Below, piece by piece: positions 1 through 64,000 of a stretch of DNA of 64,000 nt. The position numbers and the translations under genes were made by a program. Location of the stretch: contig NZ_AUHN01000005.1 in the NCBI RefSeq assembly GCF_000423205.1, positions 1-64,000 on the forward strand. Reading direction: 5' to 3'. Origin of the DNA: Jonesia quinghaiensis DSM 15701. GTDB taxonomy: Bacteria > Actinomycetota > Actinomycetes > Actinomycetales > Cellulomonadaceae. The number at the start of each line of letters is the position of its first letter. The first letter of the stretch is position 1. The notes beneath the pieces were generated by a model. The model saw only the letters and a list, made by a program, of their open reading frames with translations. It made no database searches and was not told the origin of the DNA.

Positions 1-291
1 CCAACTGAGCCTGAGACCCCGGTGACTCCTGAGGAACCAGTTGATGAAGGCGTCAGCGGAGTTGTAGAAGACGTTGACCCTGTCGTCGAAGCAGGAGACA
101 ACGAAGACCCAACAACCTCCGAGGAAACCCCAGAGGTCGCTGGCGAACAGCAAGAAGAAGGAACAGTAACCACTACTGATTCTGGCCTTGCTGAAACCGG
201 TGTAGCCCCTATCGTCATCGGGCTGTCAGTGCTAGCCCTTGGCCTCGTAGCTGCAGGTTTTGGGTTGCAGCGCGTGAAGCGTCGCAACTAG
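1..291 (+). CDS. C-terminal part of an LPXTG-type cell-wall-anchored protein (partial)
   Basis: Only the 3' end of the gene lies in the window; the frame is open from base 1 and stops with TAG at 289-291. The visible part is a Pro/Glu/Thr-rich acidic spacer, then the sorting signal LAETG, a hydrophobic stretch of about 25 residues and the basic tail QRVKRRN. This is the standard layout of proteins that sortase cleaves between Thr and Gly and links to peptidoglycan. The LAXTG form of the motif is common in actinobacterial class E sortase substrates (family knowledge). The ectodomain is outside the window, so its function (adhesin, enzyme, pilin) cannot be stated. A strong hairpin follows the stop. 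Confidence 0.85.
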   Translation, partial: PTEPETPVTPEEPVDEGVSGVVEDVDPVVEAGDNEDPTTSEETPEVAGEQQEEGTVTTTDSGLAETGVAPIVIGLSVLALGLVAAGFGLQRVKRRN

Positions 292-301
292 TAACTCACT
301 C

Positions 302-342
302 CACTATGGGTGACACAGAGACTCTCTGTGTCACCCATAGTG
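302..342 (+). terminator. Perfect hairpin terminator after the sortase substrate gene
   Basis: A 19-bp perfect inverted repeat (302-320 with 324-342) closes on a 3-nt loop, 10 nt after the stop at 291. The sequence after it (TGCTGTCTTG) is only weakly T-rich. It separates the wall-protein gene from the sigma-factor gene and makes the longer possible start of the sigma gene at 310 unlikely. Confidence 0.75.
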
Positions 343-459
343 CTGTCTTGTGGAATTACTGTGAGATCACAGTTCGATGACAGGGTGTTTCTTGTGCCCC
401 GAGTGTCAGAGTCACGCACCATAATGGTCAGTGACCAGTTGCCGGGGAAAAGGACCGTC

Positions 460-1005
460 ATGCCAGAATCGTGCGAACCGATGACCTCGGGTGACCCCGA
501 GAAGCATGATCGGGGCGACGCCTGGTTTACCACCCTTTTTCACAATCACCTCAGCGCAGTTCACCGCTTCATCGTTCGCCGTGCACAACACGAAGATGTT
601 GACGATCTCACGTCAGAAACTTTCGCCACGGCATGGCGTCGACGCAGCGACATCCCAGAAGGCTTTGAACTGCAATGGCTCTACCGCACTGCTGGGTTTA
701 CTGTCGCTAACCATCATCGGAAGAAACATCCCGTACCGGTGGAGGTTGTCCCTGACCACGGAGGGGCAGCGGATCCATATGCTGGAGTCATTGAGGATGA
801 AATATTGCGTGTGGCCTTCGCCTCACTCGCGGAACGTGACCGGGAAATTCTCATGCTGGCAGCTTGGGAAGGCCTGACTGCCACAGAGATTGCGCAGGTC
901 CAAGGAACAAACGCCAATGCCGCGGCTGTTGCACTGTCACGGGCGCGAACTCGGCTACACCGAGCAGTGACGGCTGCCGATGAAAATCATGACGACAACA
1001 TGTAA
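460..1005 (+). CDS. ECF-type RNA polymerase sigma factor
   Basis: A protein of about 181 residues of the sigma-70 ECF group, which directs RNA polymerase to a small regulon. Region 2 is visible around LFHNHLSAVHRFIVRRA and the acidic DVDDLTSETFATAW segment. Region 4 is visible as LAERDREILMLAAWEGLTATEIAQ followed by a basic recognition helix. The frame is open up to 310, but 310 lies inside the terminator hairpin. The ATG at 460 has a GGGGAAAAGGA purine tract at a usable distance, so it is chosen; 424 and 481 are alternatives. The next gene, 61 nt downstream, encodes a single-pass membrane protein that is probably its regulator. The stimulus is unknown. Confidence 0.85.
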   Translation: MPESCEPMTSGDPEKHDRGDAWFTTLFHNHLSAVHRFIVRRAQHEDVDDLTSETFATAWRRRSDIPEGFELQWLYRTAGFTVANHHRKKHPVPVEVVPDHGGAADPYAGVIEDEILRVAFASLAERDREILMLAAWEGLTATEIAQVQGTNANAAAVALSRARTRLHRAVTAADENHDDNM

Positions 1006-1066
1006 GAACAGTTGAGGCGTCAACATGTAGGGGGTACAGGAACGCCTGGAGGCACTGGAGGACATC

Positions 1067-2395
1067 ATGGATGAGGACGAGACATTTGAGAGGCTACGAG
1101 CCGCTGATCCGGCGCGCCATCATGTCACGCCGGATGCTGCTGAGCTCTTAGCGCGTATCCGCAATAGTGCCGCCCCTGACGAAGAAGTAACCACACCAAT
1201 CTCCTTGTCGGAGCGTCGGCAACGCTCCCCGCGTCGTCAGTGGCTCTCCGTTGCGGCTGTTGCAGCAGCATGTGCCATGGTTGGAGGGACAGGCGGTTAT
1301 CTTCTTGGAGCGGAATCTCCTTTCACAGAAGACCACTATTCCACTGTGGGAAGCGAAGGTGATGAAAGCGCTTCCGTCGTTGAGCCTGGACTTTCTGGTA
1401 ACTCTGATACCTCGGCGGATTCGATGCCTGAGATCTGGCCAAGTCAGCGTGGGCGTGAAGTATTCACTGCTCAAGGGCTCAGCGGTGACGAGTCCACATC
1501 GATGGTCTACTCCGTAGACACCACTGAAGCTGTCAGTGAATCGATGTTCGACACTCTCAAAACGTTGTTCTCTGTGCAGGGAGAAACCCGCACAGAGTGG
1601 GGTTCGTTCGCTACCGGGGACGGCAATGAACTCACATTGACGTTGAGTGGTGGTGCCCCTGCACACTTCTCCTTCCAAGACAACGCAATGCTGCAGGATC
1701 CACAGCCACGCGCTGTCGATCAGGCCAGTGACGCAGCAATCGACGTCGTTGCCTCCCTTGGGTTTGATGCCGGGGCGTTGAGTGCTGACTCCACCGAAAC
1801 AACGTATTACTACAACGACTCTGAGCGTGACGTGGTGGCAGTTGCAATAACACTCACGGACCCGCCCATTGCTGAAGCGTTGTCGTGGTTCTTTGTGTAC
1901 AACGGTCCAACGTTGCTGTCCGCGCAAGGGCCACTGGGGGAAGTTGTTGAACTTGGCGACTATGATGTCGTGTCACCACAGGCGGCTGTTGACCGGTTGA
2001 CGGACCCGCGATTTGGTTCATCTCCATGGGGCATGATGCCACTTGCGGAAACCCGCGCGATCAATGAGTCTTCTCAGGTCATGCCTGAAGGTGGGGTCCA
2101 GGACTCAACTGATCCGGCGTCACCATCAGTGTCCCTGTCGCCGGATACAAGTGTGTCATCGCCACCGAACGTTGTTGATGAAGACACTGCCCCAGAACCT
2201 CAGTCAGCCCCCGAACCAGGTAATGATCTGGCGTGGACAGTCACTGAGCAAGTCATCACTGAGGCGTCACTCACGTACAGCCCTTACACGCTTGATGATG
2301 GCACGTACCTAGTCCTACCCGTGTGGGTGTTAACCGCAGAATCGGGCAGTCAGTACAGCGTCATGGCTATCGCTGATCGTCACTTGCAGTTTTAG
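1067..2395 (+). CDS. Single-pass membrane protein, probable anti-sigma partner
   Basis: A protein of 442 residues with a cytoplasmic N-terminus of about 58 residues, one membrane segment at about 59-81 (LSVAAVAAACAMVGGTGGYL) and a large outer domain of about 360 residues. The outer part contains a Ser/Pro/Thr-rich stretch at about 345-385. The start is supported by GGAGG in TGGAGGACATC just before the ATG. Its position directly after an ECF sigma gene and its topology suggest that it holds the sigma factor at the membrane (inference). No HxxxCxxC zinc motif of classical zinc anti-sigma factors is visible, so this is not a standard ZAS protein. The outer domain is not one I recognise. The 3' end overlaps the convergent gene by 29 nt. 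Confidence 0.65.
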   Translation: MDEDETFERLRAADPARHHVTPDAAELLARIRNSAAPDEEVTTPISLSERRQRSPRRQWLSVAAVAAACAMVGGTGGYLLGAESPFTEDHYSTVGSEGDESASVVEPGLSGNSDTSADSMPEIWPSQRGREVFTAQGLSGDESTSMVYSVDTTEAVSESMFDTLKTLFSVQGETRTEWGSFATGDGNELTLTLSGGAPAHFSFQDNAMLQDPQPRAVDQASDAAIDVVASLGFDAGALSADSTETTYYYNDSERDVVAVAITLTDPPIAEALSWFFVYNGPTLLSAQGPLGEVVELGDYDVVSPQAAVDRLTDPRFGSSPWGMMPLAETRAINESSQVMPEGGVQDSTDPASPSVSLSPDTSVSSPPNVVDEDTAPEPQSAPEPGNDLAWTVTEQVITEASLTYSPYTLDDGTYLVLPVWVLTAESGSQYSVMAIADRHLQF

Positions 2396-3260
2396 CTTTC
2401 TCTGCTCCAAAGTTCTCGTGAACGTTCAACAGGAACGTAGGAACCCACCCAAGGTGGCCTTTGAGCCAACGTCGAGTCACTGCGTCAATGGGAAAAAACG
2501 TGGCGCAGTGACGGTTGTCGCGAACCGCGAAAGTGGTGGACTCTCCATTTTGTGACACCATCCACGAGCTTTCCTCACCCTGTTCGACAAGAAGGTCACC
2601 AAGAGTCACCCCCAACGCGTTAGTCACGTAAGTGTGGTCCCATTTGTTGCGCCGTGAATGGGTGTGCCAAGCAGTGCAGTATTTGTCGTACATCTGGGAC
2701 AACTGATCTACCGTCAAAAGCGGGCTACCAGGGTTACGCAGGTGGTGGCGCATCTCTTGGAGCCACATGTGTTCGTGGAGTTCGAGTTCACGGAGGTTCA
2801 GGGGGTGGACTGCGTCCAGGGATGTGATGTCCCCTGACTCGGGGGACAGCGGACCGTGTTCTTCGATGTTGAAAAGCATCGGGTAAGTGCCCGTGTGTGC
2901 GGAGGCCACTGAGGGTGCTGTCATCGCACTGTGCGTACTGTGAGCACGACGGTACTGCGGGGCTTCAGAGGCGCTTTTTGCGCTCTTCGTGTCGGGGACC
3001 GGGGTGAGGTCGGTGGCGGTATGTGCGCTGCGGTAGTTTCGTGTGCGCAGTTGAGCCCGGGTTGCTGGTACTTCTGGTGAAGCGGCGGTGCGTGGTTGTG
3101 GCTGGCTGTTCGCGGCGTTCCCTGGCGACGTTGCTGAGGGGGCCGATAATGCGCTGGCGACAGTTGCCGCTGATGCCCGGTAATTCTGGTGCAGTGCTCG
3201 CCGAGTAAGGGGGCGGTCGGTCACGACCTCTTCCCCGGCAGGGTACTGCATTTCATACAT
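2367..3260 (-). CDS. DUF3806-domain protein with long N-terminal disordered region
   Basis: A protein of 297 residues. The first 150 or so are Ala/Ser/Pro/Thr-rich and look disordered. The C-terminal half (about 175-285) is folded and resembles the DUF3806 family: a helical start (LHEHMWLQEM), then the LGVTLGDLLVEQ segment and the core around WMVSQNGESTTFAVRDNR and HCATFFPID. The function of the family is unknown. There is no signal peptide and no membrane segment, so it is probably cytoplasmic. No clear ribosome site stands before the ATG at 3260; the ATG at 3251 is another possible start. The gene is convergent with the sigma-linked membrane protein and their ends overlap by 29 nt. Confidence 0.65.
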   Translation of the reverse strand: MYEMQYPAGEEVVTDRPLTRRALHQNYRASAATVASALSAPSATSPGNAANSQPQPRTAASPEVPATRAQLRTRNYRSAHTATDLTPVPDTKSAKSASEAPQYRRAHSTHSAMTAPSVASAHTGTYPMLFNIEEHGPLSPESGDITSLDAVHPLNLRELELHEHMWLQEMRHHLRNPGSPLLTVDQLSQMYDKYCTAWHTHSRRNKWDHTYVTNALGVTLGDLLVEQGEESSWMVSQNGESTTFAVRDNRHCATFFPIDAVTRRWLKGHLGWVPTFLLNVHENFGAEKAKTASDDQR

Positions 3261-3459
3261 GGTTCGTTTATCGGCCTGTCACGTGTACTTTTTAAGTGTT
3301 CTCGGTGGCCGGGGTGTCTCCCCGGGTGTCACTGTTTGCGCTACTTGCGGGCGGTAGCGCCACTCTACCTTCATTGTTGGGCTGAATGGCATGAGGTTCA
3401 AGGGGGGTGGGCATCTTCGCCGTGGCTAGTTCTGCCCGTGGACATCTTCCCTAGTCACA

Positions 3460-3499
3460 GCGGGTAACGGCTCGGGGCGAACCCCATGCCGTTACCCGC
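3460..3499 (-). terminator. Hairpin downstream of the ABC permease gene
   Basis: GCGGGTAACGGC (3460-3471) pairs with 3488-3499, with a further inner GGGG/CCCC stem. It lies about 20 nt beyond the permease stop at 3521 on the minus strand. No T-run follows, so this is a probable rather than certain terminator. Confidence 0.55.
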
Positions 3500-3520
3500 C
3501 ATTTACGCTCAGGTTTCCTC

Positions 3521-6157
3521 TTATTCTACGGCGGCAATCGCCTCAAGGACTGGCATTCGCGTGGCGCGCCACGCAGGCCATACTGCAGCCAGTACCCCAA
3601 CAATTACTGCCAACCCCACCATGGACATCAGGGCGCCCCACGGGATGGATAGTTCCGTGAACCCTTGGTTAGCGAACACTGATGGCATCGCCGCAGCGAT
3701 AGCGACCCCAGCGCCCAACCCAAGGAGGGTGCCGAACAAGGCAGTTAAGACTGACTCGATCATGATGGTGGCGGTGAGTTGCCCCTTGCCTAAGCCCACA
3801 GCGCGCATCAGCCCGATTTCACGGGTGCGTTCAATGACGGACAACGCCAAGGTGTTGACGATACCCAGCACCGCGATGACGATGGACAAGCCCAACAAGG
3901 CATACAGGATCGTGAGGATCTGATTCACCTGGGAGGCAAGCATCGACGTGAACTCTTCTTGGTCGTAGATGCTCAGCACGTAGTAGGGTTTCGCTGCTTC
4001 AGCAAGTGCGTCACGCAGTTGCGCGTCACTCACACCGTCAGCTGCGTTGATGAGCAGGTTCACGATCACTGTTTCGTTGGCAGGTGCAACGTCAGCGAGT
4101 AGATCTGTGGACATCAACAGCGGGATACCCAACGCTTGGGAATTGATAATCGCGCCGATGCGGGCATCAACGCTGCCCTCTGAACCAGTCACCGTGATGG
4201 TGTCCCCAAGTTCCCAGCCATAGGTGTCAGCGGTGGACTCTTGAACAACAAGCTCACCATTCCCCACGGCGGCTAGGTCACCAGCAACAGGGTCAGTGAA
4301 CCACAGGTCGGGGAAGGTGTTTTCCTCAGTACCACCGACGTTGAGTTCCGCTGGTGGTTCAGTGAGTTCTTCACCGTCGGTTGCTTCACGGGCATCCCAG
4401 GTTAAAGAAACTGGTGCAACAACAAAACTATTGACCTCAGCTGTTTCGTCAAGATTGTTCAAGTCGGTGACAGCGTCAGCGGAGATTTCAAAGCTTTGTG
4501 ACTGAACAATGACATCTGCCGCTAATTCTTCCGCTACGACAGCTTTCATTGCCAGTGTCACGGAGCTAGCTAACACCGATGCCGCAGCAACCAAAGCCAT
4601 ACCGATCATCAACGCACTGGCGGTGTTTGCGGTGCGCTTAGGGTTGCGGATGACGTTACCGCGAGCCAGTGAACCCAACGGTTTAAACAGTGCAGCAAAA
4701 GGTGCCCCGGTGATGTGCACAACGGGTTTCGCCAAAATGGGTGACAGAATCAGCAACCCAATAATGACTAGCGCAGCCCCGTACCCGAGAAGCGCGCCCA
4801 TGGACGCATCGTCATCGTTGCGGGCAATAACCACTGAAGCGGTGACCATACCGGCACCACCAAGCGCCAAAACCGTCCCAATGCCGATGCGCCACCACGA
4901 GGGCCGCAACACAGGTGCGGCTTCTTCGCGCATCGCCTCAACAGGTGCGGTTAGTGCGGCACGTCGCGCTGGAATGGCCGCAGAAATAGCAGACACCAAC
5001 ACACCAGTGGCCAACCCCAACGCAATAATGGGGACAGTCACGGGGATCTGGTCAGTTAGTTCCATACCCATGGTGTTAAACACTGCACGGATGGCGTGCA
5101 CTAACCCGTACCCACCAGCGATACCGACAGCGCCACCGATAATTCCCACCATGACCGCTTGAATCGTAACGGTGAGGAACACTTGCCCAGGCGATGCGCC
5201 AATAGCGCGAAGCATCGCAAATTCTCGCTGCTTTTGCCGCACCGTCATGGCGAACGTGTTCGCAATGACGAACCCGCCAACAAACAGGGCAATGCCTGCA
5301 AAGACGAGCAAGAACGTTGACAAGAAGCCCAGCATCGAGTCGATCTGTGCTTGCGAATCATCACGCATCGTGGTGCCGCTCACCACTTCAAAGTCATCAC
5401 CGGCAAGATCGCTGGCAGCGACAGTAGAGCGCACCGCGTCAGTCAGTGATTTTTCAGTGTCTTCGTCTAGGTCAGGGTAGGTAACTGGGTTACCTGCTGA
5501 GTCAGCCGCATACACCGCGATGGTGGAGACCATACCGTCAGGGGCGAAGGTATCCATCGCCGTTTGGCCGTCAAGGAGGACCAGTGACGCACCAGCAAGT
5601 GACGCATCGAAAGTCACCAACCCGGTGACCGTGACCTCACGGATTTGACCAGCAACAATGACGGTAGTTTCATCACCAATGGCAAGCCCCGCAGATTCAG
5701 CGGTACCAGTATCTAAAGCAATATCAGCAGCCGACGCAGGCCCCACCCCGTCAGTGACCCGCAGCGACGGGTCATCAGCCAGGTAAGCGAAAGCCAGAGT
5801 GGGGGCGCCGCCTCCACCCCCCACAGCGGTGCCGTCAGAGCCCACCAGAACCAAAGTCCCCGAATAATCAGGGATCGCTGCGGCCACACCATCCAGTGGG
5901 GCGATTTCCTGCGCGAGAGCAGCAGGGATGACACGGTCACCACCGCCACCTTCAAGTCCGGTAGCGTCAGCATCATTGGGCCGCACATACGTGGCCCCAT
6001 TTAAACCGGTATCGACGATGTCGTTGAACGTGGAAGACAGGACGTCACGTAAAGCGAACGTCCCAACAATGAACGAAGTCCCCAGCGCCACGGCAATAAT
6101 TGACATGGCAAGTTTAAGGAGCCCCGCGCGCGCATTGCGCAGTGCGACTCGTAACAT
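3521..6157 (-). CDS. ABC transporter permease, FtsX/MacB/LolC family
   Basis: An 878-residue inner-membrane permease with two FtsX-type core domains. The order is: a membrane segment at about 16-36; an outer domain of some 230 residues; three membrane segments with the hallmark QREFAMLRAIGASPGQV (about 280-410); two further hydrophobic hairpins; a second outer domain; and a final three-segment module carrying ERTREIGLMRAVGLGKGQ. Duplicated FtsX permeases of this length are usual in actinobacteria. They either export lipids or peptides or work as mechanotransmitters for wall enzymes; the substrate cannot be read from the sequence. The start overlaps the stop of the ATPase gene by one base, so the two are translationally coupled. 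Confidence 0.9.
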   Translation of the reverse strand: MLRVALRNARAGLLKLAMSIIAVALGTSFIVGTFALRDVLSSTFNDIVDTGLNGATYVRPNDADATGLEGGGGDRVIPAALAQEIAPLDGVAAAIPDYSGTLVLVGSDGTAVGGGGGAPTLAFAYLADDPSLRVTDGVGPASAADIALDTGTAESAGLAIGDETTVIVAGQIREVTVTGLVTFDASLAGASLVLLDGQTAMDTFAPDGMVSTIAVYAADSAGNPVTYPDLDEDTEKSLTDAVRSTVAASDLAGDDFEVVSGTTMRDDSQAQIDSMLGFLSTFLLVFAGIALFVGGFVIANTFAMTVRQKQREFAMLRAIGASPGQVFLTVTIQAVMVGIIGGAVGIAGGYGLVHAIRAVFNTMGMELTDQIPVTVPIIALGLATGVLVSAISAAIPARRAALTAPVEAMREEAAPVLRPSWWRIGIGTVLALGGAGMVTASVVIARNDDDASMGALLGYGAALVIIGLLILSPILAKPVVHITGAPFAALFKPLGSLARGNVIRNPKRTANTASALMIGMALVAAASVLASSVTLAMKAVVAEELAADVIVQSQSFEISADAVTDLNNLDETAEVNSFVVAPVSLTWDAREATDGEELTEPPAELNVGGTEENTFPDLWFTDPVAGDLAAVGNGELVVQESTADTYGWELGDTITVTGSEGSVDARIGAIINSQALGIPLLMSTDLLADVAPANETVIVNLLINAADGVSDAQLRDALAEAAKPYYVLSIYDQEEFTSMLASQVNQILTILYALLGLSIVIAVLGIVNTLALSVIERTREIGLMRAVGLGKGQLTATIMIESVLTALFGTLLGLGAGVAIAAAMPSVFANQGFTELSIPWGALMSMVGLAVIVGVLAAVWPAWRATRMPVLEAIAAVE

Positions 6158-6936
6158 CAGTGCTTTTCTCCTGCGGCGTTGGTCAACTGCGACAGAACAG
6201 TGAGGATCGAATCAGGGGTTGGTTCGGTGATTTCCTTGACGATCTTGCCATCAGCAAGGAACAACACACGGTGGGCGTACGACGCCGCAACAGGGTCGTG
6301 GGTGACCATCACAACGCTTTGCCCCAAGTCGTCCACAGAACTGCGCAAAAAGGTCAGCACCTCGCGGGACGACGTGGAATCGAGGTTACCGGTGGGTTCG
6401 TCAGCAAAAACCACCGACGGTTTGGAAACAAGTGCACGAGCGCACGCCACACGCTGCTGCTGCCCACCAGACAACTCAGCTGGACGGTGACGCAGGCGAT
6501 TATCCAACCCAACCGCCTGGACAACCTTGTTGAAAAACTCTCGGTCCACCCGTTGACGGGCGATATCAAGCGGCAAAGTGATGTTCTCCTCCGCGCTCAA
6601 CGTAGGAACCAAGTTAAACGACTGGAAAATGAACCCCAACTGGGTGCGGCGCAGCTTCGTGAGTTGGCGTTGGCTCATGGAGGACACCGCCTCACCATTG
6701 ACCAATACCTCACCGCTCGTGACAGTGTCCAACCCTGCCATGCAGTGCATCAGAGTCGACTTACCAGACCCTGAAGGGCCCATAATCGCGGTGAACTTCC
6801 CGCGTTCAAAGTCAACAGAAACATCATCTAAGGCATGAACAGTGGTACTGCCCCGCCCATAAACTTTCTTCAAATTCCGGGCGCTGGCAATGACAGAAGA
6901 GTCAACCTGCGCGGTGTCTAATTGTGCAGTAGTCAT
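6157..6936 (-). CDS. ABC transporter ATP-binding protein, MacB/LolD family
   Basis: A 259-residue nucleotide-binding subunit. Visible motifs: Walker A GPSGSGKS at 53-60, Q-loop in QSFNLVPTLSAEENI, signature [15 protein letters not shown], Walker B VVFADEPTGNLD and H-loop VMVTHD. The form of the signature and Walker B region is that of the LolD/MacB branch, which energises FtsX-type permeases. It is the first gene of a two-gene unit and overlaps the permease by one base. It hydrolyses ATP in the cytoplasm to drive the permease encoded next to it. No regulator lies next to the pair. Confidence 0.92.
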   Translation of the reverse strand: MTTAQLDTAQVDSSVIASARNLKKVYGRGSTTVHALDDVSVDFERGKFTAIMGPSGSGKSTLMHCMAGLDTVTSGEVLVNGEAVSSMSQRQLTKLRRTQLGFIFQSFNLVPTLSAEENITLPLDIARQRVDREFFNKVVQAVGLDNRLRHRPAELSGGQQQRVACARALVSKPSVVFADEPTGNLDSTSSREVLTFLRSSVDDLGQSVVMVTHDPVAASYAHRVLFLADGKIVKEITEPTPDSILTVLSQLTNAAGEKH

Positions 6937-7134
6937 GGTCTCGCTCTTTCAGTGATGAGCTGTTAACTTGTCGTATTCACGTTCTCACATGCATGACAAC
7001 GCCGTCGTGGGGGATGACCCTGATTCTTCCCTGAACATCCCATGAGCAGGGACTGAACGTGCGGTGAGCACCAGCGCGGTCCGAGAAATGGGAAAGTGCC
7101 AAGGGTCCTGGGGTACTAGTGGGACAATACTGAA

Positions 7135-10062
7135 GTGACGAATCTGGTGGATGCACAGCAGTCAGGTCCGGGACCAACACCCCGCGACGACATCAATGCG
7201 CGCACAGAACTGGTGTACGCCCTACGCAAAGCCGTCCGCGGCGAAGTGTCAGACACTTCCATACGCCGAGCAGAATATTCCACCGACGCTTCAAACTATC
7301 GCGTGGTTCCCCAGGTTGTCGTCATACCGAAGGATACCGACGACGCCCGAGCAGCCATCGAAACCACCCAACAACACGGCGTACCCCTCACCACCCGCGG
7401 CGCTGGCACATCGTGCGCAGGTAACTCCATCGGCCCCGGCGTTGTCATCGACTTCTCCCGCCACGTCAACAAAGTCCTCGACATCGATCCAGAGCAACGC
7501 ATCGCGCGCGTCGAACCCGGCACCATCATGGGGACACTGCAACAAGCAGCGAAACCCCACGGGCTCAGGTTCGGACCCGACCCCTCCACCCAAAACCGCG
7601 CCACACTCGGCGGCATGATCGGCAACAACGCCTGCGGCCCCCACGCCGTCGCCTACGGGCGCACCAGTGACAACGTCGTATCCCTCGACGTCATCGACGG
7701 GCGCGGACAGTCCTACACCGCAGGCACCAACGGGCAAGGCATCGACCGGATCCCCGGGCTCGGAGAACTCGTCACCGCGAACCTCGCCACCCTGCGCACA
7801 GAATTTGGCAGGTTCGGACGCCAAGTATCCGGGTACTCACTCGAACACCTCCTCCCCGAAAACGACCGCAACCTCGCCAAAATGCTCGCCGGAACCGAAG
7901 GCACCCTCGTTTCCATCCTCGAAGCGACCGTGCGCCTCGTCCCCATCGCAGACGCCCCCACCCTCGTAGTCCTGGGCTACCCAGACATGGCAACCGCCGC
8001 CGACGCAGTCCCCGGCTTCCTCAAACACCGCCCCCTCGCCGTCGAAGGGCTCGACGCCCGACTCGTCGAAGTTGTCCGCCGCGCCAAAGGCGCCAACAAC
8101 GTCCCCGACCTCCCACCAGGCGGCGGCTGGATGATGGTCGAAGTCGGCGGATCAACCGCCGAAGAAGCCATGGACAACGCCCGCGTCATTGCCCGCGACT
8201 CCGGCACCACCGCCTACACCATCTACCCCGCCGGCCCAGAAGCCACCAAAATGTGGCAAATCCGAGCCGACGGCGCCGGCCTCGCCGGACGCACCGCATC
8301 GGGCGCACAAGCCTGGCCAGGCTGGGAAGACTCCGCTGTCCCCCCAGAACGCCTCGGCGACTACCTTCGCGACCTCGACGACCTCATGCAGGACTACAAC
8401 GTCGACGGCATGCCCTACGGGCACTTCGGCGACGGCTGCGTCCACCTGCGCATCGACCTGCCCCTCAACGACGACGGCAACACCCTCAAACGCTTCATGA
8501 CCGACGCCGCGCACCTCGTCGCCCAATACGGCGGCTCACTCTCCGGAGAACACGGCGACGGCCGGGCGCGCTCGCAGTTGCTGTCGGTGATGTACTCACC
8601 TGCATCTATTGGGCTATTCCGCACTGTGAAAGGGTTGTTTGACCCCAAGGGGATGATGAATCCCGGTGTGCTCGTGGACCCTGACCCCATTGATGCCCAT
8701 CTGCGCCGCCCAGCAGCCGCACCACTGCCCGCCACCTCCGGGTTCTCGTTTATGCACGACGACGGTGACATGACCAAAGCCATCCACCGGTGTGTGGGGG
8801 TTGGTAAATGCCGGGCAGACAACATGTCCACCCACGCCGGGTTCATGTGCCCCTCCTACCAGGCCACCAAAGACGAAAAAGATTCCACCCGTGGCCGCGC
8901 CCGCGTACTGCAAGAAATGGCCAACGGGTCACTGGTCACCGGTGGGTGGCGTTCCCCTGAAGTCCACGAAGCGCTCGACCTGTGCCTGTCCTGCAAAGCG
9001 TGCTCCAGTGACTGCCCAGCCGGTGTGGACATGGCACAGTTCAAATCAGAGGTGCTGTACCGCTCCTACAAGGGACGGTTGCGGCCACGTAGCCACTACA
9101 TTCTGGGGTGGCTGCCCCGCTGGTTGCGGCTCATCAAACGCATACCAAGCATCGCGAACTTCATGCTCAAATTCCGGCCCATCGCCCGCCTAGCAGCGGT
9201 CACCGGGGGAATGGACACCCGTCGTTCCTTCCCGCAATTCGCCAACCAGTCCTTTAGCGCCTGGTGGAAAAAAGAGGGCCACACCCAGTTGGCTGGTTCC
9301 GTCACCCAAGCGAGCGCACCCACCACTGTTGCGGAACGCGGGGGACCAACCGTTGTGCTGTGGACAGATTCCTTCTCCGATGCGCTGGCACCAGCTGTCC
9401 CCAAAGCGGCCCTGAAAGTCCTCACCGCAGCCGGGTACAACGTGATCATCCCCGAAGACGACGCCTGCTGCGGGCTGACCTGGATCACCACAGGGCAACT
9501 CGACGGCGCGAAACGTCAACTGTCGAACCTGCTATCAGTGCTTGGCCCCTTCGCGGTGAACGGCATCCCCATTGTGGGGTTGGAACCTAGCTGCACCGCC
9601 GTGCTGCGTTCAGACCTCGTTGACCTCTTCCCCGACGACCCACGCGCCCACGCAGTATCAACCGCCACCCACACCCTCGCGGAACTCCTCACCAGCGAAG
9701 ACACCAAACCTGAGAACTGGAACATCCCTGACCTCTCAGATGTCACCGCCGTGGTGCAACCACACTGCCACCAACACTCCGTGATGGGGTTTACCGCTGA
9801 TGAAAACCTCCTCAAACAAGGTGGCGCAACAGTGCGCACGATGTCTGGGTGCTGCGGATTGGCCGGGAACTTTGGCATGGAAAAGGGCCACTACGAGGTG
9901 TCCGTTGCTGTTGCTGAGAACATGCTGCTCCCCGCCCTGCGAGAAGCCAGTGAGGGAGATATCTTCATGACTGACGGTTTCTCCTGCCGCACCCAAGTCC
10001 AAGACCTCATGGACATTAACGGCAGGTCCCTGTCTGAGGTACTAGCCGACCACCTTAACTAA
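7135..10062 (+). CDS. FAD-binding and Fe-S-binding oxidoreductase, D-lactate dehydrogenase type
   Basis: A 975-residue fusion of a GlcD/Dld-like flavoprotein with a GlpC-like iron-sulphur part. FAD_binding_4 lies at about 45-265 (TRGAGTSCAGN, TLGGMIGNNACG). The FAD-oxidase C domain follows to about 540 (YGHFGDGCVHLRID, SGEHGDGRARS). Two Fe-S motifs follow (CVGVGKCRADN near 552, CLSCKACSSDCP near 617), then two CCG domains (ACCGLTW, SGCCGLAGNFG). Relatives oxidise D-lactate or other 2-hydroxy acids and pass electrons to the quinone pool; the exact substrate is inference. The GTG start has no ribosome site, but a GACAAT box ends 6 nt before it, which fits a leaderless mRNA. Codon use changes sharply near 8570 (see findings). 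Confidence 0.88.
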   Translation: MTNLVDAQQSGPGPTPRDDINARTELVYALRKAVRGEVSDTSIRRAEYSTDASNYRVVPQVVVIPKDTDDARAAIETTQQHGVPLTTRGAGTSCAGNSIGPGVVIDFSRHVNKVLDIDPEQRIARVEPGTIMGTLQQAAKPHGLRFGPDPSTQNRATLGGMIGNNACGPHAVAYGRTSDNVVSLDVIDGRGQSYTAGTNGQGIDRIPGLGELVTANLATLRTEFGRFGRQVSGYSLEHLLPENDRNLAKMLAGTEGTLVSILEATVRLVPIADAPTLVVLGYPDMATAADAVPGFLKHRPLAVEGLDARLVEVVRRAKGANNVPDLPPGGGWMMVEVGGSTAEEAMDNARVIARDSGTTAYTIYPAGPEATKMWQIRADGAGLAGRTASGAQAWPGWEDSAVPPERLGDYLRDLDDLMQDYNVDGMPYGHFGDGCVHLRIDLPLNDDGNTLKRFMTDAAHLVAQYGGSLSGEHGDGRARSQLLSVMYSPASIGLFRTVKGLFDPKGMMNPGVLVDPDPIDAHLRRPAAAPLPATSGFSFMHDDGDMTKAIHRCVGVGKCRADNMSTHAGFMCPSYQATKDEKDSTRGRARVLQEMANGSLVTGGWRSPEVHEALDLCLSCKACSSDCPAGVDMAQFKSEVLYRSYKGRLRPRSHYILGWLPRWLRLIKRIPSIANFMLKFRPIARLAAVTGGMDTRRSFPQFANQSFSAWWKKEGHTQLAGSVTQASAPTTVAERGGPTVVLWTDSFSDALAPAVPKAALKVLTAAGYNVIIPEDDACCGLTWITTGQLDGAKRQLSNLLSVLGPFAVNGIPIVGLEPSCTAVLRSDLVDLFPDDPRAHAVSTATHTLAELLTSEDTKPENWNIPDLSDVTAVVQPHCHQHSVMGFTADENLLKQGGATVRTMSGCCGLAGNFGMEKGHYEVSVAVAENMLLPALREASEGDIFMTDGFSCRTQVQDLMDINGRSLSEVLADHLN

Positions 10063-10073
10063 AGGACACACTC

Positions 10074-10370
10074 ATGGCACTATTTGCTTTTTCCGTTGCC
10101 CCACTTGGTGCGGGAGAGTCAGTGACTGAACAGGTCGCTAAAGCGGTGAAGATTGTTCGCGACTCCGGGTTACCAAACCGCACCGATTCGATGTTCACCA
10201 CCATCGAAGGTGAGTGGGATGAGTGCATGGACGTGATTAAGCGTGCCACCGAAGCTGTTGGTGAGGGCGATGCCCGGGTGTCGTTGGTGATCAAAGCTGA
10301 CATTCGCCCTGGCCACAGTGGCGAAATCGACGGGAAAGTTCAGCGCGTCGAAGCGCGCCTCACCGACTAA
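10074..10370 (+). CDS. Thiamine-binding-family protein (MTH1187/YkoF-like, DUF77)
   Basis: A 98-residue protein covering the whole small ferredoxin-like fold of the PF01910 family: MALFAFSVAPLGAGESVTEQ at the start, DSGLPNRTDSMFTTIEGEWD in the middle and a final strand SLVIKADIRPG. Family members form tetramers and some bind thiamine, but the cellular role is not settled. It starts 11 nt after the dehydrogenase stop with AAAGGACACACTC before the ATG, so the two genes are almost certainly co-transcribed. No thiamine genes are adjacent, so the ligand is uncertain. Confidence 0.8.
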   Translation: MALFAFSVAPLGAGESVTEQVAKAVKIVRDSGLPNRTDSMFTTIEGEWDECMDVIKRATEAVGEGDARVSLVIKADIRPGHSGEIDGKVQRVEARLTD

Positions 10371-10398
10371 CCTCACGCGCCGCCACAACGTGACGTTG

Positions 10399-10749
10399 CT
10401 ACTTCGTTTCGTTGGGATGGCTCGTGTGTACCTGCTCGAGGAACACAGTGCGCCCCTCGACGTAGTACCAAACTCGGGCTGTACCTTTCATCGTCGGCTT
10501 GTGCTGCCAGCGTTCGAATGTTTTGCCGCCACGCGAAATTATCCCGAGATCACCCTTCAGGCGATAGTTTGTCGGTGTCGTTGATAAAGGTGTTTGCGTG
10601 AGGAAATCCCATGTGTCGGTCATGGAATTTCGAATTGTTGCCACGAGATCCTGCCACCCTTTGCGGGCATCCGATGTCGCGAAACGGATCTCATATTCAG
10701 CCTTTTTCGGTGGGCGCGATACCAACTCGCCCTTTTTCGCTGCAGCCAT
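10399..10749 (-). CDS. RelE/ParE-like toxin of a type II toxin-antitoxin pair
   Basis: A basic protein of 116 residues. Its layout matches the RelE-like fold: N-terminal strand (YEIRFATSDARKGW), two helices with a DTWDFLTQTP segment, then strands containing RLKGDLGIIS, RWQHKPTMKGTARVWYYVE and the C-terminal VHTSHPNETK. Such toxins usually cut mRNA on the ribosome or poison gyrase; which one applies here cannot be told. The start lies 3 nt after the stop of the upstream antitoxin gene, the normal antitoxin-toxin order. Family membership is judged from pattern only, so a diverged or inactive toxin remains possible. Confidence 0.7.
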   Translation of the reverse strand: MAAAKKGELVSRPPKKAEYEIRFATSDARKGWQDLVATIRNSMTDTWDFLTQTPLSTTPTNYRLKGDLGIISRGGKTFERWQHKPTMKGTARVWYYVEGRTVFLEQVHTSHPNETK

Positions 10750-10752
10750 GGG

Positions 10753-11223
10753 CTACGGGCGCTCAACGAGGCTGTTAACTGACTCGTCTTCAAGCCATTC
10801 CAGATCACTGGTGTGGCCGAGCCCGGCAGCGACGGCTGTAGCCGTTTCCTTCCAACTTGTTAACTCTGCGAGCGCAAGGTGAGGTTGATCGGTCGAGAAC
10901 GATGCTCGAGCTGCGTCGACAAGATTTTGGGCGCAGGACTCTTGGTCTGTGGGTGAGAGAGCGAGCATCCAAGGGAAAGATTTAGCCATGCGCTCGGCAA
11001 GTGTCCCTTGAGTGTCAAGGGTGACAGTGATGAGTTGCGCGGCGAAGTTGAGCAGGTGCGCGCGCCCATCGGCTTCTCGTTGTGACATCAGTACCAGCGA
11101 TTCACCATCGCGGCGGGTCACCGTGACAGGGTGTACCTCAGCCTCGGCAAAAACCTCTGCTGAGTGTTTGCTCAGGTCTGAGGAGCGGCGTGTTCGCGTG
11201 AAGGAATCTGCTGCGATGGTCAT
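10753..11223 (-). CDS. Phd/YefM-like antitoxin with a long C-terminal domain
   Basis: The N-terminal part (SSDLSKHSAEVFAEAEVHPVTVTRRDGESLVLM) is a typical Phd/YefM DNA-binding fold of about 65 residues. A C-terminal extension of about 85 residues follows, longer than in classical Phd, and is presumed to neutralise the toxin encoded 3 nt downstream. The frame is open up to 11262, giving 169 residues. The ATG at 11223 is preferred because it gives the usual N-terminus and leaves a perfect palindrome (11232-11246) just upstream as a likely operator. Phd-family antitoxins repress their own operon; this is expected here but not shown. Confidence 0.75.
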   Translation of the reverse strand: MTIAADSFTRTRRSSDLSKHSAEVFAEAEVHPVTVTRRDGESLVLMSQREADGRAHLLNFAAQLITVTLDTQGTLAERMAKSFPWMLALSPTDQESCAQNLVDAARASFSTDQPHLALAELTSWKETATAVAAGLGHTSDLEWLEDESVNSLVERP

Positions 11224-11231
11224 AGACTCAC

Positions 11232-11246
11232 CATATTCGGAATATG
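11232..11246 (-). promoter_or_regulatory. Perfect palindrome, candidate autoregulatory operator of the toxin-antitoxin operon
   Basis: CATATTC-G-GAATATG is a 7-bp perfect inverted repeat around one base. It lies 9 to 23 bases upstream of the preferred antitoxin ATG on the minus strand. The position and the AT-rich content suit a Phd/YefM binding site. Confidence 0.5.
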
Positions 11247-11308
11247 TTCGGAAGTCCAGCATCTCTTTGGTTTGAGCGCAAGGTTGCTACAGCATCGATA
11301 CAGTGCTG

Positions 11309-12280
11309 CTACCCGGACCACCCGTAACCGATGGTCCACTGGCGGATGCGTTCGTAGTAGTGGGCGCGCACATCTGCCCGGGATAAAGCGAGGTCGTGGA
11401 TGCCATCTTTGATCCGGTTGATGGTGACATTTGCGCCGAGTTGTGGGGCCCTCCTGGCGAGGACTTCAACGTCGAGGACACTGTCGCTGGTACGCATGTC
11501 CTCACTCCACCTTGGCAGGATGGTGGTTTTTGTTGAGGCCAGCATCAAAATGGGCACGTCAATGGTTAAACCGCGGGCTACTTTTGCGTGACCAGCGGTG
11601 ATGGCACGCAACCACCCGGCGCGCACCGGGAACGCGGGGTTGGGGCGCCAGGTGATGTTGGGTTCCCACTCGCCACCCATGTCTTTGTTGATGGTGCGGG
11701 CGTAAAACCCGGCATCCAAGTTAGGCAGTGGCGTTTTCGGTTGGAACCGCGCTAACTGTTGCAAAGCCGGTGTGGATAGCGTGCGGACCACGGAGGACCC
11801 TTGCAATTCCAGCCACGGGGAGTTCAGTACTAGCCCCGAGATTTTGCCTGGGTTGTAGTGTGCCCACAAGCTGGCTACCAGCCCACCGGTGGAATGTCCC
11901 ATGAGCATCACCGACACGTGAGGTCCATGCTCGGAACGGATCACCTCTAACGCGGCGTTAATGTCAGCGGCATATATTGCCAGCGCATCAACGTAGCCGG
12001 GGGTTTGCCCGGGGCGTAAACTTCGCCCGTATTTTCGTAAGTCCAGCGCGTAGAACGCTGCCCCTTGTGCGTGCCAAAAGGCTGCTGTTTCGGTGTGGAA
12101 AAAGTAGTCACTCCACCCGTGCATGTACAGCACCGCACGTGCACTGTGCACAAAACCAGACGGGCGGGCAGCGACGATGGTTGCTACGACCTCTCCCTCA
12201 TCATCTGGCGGGAGGGACAGTGTTAACTGCTCGAACCCTTCCCCCAAGACGTCTGGTTGCCAGTCGTCACGCTGCGGCAT
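11309..12280 (-). CDS. Alpha/beta hydrolase, monoacylglycerol lipase/serine aminopeptidase type
   Basis: A 323-residue cytoplasmic hydrolase. The oxyanion-hole segment is LYMHGWSDYF (about 51-60), the nucleophile elbow GHSTGG places the catalytic Ser at 130, and the DGIHDLALS segment near 295 supplies the likely catalytic His. The helical cap between about 165 and 240 is that of the Hydrolase_4 family. Members hydrolyse monoacylglycerols, lysophospholipids or small esters; the substrate is unknown. The start overlaps the end of the oxidoreductase gene by 14 nt, so the two are probably one operon. Confidence 0.82.
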   Translation of the reverse strand: MPQRDDWQPDVLGEGFEQLTLSLPPDDEGEVVATIVAARPSGFVHSARAVLYMHGWSDYFFHTETAAFWHAQGAAFYALDLRKYGRSLRPGQTPGYVDALAIYAADINAALEVIRSEHGPHVSVMLMGHSTGGLVASLWAHYNPGKISGLVLNSPWLELQGSSVVRTLSTPALQQLARFQPKTPLPNLDAGFYARTINKDMGGEWEPNITWRPNPAFPVRAGWLRAITAGHAKVARGLTIDVPILMLASTKTTILPRWSEDMRTSDSVLDVEVLARRAPQLGANVTINRIKDGIHDLALSRADVRAHYYERIRQWTIGYGWSG

Positions 12281-13244
12281 GACCGCCGCGCATGTCGAGG
12301 AGGATCTTTCCGTAGTGTTCCCCGCCTGCTAGGCGTGCTATCGCTTGATCCACTTCAGCTAGTGGGAAACGCGAATCAATAGGTACCTGAATGTCGCGGG
12401 TTGCAACAAACTGCGCTAATGCTGCGAGGTCTTCACGCGTGCCCATGGTGACACCTTGGATACGAAGTTCTTGAAAGAACACCCTGGTCAGTTCGGCAAC
12501 ATCTGGGTCACCTGTTGTTGCGCCAGCGATAGCGATCACCCCACCGGGGCGCAAGGACCGCACTGAGTGCCCCCAAGTCGCTTTGCCAACCGTCTCAATG
12601 ACTGCATCCACACGGTGGGGGAGCCTGGCACCTGGTTCCCACGCTTGGGCACCGTATTGTGCGGCGCGTTCACGTTTCGCAGGGTCGCGTGACGTCACGT
12701 GAACGGTGATACCAGCGGCAAGGGCGAGGAGCATCGCAGCGGAGGACACCCCACCACCGGCACCTTGGATCAAAACAGACTGCCCCGGGGTCAACTGCGC
12801 ACCGCGAAACACCAGCGAATAGGCGGTCAACCAGGCGGTGGGTAAGCATGCTGCAGTTTCCAACGACATGGTGGCTGGAACGTCTACGAGATTCGCGGTC
12901 GGAACAATGACTTGTTCAGCGAGGGTGCCCGCGTATTTTTCCGACAGAATGGACCGCCGCTCTTGAGGACCAACTCCGTGACCGTCCCCACCAACCACCG
13001 CATGCACCATGACGCGCCGCCCATCAGCGGTCACCCCGGCAGCGTCCGTTCCTAACGTCATGGGCAAAGCATCAGGGGATAACCCCACCCCTTTCAATGA
13101 CCACACATCGTGGTGGTTTAAGGCCGCCACGTGCACATCCACCACGCTCCAGTGCTCTGGGGCGTGTGGCGGGTCAACCTCATTGAGGGACAACCCGGCA
13201 ACGGGACGGTCAGGGTGAAAGGAAGTTACTTGTGCAGCACGCAT
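12267..13244 (-). CDS. Zinc-independent quinone oxidoreductase/alcohol dehydrogenase (MDR family)
   Basis: A 325-residue medium-chain dehydrogenase/reductase: an N-terminal GroES-like domain (about 1-125) and a Rossmann domain with the nucleotide-binding stretch QGAGGGVSSAAMLLALAAG. The catalytic and structural zinc cysteines of classical alcohol dehydrogenases are not visible, so it belongs with the NADPH:quinone reductase branch. It likely reduces small electrophilic carbonyls or quinones in the cytoplasm. The downstream hydrolase gene overlaps it by 14 nt. The physiological substrate is not known. Confidence 0.83.
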   Translation of the reverse strand: MRAAQVTSFHPDRPVAGLSLNEVDPPHAPEHWSVVDVHVAALNHHDVWSLKGVGLSPDALPMTLGTDAAGVTADGRRVMVHAVVGGDGHGVGPQERRSILSEKYAGTLAEQVIVPTANLVDVPATMSLETAACLPTAWLTAYSLVFRGAQLTPGQSVLIQGAGGGVSSAAMLLALAAGITVHVTSRDPAKRERAAQYGAQAWEPGARLPHRVDAVIETVGKATWGHSVRSLRPGGVIAIAGATTGDPDVAELTRVFFQELRIQGVTMGTREDLAALAQFVATRDIQVPIDSRFPLAEVDQAIARLAGGEHYGKILLDMRGGHAAA

Positions 13245-13298
13245 GGCACCAATCTATGCTGAGGTGCCCAGAGTTGCCATGCGCAACACGGCCAGGTG

Positions 13299-14042
13299 TC
13301 ACACGATGGGCAGCATGCGCCCAAGGTCAGGGATACCACCGGCCGTGAACTTAGGCGATAGCGCTTGGGCGAGCTCAGCAGTGTTGTAAGGGCGCCGCCC
13401 AGTAGCCAAGTCAATCCACATTGAGACGTCAGAGACCTCTAATGAATACCCGCCCCGGGTGATGATGATGTCAAGGAGTTCGTTGGCAACCACTCGTTGG
13501 GCTTCTGCGTGGTCGGGGACGTTCCCCGCCGACATATCAACGATCCCGGTGAAGGAACGGCGCAGATCAGAGGCGTGCACCACCACTTCAATGAGGCGGG
13601 AAATGACCAGGTCATGCAATGTCACTGGGCCGCGGCGCGCAGCAACAACAGTGTCCCCATCGGCGGGGTACGCGGCGATAGTTCGCCCCGCAGCGGCGAA
13701 CTGTGACCGCATGTACGCAAACAAGGAACCTTCTTCCACCTGCGCCGATGCCTCACGAGCGGAAACAGCTATTTCTTGCGCCCGCCCCGGGTAAGTACCT
13801 AAATACTCGGCCAACGTCATGGGTGCGATACCAGGTGGGGCCTGCTCAGACAGGATGATTGCGTCCATTGACTTTGCCACGTGGACCGCTAACTCCCGGA
13901 TAGTCCACCCAGGCAGCGCAGATTCCTTACCTGCACTGTGCATCAGGTGCTCACCCAAGGGTTCCAGCCAGGTCACAACCCGTGTGGTGGATGCTTCCAA
14001 CAGGGACGTTAACGTCGTCAAAGTTGTCAGGTGGTGAGGCAT
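13299..14042 (-). CDS. Maleylpyruvate-isomerase-family (DinB-like) mycothiol-dependent-type protein
   Basis: About 247 residues, of the actinobacterial TIGR03083 type. The N-terminal four-helix DinB-like domain has the WTIRELAVHVAKSMDAII segment, whose His would be a metal ligand. A second conserved stretch is LHDLVISRLIEVVVHASDLRRS, again with His, and the last third is an MDMPI-like C-terminal domain. Relatives are mycothiol-dependent isomerases or transferases, which fits the presence of mshA in this window; the reaction is unknown. The ATG at 14042 is preferred to the GTG at 14048 because AGGAG lies 7 nt before it. Confidence 0.7.
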   Translation of the reverse strand: MPHHLTTLTTLTSLLEASTTRVVTWLEPLGEHLMHSAGKESALPGWTIRELAVHVAKSMDAIILSEQAPPGIAPMTLAEYLGTYPGRAQEIAVSAREASAQVEEGSLFAYMRSQFAAAGRTIAAYPADGDTVVAARRGPVTLHDLVISRLIEVVVHASDLRRSFTGIVDMSAGNVPDHAEAQRVVANELLDIIITRGGYSLEVSDVSMWIDLATGRRPYNTAELAQALSPKFTAGGIPDLGRMLPIV

Positions 14043-14074
14043 ACACACTCCTATGATGGGGCGACTGTGCCGGG

Positions 14075-15373
14075 TTACTTCGGTGAACGCACGGCAGGCA
14101 ATTGACGAAGGAACCTTGCAATCATAGGTGCCAACTGATCAAACTCAAGAAGAAAACCATCATGCCCGTAGTCAGAATAAATCGTTTCCAACGGTTCTGC
14201 CCCAGGGGCGTGCGCACAAACACGCTGTGACTCACGGGGCAAAAACAGCCGATCAGAATCAACCGCAACCACAAGCATCGGGCAAGAAATAGAACGCAAC
14301 GCCGTGGCGACACCGCCACGGTCACGCCCAATGTCATGGGTCAACATCGCTTGGGTCAAAACCACATAAGAGTTCGCATCAAAACGACGCGCCAACTTGT
14401 CACCGTGGTGATCTAAATACGACTGCACAGCGAAACGCCCACCAAACATGGGGTCCTCAGCATGCTGAGGAATACGACCAAACCTTCGGTCCAATTCGCG
14501 TGCACTGCGGTACGTGGTGTGCGCAATCTGCCGGGCAATACCCAACCCGCGGTGCGGACCAAAACCTGCCGGCTGGTCGTAGTAGTCGCCACCAAAAAAA
14601 TACGGGTCAGCTTCAATAGCAGCGATCTGCGGGTGCGCCCACGCGATCTGGTCACCAGTGGTCTGCGACGACGCCGCAATAACCCCGGCAGCCCCCACAT
14701 CGATACCTGCTTCGGGGCCCATAATTGCCCACTCCAAAGCGCGCAATCCACCCATCGACCCGCCCAAAACAACACGCCACTGCGAAATACCCAACAGCTT
14801 CGTGAGAGCAACCTCTGCAGCAACCTGATCACGAATCGTAATGACCGGGAACTGTGAACCATAAGGCCGCCCATCAGGGGCGGTCGAAGCCGGGCCGGTT
14901 GTTCCCTGACAACCGCCCAACACATTGGGTGCGACCACAAAATACCGGGTCGTGTCGATAGGGGCACCCGGCCCAACCATCGGCTCCCACCACCCAGGCG
15001 CATCCTCTGGAGGTAACCCGTCACGGGAACGCGCTGAAGCCCGAGCCGCAGCAGACGCCGCTACCGCCGGGTCACGGTGATCAACGTTGCGTGTGACATG
15101 AGTGTCACCAGTTAAGGCATGCAACACCAAGATCGCGTTGTCTCCAGCCTCATTCAACGTCCCCCACGTTTGATAGGCGACCGTAACAGAAGGCAAAACA
15201 CCGCCTGCTTCTAATTGCAGGTCCCCGATGTACTCCACCCGCCGTGCCCCCAACTCATCCCCATCACGCCACGCCGCAGTAGCAGCTATATCCTGGGCGC
15301 GCCGCGACGATGGACGCAACGGGTGCGACAGTCGCGTCCACGACGAGGTGGGGGAGGCAGGGATGTTCGTCAT
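14075..15373 (-). CDS. metX: Homoserine O-acetyltransferase
   Basis: A 432-residue alpha/beta-hydrolase-fold enzyme that transfers acetyl from acetyl-CoA to L-homoserine, feeding the sulfhydrylase encoded just upstream. Diagnostic features: VAYQTWGTLN, HALTGDTHV, NVLGGCQGTTGP, and the nucleophile motif GGSMGGLRALEW with Ser206. Asp (AVDSDRLF) and His (DYGHDGFLLE) complete the triad near the C-terminus. The N-terminus is about 40 residues longer than in minimal MetX. It lies 90 nt after metY on the same strand, so both are probably controlled by the leader region upstream of metY. Confidence 0.93.
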   Translation of the reverse strand: MTNIPASPTSSWTRLSHPLRPSSRRAQDIAATAAWRDGDELGARRVEYIGDLQLEAGGVLPSVTVAYQTWGTLNEAGDNAILVLHALTGDTHVTRNVDHRDPAVAASAAARASARSRDGLPPEDAPGWWEPMVGPGAPIDTTRYFVVAPNVLGGCQGTTGPASTAPDGRPYGSQFPVITIRDQVAAEVALTKLLGISQWRVVLGGSMGGLRALEWAIMGPEAGIDVGAAGVIAASSQTTGDQIAWAHPQIAAIEADPYFFGGDYYDQPAGFGPHRGLGIARQIAHTTYRSARELDRRFGRIPQHAEDPMFGGRFAVQSYLDHHGDKLARRFDANSYVVLTQAMLTHDIGRDRGGVATALRSISCPMLVVAVDSDRLFLPRESQRVCAHAPGAEPLETIYSDYGHDGFLLEFDQLAPMIARFLRQLPAVRSPK

Positions 15374-15463
15374 GGTAATTCGATCTTGCCCAAATCTGTG
15401 CTGGGGCGCTCGCGGTGCCTCGCATGTGAGACACCACGAGCAGACGTTACAAGTGTTGTCGGC

Positions 15464-16774
15464 TTACAGTGCCGCAAACCCAAGGTCAAGGTCAGCGAGA
15501 ATGTCGTCGATGTGCTCAATCCCTACTGAGAGGCGAACCAACCCAGGAGTGATACCGGCTTGGGCAAGTTCTGCCTCGTTGAGTTGGGAGTGAGTTGTTG
15601 ATGCTGGGTGGATAACCAAAGACCGCACATCACCAATGTTTGCCACGTTGGAGTGGAGTTTCAGCGCGGACACAAACGCTTGCCCAGCCTCAGCGCCACC
15701 ACCAAGATCAAACGCAACGATCGCACCGGCGCCCTTCGGGGCGTACTTCACGGCGCGTTCGTGCCACGGTGAGGATTCCAAACCGGCGTAGTGAATGGCA
15801 GTGACCTCAGGGCGTTGCTCCAACCAGCGGGCAACTTTCTCCGCGTTTTCTACGTGCCGCTCAACCCGTAGCGACAGTGTTTCCAACCCTTGAGCGATCA
15901 AGAATGCGTTGAACGGGGAAATAGCAGCACCCATGTCACGCAGAAGTTGCACACGCGCTTTAAGAATGAACGCAAGGTTCGCGCCCAGCATCCCACCCAC
16001 ACCCAAGTCACGTGCGTACACCAGCCCGTTGTAGGTGGGATCTGGCTGGTTGTAGTTCGCGAACCGTTCCGGGTGTTTCGCGAAGTCGAAGTTCCCGGAG
16101 TCCACGATGACGCCACCAATCGCTGACCCGTGACCGCCCAGGTACTTGGTTGCGGAGTGAATAACGATGTCCGCACCCCACTCAAATGGGCGCAGCAGGT
16201 ACGGGGTGGCTACCGTGTTGTCGATCAGGAGTGGCACACCAGCCTCGTGGGCGGTGGCGGCAACGCTTTCAATATCGAGAATGTCTGCCTGCGGGTTAGG
16301 GATAGATTCTGCGAAGAACAACTTCGTGTTGTCTTTGACGGCAGCAGCCCACTGGCCCATGTCATGCGGGTCATTCACAAAGGTCACCTCAACCCCCAGC
16401 TTGCGGAGCGTGTGAGCCAGCAGGTTGTAGGTCCCTCCGTACAGGGACGGGGAGGCAACAAGGTGGTCCCCAGCTTCAGCGATATTGAGAATCGCCAACG
16501 TTGTTGCTGCCTGACCTGATGCAACAAGTAGCGCCCCAACACCGCCCTCAAGCGAAGCGATACGGTCCTCAACAGCGGTCTGCGTGGGGTTCCCGATGCG
16601 GGTGTAGATCGGGCCGAGATCTTTGAGCGCAAAACGATCCGCAGCGACCTCAGCGCTAGGAAACACGAACGATGTTGTCTGGTAGATAGGAAGTGCGCGG
16701 GCACCGGTTTGCTCGTCAGGGGTTTGCCCAACGTGGATTTGGCGGGTTTCGAAAGACCATGAATTTTCTGACAT
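15464..16774 (-). CDS. metY: O-acetylhomoserine sulfhydrylase (PLP enzyme)
   Basis: A 436-residue Cys/Met-metabolism PLP enzyme that makes homocysteine from O-acetylhomoserine and sulfide. Diagnostic parts: FETRQIHVGQTPDEQTGARA at the N-terminus, YTRIGNPT, SLYGGTYNLL, and the PLP lysine in HSATKYLGGHGSAIGG. The length and the roughly 50-residue insert relative to MetB/MetC point to MetY. The frame is open to 16897, but the ATG at 16774 has AGGAG at a good distance and gives the standard N-terminus. It leads a metY-metX operon. A predicted MTKRMCC leader peptide and two hairpins lie upstream. Confidence 0.92.
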   Translation of the reverse strand: MSENSWSFETRQIHVGQTPDEQTGARALPIYQTTSFVFPSAEVAADRFALKDLGPIYTRIGNPTQTAVEDRIASLEGGVGALLVASGQAATTLAILNIAEAGDHLVASPSLYGGTYNLLAHTLRKLGVEVTFVNDPHDMGQWAAAVKDNTKLFFAESIPNPQADILDIESVAATAHEAGVPLLIDNTVATPYLLRPFEWGADIVIHSATKYLGGHGSAIGGVIVDSGNFDFAKHPERFANYNQPDPTYNGLVYARDLGVGGMLGANLAFILKARVQLLRDMGAAISPFNAFLIAQGLETLSLRVERHVENAEKVARWLEQRPEVTAIHYAGLESSPWHERAVKYAPKGAGAIVAFDLGGGAEAGQAFVSALKLHSNVANIGDVRSLVIHPASTTHSQLNEAELAQAGITPGLVRLSVGIEHIDDILADLDLGFAAL

Positions 16775-16940
16775 GGAGAGCTCCTGAAGTGTGGGACTGG
16801 CTTGGTGTGCAGGTAAGGAGCGCTGGTTCACCGGAATGCGATGTCCACGGTGAACTCTCCGCAGCGATGCGGAGGCCGTGAGGCAGGCGGGGAGCACAAG
16901 AGGACGGCGAAGGAGGTGGCCGCAGCGCTGATGGGGCTGC
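16775..16940 (-). promoter_or_regulatory. Structured 5' leader of metY with two tandem hairpins
   Basis: Between the leader ORF and metY two perfect hairpins follow one another. The first is CTCCGCA/TGCGGAG with a 4-nt loop (16857-16874); the second is GTTCACCG/CGGTGAAC with a 14-nt loop (16826-16855). They could be the switching elements of an attenuator. The region does not match a SAM riboswitch core well enough to call one. The rest of the gap up to the next gene start (16965-17130) holds only candidate promoters. Confidence 0.45.
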
Positions 16941-16964
16941 TCAACAACACATTCGCTTGGTCAT
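16941..16964 (-). CDS. Predicted leader peptide MTKRMCC (translation-sensing attenuator)
   Basis: Eight codons on the minus strand, ATG ACC AAG CGA ATG TGT TGT TGA, read MTKRMCC and stop. The ORF lies 166 nt upstream of metY, which makes homocysteine. Met-Cys-Cys directly before the stop is what a ribosome-stalling sensor of sulphur amino acids would look like. Short Cys-rich leader ORFs before sulphur genes are known in other actinobacteria (general knowledge). No independent evidence of translation exists here, and a chance ORF of this length is possible. Confidence 0.5.
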   Translation of the reverse strand: MTKRMCC

Positions 16965-17130
16965 GAGATAACCATGGCACGGTTGCGTGACGCTGAGAAG
17001 ATCACGCTGGGTAAGTTCTCATGTTCTGGACGCACCACTGTGAGCGAAACTGCCAACAGCAAATACGTGAGAACTCCCCATAGTGTGGGTAGGCTTGTGG
17101 GAGATCTCCCCATCCTGCAGGAAGACCATC

Positions 17131-18576
17131 ATGATGACAGCCCGCCAGCCGCACCACCGACGAGCAGGGATTATTACAGCCCTCGTCATCGCCCTGACAG
17201 TGCCCCTCGCGCAACCCGCCATAGCTGACCCCGAGGACACCGACACAGACAGTGCCGTGTCACAGCGGGCACGCAACGTCGCTGAACTCGATGTAGAGAT
17301 CGCCCAACTTGAACAAAGCGTTGACTCCGCCTACACCGCCGTCATCGCCGCTGGAGAAGACTACCTCCAAGCCGAAGAGGCATACCGCGAACTCCAAGAA
17401 TTCGCCGACACCGCTCGTGCAACGGCAGACGACGCCCACGACCGCGCAGCAGAATCACGAGTGTTCGTCGCCCGCCTCGCCCGAGAATCCAGTCGCTCCA
17501 GTTACGCCCTCGACGGGCTCAGCGCACTACTCACCGCAGATGGTCTTGACCAAGCAATCACCGAAACAAACGCCATCTCAGCCGTGTCCAGCAAAGCCGA
17601 CCAGCGCATCCAACAATTCCAAGCAGACAAAGTCGTCGCAGAAGTCCTCGAACGAGCAGCATCCGACGCAGCCGAACAAGCCCGCAATAAACGGGACGAA
17701 GCATCGGCGGCAATGCAAAACACTCAACTCCTCCAAACACAAGCAGAAGCCCAAGCAGCCGAAGCGCAAACACAACGCTCAGCACTCCTTGAAGAACTAG
17801 CTCAAGCCCGGCAAACCTCCATAGCCGAAGAACAAGAACGCCAAGAACGACTCGCACAAGAACGCCAAGAACGCGAAGAAGAAGCAGCCCGCGAACGCAT
17901 CCGCCAACAAGAAGAAGACGAAGAAGACGGCGTCACCGTTGGCGAAGTGCCCCGCGAAAACGACAACAACCCCGACCCTGCGCCAGCACCAACCAGCACC
18001 CCTGACCCTGCACCCCAACCCACCCGCACACCTGCCCCAGACCCAGAACCAACCCGAACCACCGCCCCAGCCCCAACGCCTACGCGGACCCCAACACCGA
18101 CACCCACGCCAACCCCCACTCGCACCCCAACCCCCACACCTGACCCAGAACCAGCACCCGCTCCACCAAGCTCCGACCTGGGCAAAGGCATATCCGTTGG
18201 ATCCGCGGCGCAAGGACGCAATGCCGTCGCAGCAGCAAAAAAACGCATCGGGAAGGGCTACCAACTTGGCGCAGCAGGACCAAACCTCTTCGACTGCTCC
18301 GGGCTAACCTCCGTGGCATGGAGTGAAGCTGGCGTTTCCATCACCCGAACATCGCGCTCGCAGTACCAGCGCGTAAAAAAGATCAACCTCAACTCTATGC
18401 GGGCCGGCGATCTCCTCTTTTGGGGAAGTGACACCTCAAACCCATCGAGCATTTACCACGTTGCGATGTACATCGGAAACGGTCAAATGATTGAAGCCGC
18501 GCGCCCAGGCATTCCCGTAAAAATCACCTCAGTGCGATGGGACTCCCAACTCTTCCCCTACGCGGGACGCCCCTGA
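17131..18576 (+). CDS. Secreted NlpC/P60 peptidoglycan endopeptidase
   Basis: About 481 residues. A signal peptide (basic start, then IITALVIALTVPLAQPAIA) is followed by a long coiled coil (about 35-275, rich in Ala, Gln, Glu and Arg), an about 80-residue Pro/Thr-rich linker of PTPT and PDPEP repeats, and a C-terminal NlpC/P60 domain. The catalytic Cys is in LFDCSGLTSVAW and the His in YHVAMYIGNG. The layout is that of RipA-like hydrolases, which cut D-Glu-mDAP or equivalent stem-peptide bonds during cell separation; the coiled coil probably keeps the enzyme inactive until activated. The frame is open to 17083, but the tandem ATGs at 17131/17134 follow AGGAAG. A TAGGCT box at 17090 may be the -10. 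Confidence 0.88.
   Translation: MMTARQPHHRRAGIITALVIALTVPLAQPAIADPEDTDTDSAVSQRARNVAELDVEIAQLEQSVDSAYTAVIAAGEDYLQAEEAYRELQEFADTARATADDAHDRAAESRVFVARLARESSRSSYALDGLSALLTADGLDQAITETNAISAVSSKADQRIQQFQADKVVAEVLERAASDAAEQARNKRDEASAAMQNTQLLQTQAEAQAAEAQTQRSALLEELAQARQTSIAEEQERQERLAQERQEREEEAARERIRQQEEDEEDGVTVGEVPRENDNNPDPAPAPTSTPDPAPQPTRTPAPDPEPTRTTAPAPTPTRTPTPTPTPTPTRTPTPTPDPEPAPAPPSSDLGKGISVGSAAQGRNAVAAAKKRIGKGYQLGAAGPNLFDCSGLTSVAWSEAGVSITRTSRSQYQRVKKINLNSMRAGDLLFWGSDTSNPSSIYHVAMYIGNGQMIEAARPGIPVKITSVRWDSQLFPYAGRP
17965..18170 (+). repeat. Low-complexity CCNACN repeat coding a Pro/Thr linker
   Basis: The DNA is a run of CCA/CCC/ACC-type codons giving alternating Pro, Thr, Asp, Glu and Arg in the endopeptidase linker. 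Such tracts slip easily and often differ in length between strains. Confidence 0.75.
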
Positions 18577-18641
18577 GCCCGCAACGGAGAACATCACTGA
18601 CGCAGGCTGCTGAGCGCCCACTGTGCACAGCTTCCTGATAC

Positions 18642-18683
18642 ACAAACGAGGTGGTGAGCGACTCTGCTCACCACCTCGTTTGT
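18642..18683. terminator. Bidirectional hairpin terminator between the endopeptidase and ppa
   Basis: An 18-bp perfect stem (18642-18659 with 18666-18683) with a 6-nt loop lies between two convergent genes. It begins 66 nt after the endopeptidase stop and ends 17 nt before the ppa stop, so it can serve both. Confidence 0.8.
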
Positions 18684-18699
18684 TGTAACAGTGCTACCG

Positions 18700-19212
18700 T
18701 CAGTGTTCTTCAGGGAGTGTGTAATCGTAGCCAGCGTCCTTAGCGCGCTGGAACGACCGCACGATCTCCTTCTCGGCTTCCGTACGACCGACCCAGTGTG
18801 CCCCCTCCACTGACTTTCCAGGCTCCAAGTCCTTATACACCTCAAAGAAGTGTTGAACTTCAAGCCGGTGGAAGTCAGAGACATCATCGATGTCTTGACG
18901 CCATGCCGCACGTTGGTCCCCCAACGGCACGCACAACACCTTGTCATCTCCGCCAGCCTCATCAGCCATGCGGAACATCCCCAGAGCGCGGCATCGGATC
19001 AAGCAGCCAGGGAACGTGGGTTCCTCCAGCAGCACCAATGCGTCCAACGGGTCTCCGTCTTCACCAAGGGTGCCCTCAATGAAACCGTAGTCGTCCGGAT
19101 ACCGAGTTGACGTGAAGAGCATGCGGTCCAGACGGATCCGACCCGTCTTGTGGTCAACTTCGTACTTGTTCCGTTGACCTTTCGGAATCTCGATAGTGAC
19201 GTCGAATTCCAC
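18700..19212 (-). CDS. ppa: Inorganic pyrophosphatase (family I)
   Basis: A 170-residue cytoplasmic enzyme that hydrolyses pyrophosphate and so pulls biosynthetic reactions forward. The family I signature is visible: [19 protein letters not shown] at the start, [18 protein letters not shown], and the metal-binding [19 protein letters not shown]. The length is typical of a bacterial hexameric enzyme. The GTG start at 19212 is preceded by GGAGGAG at an ideal spacing. It is monocistronic, divergent from dacB and convergent with the endopeptidase gene. Confidence 0.95.
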
Positions 19213-19444
19213 TGCGTCTCCTCCATTGCACCTTGGCCTTGGCGGGTTACGCGCCTAGGAGGTGTCTTCCATAGACTGGTATCTGGTCGGTTTGACCACT
19301 TTCTAGGGTAGACGACTCTTGACGTGACTGAGTCATCGAGTCGCTGTGATCCGTGTCCCGCGTCTCATCTGCACCCTTGTGGCAGGTACCCTTACATCAG
19401 GGCAGATGCGGTCAAAGCCGGTGGGTGCGAAAGGTTGGGTTCGA

Positions 19445-20875
19445 ATGAGCCTCATGTCAAAAATCGTCAGCGCAACAGTTGCGTTTGCGCTTGTCGCCGT
19501 GGGCGGGTATGTGTGGGCAGACATCAACGACCTCGTACCGGGATACCTCACCAACAGTGCTCCCATCGACCCGGCGCGTCCCTTCCCCACAGTGACCGCG
19601 GCAACAACCACCCCTGATAATTCCACCCTATTAACCCGAGCAGATGGTGAGGGAGAAGTCCCCTCCAGCGCCAAAATCGCAGAGCTCGCCGCAGACTTCG
19701 CCGCCGATGAAGACACTCTCGGTAAGTCAGTGGCGGTTGTTATCAGCGACACTTTCACCTCAGAACAAATCACAGCAGTTAACGCTGACCGCCCCATTGT
19801 GATCGCCAGCGTTCAAAAAATCCTCACCGCTCTGGCCGCAATGGAAGTTCTAGACCCCCACGCCACACTCCCCACCACCGTGGTGCAAACTGCCCCTGAC
19901 ACGGTGTACCTCGTAGGTGGGGGAGACATGATGCTCTCTGCGACTCACGGCGACCCGGACGCCATTAACGGACGTGCAGGTCTGCGGGACCTCGCCACCC
20001 AGGTGGCTGCGCAACTTAAACTCACCGGTCAAACAACGATCAACCTGTACCTTGATGACTCCCTCTTCACCGGTTCAACAACCGGCCCGTGGGCTGATGA
20101 CATTCCCCCGTTGGGTTACGCCGCTCCCGTGCAAGCTATCGGTGTTGACGTAGGGCGTAAAGAAGAGGGCACCTATGCTCCGCGCTACTCAGATCCAGCT
20201 CAAGAAGCCGTCAAACAGTTCGCTGACCAACTCGAAGAAGCTGGAATTTCGGTAGGTAACTCCCCTGAACGGCGAGTCATCGAACAAGACGGATACGCAG
20301 CAAAAATCGACGACGAACGCGTCATCGCCCGTGTGGAATCAGCGCCCGTTGGTGAGATCGTTGACTACTTCCTCAAAACGTCAGACAACACCATCACCGA
20401 AGTCATGGGGCACCTCGTTGCCGTGGAACGTGGCCTGCCCGCAACATTTGATGGGGCCACCACTGCAGTGATCGCAACACTCGACGGCATGGGTTTTGAC
20501 ACCACAGGCGTTGAACTTGTGGACTGCTCAGGGCTCGGCGACACCTCACGAGTCACCGCTTCACTGATCGATTCTGTGATAAACGATATGGCTAACGACC
20601 CCTCCTACCGCCAAGCTGTGCGCGGAATGGCCATTGCTGCCTACGATGGAACCCTCGATGACCGCTACACCCAACGCAACGGGCGGGGCCTAGTACGAGC
20701 CAAAACAGGTTCATTGCCCGGGGTGACAGCGCTTGCTGGGACTCTCATGACACTCGACGGACGCACCCTGACATTCACCATCATCGCCGACGACATTCCC
20801 GACGGCGGCCAATGGGGCCCCCGTCAGCGCATGGACGCTTTTGTTGAGAAACTCTCAGAATGTGGATGCTCATGA
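19445..20875 (+). CDS. dacB: D-alanyl-D-alanine carboxypeptidase/endopeptidase, PBP4 (S13) family
   Basis: About 476 residues, exported with an N-terminal signal anchor (SKIVSATVAFALVAVGGYVW). The three penicillin-binding motifs are present: SVQK (Ser122 to Lys125), SDN (Ser313) and KTG (Lys420). The order and wide SxxK-SxN spacing are those of family S13, which trims or cuts cross-linked stem peptides outside the membrane. The frame is open back to a GTG at 19346, but the ATG at 19445 gives a normal signal peptide. It overlaps the following metalloprotease gene by 4 nt and begins the long block leading to tilS, hpt and ftsH. Confidence 0.88.
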   Translation: MSLMSKIVSATVAFALVAVGGYVWADINDLVPGYLTNSAPIDPARPFPTVTAATTTPDNSTLLTRADGEGEVPSSAKIAELAADFAADEDTLGKSVAVVISDTFTSEQITAVNADRPIVIASVQKILTALAAMEVLDPHATLPTTVVQTAPDTVYLVGGGDMMLSATHGDPDAINGRAGLRDLATQVAAQLKLTGQTTINLYLDDSLFTGSTTGPWADDIPPLGYAAPVQAIGVDVGRKEEGTYAPRYSDPAQEAVKQFADQLEEAGISVGNSPERRVIEQDGYAAKIDDERVIARVESAPVGEIVDYFLKTSDNTITEVMGHLVAVERGLPATFDGATTAVIATLDGMGFDTTGVELVDCSGLGDTSRVTASLIDSVINDMANDPSYRQAVRGMAIAAYDGTLDDRYTQRNGRGLVRAKTGSLPGVTALAGTLMTLDGRTLTFTIIADDIPDGGQWGPRQRMDAFVEKLSECGCS

Positions 20876-21918
20876 CAGCACGTAACCCCTCCCAAGAGTG
20901 GATGAAATCTGCCCAACTCGCGGCGCGCATCGTGCGACCAGGACCGCAAGTATCCCCAGCCAAAGCCCAAGAAGTTGTTGACGTTCTGCGCAGCAGTGCA
21001 GCACTAGCCGCAGACCTCGTCCCAGAGTTAGCTCACCTGCCTGTACCGCAGGGCACACTCTCACGGGTGTCAGTTCTCGACCGCCGTGGATGGACACTTG
21101 CCGCCGCACGCTCCATGGACGAACTTCTTGAGTTGTCGCACAGCACCCCCATTGACGGGAAACCAGACCCAACAGATGTCACCTCTGGTGTCGAAGTTAT
21201 GGCGACACTGACATTCCTGTCACAACGGATACTGGGCCAATTTGACCCCTTTGGGCCAGCTATCGGACCGGAAACAACTACACCAGCGACCGGCAACCTC
21301 GTCCTTGTCGCCCCGAACGTGCTGGCAACACAACGGTCCATGGCCGTTGACCTCGACGACTTCGCCCTGTGGGTCGCCATCCACGAACAAACACACGCAC
21401 TCCAATTTGCCCACGCACCCTGGCTTGTCGACTACATGAAAGACAATGCCCGAGCCCTCATCAACGGGTTCAGCAGTGAAACATCACTCATTCAATGGGT
21501 GAGAGCAGTTGCCAACGTCCTACGCGGTGGGCAATCAGTATTCGAAGCCGTGCTCGATGACCAGCAACACCAAACCCTCGAATCTGTCCTCGCCATGATG
21601 GCGCTCCTCGAAGGCTACGCAGACACCGTCATGGACGCAGTGACAGACGACCAGATCGCCTCCGTTCGATCGTTACGACGCAGATTTGACGCTCGCCGTT
21701 CAGATCTCACCCGCCGCCAAGAAATCATTGGCCGGCTGCTAGGCGCAAATCTCAAAAGCGACCAGTACCGGTTAGGGGCAGGGTTTGTGCGCGATGTCAT
21801 CAGCGCCGCAGGCCACGACACCATGAACCGAGTATGGACCGGGCCGCAATACCTGCCCAGCCGCGTTGAGCTCCACAACCCCGCCGACTGGATCCAACGA
21901 ATCGAAAACCTCGACTAG
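20872..21918 (+). CDS. Zinc-dependent metalloprotease-like protein (DUF2342 family)
   Basis: 348 residues. The zincin motif HEQTH is visible in WVAIHEQTHALQFAHAPWL, with a distant LLEGYADTVMDAV segment that may give the third ligand. This is the actinobacterial DUF2342 family, also annotated as an F420-biosynthesis-associated protein; its substrate is unknown. No signal peptide is seen, so a cytoplasmic location is likely. The ATG at 20872 overlaps the dacB stop as ATGA and is chosen over the ATG at 20860. The stop overlaps the tilS start by one base. The position between dacB and tilS is conserved in actinobacteria. Confidence 0.83.
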   Translation: MTARNPSQEWMKSAQLAARIVRPGPQVSPAKAQEVVDVLRSSAALAADLVPELAHLPVPQGTLSRVSVLDRRGWTLAAARSMDELLELSHSTPIDGKPDPTDVTSGVEVMATLTFLSQRILGQFDPFGPAIGPETTTPATGNLVLVAPNVLATQRSMAVDLDDFALWVAIHEQTHALQFAHAPWLVDYMKDNARALINGFSSETSLIQWVRAVANVLRGGQSVFEAVLDDQQHQTLESVLAMMALLEGYADTVMDAVTDDQIASVRSLRRRFDARRSDLTRRQEIIGRLLGANLKSDQYRLGAGFVRDVISAAGHDTMNRVWTGPQYLPSRVELHNPADWIQRIENLD

Positions 21919-22958
21919 TGGCGCACGTCCCGCGTCCGATCCGCCAAGCCCGCGACGCCATCAGAGCAGCACTTCCCCCCAACTCCAGCTCACATCACCT
22001 CGCCATTGCCTGCTCAGGCGGAGCTGACTCACTCGCACTAGCCGCAACTGCCCAGTTCCTTGCCCAACGCCACAACTGGCAACTCAGCGCATTTGTCATC
22101 GACCACGCACTGCAACCAGGCTCCGACGCGGTCGCCCAAACAGCAGCTGACACCCTCAACCGCATCGGCATTGAACATGTTGTTATCCAGCGCGTTTCCG
22201 TGGCCCAAGGGGCAGGCAACGGTGGCCCAGAAAACGCTGCACGAACAGCACGCTACGCAGCCCTCGACCACCTAGCGGACACCCACAACGTTGACAACAT
22301 CCTGCTTGGCCACACCCTAGACGACCAAGCCGAATCAGTACTCCTGGGGTTAGCGCGCGGCTCTGGTAGCCGATCACTAGCCGGGATCCGCCCCCACACT
22401 GGCCGGTACCTGCGACCTTTTCTGGACATCACCCGCCGCGACACCGAAGCGATCTGCGAACTACTCGGTATCCCTTACTGGGTGGACCCCACAAACCTTG
22501 ACCACAGCCCCAACGGCCCACTCCGCTCCCAAGTGCGGGGACGAGTTCTCCCACTCCTGGATGACGTGCTGGGGCCAGGAATCGCCCGCACCCTGGCCCG
22601 GACAGCCCGCCAACTCCATGACGATGCGCACGCCCTCGAACAGTGGGCAGAACGCACTCTTACGGCATCCCAAGAAGCAGCACACCTGTCACTCACGGCG
22701 CCACCTAACCATTGCGATGTGGTTGTCGCCCTTGATATTCCTACGCTGTGTGATGTGCCCGCTGCCGTGCGGCATCGGGCATTGCGCGCCGCAGCACGGG
22801 AAGCTGGCGCTCCCGCCGGTGAACTGTCGATGCGCCACATCGACGCTATGGACGCTCTGGTCACGCAATGGCGTGGCCAAGGCGAGACTCACCTGCCGAC
22901 TGCCATAGCAGTCGCCAGGCAAAGTAGCATGTTGGTCTTCACACGTCCTACTGTGTGA
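21918..22958 (+). CDS. tilS: tRNA(Ile)-lysidine synthetase
   Basis: A 346-residue N-type ATP pyrophosphatase that adds lysine to the wobble C34 of tRNA-Ile (CAU anticodon), changing both its codon and its charging specificity; it is essential in most bacteria. The PP-loop SGGADS lies at 33-38. Further family marks are the LGHTLDDQAESVLLGLARGSG stretch and the RPFLDITRRDTEAIC segment. The C-terminus is short, as in other actinobacterial TilS. The GTG start shares one base with the preceding stop. hpt follows 38 nt downstream, the conserved tilS-hpt pair. Confidence 0.93.
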   Translation: MAHVPRPIRQARDAIRAALPPNSSSHHLAIACSGGADSLALAATAQFLAQRHNWQLSAFVIDHALQPGSDAVAQTAADTLNRIGIEHVVIQRVSVAQGAGNGGPENAARTARYAALDHLADTHNVDNILLGHTLDDQAESVLLGLARGSGSRSLAGIRPHTGRYLRPFLDITRRDTEAICELLGIPYWVDPTNLDHSPNGPLRSQVRGRVLPLLDDVLGPGIARTLARTARQLHDDAHALEQWAERTLTASQEAAHLSLTAPPNHCDVVVALDIPTLCDVPAAVRHRALRAAAREAGAPAGELSMRHIDAMDALVTQWRGQGETHLPTAIAVARQSSMLVFTRPTV

Positions 22959-22996
22959 AGTAGCAATCCCTCCACCACCTCGTCAAGGAGATTCCT

Positions 22997-23548
22997 GTGG
23001 GTTCAGCCCGACCCGAAGACATTGAACGCGTACTGCTGACTGAAGAGGAGATTCAGCAGCGATTGCGCGAGATGGCGCAGCAGATTGACGCAGATTACGC
23101 AGACCGTGACCTGCTCTTGGTCGGTGTCCTCAAAGGCGCCGTCATGGTGATGGCAGACCTCTCCCGCGCCCTCGAACACGAAACCGTGGCAATGGACTGG
23201 ATGGCAGTGTCCTCCTACGGTTCTGGGACTCGCTCCTCAGGTGTTGTCCGCATTTTGAAAGATCTCGACACGGACTTGTCCGGGCGCAACGTGTTGATCG
23301 TTGAGGACATCATTGACTCCGGGCTCACCCTGTCATGGCTCATCACCAACTTGCGTTCCCGTGGCCCTGCTTCCCTCGAAGTAGCGACGATGTTCCGCAA
23401 ACCCGAAGCCGCAGTCGCTCAAGTTGATGTGAAATACGTCGGGTTTGACCTCCCCAACGAGTTCCTCGTGGGATATGGCTTGGACTGGGCTGAGAAGTAC
23501 CGCACCTTGCCATATGTCGCGACACTTTCCGCCCACCTGTACGCCTAA
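22997..23548 (+). CDS. hpt: Hypoxanthine phosphoribosyltransferase
   Basis: A 183-residue type I phosphoribosyltransferase that salvages hypoxanthine and guanine into IMP and GMP using PRPP. The PRPP loop is visible in [17 protein letters not shown], and the N-terminal [19 protein letters not shown] and the later [19 protein letters not shown] segments are typical. AAGGAG precedes the GTG start. The gene lies between tilS and ftsH in the standard actinobacterial order. The 213 nt before ftsH contain no recognisable terminator. Confidence 0.94.
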
Positions 23549-23761
23549 CCGCAGCGCTGGGAAGGCCACCAACACTGACCAGTAGGGGATCCAGCGGGGA
23601 TTCAGACAACTGTCAGGCGGTCCCGCTAGGGTGATCTCGTGATCCGCAGGGCGACAGTGAAAGACCTTGTCTTCGCGCCCTTGGCGAACAAAGGTGAATA
23701 CATGAGCGGTTCAAGCAGATCTGAGTGTAGTTTTCTTCTATCTGCATGTGCTGCTATCTGA

Positions 23762-25831
23762 GTGGAAGGATTCGGGGTTACCCGGCCGCCGATGAAAAAG
23801 AAGCGTTTATTCAGTGGGCCGATCGTCTGGATCGTGCTCGCCGTCGTATTGCTCGCCATTGCGGGCTCCATGTTCTTCGGTGAGCGAGTTGGACGGATCG
23901 ACACCTCCCAAGGCCTCGACCTTCTCTCGGGTGACACAGTCACTCAAGCGTTGATTGTTGACGGCGACCAGCGGGTACGTCTCACGTTGTCAGAGGAATT
24001 CTCTGCAGACGGTGAAGACTACGGAAAACTCGTTGAGTTCTACTACGTGGCACCACAAGGCCCAGGGGTCGTTGAGGCCATCGAAAATGCCACACTCAAG
24101 GACGGCTACAACGCGGAGATCGCCCGTGCGAACTTCCTTGTGTCCATGCTGTCCATCATCATTCCTTTCCTCATCATCGGTGTGTTGTTCTTCTTCCTCA
24201 TCTCACGGATGCAGGGTGGAACACGTGGCGCTATGGGCTTTGGGAAATCCAAAGCCAAGATGGCCAACAAAGACATGCCACAGGTCACATTTGCGGATGT
24301 CGCCGGGGCTGAAGAGGCAGTGGAAGAACTGCGAGAAATCCAAGAGTTCCTGTCAGAGCCTGCGAAGTTCCAAGCTGTTGGTGCAAAAATCCCTAAGGGT
24401 GTGCTGCTCTACGGCCCCCCAGGAACCGGTAAAACGCTGCTAGCGCGCGCTGTCGCTGGTGAAGCCGGTGTTCCGTTCTTCTCCATATCAGGTTCAGACT
24501 TCGTTGAAATGTTTGTTGGTGTGGGTGCCTCGCGTGTGCGCGACTTGTTCCAACAAGCAAAAGAGAACTCACCAGCGATTATCTTCGTTGATGAAATTGA
24601 CGCCGTTGGGCGCCACCGTGGAGCAGGTATGGGCGGTGGTCACGACGAGCGTGAACAGACCCTCAACCAACTCCTTGTGGAGATGGACGGGTTCGACGTC
24701 AAAACCAACGTGATTCTCATTGCGGCAACCAACCGCCCCGATATTCTCGACCCCGCGTTGCTGCGGCCAGGACGTTTTGACCGGCAAATCTCGGTCGACC
24801 CGCCTGACCTCAAGGGACGTGAAGCGATCCTGAACGTTCACGCTAAGGGCAAACCCGTTGTCGAAACAGTTGACCTCCACTCAGTTGCCAAGCGAACCCC
24901 AGGATTCTCCGGGGCCGACCTCGCGAACGTCCTCAATGAAGCTGCGTTGTTGACAGCCCGTTCCAACGCGCAACTCATTGATGACCGTGCACTGGATGAA
25001 GCAATCGACCGTGTTATTGCTGGTCCGCAGAAACGCACCCGCGTGATGAACGCACACGAGATTAAGAACACGGCGTACCACGAGGGTGGTCACGCGTTGG
25101 TTGCTGCAGCGATGCGGCACACCGACCCGGTCACAAAGGTGACTATTTTGCCTCGCGGCCGCGCACTTGGTTACACCATGGTTATGCCTAGCGAGGACCG
25201 TTACTCTAAGACCCGCAATGAACTACTCGACGACATGGCGTACGCCATGGGCGGACGCGTAGCCGAGGAACTGGTCTTTAAAGACCCAACCACGGGGGCA
25301 TCAAACGACATCGAAAAGGCGACAGACATCGCCTACAAGATGGTGACCAAGTACGGAATGAGTTCTCGGGTAGGAACCATTGACCTCGGTCAAGGTGGGG
25401 GAGAACCTCTCTATGGTTTCCAACAGGGGCAAGGTGCTCGCAGTCCGTCACCAGATGTCGCCAACGCCATTGACTCTGAGGTTCGCGAACTCCTCAACAC
25501 AGCTAACCGAGAAGCGTGGGAGGTGCTCACTGAGTACCGTGACGTGCTCGATACCCTGGTGATTCAGTTGTTGGAGAAAGAAACCCTCAACGAAGCAGAA
25601 CTCGCTGAGATCTTCGCTCCTGTGGTGAAGCGTTCGGCGCGTCCAGTGTGGCACTCATCAAATGACCGCCCATTGCACGATGCACCTGGTCCTGTGGACA
25701 CCCCAGCGCAGCCCGCTGTGGAGCCCGTTGAGGTGCAGAGCGGAATCGAGGTTGGTCCGCACACTGAAGGTGAGGTTGGTGGTGCTGAACCTACCGGTTC
25801 AGGTCCCATCGACGCTCCGCGTGGCGAGTGA
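23762..25831 (+). CDS. ftsH: ATP-dependent zinc metalloprotease FtsH
   Basis: A 689-residue membrane-anchored AAA+ protease that removes damaged membrane proteins and some regulators. Two membrane segments (about 21-43 and 128-150) flank a small outer domain. Walker A GPPGTGKT is at 218-225, Walker B is [15 protein letters not shown], the arginine-finger region is [10 protein letters not shown], and the zinc site HEGGH is at 440-444. The last 60 residues are a Pro/Glu/Gly-rich tail. The start is uncertain: the GTG at 23762 lacks a ribosome site, and the ATG at 23792 ([10 protein letters not shown]) would give the more usual N-terminus. The stop overlaps the folE start by 4 nt. Confidence 0.94.
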
Positions 25832-26433
25832 GTGACACCATGACCGATATCCCTGACGGGGTTGACCGTGACGTTGACCTTGACCGTGCTGCAGCTGCGG
25901 TGCGGGAACTTCTCCTTGCGGTAGGTGAAAACCCTGACCGTGAAGGATTACAAGACACCCCTCGCCGGGTGGCTAAAGCCTACGCTGAGGTGTTTTCCGG
26001 GCTTCGCCAGAACCCCAAAGAAGTTCTGAACACGGTGTTTGATATTGGCCACGATGAAATGATTTTGGTCAAAGACATCGAGGTGTATTCCACGTGCGAA
26101 CATCACCTGGTGCCTTTTCACGGGGTGGCGCATGTGGGGTATATCCCTGGTGAAGACGGCAGGGTGACGGGGTTGTCGAAACTGGCTCGGCTCGTTGACG
26201 TCTTTGCCAAGCGGCCTCAAGTGCAAGAGCGGCTCACTACCCAGATCGCGGACGCGCTGGTGGAAACTCTCCACCCGCGCGGTGTGATTGTTGTCGTTGA
26301 GTGTGAGCATCTGTGTATGTCGATGCGTGGTGTGCGTAAGCCTGGCGCCCGCACCATGACCTCAGCGGTGCGGGGTCAAATGCGTGACCCTGCGACTCGC
26401 GCTGAGGCGATGAGTCTCATTGTGAGGTCATAG
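25828..26433 (+). CDS. folE: GTP cyclohydrolase I
   Basis: 201 residues. It converts GTP to 7,8-dihydroneopterin triphosphate, the first step of folate synthesis. The zinc site CEHH (Cys90) is in [13 protein letters not shown]; the second cysteine is in [13 protein letters not shown]. Other family marks are [15 protein letters not shown] and [21 protein letters not shown]. The GTG start overlaps the ftsH stop as GTGA; the ATG at 25840 is an alternative. folP follows 4 nt later, so folE, folP and the folB-folK fusion form one folate cluster. Confidence 0.95.
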
Positions 26434-26437
26434 CACG

Positions 26438-27295
26438 GTGACGCGGAAGCACCCTTCTGCTTTGCCACAGAGCATCACGGAGTTACAGCGCACCCTCGTT
26501 ATGGGGGTTGTGAATGTGACGCCTGATTCTTTCTCTGATGGTGGATTGTGGTTCACTGCTCGTGAAGCGGTGAACCACGGTCTGGAACTTATTGCGCAGG
26601 GGGCTGACATCGTCGATGTGGGCGGGGAATCTACCCGCCCAGGGGCAGCACGTGTCCCTGAAGATGAAGAAATCGCCCGGGTCATCCCCGTGGTCAGCGA
26701 ACTTGTTGCTGCCGGCGCGGTGGTGTCTGTGGACACCACTCGCGCGCGGGTCGCTTACCAGGCAGTTGAAGCCGGGGCTCAGATTATTAACGATGTTTCC
26801 GGTGGTCTGGCTGACGATGATATGTCGCGTGTCGCCGCTGAAACCGGTGTAGTTTTTATTGCCATGCATTGGCGCGGACACGCTGATGTCATGGATTCAC
26901 TTGAGGTGTACAACGATATTGTTGGCGACGTCAGCATGGAATTGTTGGCCCGTACCGAACATCTGATGGACTGTGGCGTACGCCGGGAAAACATTGTTCT
27001 CGATCCGGGTCTTGGTTTTTCTAAGTCTGGTGAAAACAATTGGCCGCTACTTCGTCACGTAGACCAACTCACAGAACTGGGATACCCGCTTCTTATTGGG
27101 GCGTCACGTAAACGTTTTCTGGGACGATTATTGTCACCGGGGCCAGAAATCACAGTTCCACCCGAAGGCCGTGATGACGCAACCGCAGCAGTGACTGCGC
27201 TGGTCGCAGCACATGGTGCGTGGTGTGTGAGGGTTCACGATGTGCCGCGGTCAGTTGCTGCAGCCCGTGTAGGTGACGCATGGGCTAGTTGTTAG
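26438..27295 (+). CDS. folP: Dihydropteroate synthase
   Basis: 285 residues, a TIM-barrel enzyme that joins p-aminobenzoate to dihydropterin pyrophosphate and is the sulfonamide target. Conserved segments are MGVVNVTPDSFSDGG (pterin/diphosphate loop), DVGGESTRPGA and the C-terminal GASRKRFLGRL. Asn and Asp residues of the barrel (INDVSGG, DPGLGFSKS) are in place. It starts 4 nt after folE, and the folB-folK fusion begins 77 nt after it. Nothing suggests a resistance-type insertion, but single-residue differences were not assessed. Confidence 0.95.
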   Translation: MTRKHPSALPQSITELQRTLVMGVVNVTPDSFSDGGLWFTAREAVNHGLELIAQGADIVDVGGESTRPGAARVPEDEEIARVIPVVSELVAAGAVVSVDTTRARVAYQAVEAGAQIINDVSGGLADDDMSRVAAETGVVFIAMHWRGHADVMDSLEVYNDIVGDVSMELLARTEHLMDCGVRRENIVLDPGLGFSKSGENNWPLLRHVDQLTELGYPLLIGASRKRFLGRLLSPGPEITVPPEGRDDATAAVTALVAAHGAWCVRVHDVPRSVAAARVGDAWASC

Positions 27296-27372
27296 GTGCG
27301 TTCACCCATTAAGATTGCGGGCGCAGGGGTGTCCACCATAAACGGTGCATCCGCCACGACGAAGGGTACGTA

Positions 27373-29781
27373 ATGAACGCTGGTGAGACTCGATTCCGAG
27401 CCACACTGGATGATGTCGACACAATCCAACTCACTGGATTGCAAGCAACCGGATATCACGGTGTGCTTCAGAGCGAACGAGAAGAAGGTCAAACCTTCCT
27501 CGCGGATATCACGCTCTTTGTTGACATTAGTCAGGCTGGTCGTTCAGATGACCTGACAGACACAGTGAATTATGCGTTGATTGCTGAAGACGTGGTGGGT
27601 GTTTTGTCCGGTGAGCCGGTGAACCTCATTGAAACGGTCGCGGAACGCATCGCCGACCGGGTTCTTGCTTACGCGCAAGTGAGTGGATGTATTGTCACCG
27701 TTCATAAACCCCAAGCGCCTATAAGTGTTCCGTTCTCAAACGTTGCGGTGACTATTCAGCGCCGCCAAGTGACCTCCACCGAGCAATTCACACCGCAATC
27801 GGCAATCAATCATCGTGTGGAGCGTGCTGACGAAGACCCCGCCCCCCGCAGCACCATGATTCCGGTGGTCCCGTCACCTGAGGAACAACCCACTGCCGCA
27901 CCTTCAGCGGTGTCTGCTGCCGGTAATCTTCCCAGCTTTGATGAAATAGTTTTGGGTGTGGAAACACCAGTCGGTGGTTTCCCAGTCCAGGTTCAGCCTG
28001 ACGTTGACCAGGATTACCCATCAGAACCACTCCACGACCCAACCCCGGAAGCCCCAACACCACAGGTGCCGGTTTCTCCTCAGGAACCCATCACTGAACC
28101 TGGCACGTCAACAACAATGACTCCCATTGTTGTGCCCACTTCACCAACGCACCCCTCAGCGCTACAAACCGTGATCCCCACTGTTGCTGAGACGTACTCA
28201 CCAGAGTTCCCACACGTTGATGTGGCCACACCACATGACGCTGCTTCACTGCAGAACACGCATGAGGCATCTGCCCCGCACGAGTTTGAGGAAGCCCGCA
28301 ACGGGTACCGTGACCATGAGCCAGACTCTCATCACGAGTACATCTCTGACGAAGAGCCTCAGCGCGACGGCGATGCGCAAGAGACCCCTATTGCTATGGC
28401 AGGCGAGTCAGCTGTTGTTGACGCCGAACCTCACAGCCACGACACTCCTCAGCCTGATCAGTCTGCTTCTGGCCCAGAATCCGCTCGCACCTCGAGCGAG
28501 TTTTTCGCTGGTGCTGCGATGACCGGTACCATCCCTGCTGTTTCAGAGGCTGCTGCTGAACCGCACCGTGCGCCAACACTGTCAGAGCTTCTGGGTGGTG
28601 ACGCTAATACTCCGTTGGACATGTCGAAGCCACTGTTCGCGATGACACAGTCCAGAGAACTACCTCCTTTGCCTAAACCTTTCTTAGACAATGCGGCTAC
28701 GGGAGCGACTAGCGACACACCTGCACCGCGCCAAACTGCTGCACCTCACGTGGCAGAGTCAAGGAACACCCCAACAGCATCCGATGTCTCGCAGCAACAG
28801 CAAGATGTTCCTCCTGTTGCGTTGCCTCAGCAAACCGCAGAGGGGCTGCCTCAGCGCAGCCCATCACCTGTGTCACTGAGCCCAGAAGAGGTTGTAGCAA
28901 AAGCCGTTCCGCCTGTGTCACGTTTCGCCCCACCAGAGCCCGGGGCATATAGCGCACCTGCCCGTTCTGTCGACGATGTTGAGCCTGCGTGGCAACCAAC
29001 GTTCGCCCCAGAGATCGCTGAGCCTTCCCACCACGGTCACGACGAGTCCCCGGTGGCGGACAGTGGCCAGCAGCCACTGAGCGTCGATATCCCTGAACTT
29101 GTTGAAGACGACCTCGATGACTTGGCCCACAACGATCACCTTGATCATGGTCAAGAGACCCCCAACCCGCAATTGCTTGCTTTGCGGAACTCAATTCTTC
29201 AAGAAACCCACATTCCAGATGTCATGGATGATGACGACCTTGACCCACTAGATCGTGAACCTGAGAGCCCAACCAAGGTCGTTCTTGCCCTGGGGGCAAA
29301 CTTGGGTGATGCCCAGCAGGCGTTAAGCGGCGCTGTCCAAGCGTTGCATGACACTGAAGGGTTCACTGTTGTTGATATTGGACCGCTTGCCCGCACGGCT
29401 GCGGTAGGTGGCCCAGACCAACCTGATTACTTGAACACAGTCATCATCGGTGAAACAACCCTGGCTCCGCGCGACCTACTCCGGGCAACTCAGGCGATCG
29501 AAAACGCTCACGGGCGTGTCCGTGAGGAGCACTGGGGGCCGCGAACACTCGATATCGACATCGTGGTTTATGAAGGTGTCATCTCATCTACTGATGAACT
29601 GGAACTTCCGCACCCTCGCGCTCACGAGCGCGCATTTGTGCTTGTTCCTTGGGCTCAGATTGATCCAGACGCTGAGCTTCCTGGGCTTGGTGGAGGGCCG
29701 GTTGCGGACCTCGCCGACACCGCACCGGACCGTTCCGGTGTCAGATGGCTCGCCCTAGACTGGGTGAGCACTGAAGGATAG
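27373..29781 (+). CDS. Bifunctional dihydroneopterin aldolase / HPPK with a very long linker
   Basis: 802 residues with two enzyme domains. FolB lies at about 17-131 (GLQATGYHGVLQSEREEGQ, Lys in VHKPQAPI), and cleaves dihydroneopterin to hydroxymethyldihydropterin. FolK lies at about 635-795 (LALGANLGD, GPRTLDIDIV, LPHPRAHERAFVL), and pyrophosphorylates that product for FolP. FolB-FolK fusions are known in actinobacteria, but the roughly 500 residues between them are unusual: acidic, rich in Pro, Ala, Thr, Ser and Gln, and without recognisable domains. GAAGGG precedes the ATG. The two halves catalyse successive steps, so channelling is possible (inference). Symbols folB and folK apply to the two halves. 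Confidence 0.9.
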   Translation: MNAGETRFRATLDDVDTIQLTGLQATGYHGVLQSEREEGQTFLADITLFVDISQAGRSDDLTDTVNYALIAEDVVGVLSGEPVNLIETVAERIADRVLAYAQVSGCIVTVHKPQAPISVPFSNVAVTIQRRQVTSTEQFTPQSAINHRVERADEDPAPRSTMIPVVPSPEEQPTAAPSAVSAAGNLPSFDEIVLGVETPVGGFPVQVQPDVDQDYPSEPLHDPTPEAPTPQVPVSPQEPITEPGTSTTMTPIVVPTSPTHPSALQTVIPTVAETYSPEFPHVDVATPHDAASLQNTHEASAPHEFEEARNGYRDHEPDSHHEYISDEEPQRDGDAQETPIAMAGESAVVDAEPHSHDTPQPDQSASGPESARTSSEFFAGAAMTGTIPAVSEAAAEPHRAPTLSELLGGDANTPLDMSKPLFAMTQSRELPPLPKPFLDNAATGATSDTPAPRQTAAPHVAESRNTPTASDVSQQQQDVPPVALPQQTAEGLPQRSPSPVSLSPEEVVAKAVPPVSRFAPPEPGAYSAPARSVDDVEPAWQPTFAPEIAEPSHHGHDESPVADSGQQPLSVDIPELVEDDLDDLAHNDHLDHGQETPNPQLLALRNSILQETHIPDVMDDDDLDPLDREPESPTKVVLALGANLGDAQQALSGAVQALHDTEGFTVVDIGPLARTAAVGGPDQPDYLNTVIIGETTLAPRDLLRATQAIENAHGRVREEHWGPRTLDIDIVVYEGVISSTDELELPHPRAHERAFVLVPWAQIDPDAELPGLGGGPVADLADTAPDRSGVRWLALDWVSTEG

Positions 29782-29788
29782 TGCAACG

Positions 29789-30277
29789 ATGACGCGTTCC
29801 CGAATCTCTCAACTCATTTCCCTCAGTGTCCTGTCACTTGGGGGTACGTGGGGGATCCTGCTTCTACTGCGGCGCTACGGGATGCACGTTCCAGCTGTCA
29901 CGGTCTTACAGATTCTCGTGATTGTTGGACTGGCTGTTGGCGTGACCTGGGCTGGTCTCACGGTGCGAGCGTATTTGGCGGGGAAAAAGCCGAAGCTCAG
30001 TGGGCTGGCCGCGGCTCGTATCGCGGTTTTTGCTAAAGCGACCTGTTTGGGTGGTGCGCTTTTTGTTGGCTGGTACGGTGGACAGTTGCTGCTCACACTA
30101 GAGAACCTTGGTATTGAATCGCAGGCCCATCGGGCGTGGTTCGCCGGGGCGGCTGTTATTGCTTCGCTAGTGTTGTGCATCTGCGGATATATTGCAGAGG
30201 GCAACTGCCAGATCCCGCCCGAAGACGACGGGGACACCGAGAAAGCGCGCCCTCGAGGAACAATCCCCGAGGTGTAG
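29789..30277 (+). CDS. DUF3180 membrane protein
   Basis: 162 residues with four predicted membrane segments (about 7-25, 36-56, 73-97 and 115-138), a basic loop (YLAGKKPKLSGLAAARIAVFAKA) and an acidic C-terminal tail. The ARIAVFAKA and GALFVGWYGGQ stretches are marks of the actinobacterial DUF3180 family, nearly always found directly after folK. Function is unknown. It starts 7 nt after the fusion gene, so it is co-transcribed with the folate genes. Confidence 0.82.
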   Translation: MTRSRISQLISLSVLSLGGTWGILLLLRRYGMHVPAVTVLQILVIVGLAVGVTWAGLTVRAYLAGKKPKLSGLAAARIAVFAKATCLGGALFVGWYGGQLLLTLENLGIESQAHRAWFAGAAVIASLVLCICGYIAEGNCQIPPEDDGDTEKARPRGTIPEV

Positions 30278-30321
30278 GGAAGTCAACGGCATCCCGCGCG
30301 CACAATGAATGAGGAGTGAAC

Positions 30322-30819
30322 ATGGGTGAGCGCATTGACACGCTCTTTGACCCGTCAGACGTCACCTGGACTCGCGTATCACCGCAGCTTGTGAAGGTGC
30401 GTTTGCTGACCTGGACGTTAACGATGCTCCTCCCAGTGGTTGCCGCCATTGTTGCCCTTGTTCTGTGGACGGCGTGGTGGACTGCTCTCATTGTGGCTGT
30501 CCTTGTCGGTGTTTTCGTGTGGGTTGCGGTCGTGATTCGCAGGCAGGTGCCTGCGATGGGCTATGCGGAACGTGAAGAGGACCTCCTCATTCGTTCTGGG
30601 ATCCTTTTTCGGTCGTTGACGGTTGTGCCATACGGACGTATGCAGCTCGTTGACGTTGAGGCTGGCCCGTTTGACCGCAAGTTCGGGATTGCGAAGGTGA
30701 CACTTCACACGGCATCAATGGCAACAAGCGCTGATGTTCCAGGGCTCGAACCAGATGAAGCGGCCCGGTTACGCGATCGTCTCGCGAGCCGTGGTGAGTC
30801 ACGACTGGCTGGGTTGTAA
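30322..30819 (+). CDS. PH-domain (bPH2, YdbS-like) membrane protein
   Basis: 165 residues: two membrane segments (about 28-75), then one bacterial PH domain (bPH_2) with the repeat hallmark IRSGILFRSLTVVPYGRMQLVDVEAGPF. GAGGAG at 30311 and the ATG at 30322 set the start, preferred over the GTG at 30316. YdbS/YdbT-like pairs are widespread in Gram-positive bacteria. In Bacillus they have been linked to tolerance of some antimicrobial peptides, but the mechanism is unknown. The partner gene starts 3 nt downstream. Confidence 0.8.
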   Translation: MGERIDTLFDPSDVTWTRVSPQLVKVRLLTWTLTMLLPVVAAIVALVLWTAWWTALIVAVLVGVFVWVAVVIRRQVPAMGYAEREEDLLIRSGILFRSLTVVPYGRMQLVDVEAGPFDRKFGIAKVTLHTASMATSADVPGLEPDEAARLRDRLASRGESRLAGL

Positions 30820-30822
30820 TCC

Positions 30823-32382
30823 GTGAGTGACGTGAGAGAAGCTGACGGTCTTACCTGGCGTCGCGTTCACAAAGCTACCCCCTTTATCCGTGGATGGATT
30901 GTGGTGGTTGCTGTGCTCCTGGGTATGGGGCAAAACTTCCCGCAAGACATGCTCGAGGGAGGCATAGAGCCACGTGATGTCCTCATCCCTCTCGGGATTG
31001 CTTTCGGTGCCGCCCTGTTGTGGGTTGGTTATGGATGGCTCGCTTGGCGCCGCATGCGCTACGCCTGGAGTGACCAAGCGCTGTACGTAAAGTCTGGTGT
31101 GTTGTTCCGTCAGGAGCGCAAAGTACGCCTTGATCGGATCCAGACGATTCACATTACACGCCCACTTCTTGCGCGTTTTGTGGGGCTCTCCGAGCTTGAT
31201 ATCGCATCCGCAGCGGGCGGTGAAACGAATGTGAAACTGGGTTTCCTGACCGAAAATGACGCCATTCAGGTGCGCGAAATGCTCCTGGACCACATTGACG
31301 AAGTTACTGACGACCCGCAGACAACCCGGTCTCCGCTACCACCTGATCACGCTGAGGAACCAGTTGACTCAACGGGTCAACCGCTCACTGCTCACAGCGA
31401 TGCCAATGGGCCTGATGGCCACGTTCCAACTGATCAAGACGCAGATGGTTATGAAGACTCTGCCGATAGAGAAGCTGTTACGGAACCCGCCCCGCGCCGT
31501 GCAGTTAACCACGCACCAGAACGGGTCATTTACGAAATACCTGCGCCACGCATTGTCGCGTCCGCGTTGCTGTCAGTTGCTGCATTTCTGACTATCATCA
31601 CGATCATTGTGATGGTGACGGCCTTTGCTTTCGGCAACTCAGCGATTGCGTTTTCGTTACTTCCGTTCCTCTTTGGATTTGGTCCCTTTGTGTGGCAGAG
31701 ACTGGTCTCCGAGTACGGATTTACCGCAGCCGTGGCACATGACGGGCTACGTGTCCGTAAGGGCCTGTTGGAAACTACCGCTCAAACAATCCCCACAGGA
31801 CGTGTCCAAGCGTTACGTCTCTCCCAGTCATTGTTGTGGCGGCGTTTTGGATGGTGGCGTGCAACTGTCAACGTAGCGGGTCAGTTCTCCCTACAAGACA
31901 TGGGTAAAGATAAATCAACGATTTTGCCCGTCGGTAGCCGCGTCGAAGCTATGGATGCACTATGGCTGGTCCTGCCTGACCTTGGAACCGAAGACCCCAT
32001 CGCCCTCGTGGACGCTGCGCTCACAGGTTCGGGCACGGACCTGGGATTCATCACCAGCCCTCGTAGCGCACGCTGGTTGGACCCATGGTCCTACCGGCGC
32101 AACGGGTATGTCCTCACCGACCGGGCAATCATTGCCCGCAGTGGGTTCTTCAACCGAGTTATTGAGGTTGTGCCCCATGAACGCACCCAGTCGTTGGCTG
32201 TGAAGCAAGGCCCCCTGCAACGCCGCCTCGGTCTGGCATCTGTGGAGTTGCACTCCACCCCGGGGGAGATTGTTCCTTCCGTTGGTCACCTTACTGAGCA
32301 CGATGCGCAACGTTTGTTGGAGGAGCAGGCCATCCGATCGCGTGAAGCACGTGCCCGCGCAGACCAGGTGGCTGCATCATGA
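30823..32382 (+). CDS. PH-domain (bPH2, YdbT-like) membrane protein with acidic insert
   Basis: 519 residues. N-terminal membrane pair and first bPH2 domain (LYVKSGVLFRQERKVRLDRIQT), then an acidic, low-complexity insert at about 165-240, a second membrane pair and PH domain (LRVRKGLLETTAQTIPTGRVQAL), and a third PH domain at the C-terminus (IIARSGFFNRVIEVVPHERTQS). This triple layout matches YdbT-type proteins. The insert carries DQDADGYEDSAD (204-215), which resembles a DxDxDG calcium-binding loop. It is the partner of the single-PH protein encoded upstream and overlaps the next gene by 4 nt. Function is unknown beyond membrane association. Confidence 0.8.
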   Translation: MSDVREADGLTWRRVHKATPFIRGWIVVVAVLLGMGQNFPQDMLEGGIEPRDVLIPLGIAFGAALLWVGYGWLAWRRMRYAWSDQALYVKSGVLFRQERKVRLDRIQTIHITRPLLARFVGLSELDIASAAGGETNVKLGFLTENDAIQVREMLLDHIDEVTDDPQTTRSPLPPDHAEEPVDSTGQPLTAHSDANGPDGHVPTDQDADGYEDSADREAVTEPAPRRAVNHAPERVIYEIPAPRIVASALLSVAAFLTIITIIVMVTAFAFGNSAIAFSLLPFLFGFGPFVWQRLVSEYGFTAAVAHDGLRVRKGLLETTAQTIPTGRVQALRLSQSLLWRRFGWWRATVNVAGQFSLQDMGKDKSTILPVGSRVEAMDALWLVLPDLGTEDPIALVDAALTGSGTDLGFITSPRSARWLDPWSYRRNGYVLTDRAIIARSGFFNRVIEVVPHERTQSLAVKQGPLQRRLGLASVELHSTPGEIVPSVGHLTEHDAQRLLEEQAIRSREARARADQVAAS

Positions 32383-33329
32383 CGTCTGAGCCTGCCTTGG
32401 GGTACCCGCCGCATCGGCCTGGTCGTTTGCGGATTGGCGTTGTGGGTGCTGGTCGTGTTGGTGCGGTGTTGGGCAGTGCGCTGCGCGCCGTTGGTCACGA
32501 CATCGTGGGAGCATCAGGGGATAGTGACGCAAGCCGGGAACGCATCGATACGTTGCTTCCTGGTGTGCCGCGCCTTGAGCCTCAAGCGGTCGTGGAACGC
32601 TCTGAGGTGGTGTTACTTGCGGTACCCGACGATGCTTTGGCTCCTGTGGTTGAAGGTCTCGCTTCGCTCGGTGCGTGGCAGGCCGGGCAGATCGTTATTC
32701 ACGTGTCAGGCAGTGTGGGAATTTCCGTTCTCGAGCCGGCTGTGCGGCGCGGTGCGGTACCTATCGCGTTGCACCCAGCGATGACCTTCACTGGTACGAC
32801 GTTGGACATCAGTCGCCTAGAGGGTATCTGCTGTGCCGTGACAGCGCCCGGGCCGTTCCTCCCGATCGGTCAGGCGTTGGCGGTTGAATTGGGCGCTGAA
32901 CCTGTCGTTGTCCCTGAGGAACAGCGCGCGTTGTATCACGCGGCGCTTGCTCATGGCGCGAACCATCTCGTGGTTTTGGTTGCCCAAGCTGCGGAGTTGT
33001 TGGCGAAAGCGGGTATCGACCGCCCAGGGGCCGTGTTGGAACCGTTGATGAGTGCCGCCCTTGATGGTGCGTTGCGAGGCGCGGCTACGGATAGTGACCC
33101 CATTCATACGCTGACTGGTCCAGTTGCTCGTGGTGATGTGGGTACTGTTGCCCGGCACCTGGGTGTTGTGGCACAGGCTGCTTCAACAAGTGCCACCGCC
33201 GATGTGTTGGCGGGTTATCGAGAATTGTCCCGCGGGGCGACGGTGCGTAGCCTAGCAGCTGGGCGTTTGTCGGAACGCCAAGCACAGGACATTCTTGATG
33301 TTCTCAATGGTTCGGTGGAACGCCCGTAG
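32379..33329 (+). CDS. Rossmann-fold DUF2520 protein
   Basis: 316 residues. The N-terminal dinucleotide-binding fold has the glycine motif GVVGAGRVGAVLGSAL; the C-terminal half is the helical DUF2520 domain (ALAHGANHLVVLVAQAAELL). The family resembles 6-phosphogluconate or ketopantoate reductases. In actinobacteria it usually lies directly before panC, so a link to pantoate supply has been proposed, but the reaction is not established. The start overlaps the previous stop as ATGA. The next gene starts 54 nt downstream. Confidence 0.85.
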   Translation: MTSEPALGYPPHRPGRLRIGVVGAGRVGAVLGSALRAVGHDIVGASGDSDASRERIDTLLPGVPRLEPQAVVERSEVVLLAVPDDALAPVVEGLASLGAWQAGQIVIHVSGSVGISVLEPAVRRGAVPIALHPAMTFTGTTLDISRLEGICCAVTAPGPFLPIGQALAVELGAEPVVVPEEQRALYHAALAHGANHLVVLVAQAAELLAKAGIDRPGAVLEPLMSAALDGALRGAATDSDPIHTLTGPVARGDVGTVARHLGVVAQAASTSATADVLAGYRELSRGATVRSLAAGRLSERQAQDILDVLNGSVERP

Positions 33330-33383
33330 TCGAGGTTCCACAGTTGTTCGTTGTCACTATGAGAAACAAAGTTAGGTGTGTTC

Positions 33384-34331
33384 ATGCCTTCCCCGGCTGC
33401 TGTTTGCCCTCCTCCCCGCCCGCACACCGTTCACACGGTGGCGGAACTCCATGATGCGTTGCATGCGCTGAGTAGCCGGGTGGTTGGAGATTCGTCTGTC
33501 TTATCTGCTGATGGCACCGATGATTCTGCGAAGCCCCAAGGGCGGCGCGCGGTGGTGATGACGATGGGTGCATTGCATTCGGGGCACATGGAGTTGGTGC
33601 GTGCTGCACGAGCGCAGGCGGATCACGTGGTGGTGACAATTTTTGTTAACCCTCTGCAATTCGGGCCGGGGGAAGACTTTGACGCGTACCCGCGGAACGT
33701 AGAAGCAGATCTTGCCATGCTTGCGCACGAAGGAGTGGACCTCGTGTTCGCCCCGGACATCACCGACATGTACCCCGACCAGGAGCCTCTGGTGCGGGTG
33801 ACTGCTGGACACTTGGGTGGCATCTTAGAAGGGGCAGCTCGCCCGGGGCACTTTGACGGCATGCTCACCGTGGTGCTGAAGCTCTTGCTATTAACGACAC
33901 CTGACATAGCTTTTTTTGGGGAAAAAGACGCCCAGCAGTTGTTGTTGATCCGTCGAATGGTGAAAGATTTCAATCTTGATGTGGAGATTGAAGCGGTACC
34001 GATTGTGCGTGACCCTTCCGGGTTGGCCCTGTCCTCACGCAACGCCTACCTCACGGCGGCAGAACACGATGATGCACTAACCCTGTCGCATGTATTGCAC
34101 ACGATTGCTGAGGTTGCTGCACGCGGTAGTACACCTGATGAGGCGCTGTCTGCAGGGCGTGACATTTTTGCCAAGCGACCCCACATTGATGTTGATTATT
34201 TAGTTCTCGTTGACCCCCACACCATCGCTGAAGTGGATTCCCAGTACTGTGGCGTGGCTCTCGCCCTCGTGGCGGCACGGGTCGGCAGGACTAGACTGAT
34301 AGACAACAGGCGTATCACTTTCGCGCAGTGA
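33384..34331 (+). CDS. panC: Pantothenate synthetase
   Basis: 315 residues. It joins pantoate and beta-alanine with ATP, the last step of pantothenate synthesis. The nucleotidylyl-transferase HIGH-like motif is MGALHSGHMELV; other marks are NPLQFGPGEDFDAYPRN, the pantoate-binding FGEKDAQQLLLIRRM and the KMSKS-equivalent SGLALSSRN. The N-terminus carries a short extra Pro/Ser-rich loop before the core. The ATG at 33384 is preferred to the GTG at 33378. panD, which makes the beta-alanine, follows 86 nt later. Confidence 0.95.
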   Translation: MPSPAAVCPPPRPHTVHTVAELHDALHALSSRVVGDSSVLSADGTDDSAKPQGRRAVVMTMGALHSGHMELVRAARAQADHVVVTIFVNPLQFGPGEDFDAYPRNVEADLAMLAHEGVDLVFAPDITDMYPDQEPLVRVTAGHLGGILEGAARPGHFDGMLTVVLKLLLLTTPDIAFFGEKDAQQLLLIRRMVKDFNLDVEIEAVPIVRDPSGLALSSRNAYLTAAEHDDALTLSHVLHTIAEVAARGSTPDEALSAGRDIFAKRPHIDVDYLVLVDPHTIAEVDSQYCGVALALVAARVGRTRLIDNRRITFAQ

Positions 34332-34417
34332 TGCACCCGGCCACCAGTGCCGGTAGCAGTCGCTGGGCAGGAGAGATGCCTTAAGTTGATGACCTGAAGT
34401 CTGATGAAGGAACCTCC

Positions 34418-34855
34418 GTGACGTCTCTGCTCCGTCCCATGATGATCGGCAAGATCCACCGTGCCACTGTCACCCAAGCCGACCTGCACTATGTTGGCTC
34501 CATTACCGTGGACATTGATCTCCTCGAAGCTGCGGACCTCTACCCGGGGCAACAGGTCGATGTTGTCGATGTCACCACAGGTGCACGCCTCACAACCTAT
34601 GTGATCCCCGGTGAACGAGGGTCAGGGCAAGTATGCATTAATGGTGCTGCAGCGCACCTCATCAACCCACAAGACATTGTCATCATCATCGCCTACGGGA
34701 TGATGGCTGACACCGAAGCGCGGCACTACCTGCCTCAAGTGGTTTTTGTTGATGAACACAACCGAATCGTTGACCACTCGCACGAGCCCGGTCAGGTTCC
34801 CCACGGATATGACCTTGAATCCTCGGGGCTGCCGATCGCGCAGTTTCAACGGTGA
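34418..34855 (+). CDS. panD: Aspartate 1-decarboxylase precursor
   Basis: 145 residues. It makes beta-alanine from aspartate for PanC. The proenzyme cleaves itself between Gly and Ser to form the pyruvoyl cofactor; the site is visible as HYVGSITVD. The N-terminal [18 protein letters not shown] and the later [14 protein letters not shown] (with the Tyr/Asn/Ala active-site region) are typical. GAAGGAAC lies before the GTG start. The stop overlaps the nadB start as GTGA, so pan and nad genes are coupled. Confidence 0.95.
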
Positions 34856-36594
34856 ACGACGTGCAGGGAATCACCCTGCCCACGCAGCTTGCTGCACCAG
34901 AACCAGGCTGGACAGTTCACGCTGACGTCATCGTCGTTGGGTCGGGTATCGCCGGGCTCACAGCAGCCCTAGAATTACGTTCCCAGGTTGGGCGAGTACT
35001 CCTGGTCACCAAGGACGTACTGTCCTCAGGATCAACCGTGTGGGCCCAAGGGGGTATCGCCGCAGCCCTTGACCCAGCCGACACCCCAGCAGCTCACCGA
35101 GACGACACCATCACAGCTGGCGCTGGGCTCTGTGACCCACATGCGGTAGATGTCTTAGTCACCGAAGGCCCAGGGCGAGTCCGTGACCTCATCGACCGTG
35201 GCGCCAATTTTGATCTATCCACTGACGGCACCGTGTCACTTACCCGCGAGGGGGGACACCACGCTGACCGCATTGCCCACGCTGGTGGAGACGCAACAGG
35301 AGCAGAAATCTCGCGCGCCCTGGTTGCTCAACTGGAACAAGTGCGCAATGACCCCGGCATCGACATCATCGAACACGCTCAAGTCATCGACATTCTCACG
35401 TCCTCCGGTGAGATCCCCCCACAATCAGATGATGCTGATCGGCGTGTAGCCTGCGGCGTCACCCTCCACGTACGCGGAGAAGGGACCCGTGACGGAGTTG
35501 GTGCAGCGCTAGCACGCGCTGTCGTGCTTGCCACCGGGGGCATCGGGCAACTGTATGTGTCCTCCACAAACCCCAGCCAAACCACCGCTGACGGAGCCGC
35601 AGCAGCCCTGCGCGCAGGGGCTGACCTCGCGGACTTGGAGTTTGTGCAATTCCACCCCACCGTCCTGTGGCTTGGGTCAGGGGCAAAAGGCCAACTCACA
35701 CTCATCTCCGAAGCAGTGCGCGGCGAAGGTGCCTACCTCATTGACGTTGACGGAAACCGATTTATGCCCGCCGTGCATGACATGGCCGAGCTCGCACCGC
35801 GCGACGTTGTCGCCCACGCGATCGTGCGGCAAATGGAAAAAACTGGCGAAGACCACGTCCTCCTTGACGCCCGGCACCTCGGGAAAGACTTCATCGCCGC
35901 ACGGTTCCCCACCATCCACGCGCGCCTCCTCGAACATGGGTTCGACCTCACCCAAGAACCAGTCCCAGTAGCACCAGCACAGCACTACCATTCTGGTGGG
36001 ATCGTGACAAACATCGCCGGGCGAACCACCCTGCGTGGCCTCTACGCCATCGGTGAAGCGGCATGCACCGGAGTCCACGGCGCAAACAGACTCGCCTCGA
36101 ACTCCCTCCTTGAAGGAATCGTCTTCGCGCACCGAGCAGCAGCAGACATCGCCCACCGCATGGCAGCCGGAGAACTCCCACAACGAGACCCGCAACCACG
36201 TGCAAACCACAGCGGACTCGTCATGTCCGCCACCCGCACCCGGATCCAGCGCGCCATGACAGCAGGAGCAGGCGTACTCCGCACAGACGAAACACTGAGC
36301 CGCACCCTCAACGCCCTCTCCCGAGTACGCATCGACGCAGACATCCCAGAGACCCTCCCCGGAAACCAATCCACACTCCCACAAGCAGCAGAGTGGGAAA
36401 CCACCAACCTGCACTCCGTGGCATGCGCCCTCGCCCTTGCAGCACACACTCGAACTGAAAGCCGCGGCGGGCACTTCCGAGCAGACCACCCACAACGCAG
36501 TGACCAATGGCTGCGCCGCGTCGTTATCCGGCTCGACCATGAGGGGTACCTCCTCGCCGACACCGCGCCGCTCACCCGCACCGCACACAACTAA
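34852..36594 (+). CDS. nadB: L-aspartate oxidase
   Basis: 580 residues. It oxidises L-aspartate to iminoaspartate, the first step of de novo NAD synthesis. The FAD-binding start is [18 protein letters not shown]; other marks are [19 protein letters not shown], the active-site region [12 protein letters not shown]-like stretch, and [20 protein letters not shown]. The C-terminal helical domain of the succinate dehydrogenase/fumarate reductase family is complete. nadC follows 75 nt later, but quinolinate synthase (nadA) is not in the window and must lie elsewhere. The coding strand here is very C-rich at third positions, which creates long false antisense frames. Confidence 0.94.
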
Positions 36595-36669
36595 CGCCCC
36601 ACCAAGGCACCCAGCACAGACAGTGCCACCAACAGCCACTGTGAAACACCACGCAGCCAAGGAGACCAC

Positions 36670-37587
36670 ATGACCGTCACCGTGACCGGTTCACCCGCAC
36701 TACCAGGTGACCGGGGCCTCAACGACGCATGGATGCAGTCAATCGTCGATATTGCGCTCGCAGAGGACCTTGGCGAACAACCTGGCCGTGACGTCACCAC
36801 CATGGCGACAATGCCAGCAACCGCGCAGATCCAAGCCCGCCTTGTGGCCCGCGAAGAGGGAGTCGTTGCCGGTTTAGCGTTAGTGCCAGTGGTGTTGACC
36901 CAGGTGGTTGACCGCCTTGACTTAGGCGCCGTGCAGGTTGACTTCCACGCGACCGATGGTGAGACGGTAACAGCCGGTCAACAGCTCGCAGTGCTTACCG
37001 GACCGGTTTGGGCGCTCCTTATTGCAGAACGAACACTGCTGAACTTGGTCTCACGGGCATCGGGAGTAGCCACAGCAACCCATCAGTGGGCGCTCGCCCT
37101 AGAAGGCACATCATCCATGGTGTTGGACACCCGTAAAACAACGCCTGGGCTGCGAGAACTAGAAAAGTACGCTGTGCGTGCTGGCGGCGGCACCAACAAA
37201 CGCATGGGGTTGTTTGACGTGGCAATGGTCAAGGACAACCATATTGCCGCAGCCGGTTCGGTGACAGCAGCAGTGCACCGGGTGCGTGACACCTTTCCTG
37301 ACGTTGATATTCAGGTTGAAGCGGACACGGAGCAGCAAGCAGTGGAAGCGGTGCAGGCTGGGGCCCGGTTTTTACTGCTCGACAACATGGCCAACGATGT
37401 CATGGCTGGTGTAGTTCGACGCATCCGCGCGTTGGAACCCGAGTTCGGGCGGGTCGAACTTGAAGCCACCGGAAATCTCACCATTGAGCGGGCGCGAAGC
37501 GTTGCGGAAACAGGCGTGGATTACATGTCGGTGGGTGCGTTGACACATTCAGCGCGGATTTTGGATCTTGCTCTCGACATGGGCTGA
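36670..37587 (+). CDS. nadC: Nicotinate-nucleotide pyrophosphorylase (carboxylating)
   Basis: 305 residues. It converts quinolinate and PRPP to nicotinate mononucleotide. Marks: LAEDLGEQPGRDVTT, AERTLLNLVSRASGVAT, the DTRKTTPGLRELEKYAVRAG stretch with catalytic Lys and Arg, MVKDNHIAAAG, and QVEADTEQQAVEAV. GGAG lies before the ATG. It is probably the last gene of the pan-nad run, since lysS appears to have its own promoter just downstream. The pantothenate kinase gene coaX, often next to nadC in related genomes, is absent here. Confidence 0.94.
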   Translation: MTVTVTGSPALPGDRGLNDAWMQSIVDIALAEDLGEQPGRDVTTMATMPATAQIQARLVAREEGVVAGLALVPVVLTQVVDRLDLGAVQVDFHATDGETVTAGQQLAVLTGPVWALLIAERTLLNLVSRASGVATATHQWALALEGTSSMVLDTRKTTPGLRELEKYAVRAGGGTNKRMGLFDVAMVKDNHIAAAGSVTAAVHRVRDTFPDVDIQVEADTEQQAVEAVQAGARFLLLDNMANDVMAGVVRRIRALEPEFGRVELEATGNLTIERARSVAETGVDYMSVGALTHSARILDLALDMG

Positions 37588-37638
37588 GCTATAGCACCAA
37601 CGTGAGGCGAACCACCCGTGAGACTCGGCTGAGGTCGG

Positions 37639-37644
37639 TAGAAT
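37639..37644 (+). promoter_or_regulatory. -10 box TAGAAT of a leaderless lysS promoter
   Basis: TAGAAT ends 7 nt before the in-frame GTG at 37652, so transcription would begin at or next to the start codon. No ribosome site is present. This arrangement is common in actinobacteria. No good -35 is seen. Confidence 0.5.
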
Positions 37645-37651
37645 GGGCGCT

Positions 37652-39199
37652 GTGACCTCTAACCTAGAAACGCCGAGTCCATCGGCTGAGACAAGCAATG
37701 ATCTTCCCGAGCAGCTGCGGGTCCGTCACGAAAAACGTGCCAGGCTCCTTGCCGAAGGTAAGCAGGCGTACCCTGTCACCGTAGCGCGTACCCACACCAT
37801 TAAGGCTATCCGCGAGGACTACGCTCACTTAGAGATCGGTGAGGAAACTCAAGACACTGCTGGCATTGCTGGGCGTGTTGTATTCCTACGGAACACGGGC
37901 AAGCTGTGCTTCGTCACGGTTCAAGATGGTGACGGTCAGCGCCTCCAGATCATGCTGTCTCAAGGTGAGGTGGGAGCTGAGTCTCTCACAGAGTTCAAGG
38001 CCGTTGTTGACCTAGGGGATCACCTTTTCGCTGAAGGTCGGATTATCTCCTCGCGGCGCGGAGAGCTCTCTATTTTTGCGACCTCATGGCAGTTAGCAGC
38101 TAAGGCGCTACGTCCACTGCCAAACCTGTACGAACGTGAGGACGGTTCAACAGCAGAACTGTCCGAAGAGGCACGTGTTCGCCAGCGCTACGTTGACCTC
38201 ATTGCCCGCCCAGCGGCACGTGATGCAGCCCGTCTGCGAGCAAATGTTGTGCGGTCGCTGCGGGATAATTTCCACCGCCGCGACTTCATGGAGATCGAAA
38301 CTCCGATGCTCCAAACAATCCACGGCGGGGCTGCGGCTCGTCCGTTTGTGACGCACATGAATGCGTTTGACCTGGACCTGTATTTACGGATCGCCCCAGA
38401 GCTGTTCCTGAAGCGCGCAGTTGTTGGTGGCCTTGAGCGCGTGTTCGAGATCAACCGCAACTTCCGTAACGAGGGTGCCGATTCGTCGCACTCCCCAGAG
38501 TTCGCCATGCTGGAAGCCTACGAGGCTTACGGGGATTACAACACGATGGCAACCTTGACCCAAGACCTCGTGCAGACTGCTGCACGTGAGGTGTATGACG
38601 GGGAGACCCTCGTTACCCTTGCTGACGGTTCGCAGTACGAACTGGGCGGCCAGTGGGCTGAACTTTCGATGTATCACTCACTGTCAGAACGTGCTGGAGT
38701 GGAGATCACCCCAGAAACGTCGGTGGCTGAACTTGCCCGGCTTGCTGAGTCCGTAGAAATCACACTTGACCCCAAAAAAGCGAACCATGGCAAATTTGTT
38801 GAAGAGCTGTGGGAACACTTTGTTGGTAATGATCTCTACGCCCCAACCTTCGTGCGTGATTTCCCCGTGGAGACATCACCATTGACACGTGACCACAGAA
38901 CCCAAGCAGGTGTTGTGGAAAAGTGGGACCTCTATGTGCGAGGGTTTGAACTAGCAACGGCATATTCCGAACTTGTTGACCCAGTGATTCAGCGTCAACG
39001 TTTCGAGGCGCAAGCGGTACTGGCTGCCGCCGGTGATGATGAAGCGATGAAGCTTGATGAGGATTTCCTCACGGCAATGGAATACGCGATGCCTCCTAGT
39101 GGTGGGATGGGAATGGGGCTTGACCGACTTCTCATGGCGCTAACGGGTCTTGGAATTCGGGAGACAATTCTGTTTCCTCTGGTCAAACCCCTCCAATAA
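37652..39199 (+). CDS. lysS: Lysyl-tRNA synthetase (class II)
   Basis: About 515 residues, charging tRNA-Lys. The N-terminal OB-fold (about 55-165, [22 protein letters not shown]) binds the anticodon. The catalytic domain has motif 2 ([23 protein letters not shown]-type region) and motif 3 ([15 protein letters not shown]). It is a standard LysRS, not the LysX fusion that also makes lysyl-phosphatidylglycerol. The start is taken as GTG 37652 because a TAGAAT box sits 7 nt upstream; the in-frame ATG at 37643 overlaps that box. Confidence 0.93.
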
Positions 39200-39228
39200 A
39201 CGGACTATTAGCCCGGAAGGCGCATGTG

Positions 39229-39408
39229 ATGAACAGCTTCCTTATAGGACTTGGCGCATTGATTCCCTCATTGGGAGTCGGAGCTCTCTTCTACTTTGCT
39301 ATGCGATTCATCGTGCGAGCAGATCGAAATGAACGAGCACAACTCGCGGAATTAGATCGAATCGCTGAGGAAGAGCAGCGCAATGATGAAGCGAATGCAG
39401 CACACTGA
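39229..39408 (+). CDS. Small single-pass membrane protein between lysS and lsr2
   Basis: 59 residues: a hydrophobic segment (IGLGALIPSLGVGALFYFAM) followed by a charged, Glu/Arg-rich helical tail (about 25-55). GGAAGG precedes it; the ATG at 39229 has better spacing than the GTG at 39226. Similar small proteins lie after lysS in several Micrococcales (general recollection, not checked). No function is assigned. It probably shares the lysS transcript, and a separate promoter for lsr2 begins 13 nt after its stop. Confidence 0.7.
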   Translation: MNSFLIGLGALIPSLGVGALFYFAMRFIVRADRNERAQLAELDRIAEEEQRNDEANAAH

Positions 39409-39420
39409 TTCGTCTCTCAT

Positions 39421-39448
39421 TTGACCGGTGTGATTATTCAGGTAATAT
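39421..39448 (+). promoter_or_regulatory. Strong sigma-A-type promoter of lsr2
   Basis: TTGACC (39421-39426), a 16-nt spacer and TAATAT (39443-39448) give one of the clearest housekeeping promoters in the window. The transcript would begin near 39455, about 36 nt before the lsr2 ATG, which has CTGGAGA as ribosome site. Confidence 0.7.
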
Positions 39449-39490
39449 CGTAATGGGCATTCTTTTCAACACGATATTCTGGAGATCGCA

Positions 39491-39814
39491 ATGGCACAGA
39501 AGGTTCAGGTAATTCTCGTTGATGACCTCGACGGAGGCCAGGCTGAAGAAACAGTTTCGTTCTCACTCGATGGAGTTGAATACGAGATTGACCTCAGCAC
39601 AGACCACGCTGCGCAACTGCGTAGCTCCCTGGAACAGTATGTTGCTGTAGCACGCAAGATCCAGCGCGCACCACGTGGGCGTCGCGTCACACGGACCCAG
39701 GTTGGCCCATCAGCTAACGTCATCCGTGAATGGGCTCGTTCCAACGGCTATGAAGTGAATATGCGTGGACGTATTTCTAGCGAGATTCGCGAAGCATATG
39801 AGGCAGCTAACTAG
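39491..39814 (+). CDS. lsr2: Nucleoid-associated protein Lsr2
   Basis: 107 residues, the full length of the family. The N-terminal dimerisation domain is VQVILVDDLDGGQAEETVSF followed by the YEIDLSTDHAAQLR strand-helix; the C-terminal DNA-binding domain is IREWARSNGYEVNMRGRIS. An AT-hook-like Arg-Gly-Arg (PRGRR) lies in the linker, and the RGR minor-groove motif is present as MRGRIS. Lsr2 binds AT-rich DNA, bridges it and silences acquired genes, an actinobacterial counterpart of H-NS. It has its own strong promoter and terminator, consistent with high expression. Confidence 0.95.
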   Translation: MAQKVQVILVDDLDGGQAEETVSFSLDGVEYEIDLSTDHAAQLRSSLEQYVAVARKIQRAPRGRRVTRTQVGPSANVIREWARSNGYEVNMRGRISSEIREAYEAAN

Positions 39815-39838
39815 TAAGACTAGTTTCTGACCAAAGCA

Positions 39839-39873
39839 ATGGAGTGTAGTCCCCTATGGGGACTACACTCCAT
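39839..39873 (+). terminator. Intrinsic terminator of lsr2
   Basis: A 16-bp perfect stem (39839-39854 with 39858-39873) with a 3-nt loop is followed by TTGTTTATCTG, a good intrinsic terminator 24 nt after the stop. Confidence 0.85.
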
Positions 39874-40044
39874 TTGTTTATCTGTGGTAGGTTTTCAGCC
39901 CCTGTCAGAATTGAGAAGCGCTTCGATGCGCAAAAGTTAATCTCAGTATTCTCACATCACACTGGGAAATGATTGATTCTGTCCTCCATGGGCCGATTGA
40001 TCAGAAGAGCGGCGTGCGACACGTCACAACGAAGAGAGAGTTCC

Positions 40045-41190
40045 ATGATTGGCAGTGATTTTCCTCAACAACTGGATATCGCAGTGGGAACATATCCCAC
40101 TGGAGAGAACCCGGGTTCTGGTGAGGGTATCTGGCTTGGAGCCTTTGATCGAAATACCGGAGAGCTTTCTGCATTAAGGCAGGTCATTGACCTTCCTTCA
40201 CCTTCTTTCCTTGCCCAAGCGCGTAACCCCGCCACGTTATACGCGGTCAGTGAAGTACCCTCCGGTGAGCTCCACGCCCTTGAACGGACTGGAGATACCC
40301 TCACCCTGCGCGGAACATCAGAAACAATGGGTTCAGAACCGTGCCACGTGATGGCGCTCGGGGACCAAGTCCTCGTCGCAAATTACGGCACAGGTTCCCT
40401 CGCTGCAGTGGAAGCCGGTCCCGGGCTCAATGAGCACTCACCAGTGGCTCTCTACCAACATGCCGGCTCAGGACCCCGTAGCGACCGCCAGGAGGGGCCA
40501 CACGCCCACTTTGTGGTCGCTGTACCCACAACTCAGTATGTGTGGGTAGCGGACCTTGGTGCCGACTCTATAGCGCTCTATGAGGGTATTCAGCGCGCAG
40601 ATGGTTCCCGCGGACTCATCGCACGCGGTACTGCGGTGAAATTTCCTGGTGGAACAGGTCCCCGCCATATCGCTTTCGATAGTCACGGCACTGCGTTTGT
40701 GGTGGGAGAGCTGGACTGTTCTGTGCATGTTGTTGCCCTTGATCTACGCACCGGAACCGGCGACATTCGGGCATCGCACCCTCTCACTGGTGCCCAGGCG
40801 ACTCAGGGCGGCGAGCACGGTGACGACAAGCAGGAGAACAGCGACGGAGACGAGGGGCCGTTGCCCTCGCACATCGAGATCAGCAGCGACGGAACGATGC
40901 TTTACGTTGCTGTCCGAGGCTCAGACACCCTCGATGTGTTCTCTGTAGAGCCTGGCGAGGAAGAATCTCACCTCAGCTTGGTAACGTCCTACTCGCTCGC
41001 CGGTCGCTGGCCGCGCCACTTTGCCGTGGTCTCGGCAGAGGGTGGCGGAGATTTCATCATTCTTGCTCAGCAAAACAGCGATGAAGTTGAAATACTCCGT
41101 GCACACCGTGACGGTCAGATCCAAGAAGTATCCCGCCACGCAGTTCCTGCGCCGGCATGCATCATGCCATTACGGCCAGTCGACGCCTAA
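40045..41190 (+). CDS. Lactonase-family seven-bladed beta-propeller (6-phosphogluconolactonase-like)
   Basis: About 381 residues. Propeller repeats are visible throughout, with family marks VGTYPTGENPGSG at the start, FLAQARNPATLYAVSE, GPHAHFVVA, and the C-terminal SLAGRWPRHFAVVSAEGGGDFIILAQQNSD. The family (Lactonase, PF10282) includes YbhE/Pgl 6-phosphogluconolactonase and carboxymuconate cyclases, so a sugar-lactone hydrolase in the pentose phosphate pathway is likely but not certain. Blade 5 carries an acidic insert (GEHGDDKQENSDGDEG). The ATG at 40045 with GAAGAGAGAG is preferred to the upstream start at 39973. There is no signal peptide. Confidence 0.8.
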   Translation: MIGSDFPQQLDIAVGTYPTGENPGSGEGIWLGAFDRNTGELSALRQVIDLPSPSFLAQARNPATLYAVSEVPSGELHALERTGDTLTLRGTSETMGSEPCHVMALGDQVLVANYGTGSLAAVEAGPGLNEHSPVALYQHAGSGPRSDRQEGPHAHFVVAVPTTQYVWVADLGADSIALYEGIQRADGSRGLIARGTAVKFPGGTGPRHIAFDSHGTAFVVGELDCSVHVVALDLRTGTGDIRASHPLTGAQATQGGEHGDDKQENSDGDEGPLPSHIEISSDGTMLYVAVRGSDTLDVFSVEPGEEESHLSLVTSYSLAGRWPRHFAVVSAEGGGDFIILAQQNSDEVEILRAHRDGQIQEVSRHAVPAPACIMPLRPVDA

Positions 41191-41199
41191 AGCCACTCA

Positions 41200-41249
41200 A
41201 CGAACGAGCGCCGGTCAACATCACATGATGTTGACCGGCGCTCGTTCGT
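41200..41249. terminator. Very long bidirectional hairpin between the lactonase and ferredoxin genes
   Basis: A 24-bp perfect inverted repeat (41200-41223 with 41226-41249) lies between the convergent stops, 10 nt after one and 17 nt before the other. It is the longest perfect stem in the window and can end transcription from both sides. Confidence 0.8.
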
Positions 41250-41265
41250 GAAAGTGTGAAAGGTA

Positions 41266-41568
41266 CTAGTGGACGATGTCTGCTTTCCGGCTCAACTCAA
41301 CCTGAACAATGCCTGCCACGAAGGGTACGCATGCACCGCATCCGCCACCTGCACGGGTGCGTACTTGGATGTCATCAAGTGACCCGCATTCGCCGCTCTG
41401 GATCAAACCACGGATTTCTCCAGCGTTCACGTTGTTGCAGGTGCAGACCATAGCGTCGTCAGTGAAGGTCGCGCAGTCTTCAGCGCTTGCGGGAATGATC
41501 TCACTGGGCGAGTCGTCCCCGCCAAGAAGATCGCGGATTGCTGCAAAAGGGTCGGCAGAGGTATCCAT
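41266..41568 (-). CDS. Stand-alone BFD-type [2Fe-2S] ferredoxin
   Basis: 100 residues. The C-terminal half is a BFD-like domain with four cysteines in the pattern VCTCNN ... GGCGAC (CxC, about 32 residues, CxxC), binding one [2Fe-2S] cluster. The N-terminal 40 residues are acidic and have one extra Cys (AEDCATF). BFD domains occur in bacterioferritin-associated ferredoxin, in assimilatory nitrite reductase NirB and in NifU-like proteins; the text here is closest in feel to the NirB type. No nitrite reductase or bacterioferritin gene is nearby, so the partner is unknown. Confidence 0.75.
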   Translation of the reverse strand: MDTSADPFAAIRDLLGGDDSPSEIIPASAEDCATFTDDAMVCTCNNVNAGEIRGLIQSGECGSLDDIQVRTRAGGGCGACVPFVAGIVQVELSRKADIVH

Positions 41569-41687
41569 AACCTCATCATGTCGTGTGGGATGTTAAGGGG
41601 CATGGGACCTACGGCCCCATCGTTGTCTCGATTGGTCACGCCACGTAAACGTGGGAAAATAAAAGGCATCCTCATACAAGGTGGTTC

Positions 41688-42959
41688 ATGTCTGGTTCTC
41701 ATTCCGCACGCCGCGTGGCGATGCTCAGTGTGCACACGTCGCCCCTAGCCCAACCAGGCACTGGTGACGCAGGTGGCATGAACGTTTATGTGTTGGAACT
41801 TGCTCGGGCGATGGCTGAGCAGGATGCTTGCGTGGAGATTTTCACGCGTCGCACCACCGCGCAACAACCCGATGTTGTTGAGGTTGCTGACGGTGTCCTC
41901 GTGCGGCATGTCACAGCGGGGCCGTATGAGGGCCTCGATAAAAATGACCTGCCAGCTCAACTGTGTTACTTCACACAAGGGGTGCTTCGTACTGAGGCTG
42001 CGCGCCGTGCCGGGTGGTATGACGTGGTCCATTCTCACTACTGGTTGTCTGGGCAAGCTGGGTGGTTGGCTGCAGACCGTTGGGGCGTGCCGTTAATCCA
42101 TACGATGCACACCATGGCTCGGGTAAAAAACGCTCAACTTGCGCCGGGGGACACCCCTGAGCCGCGTGCTCGAATTATTGGTGAAGAGCAGGTCATTGAA
42201 CAGTCGGGCGCGATTATCGCGAACACTGAACATGAGGCTCAGGAACTTGAACATCTTTACGGCGCGCAACCGGACCAGATCCACGTTGTTGCGCCAGGTG
42301 TCAACCTTGATGAGTTCACTCCATCAGGTGATGCTGCTGATAGGCGCAGCATCCGAACTTCCTTGGGGTTACCGCATGATCGCGATGTCATAGTTTTTGC
42401 TGGACGTATCCAACCGCTGAAGGGGCCTGACGTTTTAGTTGAGGCTCTGGCTCACATGCGTGATGCTTACCCTGATCGCCCGCTGCCTGAGTTGGTTGTC
42501 ATCGGTGGCCCGTCAGGGCGTCGAGCTGCTTTAAGTGAGTTGCGGGCACTTGCTTACCGTTGTGGTGTGGCCGGCTCAGTGCGTTTTGTGCCCCCTGCCG
42601 GGCGGGCAGAGCTCGCTGAGTGGATGCGAGCCGCTGACTATGTGGCAATGCCCTCACGCAATGAGAGTTTTGGACTGGTCGCCATTGAGGCTCAGGCGTG
42701 CGGTACGCCAGTCATTGCGGCACGCGTTGGTGGGTTGCGTACCGCCGTCGCAGATGGACGTTCTGGGGTACTTGTTCCGGACCATATGCCTGCGACTTGG
42801 GCTGTTGCCATGCGTGAGGCGTTGGACAACCGTAAGCTTCGCGAACGATTGCGCCGTGGAGCGCGCGCCCATGCGGAGAACTTCACCTGGCAGCATGCTG
42901 CCAGTCAAACTTTGGCCGTGTATGAAAAAACACTGTCAGCAGCGTTGCCCGCGTCGTGA
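41688..42959 (+). CDS. mshA: D-inositol-3-phosphate glycosyltransferase (mycothiol synthesis)
   Basis: 423 residues, a GT4 glycosyltransferase that joins GlcNAc from UDP-GlcNAc to 1L-myo-inositol 1-phosphate, the first step of mycothiol. Marks are [22 protein letters not shown] at the N-terminus, [27 protein letters not shown], and the UDP-sugar-binding [21 protein letters not shown] with its Glu pair. gpmA lies downstream, an arrangement common in Micrococcales. Its presence shows the organism makes mycothiol, which fits the mycothiol-type protein at 13.3-14 kb. Confidence 0.94.
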
Positions 42960-43050
42960 TCGCCTTGTGAGGTGAACACTACGTGAAGCAATTCGTCCAG
43001 CGGACGAAAGACCCCTACGAGAAACGACGAGATACGGCAGGATAGGTCAC

Positions 43051-43797
43051 ATGACATACACCCTCGTACTGCTCCGCCACGGCGAGAGCCAATGGAACGC
43101 AAAGAACCTTTTTACTGGCTGGGTTGATGTTCAGCTCTCTGACAAGGGACGCGAAGAAGCCCGTCGTGGTGGTGAAATGCTGAAGGAAGCTGGTTTGCTT
43201 CCCGATGTTGTCCACACCTCACTACTGTTGCGTGCGATCACCACCGCGAACCTCGCGTTGGAAGCTGCCGACCGTCACTGGATCCCCGTGAAGCGCAACT
43301 GGCGCCTCAACGAGCGTCACTACGGTGCCCTTCAGGGCAAAGACAAGGCGCAAACCCTTGCTGAGTACGGTGAAGAGCAGTTCATGCTGTGGCGCCGTTC
43401 ATACGATGTTCCACCACCGGTGATCGAAACTGGTTCAGAGTTCTCCCAAGACGCTGACCCTCGTTACGTTGCTGATGGTGCGTCGCAGGTTCGCACCGAG
43501 TGCCTGAAGGACGTTCTTGAGCGCGAAATCCCTTACTGGGAGAACGACATCAAGGCTGACCTCAAGGATGGAAAGACTGTTCTGGTTGCCGCACACGGAA
43601 ACTCCTTGCGTGCGCTGGTCAAGCTGCTTGACGGTGTGTCAGATGACGACATCGCCGGTTTGAACATTCCAACAGGTATGCCACTGGTTTATGAGCTGGA
43701 TGAGAACTTCGCTCCTATCACCCCAGGTGGACGCTACTTGGACCCTGAGGCTGCTGCTGAAGCTGCTGCTGCTGTTGCTGCGCAGGGCAAGAAGTAA
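43051..43797 (+). CDS. gpmA: 2,3-bisphosphoglycerate-dependent phosphoglycerate mutase
   Basis: 248 residues. It interconverts 3- and 2-phosphoglycerate in glycolysis. The phosphohistidine motif LRHGESQWN has His10; other marks are [33 protein letters not shown] and the second histidine in [15 protein letters not shown]. The last 15 residues are an Ala-rich tail ([15 protein letters not shown]). It is preceded by a 91-nt gap after mshA and followed by a strong terminator. Confidence 0.96.
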
Positions 43798-43820
43798 TCA
43801 CCGTCCTGGTGAGATGAATG

Positions 43821-43858
43821 ACAGCGGGCCCCGTGGAGTAATCCACGGGGCCCGCTGT
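43821..43858 (+). terminator. Intrinsic terminator after gpmA
   Basis: A GC-rich 17-bp perfect stem (43821-43837 with 43842-43858) with a GTAA loop starts 24 nt after the gpmA stop and is followed by CTATTGC. It may also serve the convergent phoU gene, whose stop is at 43923. Confidence 0.85.
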
Positions 43859-43922
43859 CTATTGCGCTTCATCAAGCTGGTGAACTCACAGTGTGCTTCA
43901 TTGATGCGTTCAACCTAGGTGG

Positions 43923-44591
43923 TCAGGATGACGCGTCGTTGGTTGCTGCTTTGTGGAAGTCACCAGTCACCACAAAGTTGATACGGCGTGCAACGGAAAC
44001 ACCGTGGTCGCCGAACCGCTCAAAATAGCGGGAAAGCAGTGTGGCGTCGATGGTTTGCTGGGTGCTTCCCTGCCAGTTTGGAGCAAGCAACGTGGTGAAC
44101 ACGTCGTTGTGGAAGGCATCGAGAACTTCATCATCTTTTTCAATGCTGTCTGCAACGTCGAGATCGTGGGAAGCCAGCAGGCCGTGGATGCGCCGCGCAA
44201 CACGTTGAGCGGCTGCAGCCATCCCCTCAAAGATCGGTGCGCCTTGCGGAGAAACCGCACTGGTGGGGTAGGAGCGGCGCGCTACCTCGGCAATGTGGCG
44301 TGCGAGGTCACCCATGCGCTCCAAGGTGGCGCTCATCCGTAGTGCTGTGACGACGAGACGCAGGTCTGTTGCGACGGGCTGCTGCTGGGCAAGAAGGTAG
44401 ACGCAGCGCTCGTCGAGGGAGGTTTCTAACTCGTCAATCGCTTGGTCGTCGGCAATGACTTGCTGGGCGATTTCGAGGTCACCGTTCAGCAGGGCAGTGC
44501 TTGCGCCGGTGATTGCTTTGTCGACGAGTTCTGCCATTCGGGTGAGGTCATCACCGAGGGCCTGTAGTTCTGCCTCGAAAATTTTTCGCAT
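43923..44591 (-). CDS. phoU: Phosphate signalling regulator PhoU
   Basis: 222 residues, two repeats of a three-helix bundle. The metal-binding motifs are visible as ALRMSATLERMGDLARHIAEV in the first repeat and LLSRYFERFGDHGVSVARRI in the second (E/DxxxD and DxxE-type clusters). PhoU signals phosphate sufficiency from the Pst transporter to the histidine kinase. It is transcribed away from senX3, with 272 nt between their starts and no other gene in that gap. AAGGAGTGAA precedes the ATG. Confidence 0.94.
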   Translation of the reverse strand: MRKIFEAELQALGDDLTRMAELVDKAITGASTALLNGDLEIAQQVIADDQAIDELETSLDERCVYLLAQQQPVATDLRLVVTALRMSATLERMGDLARHIAEVARRSYPTSAVSPQGAPIFEGMAAAAQRVARRIHGLLASHDLDVADSIEKDDEVLDAFHNDVFTTLLAPNWQGSTQQTIDATLLSRYFERFGDHGVSVARRINFVVTGDFHKAATNDASS

Positions 44592-44863
44592 TTCACTCCT
44601 TGACGATGGCTGTCTATACGGCAGTGTTGAGGGCTTTGGTGCCCGGCACAGCTGGGGGCTGAATCAGGGCAGCCAATACCTGACTGTTTCACAGGGTGCC
44701 AACCTCAGGTGTGTGTTGTGAAGCCCTCAGATGAACAAGTGGTGTCATGTCCATGAACACTTCACAGCATTCTTCCAGCAGGAGGCTGGAAACACGCCGA
44801 TATGCAACGGTCCCATGAACGTGTTGCCTCTCGCCACTCGACAACACATCGTACGCTTGTGGC

Positions 44864-46048
44864 GTGGAAGGTTTGTCCTTGATAGTTGCCGGCACAGTTG
44901 GTCTTGTTACTGGAGTCCTTGCAACGATTGCTTTTCAATACAGTGAGCGCCAACAGCGCCGTTTACCCCAGCGTAAGAGCCGAGAGCTCGACGAGGGGGT
45001 CATACGGGTGTTGGCGATTCTGCGTTCAGCGGCGGTAGTTGTGCGTCACGATGACACCGTCGTGCGAGCATCTGCACCCGCTTACGCACTGGGTGTCGTG
45101 CGCGGGGAGCGCATTGCGCATCCGGCTATTCAAGACATGATCGATGAAGCCCGGAAAACGGGGCTGATCCTTGATGAAGAGTTAGAGCTTCCACGCGGCC
45201 CTGTTGGGCGCGGGCGAGTGATGTTGCAGGTGCGGGTTGCGCATCTAGACAGCGAATACATCGTGATCCTCGCGGAAGACCGCACCGAAGCGAAGCGCGT
45301 TGAGATGATCCGCCGAGATTTCACGGTGAATGTGTCCCACGAACTCAAAACCCCAGTGGGAGCAATCGGATTACTTGCCGAGACCCTCCAAGACGCTGCC
45401 GACGACCCAGACGCAGTGCGTCACTTTGCGGGGCGCATGCAACAAGAATCCACCAGGTTGGGTGCACTGGTCCAAGAAATCATTGAACTGTCCCGCCTCC
45501 AACTGGAAAGTTCGTCGCAACCCCTGGCAATCGTCCCGCTCGATGCTGTTCTAGAAGAAGCAACAGATCGAGCCCGGGTTGTTGCAGGTGGGCGCAACAT
45601 CACCATCAATGTCGCCACAAACACCGGAGTCTACGTATACGGCGACCACAGTCTCCTCGTCACCGCAGTGCGAAACCTCGTCGACAACGCTGTGGCGTAC
45701 TCCCCTGAAAGCACCACCGTGGGTGTTGGTGTGAAACGCAACGAGGACCTCGTTGAAATCAGCGTCGTTGACCAAGGAATCGGGATTTCTACCGAGCACC
45801 AGCAACGCATCTTTGAACGTTTTTACCGGGTTGACCCCGCCCGTTCCCGAGCAACCGGCGGAACAGGTTTGGGGCTATCCATTGTCAAACACGTTGCCGC
45901 CGATCACGGTGGGGACGTATCCATATGGTCCAAACCGGGACACGGATCCACGTTTACCTTGCGCATTCCCGCCGTTGCCGATGGCGTGGTGCACACCGGT
46001 CCTAGCGCCCCTGCAGACACTGACCACGAAGAGGAGAATGACGCGTGA
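44864..46048 (+). CDS. senX3: Phosphate-sensing histidine kinase SenX3
   Basis: 394 residues. One N-terminal membrane segment (LSLIVAGTVGLVTGVLATIAF), a PAS-like domain (about 45-145), then HisKA with the phosphorylated His159 in FTVNVSHELKTPVGAIG, and HATPase_c with N-box NLVDNAVAY and G-boxes (DQGIGIS, GGTGLGLSIVKH). With RegX3 it controls the phosphate starvation response together with PhoU and Pst. A TACGCT box ends 6 nt before the GTG start, suggesting a leaderless mRNA. The stop overlaps the regX3 start by 4 nt. Confidence 0.93.
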   Translation: MEGLSLIVAGTVGLVTGVLATIAFQYSERQQRRLPQRKSRELDEGVIRVLAILRSAAVVVRHDDTVVRASAPAYALGVVRGERIAHPAIQDMIDEARKTGLILDEELELPRGPVGRGRVMLQVRVAHLDSEYIVILAEDRTEAKRVEMIRRDFTVNVSHELKTPVGAIGLLAETLQDAADDPDAVRHFAGRMQQESTRLGALVQEIIELSRLQLESSSQPLAIVPLDAVLEEATDRARVVAGGRNITINVATNTGVYVYGDHSLLVTAVRNLVDNAVAYSPESTTVGVGVKRNEDLVEISVVDQGIGISTEHQQRIFERFYRVDPARSRATGGTGLGLSIVKHVAADHGGDVSIWSKPGHGSTFTLRIPAVADGVVHTGPSAPADTDHEEENDA

Positions 46049-46761
46049 CGCGCATCCTGGTAGTTGAAGACGAAGAGTCATACCGTGAACCATTGACCTA
46101 CCAACTCACCCGCGAAGGGTACGACGTTGTTGCTGTTGCCACCGGCACAGAAGCGCTAAGCGCCTATGACGACCAGCGCCCAGACCTGGTCCTCCTGGAC
46201 CTCATGCTGCCAGGACTTTCAGGCACCGAAGTGTGCCGGGAACTGCGTAACCGGGGCAACGTCCCAGTGATTATGTTGACGGCAAAAGACGGTGAAATCG
46301 ACAAGGTTGTTGGGTTAGAACTAGGCGCCGACGACTACGTCACAAAACCTTACTCATTCCGTGAACTCCTTGCGCGAATGAGGGCTGTCCTGCGCCGCCA
46401 CCACAGCACTTCCACCACTGACGCACCAGAATTCCATGATGAGGACGACGAACAAGTCCTTGTTGCTGGGCCAGTACGCATGGATGTCGAGCGGCACGTC
46501 GTGTCAGTGCGAGATGAGCACGTGGCATTCCCCCTCAAAGAGTTTGACCTCTTGGAGTACCTGCTGCGCAATGCTGGGCGCGTGCTGACCCGTGGTCAAC
46601 TCATTGACCGAGTATGGGGGAGCGACTACGTGGGTGACACAAAGACCCTTGATGTCCACGTCAAACGAATCCGTGCAAAAATCGAAGAAGACCCAGGAAG
46701 CCCACAGTTAATTCTGACGGTGCGCGGGTTGGGTTATAAGTTCGCTGAAGTGAACTCCTAA
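46045..46761 (+). CDS. regX3: Response regulator RegX3
   Basis: 238 residues: receiver domain with the phosphorylated Asp52 in VLLDLMLPGLSG, Thr/Lys in MLTAKDGE and DYVTKPYSF, and an OmpR-type winged helix at the C-terminus (FPLKEFDLLEYLLRNAGRVLTRGQL, TLDVHVKRIRAKIE). It is the partner of SenX3 and probably activates pstSCAB, whose upstream region carries 11-bp direct repeats. The start overlaps the senX3 stop by 4 nt, so the two proteins are made in a coupled way. Confidence 0.94.
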   Translation: MTRILVVEDEESYREPLTYQLTREGYDVVAVATGTEALSAYDDQRPDLVLLDLMLPGLSGTEVCRELRNRGNVPVIMLTAKDGEIDKVVGLELGADDYVTKPYSFRELLARMRAVLRRHHSTSTTDAPEFHDEDDEQVLVAGPVRMDVERHVVSVRDEHVAFPLKEFDLLEYLLRNAGRVLTRGQLIDRVWGSDYVGDTKTLDVHVKRIRAKIEEDPGSPQLILTVRGLGYKFAEVNS

Positions 46762-46817
46762 CCCCAGCGTCGTCGTTCACCTCAACGACACCAGCCGGGC
46801 GCCAACGTGTGCTCACT

Positions 46818-46861
46818 GTTCACCTGCGGTTCATCTAGTCACCCATCCATGGTCACTTAGG
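46818..46861 (+). promoter_or_regulatory. PHO box: four 11-bp direct-repeat units upstream of pstS
   Basis: The units are GTTCACCTGCG, GTTCATCTAGT, CACCCATCCAT and GGTCACTTAGG, in exact 11-bp register. Three carry the TCAYY core of the GTTCACC repeat known from Streptomyces PhoP sites. A fifth unit, GTTCACCTCAA, stands alone at 46775-46785. RegX3 is the likely binder here. Confidence 0.7.
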
Positions 46862-46940
46862 GCTCTTAACGTCGAGTGTGTTGGCAGGCAGCCTGCCACC
46901 CTCACTACTTAGACCAAAACTTCCCAGATTGGTAACCACA

Positions 46941-48074
46941 GTGAAGAACCTCAACAACCGCCTGATGGCGTCCGGTGCAGTAGCCGGTGTCCTCGCCCTC
47001 ACGTTGAGTGCGTGCGGCGCCGATGCGACCGAAACAACACCTGCAGCAACCGGTGGCTCTGACAACACCGAAACAGCAGCAGCCTCAGGCGCTATCGCTG
47101 GTGCCGGTGCTTCCTCCCAGGAGAAGGCAATGGGCGGCTGGATCGCCACCGCCACCAGCGCACTTCCAGACCTCACCGTCACCTATGAAGCCGTTGGCTC
47201 AGGTGGTGGACGTGAGCAGTTCCTCGGTGGCGGCGTTCAGTTCGCAGGAACCGATGCTGCTCTCAAGCCAGAAGAAAAAGAAGCAGCAGTAGAGCGTTGC
47301 TACGGTGGCGAAGCGGTCCAGCTTCCCCTGTACATCAGCCCTATCGCTGTTGTGTACAACTTGCCAAGCGTTGACGCTGCGAACCTCAACATGTCAGCAG
47401 AGACCATTGCCAAGATCTTCAACGGCGACATCACCAAGTGGAACGATGACGCAATCGCCGCTGAGAACGAAGGCGTTGACCTTCCTGACTTGGACATCAT
47501 CCCTGTTAACCGTTCCGATGAGTCCGGTACCACAGAGAACTTCACCGAGTACCTCGTTGATGTTGCTGGTGACGCATGGCCACACGAGGCATCAGGCGAC
47601 TGGCCCCGTTCAGGCACCCAGTCCGGTAACGGAACCTCTGGTGTCATCGACACAGTCACCCAAACCGAAGGTGCAATCACCTACGCTGATGCTTCCCGTG
47701 CAGGCAGCCTCGGTACCGCGGCTTTGAAGGTGGGCGAGGAATACGTTCCATTCTCAGCTGAAGCTGCAGCCGCTGTTGTTGACGCGTCACCACGAGCAGA
47801 AGACGCATCAGCAACAAACATTGTTGTTGAACTCGACCGTGCGACGACCGCATCAGGCGCATACCCCATGGTCCTCATCTCCTACTCTGTGGCATGCTCT
47901 GTATACGAGACTGAAGCTGACGCCAACAACGTCAAAGCATTCCTGACCTACGTCGCTAGCGAAGCAGGCCAGGCTGTTGCAGCTGAAGCTGATGTCGCCG
48001 GGTCTGCACCTATCTCAGCAGCCCTGCGCTCTGAAGTGCAGGCAGCAATCGACTCGATTAGCGTTGCTGGATAA
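46941..48074 (+). CDS. pstS: Phosphate-binding lipoprotein PstS
   Basis: 377 residues. A lipoprotein signal ends in the lipobox LSAC with Cys25, followed by a Thr/Ala-rich spacer of about 25 residues. The phosphate-binding fold is visible in AGASSQEKAMGGW, YEAVGSGGGREQFLGG and NRSDESGTTENF. It captures phosphate outside the membrane for PstC/PstA. The frame is open to 46878, but the GTG at 46941 gives a normal signal peptide. A PHO box lies 80-123 nt upstream of it. pstC follows 110 nt later. Confidence 0.94.
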   Translation: MKNLNNRLMASGAVAGVLALTLSACGADATETTPAATGGSDNTETAAASGAIAGAGASSQEKAMGGWIATATSALPDLTVTYEAVGSGGGREQFLGGGVQFAGTDAALKPEEKEAAVERCYGGEAVQLPLYISPIAVVYNLPSVDAANLNMSAETIAKIFNGDITKWNDDAIAAENEGVDLPDLDIIPVNRSDESGTTENFTEYLVDVAGDAWPHEASGDWPRSGTQSGNGTSGVIDTVTQTEGAITYADASRAGSLGTAALKVGEEYVPFSAEAAAAVVDASPRAEDASATNIVVELDRATTASGAYPMVLISYSVACSVYETEADANNVKAFLTYVASEAGQAVAAEADVAGSAPISAALRSEVQAAIDSISVAG

Positions 48075-48184
48075 GACAACACGTGCGCAAGGGTGCGGAC
48101 CGGTGTCTCAACACACCGGTCCGCACCAGCGTCTCCCACTGACCCACGTTCGCCCCCTCAACCGTTAGTGAAGCGACTCGCACG

Positions 48185-49246
48185 ATGCCCACACCATCCA
48201 CATCCAGTCAAGAGGCAACAGCGACAGTGACTCCTGAAGAACGCAGTCCAGACTCGAGGACTACTCGCGAATCTGCCACGCCACCGCAGCCACGCAACAC
48301 GTTGACCATGAAACGCCGAGGCGCGTTCATGAACCTCCTAGCTGCACGATGGTTCGAGTTTGTTGCTACCGGCGCAGGCATCATCATTCTTGTGATCCTC
48401 GCAGCCGTCGCAGCTTTCTTGATATGGGAAGCGACTCCAGCACTCACAGCGGATATCAGCGAACTGCAAAAAATTTCGTGGTTTAACGCTGATTCCTTTT
48501 TAGCCTTTGTTGCGCCGCTCATCTTCGGCACGCTCCTCGCCTCGCTCCTTGCGTTGCTTGTTGCAGTGCCACTAGCAGTGAGCATCGCGCTCTTCATTTC
48601 CCACTATGCTCCGCGCAAATTTGCAGGCCCACTGGGCTACGTCATTGACTTGCTCGCTGCGATCCCTTCAGTGGTGTACGGCTTGTGGGGTGCGCTTTGG
48701 TTAGCTCCCGTGATTGACCCTGTGTTCCGGTGGTTGACCTCGTTCCTCGGGTTCATCCCATTGTTTGCGGACTACCAGCCACCAGCAAAAAACATCATGA
48801 CGGCCTCACTTGTCTTGGCTGTGATGATCCTGCCAATCATTACCGCTGTGTCCCGTGAAGTGTTCCTCCAGACCCCGCGTCTCCACGAAGAAGCCGCCCT
48901 TGCGCTGGGTGCCACTCGGTGGGAACTCGTCCGCATGGCTGTTTTCCCCTTTGGACGTTCCGGTGTTATCTCAGCCGCGATGCTCGGTCTAGGGCGTGCT
49001 CTTGGTGAGACGATGGCAGTGCTGATGATCCTGTCCCCAGGAACCCTGTTCTCCTTTTTCCTTCTCAAGCCGGGGCAACACCAGACAATTGCAGCGAACA
49101 TCGCCTCAAAATTCCCTGAAGCATCGGGAGTTTCCGTCTCCGTGCTGATCGCTACAGGTCTAGCCCTGTTTGTGATCACCCTGCTTGTGAACATGGCGGC
49201 CCGCTGGATTGTCAGCCGCCGCAGCGACTTCTCAGGAGCGAACTAA
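48185..49246 (+). CDS. pstC: Phosphate ABC transporter permease PstC
   Basis: 353 residues with six membrane segments after a 60-residue hydrophilic N-terminus. The permease signature (EAA loop) is EAALALGATRWELVRMAVFPFGRSG. The phosphate-permease marks YVIDLLAAIPSVVYGLWG and LGRALGETMAVLMI are present. It forms the membrane channel with PstA. The stop and the pstA start overlap by one base. The start codon ATG at 48185 has only a weak ribosome site; an internal ATG at 48308 is less likely because it would remove the usual N-terminal tail. Confidence 0.94.
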   Translation: MPTPSTSSQEATATVTPEERSPDSRTTRESATPPQPRNTLTMKRRGAFMNLLAARWFEFVATGAGIIILVILAAVAAFLIWEATPALTADISELQKISWFNADSFLAFVAPLIFGTLLASLLALLVAVPLAVSIALFISHYAPRKFAGPLGYVIDLLAAIPSVVYGLWGALWLAPVIDPVFRWLTSFLGFIPLFADYQPPAKNIMTASLVLAVMILPIITAVSREVFLQTPRLHEEAALALGATRWELVRMAVFPFGRSGVISAAMLGLGRALGETMAVLMILSPGTLFSFFLLKPGQHQTIAANIASKFPEASGVSVSVLIATGLALFVITLLVNMAARWIVSRRSDFSGAN

Positions 49247-50319
49247 TGGCCGCCACCACTCCGCTTGAGCCGTCATTGGCAGCACCTTCCGGTTTGCTTG
49301 CCTCCCGGCCCCGTCTACCTCGCTGGGCAGTACCATCAACCATTGGGTTTTCTTTTGCGCTTTCCGCAGTAGTTCTCTTTCTCGCAGATTCGCTGACAAT
49401 TCCAGCTGTTGTGGCACTGACAGTTGTTCTCTATGCTGTTGCGATCTCTGTGTGGTCCTTACGAGTTGAGGGCACAAGGTACGCCGCTGACCGCACCGCT
49501 ACCACAGTCGTCACCGCAGCCTTTGGTATCGCACTGATTCCATTGATTTCGCTGCTATGGACTGTGTTGCAAAACGGAGCGCGCGTCATCAACTTCACCT
49601 TCCTGAACACCAACATGGTTGGTGTCTACGGTGAAATGACTGAAGGTGGTATCTACCACGCTATATGGGGAACCATCCTCATCACCCTTGCTGCGACAGC
49701 GATCTCTGTGCCGATTGGTATTCTCACCGCGATCTACCTGGTGGAATACGGTCGTGGGGCGCTCGCTCGCGGAGTGACGTTCTTTGTCGATGTGATGACG
49801 GGTATTCCCTCGATTGTCGCAGGTCTCTTTGCGTTCTCCCTGTTTACTTTGCTCTTTGGTCCAGCTTTCCGAGCGGGCATTATGGGGGCCACGGCACTCG
49901 CTGTGCTGATGACCCCCGTGGTCATCCGATCAGTGGAAGAAATGCTGCGATTGGTGCCCAACGAGTTGCGTGAAGCATCCTATGCGCTGGGCGTGTCGAA
50001 GGCTCGAACAATCTTCAAAGTTGTGTTGCGCACCGCAATCGGCGGTATTGTCACCGGTGTGATGCTGGCTATCGCCCGTGTTATCGGTGAAACAGCCCCA
50101 CTGCTACTGACGGTGGGTCTAGCTGCCGACATGAATTGGGATCTGTTCGAGGGCCGTATGGCTACCTTGCCTGTTTTCGCCTACCGTCAGTACCAACAAG
50201 GGGGCATCGGTGTCGACCGGGCTTGGGGTGCTGCCCTGACCCTTATTGCCATTGTGATGCTGCTGAACATTATTGCCCGCCTGATCGCTAAGTACTACGC
50301 CCCCAAGGCATCACGCTAA
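49246..50319 (+). CDS. pstA: Phosphate ABC transporter permease PstA
   Basis: 357 residues, six membrane segments plus an N-terminal pair. The permease EAA loop is REASYALGVSKARTIFKVVLRTAIGG; the PstA-type FFVDVMTGIPSIVAGLFAF and ARVIGETAPLLLT stretches are clear. It pairs with PstC as the membrane part of the high-affinity phosphate importer. It is coupled to pstC by a one-base overlap, and pstB starts 28 nt later with GGAAAGG before it. Confidence 0.95.
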   Translation: MAATTPLEPSLAAPSGLLASRPRLPRWAVPSTIGFSFALSAVVLFLADSLTIPAVVALTVVLYAVAISVWSLRVEGTRYAADRTATTVVTAAFGIALIPLISLLWTVLQNGARVINFTFLNTNMVGVYGEMTEGGIYHAIWGTILITLAATAISVPIGILTAIYLVEYGRGALARGVTFFVDVMTGIPSIVAGLFAFSLFTLLFGPAFRAGIMGATALAVLMTPVVIRSVEEMLRLVPNELREASYALGVSKARTIFKVVLRTAIGGIVTGVMLAIARVIGETAPLLLTVGLAADMNWDLFEGRMATLPVFAYRQYQQGGIGVDRAWGAALTLIAIVMLLNIIARLIAKYYAPKASR

Positions 50320-50347
50320 CCGCCGGCGTGGAAAGGTAACCTGAGAA

Positions 50348-51127
50348 ATGTCAAAGCGAATCGATGTTGACGACCTCAACGTCTACTACAGTGATTTCCT
50401 CGCCGTCGAGGGCGTGTCCATGAACATTGAGCCCAAGGCCATCACGGCGTTGATCGGCCCTTCCGGCTGTGGAAAGTCGACCTTCCTGCGTACCTTGAAC
50501 CGTATGCACGAGGTCATTCCAGGTGCCCGAGTCACTGGAAAAGCAACACTTGATGGTGAAGACCTGTACGGCCCGCAAGTTGACCCAGTCGCTGTGCGCC
50601 GCCACATCGGTATGGTGTTCCAGCGCCCTAACCCATTCCCCACCATGTCCATTGCGGACAACGTGTTGGCTGGTGTGCGGTTGAACTCCAAGCGACTCTC
50701 CAAATCGCAAGCGGAGGAAACTGTTGAGACCTCCCTACGCGGTGCGAACTTGTGGAATGAAGTCAAAGACCGGCTCGATCGCCCAGGTTCATCACTGTCT
50801 GGTGGTCAGCAGCAACGTTTGTGCATTGCTCGAGCAATCGCAGTGAAGCCAGATGTTCTCCTCATGGATGAGCCATGTTCTGCACTGGACCCTATCTCCA
50901 CGTTGGCGATTGAGGACCTCATGCACGAGCTCAAGTCCGACTACACCATCGTGATCGTGACGCACAACATGCAGCAAGCCGCTCGTGTGTCAGACCGCAC
51001 CGCATTCTTCAACATTGCGGGAACTGGCAAGCCAGGCAAGCTCATCGAGATGGACGACACCACAGTGATGTTCTCATCACCACGTGAAAAAGCTACGGAA
51101 GATTACATCTCCGGTCGTTTTGGGTGA
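50348..51127 (+). CDS. pstB: Phosphate ABC transporter ATPase PstB
   Basis: 259 residues. Walker [11 protein letters not shown]-loop in [19 protein letters not shown], signature [16 protein letters not shown], Walker [14 protein letters not shown] and H-loop [13 protein letters not shown] are all present and in the PstB-specific form. It drives phosphate import and also takes part in signalling to PhoU and SenX3. It is the last gene of pstSCAB; a terminator follows 21 nt after the stop. Confidence 0.96.
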
Positions 51128-51148
51128 GCCCACCCACACCATATTGAT

Positions 51149-51181
51149 AAGAGCCGCCACCCAAGCAGGGTGGCGGCTCTT
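51149..51181. terminator. Terminator after pstB
   Basis: A 14-bp perfect stem (51149-51162 with 51168-51181) with a 5-nt loop. The A residues before it and TT at its end make it usable from both strands; the convergent methyltransferase gene ends at 51221. Confidence 0.8.
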
Positions 51182-51220
51182 GCCATGTGGGCTATCTTTC
51201 GTGCCCCCTCGGCAGCGGCG

Positions 51221-52072
51221 TCAGCGTGTCTTGTCCAAAACGTACAGCGCGTTAGTGGCTGGGAATGGAAACGAAAAGGTCAACCGGTTGTGGAGGTGGT
51301 CAATGTACCCAGGCTGAACATACTGCTGGGAATGAATGACGGTGAATCCCACTGCATGAGCGAATCCGACGTAGTCGTCCTCGCTCATGGCGGTGTAGAA
51401 CTCTTGGCTTTCCCGGGCAAATGATTCAGCTCCCCAGGTGTACGTGAAAGCAAACTCTGTCAACGAGTGAATAGTGCCTTCCCAGACGCCGGGCGCACGG
51501 CGCACCAGCGCGACGGTGCGGTCATAACCAGGTTGCGCAAACGGGCACTCAGCGAGGTAACGCTCAACCCAGGCATCGTCTTCAGGGTTGAGTAGTGTCA
51601 TGGTGGCGAGGGATTCTGGATTGTCCGGTGTCACCCCGTCGCGGATGATAAGCCGCCCACCAGGCGCCAAGGCTTGGTGGAAGACGCGCAATGTCAGATC
51701 GATGTTGCGCATACTGCCGCGTAGAGCGTCCCTATTCCCGTAAGAAAACACCTCGTGCAGAATCGAGGAGGCCACAATGGTGTCCACAGGCGTCTCGACA
51801 ATCGAGAGGAGTTCGTCAGCGTATCCTTCCAGCACAGGGATCGCTGAGTGTGGGTAGGGGAACGGATCGATCCCTACGACGCGGCTTGTGGGGAATGCCT
51901 GAGCTATAGCCGCCCCAAGTTCTCCACCCCCGCTACCAACATCAACAATGTTGCCTGGGAGGATATGGTCAAGGATTGCGACCTTATCTCCCAGTGATGA
52001 TGCCATGCGGGAGTAGTACACGTCGTCGAGTTCCCCCGAGAGCATCTGCTGCGTTGCCATGGGCACGAGCAT
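51221..52072 (-). CDS. Class I SAM-dependent methyltransferase
   Basis: 283 residues. The SAM-binding motif I is NIVDVGSGGGELGAAIA, with the acidic end of strand 2 in VVGIDPFPYP and a later motif in DTIVASSILHEVFSYG. The HEV segment and the following RVFHQALAPGGRLIIRDG resemble methyltransferases of the ubiquinone/menaquinone or small-molecule type. The C-terminal third is a beta-rich cap whose role is unknown. The substrate cannot be predicted. No ribosome site marks the ATG at 52072; the internal ATG at 52060 is possible. It is convergent with pstB. Confidence 0.8.
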   Translation of the reverse strand: MLVPMATQQMLSGELDDVYYSRMASSLGDKVAILDHILPGNIVDVGSGGGELGAAIAQAFPTSRVVGIDPFPYPHSAIPVLEGYADELLSIVETPVDTIVASSILHEVFSYGNRDALRGSMRNIDLTLRVFHQALAPGGRLIIRDGVTPDNPESLATMTLLNPEDDAWVERYLAECPFAQPGYDRTVALVRRAPGVWEGTIHSLTEFAFTYTWGAESFARESQEFYTAMSEDDYVGFAHAVGFTVIHSQQYVQPGYIDHLHNRLTFSFPFPATNALYVLDKTR

Positions 52073-52132
52073 AGTGGTTATGACGATGCGGCAGGAAACG
52101 CGGGGATAGGCAGGAGCGCCTTGACGTTGTTG

Positions 52133-52627
52133 TTATGCCTCAGAGGGGAGGTTCTGCGTTTCCAAGAATTCTTGGTACTCCGGAAGGGAACCTTCAAGAA
52201 CAGGCACGGGGATGTCGTGGGTGTCTCCAGCAGAGTCACTGAGTGTGACGGTGAGGTTCGCGCCTGACGGTACGCTCACAGTGTCGAGAACTGGAATCTC
52301 AGTGTCAGTGGAGAGGTTGATGGTTCCACCGGCTGGGATGTGGTATGCCTCGTTGAGGGAACCATCTTGCGTGGTGAGCGTCGCGGTGTGGTCTTGTGTG
52401 GAATCGTTGTGTACCGCACCGAGAAGGTAGCCGGTGCCGTCTGAGTCAACAACAACCATCATGTTGATTACTTCGAGTGTTCCACTGTCGAGGGCCACCC
52501 GGGTGCCGTCCGATGCGCCGTAGTAATGGGCTGTTTGCGCAGGAGCGCAAGCGGCCACACTCACGATCAGTCCACCCGCAACAGCGAGAGCGGAAAGGCG
52601 ACGACGGACGGGCTGGGTGCTGAACAT
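52133..52627 (-). CDS. Secreted lipoprotein of unknown function
   Basis: 164 residues. A basic start and hydrophobic stretch end in the lipobox VAAC with Cys27, so it is anchored to the outer face of the membrane. The mature part is all-beta in appearance, with Ig-like alternation (MVVVDSDGTGYLLGAVHN, HTATLTTQDG, NLTVTLSDSAGD) and no cysteines or His clusters that would point to metal binding. I do not recognise the family beyond a general resemblance to small actinobacterial lipoproteins encoded near carD. GGAGCTC precedes the ATG. Confidence 0.75.
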   Translation of the reverse strand: MFSTQPVRRRLSALAVAGGLIVSVAACAPAQTAHYYGASDGTRVALDSGTLEVINMMVVVDSDGTGYLLGAVHNDSTQDHTATLTTQDGSLNEAYHIPAGGTINLSTDTEIPVLDTVSVPSGANLTVTLSDSAGDTHDIPVPVLEGSLPEYQEFLETQNLPSEA

Positions 52628-52763
52628 GGGGAGCTCCAGGAAGCAGAGTAGGCGGGGCTGGCCGTGGCCAGATCGCCCTCAATTCTACCGGTGGGTACCT
52701 CTGTGCGGGACCTTGGTCACTTATGACCTGCACCACTTCAGAGTGCATGAATGGGCAGGTCGC

Positions 52764-52792
52764 TTGACGTGTGGCAACAGACAGTGCAAGAT
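52764..52792 (+). promoter_or_regulatory. Candidate carD promoter
   Basis: TTGACG (52764-52769), 17 nt, then CAAGAT (52787-52792). A second possible -10, TAAGAT, is at 52821-52826. Both lie in the 227-nt gap between the divergent lipoprotein and carD. Confidence 0.5.
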
Positions 52793-52854
52793 TCGCCTGC
52801 TCGTGGAAGGGCTACCATGGTAAGATGGGTATCCGCGAAAGGGGACAACCGCTG

Positions 52855-53340
52855 ATGTCGTTCACAGTAGGGGAGACCGTCGTCTACCCGCACCACGGAG
52901 CTGCACTGATCGAAGAGATCAAGACGCGCACCATCCGAGGCGAAGACAAAACGTACTTAAAGCTGAGAGTCGCTCAAGGCGATCTCATTATTGAAGTTCC
53001 AGCCGACAACATCGACCTCGTTGGAGTGCGTGATGTCGTAGGTAAGGAAGGGCTCGACGAGGTCTTTGAGGTCCTCCGTGCCCCCTACACCGAAGAGCCA
53101 ACCAACTGGTCACGGCGCTACAAAGCAAACGTTGAGAAGATCGCCTCCGGTGATGTCATCAAGGTTGCTGAAGTTGTTCGTGACTTATCACGCCGCGACA
53201 CTGATCGTGGGCTCTCTGCCGGGGAGAAGCGTATGCTCGCCCGTGCTCGTCAGATTCTCGTGTCAGAGCTAGCTTTGGCTGAGCGCACGAGTGAAGATGA
53301 AGCAGAGACAATGCTTGATGGGGTTCTTGCTTCGTCATAA
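52855..53340 (+). CDS. carD: RNA polymerase-binding transcription factor CarD
   Basis: 161 residues. The N-terminal RNA-polymerase-interacting Tudor-like domain starts [20 protein letters not shown]; the C-terminal helical domain ([27 protein letters not shown]) contacts promoter DNA, with the conserved Trp in TNWSRRY. CarD stabilises the open complex at rRNA and many other promoters in actinobacteria. The frame is open to 52771, but the ATG at 52855 gives the family length and follows AAAGGGG. Its location upstream of ispD-ispF is the usual actinobacterial order, here with one extra gene between. Confidence 0.95.
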
Positions 53341-53507
53341 TGTCCAGCGTGTGCATGTCACACCTGCGCAGGGACAGCAGCCGCCACCGTGCCCCGTTTG
53401 CGGGAATGCCGGGAGAGCGGCTGTTGTTGTGCTTGCCACCAGCGTCAAACGTTTAGTTGTACGCCGGCAAGGTCTAGCTGACCACACTATTGTGAGGAGT
53501 ACCGTTC

Positions 53508-54956
53508 ATGACCACACACTGTGAAGGTTATGAGTCCGAACCCCTCTTTGACGCGCAGCCTAACGAGGCCGTAACGCCACGTGGCTTCACCGTCCAGGGG
53601 AACCGTCCTGTGGATGACGCTTCAGAGCGCACCGTCACAGTGGGGGAGGTGTTGACCATTGACCTCAGCGCCCTTGATGTTTCTCCGCAAGCCGATGATA
53701 TTCATGTGCAATGGGAAAACGGTCACGTTGGTCCCACCTACCGTGTGCAGCCAGAGGACATCGGCACCACACTGCGCGCGGTAGCTGTTTTCGCTTCACC
53801 TCACGTAGAACCACTACGTGTTGAAGTTGAGCGAGCAGCTGTCGTTCCGGCTCCGGCGCCTAGCATCGACAGATCCTTGGTGAGTGTTGCGTCAATGGAT
53901 GACTCCGTTGCAGAAGTTGATGAAGAACCCACTCAGACGCTCAAGGACGCTCTTCTTGCCGCTGCAGCAGCTGGTACGCCCCCAACGGACGCCTCAGCAT
54001 TTTTTGCGCAAACATTCCCTGGCACGCGCCCATCTGTGGATGACGCCACAGAAGAAGAGGTACGTGGGCCAGCAGTCCGGGAACTTGTGCCAGTCAATGT
54101 TGCAGTTGACGCACAGGCTTTCTCCACCCCGGTAGACCACGTCGACGTTGCACTCGTCGTGAACGGCATTGTGATGCAACGCCAAGAAAACATTGCCCGA
54201 GTGCGCCTGGACGACATTGGCGGCCAAGTATCACTGCTCGCAGAAGACGGCAGTGAAGTGGACATGTTTCACACCACCCTGACACCACCAGCAGGAACAT
54301 CTGGATCGGTGGCTGCGGTGGAGATCAGCGCTGGGGTACGCGGCGGTGAGTTAGGGTCCACCCGCGTCACCGTGGGCGTCATCCGCGCTGGACGCACCCT
54401 CGCTTTGGAATCAGAACGTGGCGTGCAATTTGTTGAGCCGCGAGTAGGTGAAAAGTCGCGGGTGAAGATCCGCCCCGAGGATTTCTCTCCAGCCGCTGAT
54501 GAACTGTCATGGCAATGGCTTGTTGACTCACGCCCTGTGCGAGGCGCAACCAAAAAGACCTACCGGGTCCGTGCCAAAGACCGAGGTAAAGTCCTGAGCG
54601 CAGCTGTTTTGGCTCGCAAAGAAGGCCACTTACAAACCCTTGTTGAAGTGAATCTCGGTGTCGTTCTGCCCGCCGACGCCCAAGAATATTACGGCCCAGA
54701 CCTCACCATTGAGGGCACCCCATCAATCGGTCATGTCCTTGCCCTGACCGGTTTCGATGCCGCGTTGTTCGACAAGACACCCCGCAGTATTGATATCCAA
54801 TGGCTACGTGATGACCGCATTATCCGTGGCGCACACGAATGGACTTACACCATCACGTCAGCGGATTACGGTCATGACATCTGGGCGCGGGTGATCGCGA
54901 AGCGACCAGGGTACCGTGCCACTATTCTTTCGGCGCAGACGGTTTACGTCTCGTGA
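53508..54956 (+). CDS. Protein with three beta-repeat (Ig-like) units, no signal peptide
   Basis: 482 residues. Three copies of a repeat of about 60 residues are visible. They share the pattern WxxxxxxxxxxTYxVxxxDxGxxLxAxVxAxxxGY: about 60-115 (VQWENGHVGPTYRV), about 335-395 (WQWLVDSRPVRGATKKTYRV) and about 420-480 (IQWLRDDRIIRGAHEWTYTI). The middle is acidic and Ala/Thr-rich, followed by another beta domain. These repeats are usual in secreted actinobacterial wall and S-layer proteins, yet there is neither signal peptide nor membrane segment here. The gene lies between carD and ispD and overlaps the ispD start by 4 nt. Function unknown. Confidence 0.75.
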   Translation: MTTHCEGYESEPLFDAQPNEAVTPRGFTVQGNRPVDDASERTVTVGEVLTIDLSALDVSPQADDIHVQWENGHVGPTYRVQPEDIGTTLRAVAVFASPHVEPLRVEVERAAVVPAPAPSIDRSLVSVASMDDSVAEVDEEPTQTLKDALLAAAAAGTPPTDASAFFAQTFPGTRPSVDDATEEEVRGPAVRELVPVNVAVDAQAFSTPVDHVDVALVVNGIVMQRQENIARVRLDDIGGQVSLLAEDGSEVDMFHTTLTPPAGTSGSVAAVEISAGVRGGELGSTRVTVGVIRAGRTLALESERGVQFVEPRVGEKSRVKIRPEDFSPAADELSWQWLVDSRPVRGATKKTYRVRAKDRGKVLSAAVLARKEGHLQTLVEVNLGVVLPADAQEYYGPDLTIEGTPSIGHVLALTGFDAALFDKTPRSIDIQWLRDDRIIRGAHEWTYTITSADYGHDIWARVIAKRPGYRATILSAQTVYVS

Positions 54957-55765
54957 CGCAAGCACCTCACCACGCCACACCACATACTGACGATGCCCAC
55001 CACACTGTGGTGGGCATCGTCACGGCCGCAGGTGCTGGTACCCGGTTGGGTTACAGCATGCCTAAAGCCCTCGTGCCCCTTGACCCAGAAAACCCCGACA
55101 CCGCACTGGTCGTTGAGGCAGTGCGTCGGATGCTGGGTGTTGAGGGGATGGCTGAGCTTGTTGTGACAGCGCCGCAAGAGCATCGTGCGTTGTGTGCCAC
55201 GCTGCTGGCACGTTGCTTCCCTGACCACGGTGAACGCATCACCGTGGTAACTGGGGGCGCCACCCGCCAAGCATCGGTAGCTTGTGGTGTTGAAGCTCTC
55301 GCTGCGCGTTCAGCGCGCAGCGACACGGCTAAGCCCGTGATCGTGTTGGTGCATGACGCCGCCCGTGTGTTAGCACCCACCGCCATGATGCAACGCCTCG
55401 TTGACACGGTTGCAGCAGGGCATGACGCGGTCATCCCTGTGCTGCCAGTGGCAGACAGCATCGTGCGAGTGGGAGCAGCACGCGGCACAGAGAACTACCC
55501 CGTCGATGGGGCGGTAGACCGCCGTGACCTGCGGATTGTACAAACTCCGCAGGCTTTCCCGTTCCCTGTGTTAGCTCAGGCTCACGCCGCTTTTCACCAT
55601 GAGGGGCGCACTGAAATTACCGCTTTCACTGATGATGCGTCATTGGTTGCGGCCCACGGCCACAACGTTTTGGCTGTCATCGGCGACCACCACGCAGCCA
55701 AAGTCACCACACCAGCTGATCTTGTTCTCGCTCGACTCACCTACCAGCAGGAGACCCACCCATGA
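54953..55765 (+). CDS. ispD: 2-C-methyl-D-erythritol 4-phosphate cytidylyltransferase
   Basis: 270 residues. It adds CMP to methylerythritol phosphate in the MEP isoprenoid pathway. The CTP-binding signature is [21 protein letters not shown]; other marks are [28 protein letters not shown] and [11 protein letters not shown]. The GTG start overlaps the preceding stop as GTGA, giving a 17-residue extra N-terminus rich in His and Thr. A 33-nt perfect palindrome (54989-55021) covers the codons just before the signature, and in-frame GTG codons at 55007/55010 are a possible later start. ispF follows with a 4-nt overlap. Confidence 0.93.
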
Positions 55766-56250
55766 TCCCTCTCGTTGGCATTGGCACCGATGTGCACGCA
55801 TTCGCGTCACCTGACGCTCACCGTGAACTATGGCTGGGTGGAGTGTTTTTCCCTGGTGAATCGGGCCTTGATGGTCACTCTGACGCTGACGTTATCGCGC
55901 ATGCCGCTGCGGACGCACTGTTCTCAGCTGCTGGCCTGGGGGATCTGGGCTCAAACTTTGGCACCAGTGAACCACAGTGGGCTGGGGCCGCAGGTGCTGT
56001 CCTGTTGGAAGAAGCCGCCAACCGTGTCACCGGGGCGGGCTACCAGATCGGCAATATTGCGGTGCAGCTTGTGGGGAACCGACCCAAAGTTGGGCCACGA
56101 CGCGCTGACATGGAAACTGCCATGACCCAGGCGGCCGGTGCACCGGTACGGATCTCCGCCACAACCACAGACGCTTTGGGTTTCACCGGCCGCGGCGAAG
56201 GTTTAGCGGCGATCGCCACTGCCCTTGTTGTTGCGCAACCGGCTCACTGA
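55762..56250 (+). CDS. ispF: 2-C-methyl-D-erythritol 2,4-cyclodiphosphate synthase
   Basis: 162 residues. It closes the cyclic diphosphate in the MEP pathway. Metal ligands are in GIGTDVH (Asp10, His12) and DGHSDADV (His39-type); the [13 protein letters not shown] and [17 protein letters not shown] stretches complete the signature. The length is standard. Its ATG overlaps the ispD stop, the usual pair. The last 48 nt overlap the end of the convergent TetR gene, an uncommonly long overlap. Confidence 0.95.
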
Positions 56251-56790
56251 CCGTTCAGGCGCCGTCAGCGCACTTAACGTGGCGCACAACTCCTCGAAAG
56301 ACCGGTCGAGGCTTTGCGGTATTCCAAAACCGCCGCTGTGCTCCAACGACACAAAACCATGTAACGCAGAGCGAATAATCCGCACCTGATCCACCACTGC
56401 TGTGGGTGACAACCCAGCAGGGAGCGTCGCGGCAATGATGGCAACAATGCGGTGAGCGGTGTCTTGCGCTTCTTCGGTGCGAAAGAGGTGGGGGCGTTGG
56501 GTTGTTGTGTACAGGCCGGGATGGTTGGTGGCGAAGGAACGGTAAGCGTGAGCTAACCCTCGGAGTGTGCCGTCAGCTGCGCGTAGGCTGCGTTCAAACA
56601 GGACGAGTGCGTCTGCTGCTATGGCGCATTGCAAATCTTCGAGGTTGCGGACGTGTTTGTACATGCTTGGTGGGGCAACACCGTAGTGCCGGGCGAGGGA
56701 GTGGAGGGTGACGGAGTCTAAACCGTCTTCGTCAGCCATTGCCATTGCCGTGGTGACAAGTTTCTTACGGGTGAGACCCACTCGTGGCAT
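56203..56790 (-). CDS. TetR-family transcriptional regulator
   Basis: 195 residues. The N-terminal helix-turn-helix is [32 protein letters not shown], and the C-terminal ligand domain (about 75-180) looks like the TetR_C_33/WHG type. Such regulators usually repress a neighbouring gene when no ligand is bound. The nearest candidate is the FAD oxidase encoded just upstream on the same strand (54 nt between its stop and this start). The C-terminal coding end runs 48 nt into ispF on the other strand. The ligand is unknown. Confidence 0.82.
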
Positions 56791-56844
56791 GGTTGTTCCG
56801 TTCGCGAAGGTAAAGGACGGCGATGTCCAGCATAACGGGGAAGA

Positions 56845-58281
56845 CTACGAAACGCGGCCAAACACCTTATTGGTGTAGTGGTTGGTGAACGTTCCCCGTG
56901 GGTCAAGTGATGCACGTAGATCGTGGAAGTCGCCAAAGTGAGGGTAAAGCTGCGCGAAGTCCTCACTGCCTAGGGTGTGCATCTTCCCCCAGTGGGGGCG
57001 GCCACCAACGCTGCGGAACACTTCTTCCACCGTATCGAAGTACTCCCGGTAGCGACTGTGCTGGTACTGGTGAATGGCCACATACGCGGTGGTGCGGCCC
57101 TGTGCAGGGGAGAGCCACAGGTCATCTGCGGCGCCGGTCCTGACTTCCACGGGGAACTGCACAGAAAAATCTTTCCGGTTGGCGATCCGCATGACATCAA
57201 CAAACGTGTCATGGAGTGCCTCAAGAGGGATGGCGTATTCCATTTCCACGAACTTCACACGCCGTTGGCTGACGAAAACCTCATGGGATGGCGCAACGTA
57301 TTCGCGTGCGGTGAGTGCGCGGGAAGCCAAAATGTTGACGGGCGCCGCTAGCGCTGGAACCCGTGCGGACAACGAGTTGGTGAATTGGAAAAGCCCATTG
57401 GCAAGGAGTTCTTCATCAATCCATGCGCGGGTGTCATGAACGAGTTGAGTGGCCCGGTGGGGTTTCTGTTCGGCGTCGACCGGTACACGGTTGCTGGTTT
57501 TGAGGAGCGTGCCGGTGGTGCCAGGAAACCAAAAGAACTCCATGTGGTCGTTGCTGTGGATCAGGCCATCTGGCCCGTTGAGTGATTCAAGGACCTCAGC
57601 AAGAGGAGTTGGTTTGTCGTGGGCGTGTAGGTGAAACGCTGGCACGCATCGTAGTGTCACCGCAATAATGATGCCTAAAGCGCCAAGGCTGACTGCGACA
57701 GCGGGCAGTAGGTGTGCGTTTTTGTGTGGTGATATTTCCATGATTTCGCCACTTGCCACCAGGATACGTACCCCGTAAACAAACCCTGCGAGCCCGGGAA
57801 GGTTCACCCCGGTGCCGTGGGTTCCGGTGGAAAAAGCTCCTGCGAGCGACTGAAGGTCAATATCTCCAAGGTTCGCTAAAGCAAGATTGTGACCAGCAAG
57901 GATGCTATTGAGTTCTTGCAGGCGAATACCTGCACCCACTGTGACGAGGTGTTCACCTGGGTTGTCCGGGTGAGGGAACATCGATTCCACGGCGGTGAAA
58001 TGTTCCAGGCTCACCTGAATGCCATTGGTGGCAGCTGCTGGTGAAAATGAGTGGCCTGCCCCCACTACCCGAATGCGTTCACCTGTCGCGACAGCACGGT
58101 CTACGGTGCGCAGTAGGGCGGTGGCGTCAGGAGGCGCTGTGGTGAGGCGTGGTCGGCTCGTTACTGTCCCAGCCCAGTTGGTCCATGTGGTGTCCCACGT
58201 GCGTTGGCGGCGGGAATAGCTTTGTGATGTCTCCTGCGCGAAACCCCATAGCGTTGAGTCGCGGTCTTGCGCGTCATCCAT
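56845..58281 (-). CDS. FAD-linked sugar-1,4-lactone oxidase (D-arabinono-/L-gulonolactone oxidase family)
   Basis: 478 residues. FAD_binding_4 domain (about 45-215) with RIRVVGAGHSFSPAAATNGI and GTHGTG, then the C-terminal ALO domain with the PHWGKMHTL signature, which identifies aldonolactone oxidases. Actinobacterial relatives oxidise L-gulono- or xylitol-type substrates or alditols; the exact one is not known. No covalent-FAD His can be assigned with confidence from the text. The gene is divergent from the racemase-fold enzyme with about 69 nt between starts, and a TetR gene follows. Confidence 0.85.
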   Translation of the reverse strand: MDDAQDRDSTLWGFAQETSQSYSRRQRTWDTTWTNWAGTVTSRPRLTTAPPDATALLRTVDRAVATGERIRVVGAGHSFSPAAATNGIQVSLEHFTAVESMFPHPDNPGEHLVTVGAGIRLQELNSILAGHNLALANLGDIDLQSLAGAFSTGTHGTGVNLPGLAGFVYGVRILVASGEIMEISPHKNAHLLPAVAVSLGALGIIIAVTLRCVPAFHLHAHDKPTPLAEVLESLNGPDGLIHSNDHMEFFWFPGTTGTLLKTSNRVPVDAEQKPHRATQLVHDTRAWIDEELLANGLFQFTNSLSARVPALAAPVNILASRALTAREYVAPSHEVFVSQRRVKFVEMEYAIPLEALHDTFVDVMRIANRKDFSVQFPVEVRTGAADDLWLSPAQGRTTAYVAIHQYQHSRYREYFDTVEEVFRSVGGRPHWGKMHTLGSEDFAQLYPHFGDFHDLRASLDPRGTFTNHYTNKVFGRVS

Positions 58282-58350
58282 GAGGGAAGTCTAAACGGTG
58301 GGGACGGATGGGGCGATAGACTCACCGATATGTCCAATGGTGGAGGGAAT

Positions 58351-59547
58351 ATGTCTAGCGCACCTTTGTCCCGTAGGCTCTCGCAAGCAACCAAGCATCT
58401 TCCTGCACCGGTGTGCGTAGTTGATGGTGACGCAGTGCTACGCAACGCTGATGAGTTGGTGGCACGGGCAGCGGGTCACCCTATTCGTCTAGCCACGAAA
58501 TCACTGCGGGTGCGGGGCGTGATAGAAACTCTGTTGGTGCGTGACGGGTTTCGTGGGCTGATGGCTTATTCTCTGCGTGAAGCGTTGTGGTTGTTTGGTC
58601 ACGGGTTGCGCGACATTCTTGTTGCCTACCCCAGCGTGGACACCGATGCGCTGCGTGAATTGGCGGAACACCCGCAAGCACGTGAGCACATCACATTGGT
58701 GGTGGATTGTGTGGAGCACATCGCGATGATTGCTGCTGCGCAACCAGGTACCCCAGTGCGGGTTGTTCTTGACGTTGATGCGTCTCTTCACATTTTTGAA
58801 CGACTACCGCGCCCGTTACACATCGGGGTGCGGCGCTCGCCGTTGCACTCTCCCAACCAGGTGGCTGAGTTCGCGCAGCTTTGCCGCAGGTCACCGGCAA
58901 TAAAGGTGGTGGGGGCGATGTTTTATGATGCGCAGATCGCTGGCCTTCCCGATGCTTCAGCGTTGCACCGCGTGATGAAAAGCCTGTCCCACGCCGAGCT
59001 CACAGAGCGCCGCCAGGAGTGTTGTGCTGCGCTTGCCGCTGAGGTTGGTCCGTTGGAGCTGGTCAATGTTGCTGGTACCGGGTCGCTGCATCGTTATGGG
59101 GGTGCACAAGAAATTACCGAGGTGACAGCTGGTTCTGGCATTTTCCATCCCGCACTTTTTGACGCATACGATGTGCCGCCGCCGTTGGGGCAGGCGCTAG
59201 AGCCTGCCGTGTTTCTTGGGCTCGATGTGGTGCGACGACCCGCGCCGGGCATTGTGACCGCGTTTTCAGGCGGGTATGTGGCGTCTGGCCCTGCGGGGCG
59301 TAATCGTTTGCCGCGCCCTGTTGAACAGTGGCTGCGGTTGACGCGTAGCGAAGGTGCAGGTGAGGTGCAAACGCCGGTGCGCGTAGCGAAGGGGCATCAC
59401 TCGCCGAAAGTGGGGGAGCGGGTGTGGTTGCGTCATGCGAAAGCCGGCGAGCAGATGGAACGGTTCACCCACGTGCATCTTATGCATGACGGCGCTGTGA
59501 CGAGTGCGATGCCGACGTATCGAGGTGAGGGAGTGTCATTCGGGTAG
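58351..59547 (+). CDS. PLP-dependent alanine-racemase-fold enzyme (D-threonine aldolase/amino-acid deaminase like)
   Basis: 398 residues. The N-terminal barrel of the alanine racemase fold binds PLP through the Lys50 in RLATKSLRVRG; conserved parts are VLDVDASL, HIGVRRSPLHS and ELVNVAGTGSLHRYGG. The C-terminal beta domain carries KGHHSPKVGERVWLRHAKAGE, in which the His residues resemble the metal site of D-threonine aldolases. Likely substrates are D-amino or beta-hydroxy amino acids; the annotation amino acid deaminase is also used for such proteins. The ATG at 58351 is chosen because GGAGG lies 4-9 nt upstream; the frame is open to 58267. Confidence 0.8.
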   Translation: MSSAPLSRRLSQATKHLPAPVCVVDGDAVLRNADELVARAAGHPIRLATKSLRVRGVIETLLVRDGFRGLMAYSLREALWLFGHGLRDILVAYPSVDTDALRELAEHPQAREHITLVVDCVEHIAMIAAAQPGTPVRVVLDVDASLHIFERLPRPLHIGVRRSPLHSPNQVAEFAQLCRRSPAIKVVGAMFYDAQIAGLPDASALHRVMKSLSHAELTERRQECCAALAAEVGPLELVNVAGTGSLHRYGGAQEITEVTAGSGIFHPALFDAYDVPPPLGQALEPAVFLGLDVVRRPAPGIVTAFSGGYVASGPAGRNRLPRPVEQWLRLTRSEGAGEVQTPVRVAKGHHSPKVGERVWLRHAKAGEQMERFTHVHLMHDGAVTSAMPTYRGEGVSFG

Positions 59548-59566
59548 GGGCGAGGTGAGGTGTGCG

Positions 59567-60577
59567 CTAGGGCGATGTTGGTGGGGCGCAGGAAGCCCGG
59601 ACAACGAGGTGTGTAGGCATGATGATGTTGGTGACGGTTTCTCGCCCAGCGATGATGTCATCAAGCATGTGCAGTGCTAGTGCGCCCATCTCTTGCAGTG
59701 GTTGCGCCATGGTGGTGAGGGGGATGCGGAAAAGGGCAGCGTCTGGGACGTTGTCGAAACCTACCACGGAGAGGTCCTCTGGGACGGACAGCCCCAAAGA
59801 TTCGGCGACGTTTATCACCTGAATTGCGGAGAGGTCGTTGGCTGCAAATATTGCTGTGGGTGGCTGTGGGCTGGTGAGGATGCGTGTCGCCGGTTCGATG
59901 GACAGCTCCGGCTGGTAACCACCCTCCCCAAAGTATTCGGGGCGTACATCTACCCCGGCTGCGGCCATGGCATCTCGAAAACCGGCTTCGCGTTCGGTGG
60001 AGGACTGCAACCCTTGGCGTCCGCCTAGGAAACCAATACGCCGATGCCCGAGAGACAGCAGGTGGTTGGTTGCGGTCACTGCGCCGGTGTAACTGTCGCA
60101 GCGCACGGTGGGCAGGCTTGAGGTGCCTAAGTGTGGGTCGATTGCTACTACGGGGATGGCGAAACTGCTTTCTCCGCCGGTGGGTGTGACGATGACGGCC
60201 CCGTCGATGAGGGTGCCGGAGAGGCGGGAGAGGTGTTTGCGTTCCCAGTCGGGTGTTTGTGCGGAGCCGCCTTTGCCGCTGTATGCCAGTAGTTCGTAGT
60301 CCGTCTTTTTGATTGCTGCCCCGGCGCCTTTAAGGAGTTCTGTGGAGAAGGGCTCGAATTCGGCAACGAGCATACCGAGTACTCCGCTTTTTCCACTGCG
60401 TAGTGATTGTGCGCCAAGGCTTGCCTCGTATCCAAGGTCAGCGATGACTTGGCGGACGTGCTGGGTGCGTGCGGGGGAGATGCCGTCTTTGTTGTTGACG
60501 ACTTTGGAGACGGTGGCCACGGACACCCCAGCGGTCCGGGCGACATCGGCCATGGTGACGCGAGGTGTTGTGTTCAC
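59567..60577 (-). CDS. LacI-family transcriptional regulator of the sugar transporter
   Basis: 336 residues. The N-terminal LacI DNA-binding domain reads MADVARTAGVSVATVSKVVNNK, followed by a hinge helix and a periplasmic-binding-like sugar-sensing domain with LGHRRIGFLGG and TAIFAANDLSAIQVINVA. It is divergent from the sugar-binding-protein gene, and the shared promoter region holds three AACGTT-centred boxes spaced 12 bp apart, so it most likely represses the transporter and itself until an inducer (a beta-glucoside or oligosaccharide is a guess) is present. Confidence 0.92.
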   Translation of the reverse strand: MNTTPRVTMADVARTAGVSVATVSKVVNNKDGISPARTQHVRQVIADLGYEASLGAQSLRSGKSGVLGMLVAEFEPFSTELLKGAGAAIKKTDYELLAYSGKGGSAQTPDWERKHLSRLSGTLIDGAVIVTPTGGESSFAIPVVAIDPHLGTSSLPTVRCDSYTGAVTATNHLLSLGHRRIGFLGGRQGLQSSTEREAGFRDAMAAAGVDVRPEYFGEGGYQPELSIEPATRILTSPQPPTAIFAANDLSAIQVINVAESLGLSVPEDLSVVGFDNVPDAALFRIPLTTMAQPLQEMGALALHMLDDIIAGRETVTNIIMPTHLVVRASCAPPTSP

Positions 60578-60608
60578 CTGTCCATTATAGGGATACTCCC
60601 GCGTTTAC

Positions 60609-60641
60609 GATAACGTTATCGAAAACGTTACCGATAACGAT
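60609..60641. promoter_or_regulatory. Three LacI-type operator boxes in 12-bp phase
   Basis: GATAACGTTATC (60609-60620) is a perfect palindrome. AACGTT at 60624-60629 and AACGAT at 60636-60641 are further boxes. Their centres are 12 bp apart (60614/15, 60626/27, 60638/39). A TTGACT that could be a -35 begins at 60641 and touches the last box. Confidence 0.7.
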
Positions 60642-60707
60642 TGACTATTTACCCTGTTGTCCCGCACGATAGTTATGCACATCACTCAATGACGAGGAGA
60701 TTCCCGC

Positions 60708-62003
60708 ATGAAGCGCACCACAACCCTGCGATACGTCGCCGCAGCAGCAGCGATCTCAATGCTCGCAACAGCTTGTTCTGGAGGCTCAGACAACGAGACC
60801 ACCAACGCAGATGGCGACACCGTCATCACCTGGTGGCACAACTCCAACACAGACCCTGGCAAGGGCTACTACGAGGACGTTGTCCAACAGTTCGAGGCTG
60901 ACAACCCAGGTGTAGAAATCCGCATCGAAGCGATGCAACACGAAGACATGGGCACCAAACTCGAAGCAGCCTTCCAATCAGGCGACCTCCCAGACATTTA
61001 CATGGAACGAGGCGGCGGAGAACTCGCTGACCACGTTTCCGCTGGCCTGACCAAAGACCTCAGCGAAGCCACCGCAGACACCATCAGCAAACTCGGTGGT
61101 TCAGTGGCTGGATGGCAAGTCGACGGAAAAACCTACGGCCTGCCCTTCTCCATGGGGGTAGTTGGCTTCTGGTACAACAAATCCCTCTTCGCCGAGGCGG
61201 GAATCGACACAGCCCCCACCACCATGGACGAGCTGTACACCGCGGTCGACAAACTCAAAGCAGCAGACATCGAACCCATCTCCGTCGGAGCAGGGGACAA
61301 ATGGCCAGCAGCCCACTACTGGTACTACCTGGCACTGCGCCACTGCTCACAAGAAGTCCTGCAATCGTCAGTAACCACACTGGACTTCCAAGACCAATGC
61401 TTCGTCGACGCGGGAACCAGCCTCGAACAACTCGTCGCAGCTGAACCCTTCAACGCCGGGTTCCTCTCCACCCCAGCACAATCAGGTCCAACCAGCGCAT
61501 CAGGTCTCCTAGCAACTGGCAAAGTTGCCATGGAACTAGCCGGACACTGGGAACCAGGCGTCATGCAAGGACTCACCGAAGACAACACCGGGCTTGGTGA
61601 AGACACCGGCTGGTTTGCCTTCCCCGCTGTCACCGGTGGTGCAGGAGACTCCGCAGCGCAACTTGGTGGCGGTGACGCGTGGTCAGTTTCCCACGACGCC
61701 CCAGACGTAGCCGTGGAGTTTGTGGAATACCTCCTCTCCGATGAAGTTCAACAAGGCTTCGCAGAACTCGGCATGGGCTTGCCCACTAACCCTGCAGCCT
61801 CCAGCTTTGTGGAAGACCCAGCGCTCGCAGACCTCCTTGCTGTGCGTGACGCCGCCCCATTTGTTCAGTTGTACTTTGACACCGCGTTTGGAACCTCCGT
61901 TGGTGGTGCGATGAACGACGAAATCGCCCTCGTATTCGCAGGTCAATCCAGTGCACAAGGTATTGTCGACGCCACCCAGAGCGCCGCAGACGCAGAGAAG
62001 TGA
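60708..62003 (+). CDS. Sugar ABC transporter substrate-binding lipoprotein
   Basis: 431 residues, SBP_bac family 1. The lipobox is ATAC with Cys23; the mature part begins with an acidic Asn/Thr-rich spacer. Family marks are ITWWHNSNTDPGKGYYEDVVQQF, LEAAFQSGDLPDIY, YGLPFSMGVVGFWYNKSLFAEAG and the C-terminal GGAMNDEIALVFAGQ. The presence of a LacI gene and a probable glycoside hydrolase gene suggests uptake of a plant-type oligosaccharide such as cellobiose or xylobiose (inference). GAGGAG precedes the ATG, and the operon continues with two permeases. Confidence 0.9.
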   Translation: MKRTTTLRYVAAAAAISMLATACSGGSDNETTNADGDTVITWWHNSNTDPGKGYYEDVVQQFEADNPGVEIRIEAMQHEDMGTKLEAAFQSGDLPDIYMERGGGELADHVSAGLTKDLSEATADTISKLGGSVAGWQVDGKTYGLPFSMGVVGFWYNKSLFAEAGIDTAPTTMDELYTAVDKLKAADIEPISVGAGDKWPAAHYWYYLALRHCSQEVLQSSVTTLDFQDQCFVDAGTSLEQLVAAEPFNAGFLSTPAQSGPTSASGLLATGKVAMELAGHWEPGVMQGLTEDNTGLGEDTGWFAFPAVTGGAGDSAAQLGGGDAWSVSHDAPDVAVEFVEYLLSDEVQQGFAELGMGLPTNPAASSFVEDPALADLLAVRDAAPFVQLYFDTAFGTSVGGAMNDEIALVFAGQSSAQGIVDATQSAADAEK

Positions 62004-62010
62004 GATCACC

Positions 62011-63048
62011 GTGGCAGACACGACTGACGCATTGCTCCGCGATGCTGGGTCCTCTGCGACAAACGGTTCAGTAACATCGTCTGCTGCGGCCCACCGTGCC
62101 GCAGCAGACGGCCCTGAACCTCAACGTCGCACCTCACGACCAGATCGCCGTCAAGCGATCGAAGCGGCCATCTTTATTGCCCCCGCGTTGTTGCTCTTCG
62201 GCTTCTTCGTGGTGTGGCCCATGGTCAAAGCAGTGCAATTTTCCCTCTACCGGTGGAAAGGCTTTGGGCCCCTCGTCGATTTTGTGGGGTTGAGAAACTA
62301 CATCTCAGTCCTGACCAATGAGGTCTTCCAAGATGCTTTGGTCCACAACCTCATCATCATCGTCGCCTCAATCGCTATCCAACTGCCGTTGGGGCTCATG
62401 ATTGCTCTTCTGCTGAACCGCAGAATGTGGGGCCGTGGGATCCTGCGCACCATCGTTTTTGTGCCCTACGTTCTGGCAGAAGTCATTGTCGGTGTGGTGT
62501 GGTTCCAACTCCTGCAACCCAACTACGGTGCCATTGACGTCATGCTGGACGCCATAGGTTTACAAGGACCCGAACAAGGCTTCCTGGGAACACCGCAGTA
62601 TGCACTAGCTACCGTGATGGTGGTACTGACCTGGAAATACCTCGGGTTCGCAGTGATTTTGTTCCTTGCTGGTTTGCAAGGTGTACCAGAAGAACTTAAC
62701 GAAGCAGCACAAATTGACGGCGCATCATGGTGGCAAACACAACGCAAAATCACCATTCCTTTGCTGGGACCAACCCTACGCACGTGGGCGTTCCTGTCCA
62801 TGGTGGGCTCACTGCAACTCTTTGACATGGTGTGGATATTGACCAAGGGCGGTCCGGCGAACTCAACGACCACCATGGTCACCTTCCTCATCACCGAAGG
62901 TACCCGCCGCTCAAACTTCGGCATCGCATCGGCGGCGTCGGTGGTCTTGTTCATCATCGCCCTGGCGCTCGCTCTGACCTACCAGCGCATCGTGTTGCGC
63001 CGGGACAACCCAGACTTTGACACTCCTCGAAAGAAGGTGACTCGATGA
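62011..63048 (+). CDS. Sugar ABC transporter permease, MalF type
   Basis: 345 residues with six membrane segments after a hydrophilic N-terminus of about 55 residues. The EAA loop reads EELNEAAQIDGASWWQTQRKITIPLLGP, typical of MalF-type CUT1 permeases. The start is taken as the GTG at 62011, because the longer frame from 61951 would overlap the binding-protein gene by more than 50 nt. The stop overlaps the next permease start as ATGA. It forms the membrane channel with that permease. Confidence 0.92.
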   Translation: MADTTDALLRDAGSSATNGSVTSSAAAHRAAADGPEPQRRTSRPDRRQAIEAAIFIAPALLLFGFFVVWPMVKAVQFSLYRWKGFGPLVDFVGLRNYISVLTNEVFQDALVHNLIIIVASIAIQLPLGLMIALLLNRRMWGRGILRTIVFVPYVLAEVIVGVVWFQLLQPNYGAIDVMLDAIGLQGPEQGFLGTPQYALATVMVVLTWKYLGFAVILFLAGLQGVPEELNEAAQIDGASWWQTQRKITIPLLGPTLRTWAFLSMVGSLQLFDMVWILTKGGPANSTTTMVTFLITEGTRRSNFGIASAASVVLFIIALALALTYQRIVLRRDNPDFDTPRKKVTR

Positions 63049-63935
63049 CCGCCGTCACCACACCTCCTACTGCCCCTCCAACCGCAGTGCGTTCCCGACG
63101 TACTCGCGCGCAACGCGATGGGCACGCGGCTGGCCCCGGTGTGTACTTTGTTGCCTTCCTGCTGGTGTGTATCACTCTTGGCCCCGTGATGTTTGCGGTG
63201 CTTGGCGGGTTCCGCACCAACGCTCAGCTCGCTCAAACCCCAGCAGGGCTACCAGACCCGTGGGTGATGGATAACTACGTTCGGGTACTCACAGAATCAA
63301 ACTTCTGGGTTTACGCACTGAATTCCACCGCCATTGCGTTACTGACCACCGCCATGGTGGTGGTATTTGGCATGATGGCAGCCTACCCACTGGCTCGTTT
63401 CCGGTTCCGCCACCGTGAAGCGATCTTCACCGTTTTTGTAGCGGGTCTTCTTTTCCCCGCAACTGTGGCAATCATCCCGTTGTTCATCCTGATCAATAAG
63501 GACCTCTCGCTGGGGAATACGTGGATGGGTGTTGCGCTGCCTCAAGCGGCGTTCCAACTTCCCATCACCATCGTTATTTTGCGCCCATTCCTCCAAGCGA
63601 TCCCCAACGAGCTAGAAGAAGCCGCAAAACTCGACGGGGCTGGGCGCATTGGGTTCTTCTGGCGCATCATTCTGCCGCTCTCTGGGCCAGGGATGGTCAC
63701 TACCGGGGTATTAGCGTTCGTAGCGTCATGGAATGCTTACCTGTTGCCACTTCTGCTGCTGCAAGGAGACATGAAGACCCTCCCACTGGGTGTTGCAGAT
63801 TTCTCTTCGGAGTATTCCTCAGACATCGCGGGTGTCTTTGCTTTCACCACGTTGTCGATGATCCCGGCGCTGGTGTTCTTCCTTGCCCTGCAAAACCGGA
63901 TCGTCAGTGGATTGCAAGGCGCGGTGAAGGGCTGA
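63045..63935 (+). CDS. Sugar ABC transporter permease, MalG type
   Basis: 296 residues with six membrane segments. The EAA loop is NELEEAAKLDGAGRIGFFWRIILPLSGP, typical of MalG-type CUT1 permeases, and the N-terminus is short and basic. It pairs with the MalF-type protein encoded directly upstream with a 4-nt overlap. No ATPase gene accompanies the pair, so the complex probably uses a shared MsiK-like ATPase encoded elsewhere, as is common in actinobacteria. Confidence 0.92.
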   Translation: MTAVTTPPTAPPTAVRSRRTRAQRDGHAAGPGVYFVAFLLVCITLGPVMFAVLGGFRTNAQLAQTPAGLPDPWVMDNYVRVLTESNFWVYALNSTAIALLTTAMVVVFGMMAAYPLARFRFRHREAIFTVFVAGLLFPATVAIIPLFILINKDLSLGNTWMGVALPQAAFQLPITIVILRPFLQAIPNELEEAAKLDGAGRIGFFWRIILPLSGPGMVTTGVLAFVASWNAYLLPLLLLQGDMKTLPLGVADFSSEYSSDIAGVFAFTTLSMIPALVFFLALQNRIVSGLQGAVKG

Positions 63936-63978
63936 GTATCTTCAGCCCCGACCGCCATGCCGTGAATTTGGAGCAGAC

Positions 63979-64000
63979 ATGACAGACAACACTGCGCGCC
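63979..64000 (+). CDS. Start of a further gene of the sugar operon (truncated by the window)
   Basis: An ATG at 63979 follows TTGGAGCAGAC and begins MTDNTAR. Only 22 nt are present, so the product cannot be told. By context (LacI, binding protein, two permeases) a glycoside hydrolase is the likely product. Confidence 0.5.

Follow-up and report, generated by a model that had tools for sequence, protein, structure and literature searches.

A short Arg-Met-Cys reading frame conserved upstream of metY: a candidate leaderless attenuator of sulphur amino acid supply in Jonesia quinghaiensis and its relatives

The window analyzed here, a 64-kb stretch of the Jonesia quinghaiensis genome, carries on its minus strand a gene for a PLP-dependent enzyme of Cys/Met metabolism (Pfam Cys_Met_Meta_PP, E value of 2.3e-132). 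The family was assigned by Pfam, and we take the product to be the O-acetylhomoserine sulfhydrylase MetY. The next gene downstream encodes an alpha/beta hydrolase (Pfam Abhydrolase_1, E value of 3.6e-14) and, judging by its context and by general knowledge, is presumably metX, coding for homoserine O-acetyltransferase. The region upstream of metY contains a short open reading frame (ORF), here referred to as the leader, and several further elements:

14075..15373 (-), probable metX, next gene downstream of metY
15464..16774 (-), metY
16781..16785 (-), Shine-Dalgarno (SD) sequence AGGAG of metY, from the sequence
16826..16855 (-), perfect 8-bp hairpin GTTCACCG-14 nt-CGGTGAAC, taken from the preliminary description and seen in the letters
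16857..16874 (-), perfect 7-bp hairpin CTCCGCA-TCGC-TGCGGAG, of the same origin and likewise seen in the letters
16923..16940 (-), possible hairpin after the leader stop codon, GCAGC/GCTGC, seen in the sequence
16941..16964 (-), leader ORF ATG ACC AAG CGA ATG TGT TGT TGA (MTKRMCC*), from the sequence and family conservation
16971..16976 (-), candidate -10 element CATGGT, 6 nt 5' of the leader ATG, placed by its position in relatives

A preliminary description of the window had drawn attention to an MTKRMCC ORF located 166 nt before metY and proposed that it acts as an attenuator. The ORF is indeed present on the minus strand (16964..16941), and the distance between its stop codon and the metY ATG at 16774 is 166 nt. 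Within the 64 kb, its pattern is found a single time, a match with up to two mismatches was obtained in 5 of 100 shuffles, and the core CGAATGTGYNGYTGA is matched exactly at a single place in the genome. Upstream of it, an operator-like stretch, GTCCAGAACATGAGAACTT, was read by eye at 17013-17031 (-), approximately 50 to 60 nt 5' of the leader ATG; in some relatives, the stretch at this distance reads GTCTCGCATCGCGAGAC, an inverted repeat. This conserved upstream stretch is perhaps a transcription factor site.

Absence of the ORF from close relatives would have spoken against the preliminary proposal; instead, a leader of the form M-x(2-3)-R-M-C-x-stop precedes metY at 106 of 112 assessable family loci. 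These loci leave out G042, where metY lies at a contig edge, and eight genomes without a close metY (G001, G014, G037, G047, G053, G067, G086, and G115). At five of them (G024, G061, G060, G085, and G113), the leader was seen and is counted in the 106, while the locus was not parsed and does not contribute to the 117 leaders analyzed below; in G061, the leader stands before a fragment of metY where the contig ends. The figure of 106 relies on a looser reading than the strict pattern ATG-N6-CGN-ATG-TGY-NGY-TRA, which was found in 81 of 121 family genomes at 82 places, the reversed-pattern control being found in none. Of these places, 76 belong to metY, namely, 72 from the parsed set and the leaders of G060, G085, G113, and G061. 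The remaining six comprise four at metX in genomes that have no metY ortholog, an inverted copy in G068, and an unrelated match in G045. The leader is absent at six family metY loci (G004, G021, G029, G045, G083, and G102). The sequence CGAATGTG was not found in the stretches fetched for these six genomes, which yielded one bare CGAATG, in G004; in G021, G083, and G102, inspection by eye placed a TAnnnT motif 6 to 7 nt upstream of the metY gene, as would result from deletion of the leader. When 21 named loci were examined, those bearing the leader belonged to two Cellulomonas, an Actinotalea, Sanguibacter, and Demequina, the rest being without the form or carrying variants. The inverted copy in G068 (L136, G068:C12:520855) is a second leader lying 1.2 kb off, by eye beside the apparent end of an NlpC/P60 gene. 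The first 100 letters of the locus from Sanguibacter suarezii (L233) and of the family genome G081 are identical.

The form of the leader was examined in 117 metY leaders, 101 from the family and 16 from other families. Most comprise seven to eight codons, of which codons 2, 3, and 7 vary. The CGA codon and the ATG at codon 5 are present in 117 of 117, and the following codon is TGY in 116 (TGT 74, TGC 42, and TTC 1), so that the third-base variation of the Cys codon for which the preliminary description had suggested looking does exist. The Met-Cys-Cys form emphasized there is, however, not what is kept: codon 7 is free (CGC 75, TGC 15, AGC 12, TGT 9, and others 6) and encodes Cys in 24 of 117 leaders, and the conserved unit is Arg-Met-Cys. 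One of the 117 is Cys-less (MARRMRMFS in G107), and outside this set, Cys was missing from MTRRMRS (L075) and MFRRMPS (L252), both of which keep CGA-ATG.

A TAnnnT motif lies 6 to 8 nt 5' of the leader ATG in 113 of 117 leaders, compared with 2.3% of shuffles. It is missing in the window genome (G000), G017, G012, and G015; the first two and G015 have a CAnnnT-like sequence and G012 shows no fit. The candidate -10 element of the window, CATGGT, is an inexact fit to TAnnnT. Since the promoter spacing in relatives places the start of the transcript at the leader ATG, the leader mRNA is probably leaderless, and a transcription start downstream of 16941, named in the preliminary description as evidence that would count against it, is unlikely. 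The reading frame is conserved as well. Parsing of the family loci accepted in-frame ORFs only; in a separate test free of that restriction, each of the 96 family cases found had 6, 9, or 15 nt between the promoter-placed ATG and CGAATGTG, none being out of frame. In a sample of the order, searched with a pattern allowing 6 to 9 nt, the spacing was 6 or 9 nt at 25 of 25 metY places, and the sole out-of-frame place (7 nt, in G187) is not at metY. Judged by promoter spacing and frame, the leader is probably translated, and selection acts on the ORF, which stays in frame whether it precedes metY or metX. It is more than a chance occurrence.

Two readings in which the peptide-coding sequence senses nothing were weighed against these data. 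Overlap with a promoter or operator alone could account for conservation, the ORF being a by-product, and the -10 region and the upstream operator-like palindrome are conserved too; yet the conserved core begins at the ATG and extends downstream of the inferred start, length changes occur only in frame, and separate copies exist at metX, which makes this reading scarcely credible. Ribosome loading or re-initiation that helps metY translation, a role hypothesized for leader genes in the available excerpt of PMC4833913, is also very improbable given that leader and metY are separated by 111 to 241 nt (101 parsed family leaders), that metY has its own SD sequence in the window, and that conservation of R-M-C would then be needless.

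In the relatives, the RNA following the leader offers conserved complementarity. Segment 1, CGAAUGUGY, spans codons R-M-C and is complementary to GCACGUUCG directly after the stop codon, with which it can form helix 1:2; the mean z over 117 leaders was -3.4, and in 68 of 117, no more than 3 of 60 shuffles attained the observed helix length. Segment 2 (GCGCACG) has an exact 7-nt complement downstream, segment 3, in 70 of 98 anchored leaders compared with 3.7 expected; for the variant segment GCGCACC, a matching complement was found in only 1 of 8. In a register test of helix 2:3 on 96 leaders, the value was 0.69 at the right offset; it fell to 0.18 one base on and did not exceed 0.07 at any of the other 22 offsets. 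Leaders without an anchor numbered 21 of 117 in the register test and 19 of 117 in the exact-complement test. It should be noted that only exact-complement tests revealed helix 2:3, which did not exceed shuffles when scored by whole-region duplex energy (mean z of -0.37). In an alignment of 31 of the 117 leaders (A1), 1:2 pairs were present in 99.3% and 2:3 pairs in 95.4% of cells, values that are favorable because the leaders were hand-chosen and that include three leaders with a misaligned segment 3; slid versions gave 5 to 67% and 0.5 to 85%, the high values reflecting the repetitive pattern. Two-sided changes in A1 numbered zero in both helices, and re-dealt 3' letters reached the observed pairing in 82 of 500 shuffles for 1:2 and in 500 of 500 for 2:3; segment 1 is coding and almost fixed. 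A GCACACG/CGTGTGC pair in genus g8, considered as compensatory, was rejected, as the fixed alignment shows no two-sided change and the pair looks like a register slip. RNAalifold run on the 31 chosen leaders returned helix 1:2 together with a 3:4 hairpin (CGUGcGC with GCCGCG) and one two-sided change, and GCCGCG lies within 45 nt after GTGCGC in 37 of the 83 leaders holding GTGCGC. Conservation, rather than covariation, thus points to a putative four-segment attenuator layout in which 1:2 plus 3:4 alternates with 2:3.

The nucleotide-level constraint seen at CGA (117 of 117) could also mean that the ORF is mainly an RNA element, with CGAAUGUG...CACGUUCG bound by a metabolite, protein, or sRNA and translation incidental. 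CGAATG outlasts the loss of the Cys codon and, by eye, stays at locus L098 without the ORF frame. We nevertheless consider such an element improbable. The spacing is in frame only and codons 2, 3, and 7 vary, the ORF survives in the window genome and near genera, from which much of the RNA pairing has disappeared, and a search of the window and ten family loci at the Rfam gathering score revealed no family, SAM-IV (RF00634) included.

The window's own leader departs from this layout. The two perfect hairpins of the preliminary description exist (16874-16857 and 16855-16826) and are not conserved parts: neither is present in G017, the sole congener, and perfect stems of at least 7 bp (loop of 3 to 15) occur in 30 of 117 leaders, which is the chance level (28.9 expected by shuffle). 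Four of six genomes of genus g19 (G019, G039, G055, and G081) contain a perfect 6- to 7-bp hairpin of other stem sequence 62 to 100 nt after the stop codon; the stem letters vary and the loop is GAACG- or GGACG-like. This hairpin may be a counterpart of the first hairpin (16857-16874). A folding switch, as previously suggested for the window's leader, is unsupported there, segments 2 and 3 being unrecognizable and the predicted fold ordinary (z of -0.68; 51 of 200 shuffles at least as good). In the predicted fold, AGCGCTG (16923-16929) can alternatively pair with CAGCGCT at 16819-16825, and 16923-16940 together with 16819-16825 is a possible substitute switch. Because the RNA segments have diverged in the window genome, the ORF and its likely start are the best-supported parts of the model there.

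Collectively, these data lead us to favor, with moderate confidence, a ribosome-mediated attenuator of sulphur amino acid supply on a leaderless transcript starting at the leader ATG. From the conserved features we infer translation and stalling, the residue sensed, the ON/OFF sense, and the output step. The metY(-metX) transcript would begin at the leader ATG, and the leader ORF would be translated first. With plentiful charged tRNA, the ribosome would complete the ORF and leave, helix 1:2 would form, and segment 3 would be available to Rho or to an OFF structure. A shortage of Cys-tRNA (or, less likely, of Met-tRNA) would hold the ribosome at codon 6 (or 5), where it would mask segment 1, whereupon segment 2 could pair with the downstream CGUGCGC (helix 2:3) and metY-metX would be expressed. 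Given the usual size of a ribosome footprint, a ribosome with Cys6 in its A site would cover segment 1, its edge lying just before segment 2.

The sensed residue might instead be Met, with the ribosome waiting at Met5 when elongator Met-tRNA is short. Codon 5 is ATG in every leader, more constant than Cys and kept in the Cys-less variants seen, the pathway product homocysteine serves methionine, and the Streptomyces lividans metNIQ leader MSTTSDRTPATEATTTPGARCMCRRMCAF is interpreted as methionine-dependent in the available excerpt of PMC8079986. However, CGAAUG is possibly fixed by its pairing with CGUUCG, and therefore the constancy of ATG need not mean sensing; moreover, Cys6 is kept in 116 of 117 metY leaders and in both metX copies of genus g21. 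A shortage of Met also lowers initiation on the leader itself, which counts against sensing of this residue, and we regard Met as rather unlikely and Cys as the better candidate.

As for the output step, no intrinsic terminator with a U-tract was found in 16600-17200 of the window, and at least 5 T in 8 nt occur in only 9 of 117 leaders. Predicted masking of the SD sequence did not depend on ribosome position, the mean accessibility being 0.465 with the ribosome stalled, 0.462 free, and 0.436 at the stop codon (n = 101). The leaders contain 46% C and 29% G (43% and 22% in the window's own leader), compared with 35% and 30% in the 60 nt upstream. The lack of a U-tract terminator, the few T-rich stretches, the missing mean effect on the SD sequence, and the excess of C over G make involvement of Rho a reasonable guess.

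Polycysteine leaderless short ORFs of mycobacteria were reportedly described by Canestrari in 2020. According to the available excerpts of PMC4633059, PMC9094748, PMC9031893, and PMC13236596, mycobacteria possess attenuation systems with Cys-rich leaderless ORFs, the first of these papers (Shell 2015) dealing with polycysteine leaderless ORFs of cysA2 and others. As far as the excerpts go, these ORFs and the metY leader are alike in carrying Cys near the stop codon; the former are leaderless and open the transcript of a sulphur operon, as the metY leader probably does, and a ribosome slowed at Cys is the proposed sensor there, as it is here. In contrast to them, the metY leader usually has one Cys, a fixed R-M-C, an invariant CGA-ATG, metY or metX as its target, and a predicted 1:2/2:3 switch in place of ribosome binding site masking. 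Because a contiguous Cys run is missing in most leaders (that of the window has two Cys), the metY leader lies outside the polycysteine class, and it may be a variant of the mycobacterial leaderless cysteine attenuators, with Cys as the presumed residue sensed.

Seliverstov 2005 (PMC1262725), in its accessible portion, describes Cys leader peptides of the cys operon or cbs in Mycobacterium, P. acnes, and B. longum. These resemble the metY leader as actinobacterial Cys ORFs without terminator hairpins, for which Rho was suggested, and differ from it by runs of Cys codons near the stop and by other target genes; the same portion reports conserved RNA structures upstream of methionine operons to be absent. 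The metL leader of S. lividans metNIQ, as excerpted from PMC8079986, is leaderless, as the metY leader probably is, precedes a sulphur gene, and contains CRRMC, but it has 29 codons and belongs to a transporter operon. A link by pattern to this CRRMC leader was tried and dropped, CMCRRMCA occurring in 0 of 20 genomes of genus g101 (likely Streptomyces). Unlike trp-type attenuators, the metY leader has no U-tract terminator in 16600-17200, whereas the relatives have a conserved in-frame ORF (R-M-C) and 1:2 and 2:3 complementarity, without two-sided covariation, which may correspond to the translated leader and the mutually exclusive helices of that type. Titles and the starts of abstracts in the literature searched yielded no published description of the metY leader. 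As a candidate sensor of sulphur amino acids, it is very short, hardly varies, and lends itself to easy testing.

The leader follows the pathway, being found at metY or metX. In genus g15, four genomes that have no metY ortholog show it approximately 77 nt before a metX-like gene, so called by its likeness to the probable metX of the window, and two g21 genomes carry leaders before both metY and metX, MTRRMCW and MTRRMCP, in which codon 7 differs and R-M-C is kept. Genomes with separate metY and metX leaders constitute an internal control. In the order sample (149 genomes, 11 of the own family), the leaderless pattern was found at 32 places, 25 of which lie, by coordinates, just 5' of metY: 9 in the family and 16 in f3, f9, f12, f13, and f20. 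Strict patterns locate the leader in six families of this sample (f1, f3, f9, f12, f13, and f20), and at metY loci of non-family members it is present in 16 of 113. At locus L098 (f16), where CGAATG persists and the ORF frame is lost, a GTG-started ORF in another frame apparently overlaps the metY start as ATGA (by eye).

In other families of the order, the same site before metY is occupied by the SAM-IV riboswitch (RF00634), which is an aptamer RNA, unlike a translated leader. Among the SAM-IV matches listed (45 places, on metY contigs), at least 43 of the 113 non-family metY loci have SAM-IV within 500 nt, 16 have the leader, sought by the leaderless pattern only, none has both under these criteria, and 54 have neither. 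Rfam found SAM-IV in 16 of 17 single loci examined, with L081 having it only after metY. The window genome has a SAM-IV element at G000:C7:138863-138980, away from metY. At three loci of f15 (L082, L086, and L097), an SD-led ORF with R-M-C lies between SAM-IV and metY, and this ORF reads MTCRMCR in L082 and L086; L241 and L271 resemble this tandem by the core motif only. Cys-less ORFs after SAM-IV are MTCRMPF (L094) and the GTG-started V-T-C-R-M-R-R (L095) and V-N-H-H-R-M-R-R (L168). We tentatively suggest, as a possibility we hold at less than even weight, that the seven-codon sensor and SAM-IV swap at metY in evolution, sampled families carrying either of them, and that the tandem M-T-C-R-M-C-R cases represent a two-input gate. 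If this were true, reading of the sensor ORF in the tandem would be under the control of the aptamer. That the same gene is served by a riboswitch or by a ribosome-read ORF amounts to a natural experiment.

In a sample of the class (394 genomes), the strict pattern was found in 17 genomes, namely, the window genome, 14 of f19, and two others. In f19 (L180-L193), an MCCRMC[R/S/C] ORF stands before a gene with an OmpR-type DNA-binding (winged-helix) motif, identified by Pfam in one example, at 13 of 14 loci, the fourteenth contig ending too early. This f19 regulator is perhaps controlled by a similar leader.
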